NCBI GenBank assembly: GCA_017477005.1
Contig: JAFUXY010000453.1
Coordinates: 1-7,037 of the forward strand
DNA: 7,037 nucleotides
Origin: Lachnospiraceae bacterium
Lineage (GTDB): Bacteria; Bacillota; Clostridia; Lachnospirales; Lachnospiraceae
Direction of reading: 5' to 3'
Positions 1-7,037 of this stretch are shown here, in pieces. The translations under genes and the position numbers were made by a program. The notes under the pieces were generated by a model. The model worked only from the letters and a program-made list of their open reading frames with translations. It had not been told where the DNA came from and did not search any database. Each line of letters starts with the position of its first letter. Positions within the stretch are counted from its first letter, which is position 1.

Positions 1-3
1 GTT

Positions 4-204
4 TCAAATATCGTCATGTCCGCTTCGCCCGCTTTCCGCCCAGATTTGCTCAAATTCTTCTGTATGTACACCCAATGATTGCAACTGAGCCTTTAGGAAT
101 TTTTCTTGATATTCTATCTCTTTGTCCCTGTTTTCTGAATATTTTATCCTCAGCAAATCCGCATATTCACCAATTCTTATATCTTTAAGAATCTCATTTT
201 CCAT
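4..204 (-). CDS. Small protein A, unknown function (divergent family member)
   Basis: This is a 66-residue, highly charged, probably helical soluble protein with no signal peptide or membrane segment. I do not recognise its function. The segment LKAQLQSLGV (about residues 37-46) resembles LKVLLQTLGV of small protein D (7 of 10 identical). It aligns without gaps to small protein C from the shared IR pair to the GV pair, but only 11 of 51 residues match. Unlike the others it runs about 11 residues past the family tail and ends in GHDDI. The start is the ATG at 204, with AGGA about 10 bases upstream, 14 bases after the metG stop. An in-frame TTG at 223-225 overlaps the end of metG and would add seven residues, but is less likely. 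Family membership is an inference from the tail; that the frame is coding is fairly safe given spacing and ribosome site. Confidence 0.7.
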   Translation of the reverse strand: MENEILKDIRIGEYADLLRIKYSENRDKEIEYQEKFLKAQLQSLGVHTEEFEQIWAESGRSGHDDI

Positions 205-218
205 ATTTTTTGAATCCT

Positions 219-2210
219 TTAGCAAATTTCCGCCCCGCTCGGCATTTCCTTCTCAGGAGTCATTAGCGACAGATTTCCGTCAGCATCCTCCGCACAGAGC
301 AGCATCCCTTCGGACAGAAGCCCCGCCATCTTTGCAGGCTTCAAATTCACCAACACCATCACTTTCTTGCCAACCATTTCCTCTGGAGAATAGTATTTCT
401 GAATACCGCTCAAAATTTGCTTCGTTTCACTGCCGATTTTCACTTGCGAACAAAGCAGCTTCTTCGATTTCTTCACCTTCTCACAAGCAACAATCTCCCC
501 TACAGCAAACTGCAGCTTGTCAAAATCCTCATAAGATATTTCCGGCTTCAAAGAGAACTCTATTTCCTCTGAATCCGTTTCATCCTTCTCTTCTTTGGCC
601 GAATCGTCTTCTACTGCTGCCTGCTGTACCTCTTGCAGCTTCTCAACCTCTTGCAAAACCTTTTCCAAATCCAACCGCTCAAACAAAATTTCCGGCTTTT
701 CCGTCACAGAATTACCATTTTGATAATGTCCAAATGTGTTTAATTCGTCAAACGGAGTTTCCTCTGCACCGAGCTGTTGCAAAATCTTTTGAGAAGTTTC
801 CGGCATAAAGCTCTTCAAAAGGCAGGCCTCCACACGAATTCCCTCTACCAAATTATAGAGTACCGTTGAAAGACGATCTTTTTTCGCCTCATCCTTGGCC
901 AACACCCACGGCTCAGTCTCATCAATATATTTATTCAATCGGCGAAATGCCGCAAAAATAGCCGATATAGAATCTGCCACTCGCAGCTCCTTCATCTTTT
1001 CGATACAGATGTCACGGGTTCCCTCAATCACCGATTTCAAATCTGCGTCTATTTCTTCCTGCCCGCCAAACTCGCCCTTGTCGCACACCACGCCCCCAAA
1101 ATATTTGTTTGACATAGCGATCGTGCGATTGACCAGATTACCAAGCGTATTAGCCAAATCTGAATTGATTCGTTCCACCAAAAGCTCCCACGAAATCACC
1201 CCGTCATTATCGAAAGGCATTTCATGCAGCACAAAATAACGCACCGCATCCACGCCAAACAGATTGACGAGATCATCCGCATAAATGACATTTCCTCTTG
1301 ATTTTGACATTTTCCCATCGGACTGAATCAACCAAGGATGGCCAAATACCTGCTTTGGCAGCGGCACATCGAGTGCCATCAAAAAAATAGGCCAATAGAT
1401 TGTATGGAAGCGAATAATATCCTTGCCGATCAAATGCAAATCCGCCGGCCAATACTTTTCAAACATTTCCGTAGAATGACCGTCAGCGTCATATCCGATG
1501 CCGGTAATATAATTCGTCAAAGCATCCAGCCACACATAGACCACATGCTTTGGATCAAAATCAACAGGAATCCCCCAGGAAAACGATGTCCGCGACACAC
1601 AGAGATCCTGCAAGCCCGGCAAAAGGAAATTGTTCATCATCTCATTTCTGCGAGAAACCGGCTGGATAAACTCAGGATGCGCATTGATATGATCAATCAA
1701 ACGGTCGACATACTTCGACATTTTGAAAAAATATGCCTCTTCGCTGGCTCGCTGCACCGGGCGTCCACAGTCTGGACACCTCCCATCCACCAACTGAGAC
1801 TCTGTCCAAAAGGATTCATCCGGCACGCAATACCATCCTTCGTAATTGCTTTTATAAATATCCCCCTTGTCATAAAGCTTCTTGAAAATCTTCTGAACCT
1901 GCTTCTCATGATCCTCATCCGTAGTCCGAATAAAACGATCATAGGATGAATTCATCAAGTCCCAAATCCGTTTGACCTCACCAGAAATGTTATCCACATA
2001 TTCCTTTGGCGAAATCCCCAGTTCTTTTGCTTTTTCTTCTATTTTTTGTCCATGTTCATCCGTACCCGTCTGAAAACGCACATCATAGCCTTCTTCCCTG
2101 CGAAAACGTGCGATCGCATCCGCAAGGACGATCTCATACGTGTTGCCGATATGTGGCTTTCCCGAAGTGTACGCAATTGCAGTGGTAATGTAATATCTTC
2201 CCTTATCCAT
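219..2210 (-). CDS. metG: Methionyl-tRNA synthetase with C-terminal tRNA-binding domain
   Basis: Class I cytosolic aminoacyl-tRNA synthetase that charges tRNA-Met with methionine using ATP; 663 residues, usual for the long bacterial form. The N-terminal Rossmann fold has the HIGH-type motif HIGN at residues 20-23, and KMSKS lies at 300-304. The zinc-knuckle region has C128, D131, C145 and C148, so the second ligand position of the first pair is Asp instead of Cys. A helical anticodon-binding region follows (about 340-500). An acidic, low-complexity linker (about 520-556) leads to an OB-fold tRNA-binding domain of the Trbp111/EMAP type (about 560-663), which in this family promotes dimerisation and tRNA binding. 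The ATG at 2210 follows a GAAGGAACAGG ribosome site. The gene sits 21 bases after small protein B and 14 bases before small protein A. No T-box leader is visible. Confidence 0.97.
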   Translation of the reverse strand: MDKGRYYITTAIAYTSGKPHIGNTYEIVLADAIARFRREEGYDVRFQTGTDEHGQKIEEKAKELGISPKEYVDNISGEVKRIWDLMNSSYDRFIRTTDEDHEKQVQKIFKKLYDKGDIYKSNYEGWYCVPDESFWTESQLVDGRCPDCGRPVQRASEEAYFFKMSKYVDRLIDHINAHPEFIQPVSRRNEMMNNFLLPGLQDLCVSRTSFSWGIPVDFDPKHVVYVWLDALTNYITGIGYDADGHSTEMFEKYWPADLHLIGKDIIRFHTIYWPIFLMALDVPLPKQVFGHPWLIQSDGKMSKSRGNVIYADDLVNLFGVDAVRYFVLHEMPFDNDGVISWELLVERINSDLANTLGNLVNRTIAMSNKYFGGVVCDKGEFGGQEEIDADLKSVIEGTRDICIEKMKELRVADSISAIFAAFRRLNKYIDETEPWVLAKDEAKKDRLSTVLYNLVEGIRVEACLLKSFMPETSQKILQQLGAEETPFDELNTFGHYQNGNSVTEKPEILFERLDLEKVLQEVEKLQEVQQAAVEDDSAKEEKDETDSEEIEFSLKPEISYEDFDKLQFAVGEIVACEKVKKSKKLLCSQVKIGSETKQILSGIQKYYSPEEMVGKKVMVLVNLKPAKMAGLLSEGMLLCAEDADGNLSLMTPEKEMPSGAEIC

Positions 2211-2231
2211 CCTGTTCCTTCTTCCTCACAC

Positions 2232-2423
2232 CTATTCCTTGATTTCATCTATGTCAGTCATATTGACCCCTGCTACTCCCAAAATGCTTTTCAATGCCTT
2301 ATATCTTTTTTTCAAATGCTCATAAGTCTCTGTCGCATTCTCTTTTCGAGCCAATTTCATAGATTCCTGTATATCCTTAAATTCTATCGTATCACGTTCT
2401 ACAATCTCAAGACTTATTGCCAT
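2232..2423 (-). CDS. Small protein B, unknown function (family with D and E)
   Basis: A 63-residue charged, helical-looking protein of unknown function. It aligns without gaps to small protein D over all 63 residues (29 identical by hand count) and to the first 53 residues of E (24 identical). Shared features are an initial MA, the segment KENATETYEHLKKRY (28-42 region), and the tail GVNMTDIDEIKE. Where D and E have T-L-G-V, B has V-A-G-V. By hand count 68 of 192 bases are G or C (35%), lower than the neighbouring metG by eye. The ribosome site AGGGAAG lies 5 bases before the ATG and overlaps the stop codon of the tail remnant at 2434-2480. The stop is 21 bases before metG, so the two are probably co-transcribed. 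No catalytic motif, cysteine pair or membrane segment is present. Confidence 0.85.
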   Translation of the reverse strand: MAISLEIVERDTIEFKDIQESMKLARKENATETYEHLKKRYKALKSILGVAGVNMTDIDEIKE

Positions 2424-2433
2424 TTTTTCTTCC

Positions 2434-2480
2434 CTATTCCTTTATCTCATCGATTTCTGCCATATTGACCCCTGCTACTC
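2434..2480 (-). pseudogene. Tail remnant R1 of a small protein B duplicate
   Basis: On the minus strand this encodes VAGVNMAEIDEIKE followed by TAG, matching the last 14 residues of small protein B at 12 positions. One codon upstream the same frame meets TGA (2482-2484), so only the tail survives. The remnant shares V-A-G-V-N-M with B, where D has T-L-G-V-N-L, so it is closest to B. Its first six bases in transcription order also serve, one base out of frame, as the final Glu codon and TAG stop of the zinc-ribbon gene. Its own stop lies in the ribosome site of B. Likely origin: tandem duplication of B, then a deletion joining the upstream copy to the zinc-ribbon gene (inference). Confidence 0.75.
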
Positions 2481-2846
2481 TTCATGCATAAACGCTCCAC
2501 ATTTCCCGCAATAGTCCGAATCCTGCGACACCTGCACCCCACAGCGAGGACAATGCCTGGCGCCCTTCTTGTTGGCCAGCTCCGCACGAAGGTCATCGAG
2601 CTCTTCCAACAGGTTCTTCACCTCCGTGAAGCTGTTCAGTCCACCCTCTTCCTCTCGTTCATCGTCCTTGTGTTCCATATAATATTTTTTTCCGAGCTCC
2701 ATATACAGCTCATTCAGATACCCCTCGCGAGTCCGTATTTCATAACGCAACTTCGCCCTCTCCGATAGATCTCCGGCTGCCTCCTTCACTTCTCGTCCCG
2801 CAAAAATCACCGCATCCTGTATCTTGTCAAAAAAATTGTTTTCCAT
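2475..2846 (-). CDS. Zinc-ribbon protein with N-terminal coiled-coil region
   Basis: A 123-residue cytosolic protein. The N-terminal half is helical and charged, beginning MENNFFDKI; residues about 38-93 are rich in Glu, Lys and Leu and likely form a coiled coil, interrupted by an acidic patch (DDEREEEGG). The C-terminus is a compact zinc ribbon with Cys at 99, 102, 113 and 116 (CxxC, ten residues, CxxC). Proteins of this layout are common and uncharacterised in Clostridia; a regulatory or scaffolding role is possible but not shown. The ATG at 2846 is chosen because GGGAGGG lies 5 bases upstream; the longer TTG start at 2867 would place that site inside the coding region. It follows small protein C by 17 bases. 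Its last codon and stop come from the repeat at 2434-2480, so its extreme C-terminus may be altered, although the ribbon itself is complete. Confidence 0.85.
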   Translation of the reverse strand: MENNFFDKIQDAVIFAGREVKEAAGDLSERAKLRYEIRTREGYLNELYMELGKKYYMEHKDDEREEEGGLNSFTEVKNLLEELDDLRAELANKKGARHCPRCGVQVSQDSDYCGKCGAFMHEE

Positions 2847-2851
2847 AGCTA

Positions 2852-2858
2852 CCCTCCC
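2852..2858 (-). promoter_or_regulatory. Ribosome binding site fixing the zinc-ribbon start
   Basis: GGGAGGG on the minus strand, 5 bases before the ATG at 2846. It decides between the ATG and the upstream in-frame TTG at 2865-2867, since with the TTG start these bases would encode Gly-Arg. Confidence 0.75.
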
Positions 2859-2863
2859 TTTTT

Positions 2864-3034
2864 TCAATCCAAACTCAGTTCTTGAAGATTCACCCCATAG
2901 GTTTCCAATTTCACTGCAGATTCCTTGATTTCATAATCCAGTACCTTGTTCTCCTGCCCTCCGTTATTTGCCTTGATCAATTGCAATCGGCAATAATTCC
3001 TTATTTCAATTGTCTTCATCTCTTCGATTGTCAT
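2864..3034 (-). CDS. Small protein C, unknown function, 56 residues
   Basis: A short open frame beginning MTIEEMKTIEIRNY and ending GVNLQELSLD, then TGA. The tail GVNLQEL matches GVNLSEL of small protein D at six of seven positions. The body (ENKVLDYEIKESAVKLETYGV) fits small protein A best, with DKEIEY facing NKVLDY and the same distance to the GV pair. It is charged and helical-looking, with one cysteine and an NNGG turn in the middle, and no membrane segment. A good ribosome site, GGGGAGA, lies 7 bases before the ATG. It starts 20 bases after the stop of D and ends 17 bases before the zinc-ribbon ATG, which fits a real operon gene. It was translated by hand from the minus strand. Function unknown; membership of the A/C branch is an inference from weak similarity. 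Confidence 0.72.
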   Translation of the reverse strand: MTIEEMKTIEIRNYCRLQLIKANNGGQENKVLDYEIKESAVKLETYGVNLQELSLD

Positions 3035-3054
3035 GACAAAATCTCCCCAATAAC

Positions 3055-3246
3055 CTATTCCTTGATCCTATCCAACTCCGACAAATTTACACCCAATGTC
3101 TGCAGCAAAACCTTCAGCTCTATGTACCTGTCTTTTAAGAGTTCATACGTCTTTTGGGCATTTTCTTCCTTTGCCGACTTCATTATTTTTTGCACACTAC
3201 TAAACTCATTGATTGCATCTTTAATTGTATCTGAACTATTTGCCAT
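3055..3246 (-). CDS. Small protein D, unknown function (best-preserved family member)
   Basis: A 63-residue charged, helical-looking protein beginning MANSSDTIKD and ending GVNLSELDRIKE. It matches small protein E at 31 of the first 53 residues without gaps, including RYIELKVLL and TLGV, and B at 29 of 63. Conserved positions include Ala25, Glu28, Ala30, Thr33, Leu37-Lys38, Arg40-Tyr41, Leu44-Lys45, Leu48 and Gly52-Val53; a heptad-like spacing of Leu/Ile/Val suggests a helix pair or an oligomer, which is an inference. The ATG at 3246 is chosen for its strong GGAGGTGA site 8 bases upstream; an in-frame start at 3306 would extend into the end of the antiporter gene and lacks family support. The antiporter stop is part of that ribosome site, so translation is probably coupled. 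Function unknown. Confidence 0.87.
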   Translation of the reverse strand: MANSSDTIKDAINEFSSVQKIMKSAKEENAQKTYELLKDRYIELKVLLQTLGVNLSELDRIKE

Positions 3247-3254
3247 ACCGTCCT

Positions 3255-3262
3255 TCACCTCC
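3255..3262 (-). promoter_or_regulatory. Ribosome binding site of small protein D, overlapping the antiporter stop
   Basis: GGAGGTGA, an almost complete anti-16S match, sits 8 bases before the ATG at 3246. Its last three bases are the TGA stop of the antiporter gene, so a ribosome finishing the antiporter lands on this site. It fixes the start of D and suggests translational coupling. Confidence 0.8.
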
Positions 3263-4193
3263 CAACAATATACACCATATACCCTGCATAGACCGCCACC
3301 ATGCAAGCCCCTTCAATACGGTTGATTTCCTTTCTCGTAATGCAAAACACCCACACAACAGCCGACACAATCAAAAGCACAAAGATATCCATGACATTAT
3401 CCTTTGCAAACGCAATCGGAGACAATGATGCGGCCACTCCCAAAATCAAAAGAATATTGAAGATATTCGATCCAATCACATTACCCACGGCCATATCAAT
3501 TTCGCCCTTCTTTGTCGCTACCAAAGAAGTCACAAATTCCGGAAGACTTGTCCCCAAAGCTACGATCGTCAAGCCAACCAACGTTTGAGATACGCCAAAG
3601 GCCAAAGCAATTGTAACAGCGCCATCTACAACCCAATCTCCTCCCAGCTTGATAGCGACAGCGCCTCCCACAATAAAAATCACACTCTTGAGAATAGAAA
3701 TTTCTTCTCCAGACTCCACTTCTTCTGTATTTTGATCCTTCCTCGCCGAAACAACCATCAAAGCCAAAAAAGCGACAAAAACTGCCAAAAACAGAATTCC
3801 ATCCAATTGAGACAAACTGCTCCCGGCGATTCCAAGCCCCAAAAGCATTGCCAAGCTTAGCATATAAATTGGATAATCCCGTTTCAGCGTTTCAACAGAC
3901 ACTGAAAGCGATCGGATAAAAGCACTTGCACCCAAAATAACCAGGATATTGAACAAATCCGAACCTACTACATTCGACACAGACAAGGAATTGTTGCCAG
4001 TCATAGAGGCAGATACACTGACTGAAAGCTCCGGAAGACTTGTTCCCATCGCAACAATCGTCATTCCTATGATCAATGTAGGTACAGACAGTTTTTTCGC
4101 TATAGCTGAACTTCCGTCTACAAAAAAATCCGCTCCTTTGATCAAAAAAACAAATCCAGCGAGCAGCTTACAAACTGCCAGTATTACATTCAT
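3255..4193 (-). CDS. Calcium/sodium antiporter, CaxA/YrbG type
   Basis: Inner-membrane cation exchanger of the CaCA family, 312 residues, a normal length for bacterial members with about ten membrane segments. The two inverted alpha repeats are clear. Alpha-1 carries GTSLPE at residues 50-55 and GSDLFN at 77-82; alpha-2 carries GTSLPE at 214-219 and GSNIFN at 241-246. The Glu residues of both GTSLPE motifs and the Asp/Asn residues of the second motifs form the ion site in this family. A charged cytoplasmic loop (about 150-168) separates the halves. Family members exchange Na+ for Ca2+; the true substrate here is not proven by sequence. The ATG at 4193 lies 6 bases after the PAP2 stop, and its GAGGAG ribosome site is within the last codons of PAP2, so coupling is likely. 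Small protein D follows after 8 bases. Confidence 0.95.
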   Translation of the reverse strand: MNVILAVCKLLAGFVFLIKGADFFVDGSSAIAKKLSVPTLIIGMTIVAMGTSLPELSVSVSASMTGNNSLSVSNVVGSDLFNILVILGASAFIRSLSVSVETLKRDYPIYMLSLAMLLGLGIAGSSLSQLDGILFLAVFVAFLALMVVSARKDQNTEEVESGEEISILKSVIFIVGGAVAIKLGGDWVVDGAVTIALAFGVSQTLVGLTIVALGTSLPEFVTSLVATKKGEIDMAVGNVIGSNIFNILLILGVAASLSPIAFAKDNVMDIFVLLIVSAVVWVFCITRKEINRIEGACMVAVYAGYMVYIVGR

Positions 4194-4199
4194 TGTGTT

Positions 4200-4757
4200 T
4201 CAATCTCCTCTTCTCTGCAAAACAGGTATTTTGAAGTCTGGATATTTTTTGTAAAAATCTTTCACCAATAATCCAGCCAAAAGACCGGAAACGATTCCGG
4301 TAAAAGCACCCACCAACACATCGGTGGGAAAATGTACGAATAAATACAGCCTGGACAAGCCAATCAAGGCCGCCAACAAAAAGGCCAGCATCCCCCAGCC
4401 CCTGCTATATTGAAAAATGGCTGTCGCTGATGCAAAAGAAAACGACGTATGGCCTGAAGGGAATGAAAAATCATCTGGTATATCCACCAACAATGGAACC
4501 GAAGGTTCGATCCAGCAAGGCCTGTCTCTCGCTACCATATGCTTCAGGATCATATTGCACAACAAATAAGAAAAGCAAAACGCACCCATACCAGTTAGAC
4601 CTATTCGTTTGTCTTTTGCAAACAAAAAGACAAGTAATATAAGGATAATCCAACCAATTCCCTTTTCACAGAACATGGTAAGTCCCAAAGCAATTTTATC
4701 CATCAAAGGTCCATGTAGTGTTTGAAACCAATGCAGCAAATCAAATTCCCAATCCAT
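4200..4757 (-). CDS. PAP2-family membrane phosphatase (undecaprenyl-diphosphatase-like)
   Basis: A 185-residue integral membrane phosphatase with several hydrophobic segments (about 34-47, 54-70, 105-117, 122-135 and 146-165). All three lipid-phosphatase motifs are intact: K72-x6-R79-P80; P100-S101-G102-H103; and S135-R136-x5-H142-x3-D146. H103 and H142 are the expected phospho-acceptor and nucleophile-activating histidines, with D146 completing the relay. Family members remove phosphate from lipid pyrophosphates or phosphates, often undecaprenyl pyrophosphate in wall synthesis (BcrC/YbjG style); phosphatidylglycerophosphate or another lipid phosphate is also possible. The ATG at 4757 follows AGGGAG by 7 bases. 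It lies 60 bases after tyrS and 6 before the antiporter. No function linking it to its neighbours is evident. Confidence 0.93.
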   Translation of the reverse strand: MDWEFDLLHWFQTLHGPLMDKIALGLTMFCEKGIGWIILILLVFLFAKDKRIGLTGMGAFCFSYLLCNMILKHMVARDRPCWIEPSVPLLVDIPDDFSFPSGHTSFSFASATAIFQYSRGWGMLAFLLAALIGLSRLYLFVHFPTDVLVGAFTGIVSGLLAGLLVKDFYKKYPDFKIPVLQRRGD

Positions 4758-4817
4758 ATCTCATCTCCCTGCATTATCCAATATTTCAAAATTTCGAAAG
4801 AAAAAACGATTCTTATT

Positions 4818-6038
4818 TCACGCAACAGTTACTTTTGTGAATTTTTTCTTTCCTCTCCGCAAAATGAATTCCTCTTCAAAATCCGCCTTTGAATAAACGG
4901 CTTTTGTGTCAGTAACTTTTTCTCCATTGACGGAAACTCCTCCCTGCTCCACGGCCCGGCGCGCTTCATTCCGCGAAGCACACAATCCCGCCGCCACCAA
5001 AAGCGGCAAGAGTCCTATTTGATCTTCCGAAAAATTTTCCTCTTTCAACTCCTGTGTCGGCATATTTTCTGAAGAGCCGCCAGCAAATACTGAAACAGCG
5101 GCCTTCTGCGCCTTCTTCGCTTCATCCTCTCCATGTACCAAACTGGTCAGCTCCAAAGCCAAGATTTCCTTTGCTTCATTTAGCTTTTGTCCCTCCCAGT
5201 CCTCCATTTTCGCCACTTCTTCCAAAGGCAAAAATGTCAGCATTTTGATACATTTTCGGACATCCGCGTCATTGACATTGCGCCAATATTGATAAAAATC
5301 ATAAGGAGAAGTCTTATCCGGATCCAACCATACGGCACCGGACTGTGTCTTTCCCATCTTTTTTCCTTCAGAATTCAAGAGAAGGCAAATCGTCATCGCA
5401 TAGGCGTCTTTTCCAAGTTTGCGACGAATCAGCTCCGTACCAGCGAGCATATTCGACCACTGATCATCCCCGCCAAACTGCATATTGCAGCCAAATTCTT
5501 GATATAGACGATAAAAATCATAGGCCTGCATGATCATATAGTTAAATTCGAAGAAGGAAAGCCCTCTTTCCATACGGTTTTTGTAACATTCCGCCGTCAG
5601 CATCCGATTGACTGAAAAATGAGTGCCCACTTCCCGCAAAAGTTCAATATAATTCAAATCCAACAGCCAGTCGGCATTGTTCACAATACGAGCCTTGTCT
5701 TCTCCAAATTCAATAAACCGCTCCATTTGCTTTTTGAAGCAGGAAATATTGTGATCGATTGTCTCTCGCGTCATCATTTGGCGCATATCGGTCCGACCGG
5801 AGGGATCGCCGATCATCCCAGTGCCGCCGCCCAACAAGGCAATTGGCTTGTTTCCTGCCTGCTGCAGCCGCTTCATCAGACAAAGCGCCATGAAATGTCC
5901 AACATGCAGGCTATCTGCAGTTGGATCAAAACCAATATAAAATGTGGCTTTTCCTTCATTGATAAGATCCCGGATCTCTGTCTCATCCGTCACCTGGGCA
6001 ATCAAGCCCCTCTCCTGCAATTCTTCAAAAATCTGCAT
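4818..6038 (-). CDS. tyrS: Tyrosyl-tRNA synthetase
   Basis: Class I synthetase that charges tRNA-Tyr with tyrosine; 406 residues, within the usual bacterial range. The HIGH-type motif is HVGH at residues 45-48 and the KMSKS-type motif is KMGKT at 227-231, which matches the KFGKT style of the E. coli-like TyrS branch. The tyrosine pocket signature is visible as YIGFDPTADSLHVGH and as the YDFYRLYQ and MQFGGDDQW segments (173-194). A C-terminal S4 RNA-binding domain occupies about 340-406 (LPLLVAAGLCASRNEARRAV and following). The ATG at 6038 has an AAGGAG site 8 bases upstream. The 102-base leader shows no T-box consensus or hairpin, unlike many Firmicute tyrS genes, so expression may depend on an upstream promoter. 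The gene is followed by PAP2 after 60 bases. Confidence 0.97.
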   Translation of the reverse strand: MQIFEELQERGLIAQVTDETEIRDLINEGKATFYIGFDPTADSLHVGHFMALCLMKRLQQAGNKPIALLGGGTGMIGDPSGRTDMRQMMTRETIDHNISCFKKQMERFIEFGEDKARIVNNADWLLDLNYIELLREVGTHFSVNRMLTAECYKNRMERGLSFFEFNYMIMQAYDFYRLYQEFGCNMQFGGDDQWSNMLAGTELIRRKLGKDAYAMTICLLLNSEGKKMGKTQSGAVWLDPDKTSPYDFYQYWRNVNDADVRKCIKMLTFLPLEEVAKMEDWEGQKLNEAKEILALELTSLVHGEDEAKKAQKAAVSVFAGGSSENMPTQELKEENFSEDQIGLLPLLVAAGLCASRNEARRAVEQGGVSVNGEKVTDTKAVYSKADFEEEFILRRGKKKFTKVTVA

Positions 6039-6087
6039 TTTTATTTCTCCTTTTATTGAGAATACAAAACTCTGTTGAAATAAGAAA

Positions 6088-6117
6088 CTTTTCCTTAAAA
6101 CGATCCAACTCAGATAG
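6088..6117 (-). pseudogene. Tail remnant R2 of the small-protein family
   Basis: In the gap between small protein E and tyrS, the minus strand reads LSELDRFKE followed by AAG where family members have TAG. This matches LSELDRIKE, the tail of small protein D (3055-3084), at eight of nine residues and 22 of 30 bases. The preceding codons (F-L-I) differ from G-V-N by one base each, and TGA interrupts the frame at 6130-6132. It is in a different frame from E. It appears to be a decayed copy of the family tail. Confidence 0.6.
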
Positions 6118-6140
6118 AATTAGAAATCTTCAATAAAATA

Positions 6141-6323
6141 TCACACTATTTCTCTTAGGTTCCTTACCCCCAATGTATTCAATAACACTTTCAACTCAAT
6201 ATATCTCTTTTTCAATCTCTGAAAAGTCCTATCTGCCTTCTCTTCCTTTGCCAAAAACATATATTCCTGTATGTTTCTGATTTCCTTAATTGAATCTACG
6301 ATTATTTCCGATCTGTTTGCCAT
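6141..6323 (-). CDS. Small protein E, unknown function, shortened tail
   Basis: A 60-residue charged, helical-looking protein beginning MANRSEIIVD. It matches small protein D at 31 of the first 53 residues with no gap, including AKEE at 25-28 and RYIELKVLL at 40-48. After the shared TLGV it departs: the tail is RNLREIV instead of NLSELDRIKE, with one extra residue and an early TGA. A family-type tail (R2) lies 23 bases past the stop in another frame, so E may be a recently altered copy that still codes for the main helical part. The ATG at 6323 has an AGGAAGGGA site upstream and follows the aldolase stop by 13 bases, implying co-transcription with it. No function is recognised. Confidence 0.8.
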   Translation of the reverse strand: MANRSEIIVDSIKEIRNIQEYMFLAKEEKADRTFQRLKKRYIELKVLLNTLGVRNLREIV

Positions 6324-6336
6324 ATTGATTCCCTTC

Positions 6337-7037
6337 CTACTGCTGAATCAAAAGCAGCGTCATACCACCAATCTCCTGGTCACAGAATGCGGAACACATA
6401 TTTCCATCTTCATCGAAATGAGAGTGCGGATTGTCAAACGTCAGACCTTTGGTCTGCAAATACGCCATCGCGCGTCCCAAATGATAGGTACGAACCGCAA
6501 TATGACCATGCAATCCAGGACCTCCCGGTCGTACCCCTTCGAAAAATCCACCTCCAAAATAGCCTTCCGCATCCTCTTCGAGCATTCCATCAAAGATGAA
6601 CGCAACATCCTCCGCAGCACGGCGAGCCTCTTCATCCTTCGGGAAATTGATCCCAATATGATCAAAGGAAAATCCAAGCATCAGACGCACAGCTCTCTGA
6701 CATGAACGGCGTATGCCCTCCATATCACCCTTTTTAATCATTTCCTGAGGCACCATCCAGTTGCCACCCACGGCCAGCACACGATTTGACTTCAAATAAT
6801 TTGCGACATTTCCTTCGTTCAAGCCACCGCTCGGCATGAACTTCAATCCGGGATATGGTTCGCTCATAGCCTTCAGCCCGGCAATCCCACCATTTGATTC
6901 TGCCGGGAAGAACTTCACCAAAGACAGGCCCAACCGCAGCGCTGTCTCTATATCCGTTGGCGTGCTGACACCCGGTATGACAGGAATATCTTTTTCAAGA
7001 CAGTATCTCACTACTTTTTCATAGATACCAGGACTCA
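6337..7037 (-). CDS. KDPG/KHG aldolase fused to a VOC-type domain, 5' end outside window
   Basis: Partial gene; the frame stays open through the window end, and 232 complete codons are visible. The first half is a class I aldolase of the Eda family, splitting 2-keto-3-deoxy-6-phosphogluconate and/or 2-keto-4-hydroxyglutarate to pyruvate. Visible hallmarks are SPGIYE, IPVIPGVSTPTD, the Schiff-base lysine in VKFFPAE (visible residue 41), MPSGGLNE and AVGGNWMVP. The catalytic N-terminal part before SPG is missing. From about visible residue 122 a second domain of about 110 residues begins FDHIGINF and continues with LHGHIAV and QEIGGMTLLL, resembling a glyoxalase/VOC fold with candidate metal ligands at the His and Glu of these motifs. 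Similar two-domain aldolases occur in Clostridia; the role of the second domain is unknown to me. A GTG at 7009-7011 is internal, not the start. Small protein E follows by 13 bases. Confidence 0.88.
   Translation of the reverse strand, partial: SPGIYEKVVRYCLEKDIPVIPGVSTPTDIETALRLGLSLVKFFPAESNGGIAGLKAMSEPYPGLKFMPSGGLNEGNVANYLKSNRVLAVGGNWMVPQEMIKKGDMEGIRRSCQRAVRLMLGFSFDHIGINFPKDEEARRAAEDVAFIFDGMLEEDAEGYFGGGFFEGVRPGGPGLHGHIAVRTYHLGRAMAYLQTKGLTFDNPHSHFDEDGNMCSAFCDQEIGGMTLLLIQQ

What the first reader, a model, noticed from the sequence alone, without database searches (positions are those of the whole stretch)
4..6323. Five small proteins of one apparent family interspersed among housekeeping genes
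Seen: A (4-204), B (2232-2423), C (2864-3034), D (3055-3246) and E (6141-6323) are 56-66 residues, charged, on the same strand, each with a ribosome site and short spacing. B, D and E align without gaps through the LGV region (45-58% identity by hand count); A and C share the Gly-Val tail more weakly. Five paralogues in 7 kb, spread among unrelated genes instead of in one array, is unusual. I do not recognise the family. Inference: a lineage-specific small-protein family, either a repeatedly inserted coding cassette or a set of functional accessory subunits.
Basis: partly seen in the sequence, partly recalled or inferred. Interest (0 to 1): 0.8.

Follow-up and report, generated by a model that had tools for sequence, protein, structure and literature searches.

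The report
Scattered cassettes of tiny helical proteins
Five tiny genes wedged between housekeeping genes of a Lachnospiraceae bacterium belong to one large, unnamed family of small proteins, predicted to fold as helical hairpins, which in related bacteria often sits in one-gene units with matching ends that likely move about the genome.

Summary
B, D and E are one subfamily; C and A belong to two others. The family has no Pfam, NCBIfam, PHROGs or PADLOC match above cut-off. It is patchy: 50 of 396 genomes of the window's family, up to 11 copies each, in unrelated neighbourhoods. All five copies are missing from the same intervals in sister species G003 and G005. Selection is strong: median dN/dS 0.15 for one subfamily; a copy upstream of uvrB shows 3 non-synonymous against 27 synonymous changes between two species.

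In other genera many copies are free-standing units of about 340 bp: a TTTACAC/TATAAT promoter, one small ORF, a palindromic terminator. The left end is the inverted repeat of the right, and the two co-vary within an element. In Eubacterium plexicaudatum, leaders 73-91% identical precede coding sequences only 41-53% identical, and the same ends also enclose other small ORFs. I read these as one-gene cassettes with interchangeable cargo. The window's copies lack these ends and sit inside a host operon; that they arrived as cassettes is inferred. No transposase or target duplication was found. Function is unknown; a Rop-like dimer is a guess.

The parts
4..204 (-). A, third-subfamily member, 66 aa, 14 nt after metG
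2232..2423 (-). B, first-subfamily member, 63 aa, between the zinc-ribbon gene and metG
2434..2480 (-). remnant: last codons of a further first-subfamily copy (VAGVNMAEIDEIKE-stop); it runs into the stop codon of the zinc-ribbon gene
2864..3034 (-). C, second-subfamily member, 56 aa
   Evidence: fold model
3055..3246 (-). D, first-subfamily member, 63 aa, 8 nt after the Na/Ca exchanger-like gene
   Evidence: fold model
6082..6122 (-). remnant resembling the C-terminal tail of D (SELDRFKE), downstream of E
6141..6323 (-). E, first-subfamily member, 60 aa, tail altered and shortened, 13 nt after the aldolase gene

Best explanation
The five genes are members of one family of 55-66 residue proteins, predicted to be helical hairpins, that stand at places in this operon where two sister species have none and that likely spread as one-gene cassettes. 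Shown: in other genera many copies form a unit of about 340 bp made of a leader (TTTACAC to TATAAT promoter-like pair and ribosome site), one small ORF and a palindromic terminator-like repeat; the left end is the inverted repeat of the right end, and the two agree better within an element than across genomes. Shown: in Eubacterium plexicaudatum similar leaders precede very different family members, and the same ends also enclose other small ORFs, so ends and cargo have partly separate histories; one whole unit and one further small ORF differ between two close relatives at one place. Inferred: because the left end lies upstream of the promoter and so outside the transcript, the pairing of the ends is read by a DNA-acting enzyme supplied in trans, or is kept up by recombination. 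Inferred: the window's copies are old insertions that lost their own promoter and terminator and are now translated from the host operon. Inferred, weakest: the protein works as a dimeric four-helix bundle of the Rop shape, a small adaptor or RNA binder.
For: Missing copies at the same intervals in G003 and G005, for A and B also in G001 and G002. Promoter-like pair within 170 nt upstream of 81 of 129 copies against 15 of 17,699 control windows; palindrome downstream of members of all three subfamilies. End pattern (up to 3 mismatches): 30 hits in seven genomes, 18 of them in E. plexicaudatum, control 0. Co-variation of the two ends: 9.6 of 15 positions within an element, 6.6 across genomes, 4.8 shuffled; 0 of 5,000 permutations as high, one element per genome, 29 genomes. 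In 14 cross-subfamily pairs of 7 E. plexicaudatum copies leaders are 73-91% and coding sequences 41-53% identical. Other cargo in the same ends. Unit-sized differences in the pilT-comM interval of L040 and L041. Flanking ORFs: 331 clusters among 435. Purifying selection. Helical-hairpin models, pLDDT 92.0 for D and 94.0 for C.
Against: The window's genus has none of the ends: 0 hits in G000 and G005 and 0 promoter pairs in G000, G003, G005, so the cassette reading of A-E rests on relatives. Both ends were found for only 36 of 128 copies by a loose rule and 28 by the palindrome rule; many copies, some in E. plexicaudatum too, lack them. No target duplication was visible in 28 elements looked at by eye, no transposase was seen, and no base-exact empty site was found (the G022 site and its 4 copy-free congeners are too diverged). 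Missing copies in sisters could be losses. The promoter pair alone is not exclusive: of 30 genome-wide sites read, 13 precede a family gene, 4 another small ORF, and 10 longer, ordinary ORFs. A gapped within- versus between-genome comparison of leaders showed only a small difference. Rop is a non-significant match.
Confidence: 0.55

Rival explanations
1. An old paralogous family, vertically inherited with frequent loss. The shared leader and terminator are the mark of a regulon, kept by a common regulator; nothing is mobile.
For: The copy upstream of uvrB is shared by G000 and G003; coding sequences are old and saturated at silent sites; promoter and ribosome site are functional parts that selection could keep; ordinary genes also carry the promoter pair.
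Against: Up to 11 copies beside none in most genomes of the family; 331 neighbour clusters; the left end outside the transcript pairs with the right end element by element; the ends enclose unrelated small ORFs or stand alone.
Confidence: 0.28
2. Carriage by larger mobile elements (phages, integrative elements), the small genes being passengers.
For: Patchy spread; one unverified phage record with a second-subfamily gene.
Against: tblastn of one first-subfamily protein: no match in 72,556 plasmid records and none in 50,697 phage records; of one second-subfamily protein: 1 phage record (plasmids not searched with it). The viral-contig collection was not searched (one search failed). The window's copies lie among housekeeping genes.
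Confidence: 0.08
3. Pairing of the ends is kept by hairpin-driven correction between inverted repeats on one molecule, and units multiply by ordinary duplication and recombination between the repeated promoters and palindromes, without any transposase.
For: The unit-sized difference between L040 and L041 has its edges inside repeated promoters; no transposase seen; tail remnants in the window and L273 look like deletions.
Against: Does not by itself carry a unit to distant, unrelated sites.
Confidence: 0.2
4. Unrelated small ORFs that look alike by chance.
For: Charged helical sequences often give weak matches.
Against: E-values; dN/dS.
Confidence: 0.01

Closest known systems
Bacterial MITEs, in particular the ORF-bearing enterobacterial repeat units RU-1/2/3 (PMC2759123; abstract and outline seen)
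   Same: Short dispersed intergenic elements with inverted-repeat character, some holding reading frames
   Different: RU units are described there as 103-168 bp repeats whose frames occur inside annotated genes; here a complete, selected gene with its own promoter and terminator sits between the ends, and the cargo is exchanged
Integron gene cassettes (recalled)
   Same: Single-gene units with a constant recombination end and varied cargo, found in arrays
   Different: Cassettes here carry their own promoter; no integrase was seen; attC sites were not tested for; units are also scattered singly
REP/BIME palindromes and their transposases (PMC2817692, search listing with start of abstract)
   Same: Dispersed intergenic palindromes
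   Different: Here the palindromes frame a coding unit and number 18 pattern hits in the richest genome, where that abstract speaks of over 100 copies per genome
ColE1 Rop/Rom protein (PDB 1rop, 2ijk and others)
   Different: 9-10% identity, Foldseek E 1.0 or worse, no shared sequence signal; a common helical arrangement; RNA binding untested

Membership tests
MITE-like element (units in other genera) | Terminal inverted repeats | tested here: met
   both ends found in 28-36 of 128 copies only
MITE-like element (units in other genera) | Short length, no transposase inside | tested here: met
   28 units of 277-396 bp, median 341, each holding a small ORF
MITE-like element (units in other genera) | Target-site duplication | tested here: inconclusive
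   none visible by eye in 28 elements; no base-exact empty site to compare
MITE-like element (units in other genera) | An autonomous transposon with the same ends | tested here: inconclusive
   no pair of ends further apart than a unit stood out among 30 pattern hits in seven genomes; loci around single ends were read only 450 nt each way
MITE-like element (the window's copies) | Terminal inverted repeats | tested here: not met
   0 hits in G000 and G005; flanks read
Rop/Rom | Helical hairpin of about 60 residues | tested here: inconclusive
   predicted hairpins; match to Rop not significant
Rop/Rom | Homodimeric four-helix bundle that binds RNA | not testable with these tools
   only single chains can be modelled
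Any family of Pfam, NCBIfam, PHROGs or PADLOC | Profile match above cut-off | tested here: not met
   nothing above curated cut-offs in Pfam and NCBIfam; in PHROGs (27 members) best E 0.0075, no family matched by more than 2 members; none of 6 family members in PADLOC
Integron cassette | attC site and integrase | not tested
   recalled comparison only

The most novel reading that the evidence does not exclude
A cassette system of Lachnospiraceae in which paired inverted-repeat ends carrying promoter and terminator shuttle a pool of interchangeable, selected micro-proteins around the chromosome, like an integron of single small genes without a visible integrase; in the window's genus the cargo has been released from its cassette and wired into housekeeping operons.
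Probability: 0.33. Interest if true: 0.88.

Novelty: new variant of a known kind. Interest (0 to 1): 0.7.

Why it matters
The family is very large (7,504 clusters at E<=0.001 for one subfamily profile, capped) and unnamed. If the cassette reading holds, it shows a route by which selected small proteins are spread and built into operons, in a system where ends and cargo can be followed apart. It also warns that a small ORF inside an operon need not belong functionally to its neighbours.

Tried and rejected
Accessory subunits of the neighbours: rejected on neighbourhood diversity and on missing copies beside the same genes. One local expansion as the sole origin: not favoured by the tree (62 columns, many open forks), though D and E may be sisters (89/93, not starred). 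Phage or plasmid cargo: little support. A known RNA family at leader or terminator: none above its gathering score in the 8 loci searched; sub-threshold matches to plastid 3'UTR models near two units are taken as chance. Spo0E-like resemblance of the SELD motif (recalled): no Pfam match for any of 27 members. The promoter pair as an exclusive mark: rejected. The gapped comparison of leaders within and between genomes had a high background and showed 0.78-0.84 against 0.73-0.76; I rely on the ungapped one, which covers the 7 E. plexicaudatum copies that share one leader motif and leaves out those with another leader or none. A few of the 36 end pairs (for example L040, L043, L055, L071) look like wrong picks of the rule and were kept in the count. 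Sequence search of solved structures: best E 0.07. Literature: searches listed nothing on this family or cassette; only listings were seen, plus abstract and outline of PMC2759123. Most subscription papers are not held there.

Full report
1. The observation. D matches E at 58% and B at 46% identity. D alone, searched against the assembly, finds E, B and another copy on contig C429; the five-row profile gives 10 matches in this assembly at E<=0.01. C and A belong to two other subfamilies: C is up to 77% identical to database proteins; the first-subfamily profile matches a mixed second/third-subfamily profile at probability 92.8%, and A matches the latter at 97.3%. In a tree of 76 copies over 62 columns, B, D, E and A, C fall on two sides of a 100/100 branch; the five window copies need 4 label changes, at least 3 of them forced by starred branches, so one local burst does not explain them. 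Two remnants of C-terminal tails lie beside the zinc-ribbon gene and after E. The database also holds P0006, an 81-residue fusion of D with the end of C.

2. Extent. A mixed profile found 1,600 of 2,000 candidates at E<=0.01; a first-subfamily profile 7,504 of 7,999 scored candidates at E<=0.001, a capped list. None of the 120 rows shown in either listing carries a Pfam domain. Pfam and NCBIfam give nothing above cut-off, PHROGs and PADLOC nothing convincing. The window's family holds Parablautia intestinalis (the same match coordinates), which NCBI places in Lachnospiraceae. Of 396 genomes drawn from that family, at least 90% complete except the window's own, 50 have a match at E<=1e-5, with 1-11 matches each; class-wide it is 7 of 393, five in this family and two in one other genus.

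3. No fixed company. The up to six nearest ORFs of 80 named loci, 435 in all, fall into 331 clusters, 273 of them singletons, the largest of 16 (my own simple ORF caller). For pairs of loci with ORFs 85-90% identical, flank identity is 0.56 in the first 60 nt upstream, 0.40 in the first 60 nt downstream and about chance beyond.

4. The cassette. The conserved stretch upstream is a promoter-like pair, CTTTACAC and TATAAT; the one downstream a palindrome TGTAAAG..CTTTACA with a run of T. CTTTACA lies within 200 nt upstream in 52 of 73 testable loci and TGTAAAG within 200 nt downstream in 24 of 73, against 0.025 and 0.020 expected from 655 kb of the same loci. Over the copies gathered, 81 of 129 have the pair, against 15 of 17,699 control windows. 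The left end is the reverse complement of the right. As a pattern with up to 3 mismatches it hits 30 places in seven genomes, 18 in E. plexicaudatum, none in G000 and G005, its control none. Comparing coordinates I count 18 of the 30 beside intact family genes, 2 beside broken ones, 6 beside other small ORFs (one of these broken) and 4 alone. Twenty-eight units measure 277-396 bp, median 341. In 36 of 128 copies with both ends, the outer 15 nt agree at 9.6 positions within an element, 6.6 across genomes, 4.8 shuffled; with one element per genome (29) no permutation of 5,000 reached the observed mean. The left end lies upstream of the -35 box, so this pairing is not a stem of the unit's own transcript.

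5. Ends and cargo. Among 7 E. plexicaudatum copies that share one leader motif, the 14 pairs from different subfamilies have leaders 73-91% and coding sequences 41-53% identical. (NCBI files this species under Eubacteriaceae; that it is a Lachnospiraceae relative is recalled.) Other ORFs sit in the same frame: 97-103 aa and 87 aa ORFs at L271, L250, L245. Behind the promoter pair in 1.05 Mb of fetched loci, chosen for holding family genes, 75 of 85 sites precede a family ORF, 3 another small ORF and 7 none. Genome-wide in six genomes there are 60 sites; of the 30 read, 13 precede a family ORF, 4 another small ORF, 10 longer ORFs, and 3 no clear gene. L273 has end, promoter and only the last codons of a family gene. 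Between L040 and L041 the pilT-comM interval differs by one whole first-subfamily unit, with edges inside repeated promoters, and by one further small ORF. Gene names pilT and comM are by recall.

6. The window. The copies here have no such ends. Each starts 8-51 nt after the gene before it. In G003 and G005 the same gene order carries no family member at any of the sites; A and B are also missing in G001 and G002. G005 instead has a pair of ORFs (HEPN/MNT-like by recall) at the C/D site and a 48-aa ORF at the E site; that ORF has 142 database relatives of its own. G004 is rearranged there. Of 21 other copies in the genus, 10 lie within 60 nt after a same-strand gene, against 4 of 76 named loci elsewhere. 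One copy, upstream of uvrB (name by recall), is shared by G000 and G003. G022, of another genus, has one copy beside purD (name by recall) that its 4 congeners lack.

8. Judgement. The family and its selection are shown. That it travels as a cassette in other genera is well supported but lacks a base-exact empty site, a target duplication and an enzyme. That the window's copies came the same way is inferred. The molecular function is a guess.

Noticed in passing
L155 (G005:C69) 9765-9960: 48-aa ORF between the aldolase and tyrosyl-tRNA synthetase genes, where the window has E; 142 database relatives, so a second widespread small-protein family
   Followed up: partly
L155 (G005:C69) 5281-6053: Two ORFs between the exchanger and zinc-ribbon genes that look like an HEPN/MNT pair (recalled, not searched)
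   Followed up: no
P0006 (sequence): 81-residue database protein that fuses D with the C-terminal part of C; it could be a strain deletion or an assembly error
   Followed up: no
L258 1562-1807 and loci L204, L205, L210: Genes with a DnaJ-like start follow several E. plexicaudatum units; a J-domain-like gene also precedes the C429 copy of the window's genome
   Followed up: partly
window 6337-7035: The aldolase has about 120 residues beyond its KDPG-aldolase domain (Pfam covers residues 1-109 of 232)
   Followed up: no
L230 24-93: Pistol ribozyme match above gathering score in Parablautia intestinalis
   Followed up: no
L204 6228-6325: pemK RNA match above gathering score in E. plexicaudatum
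   Followed up: no
P0055, P0168: Family members that sources label Helicobacter bilis and RhmA aldolase; probably contamination and misannotation
   Followed up: no
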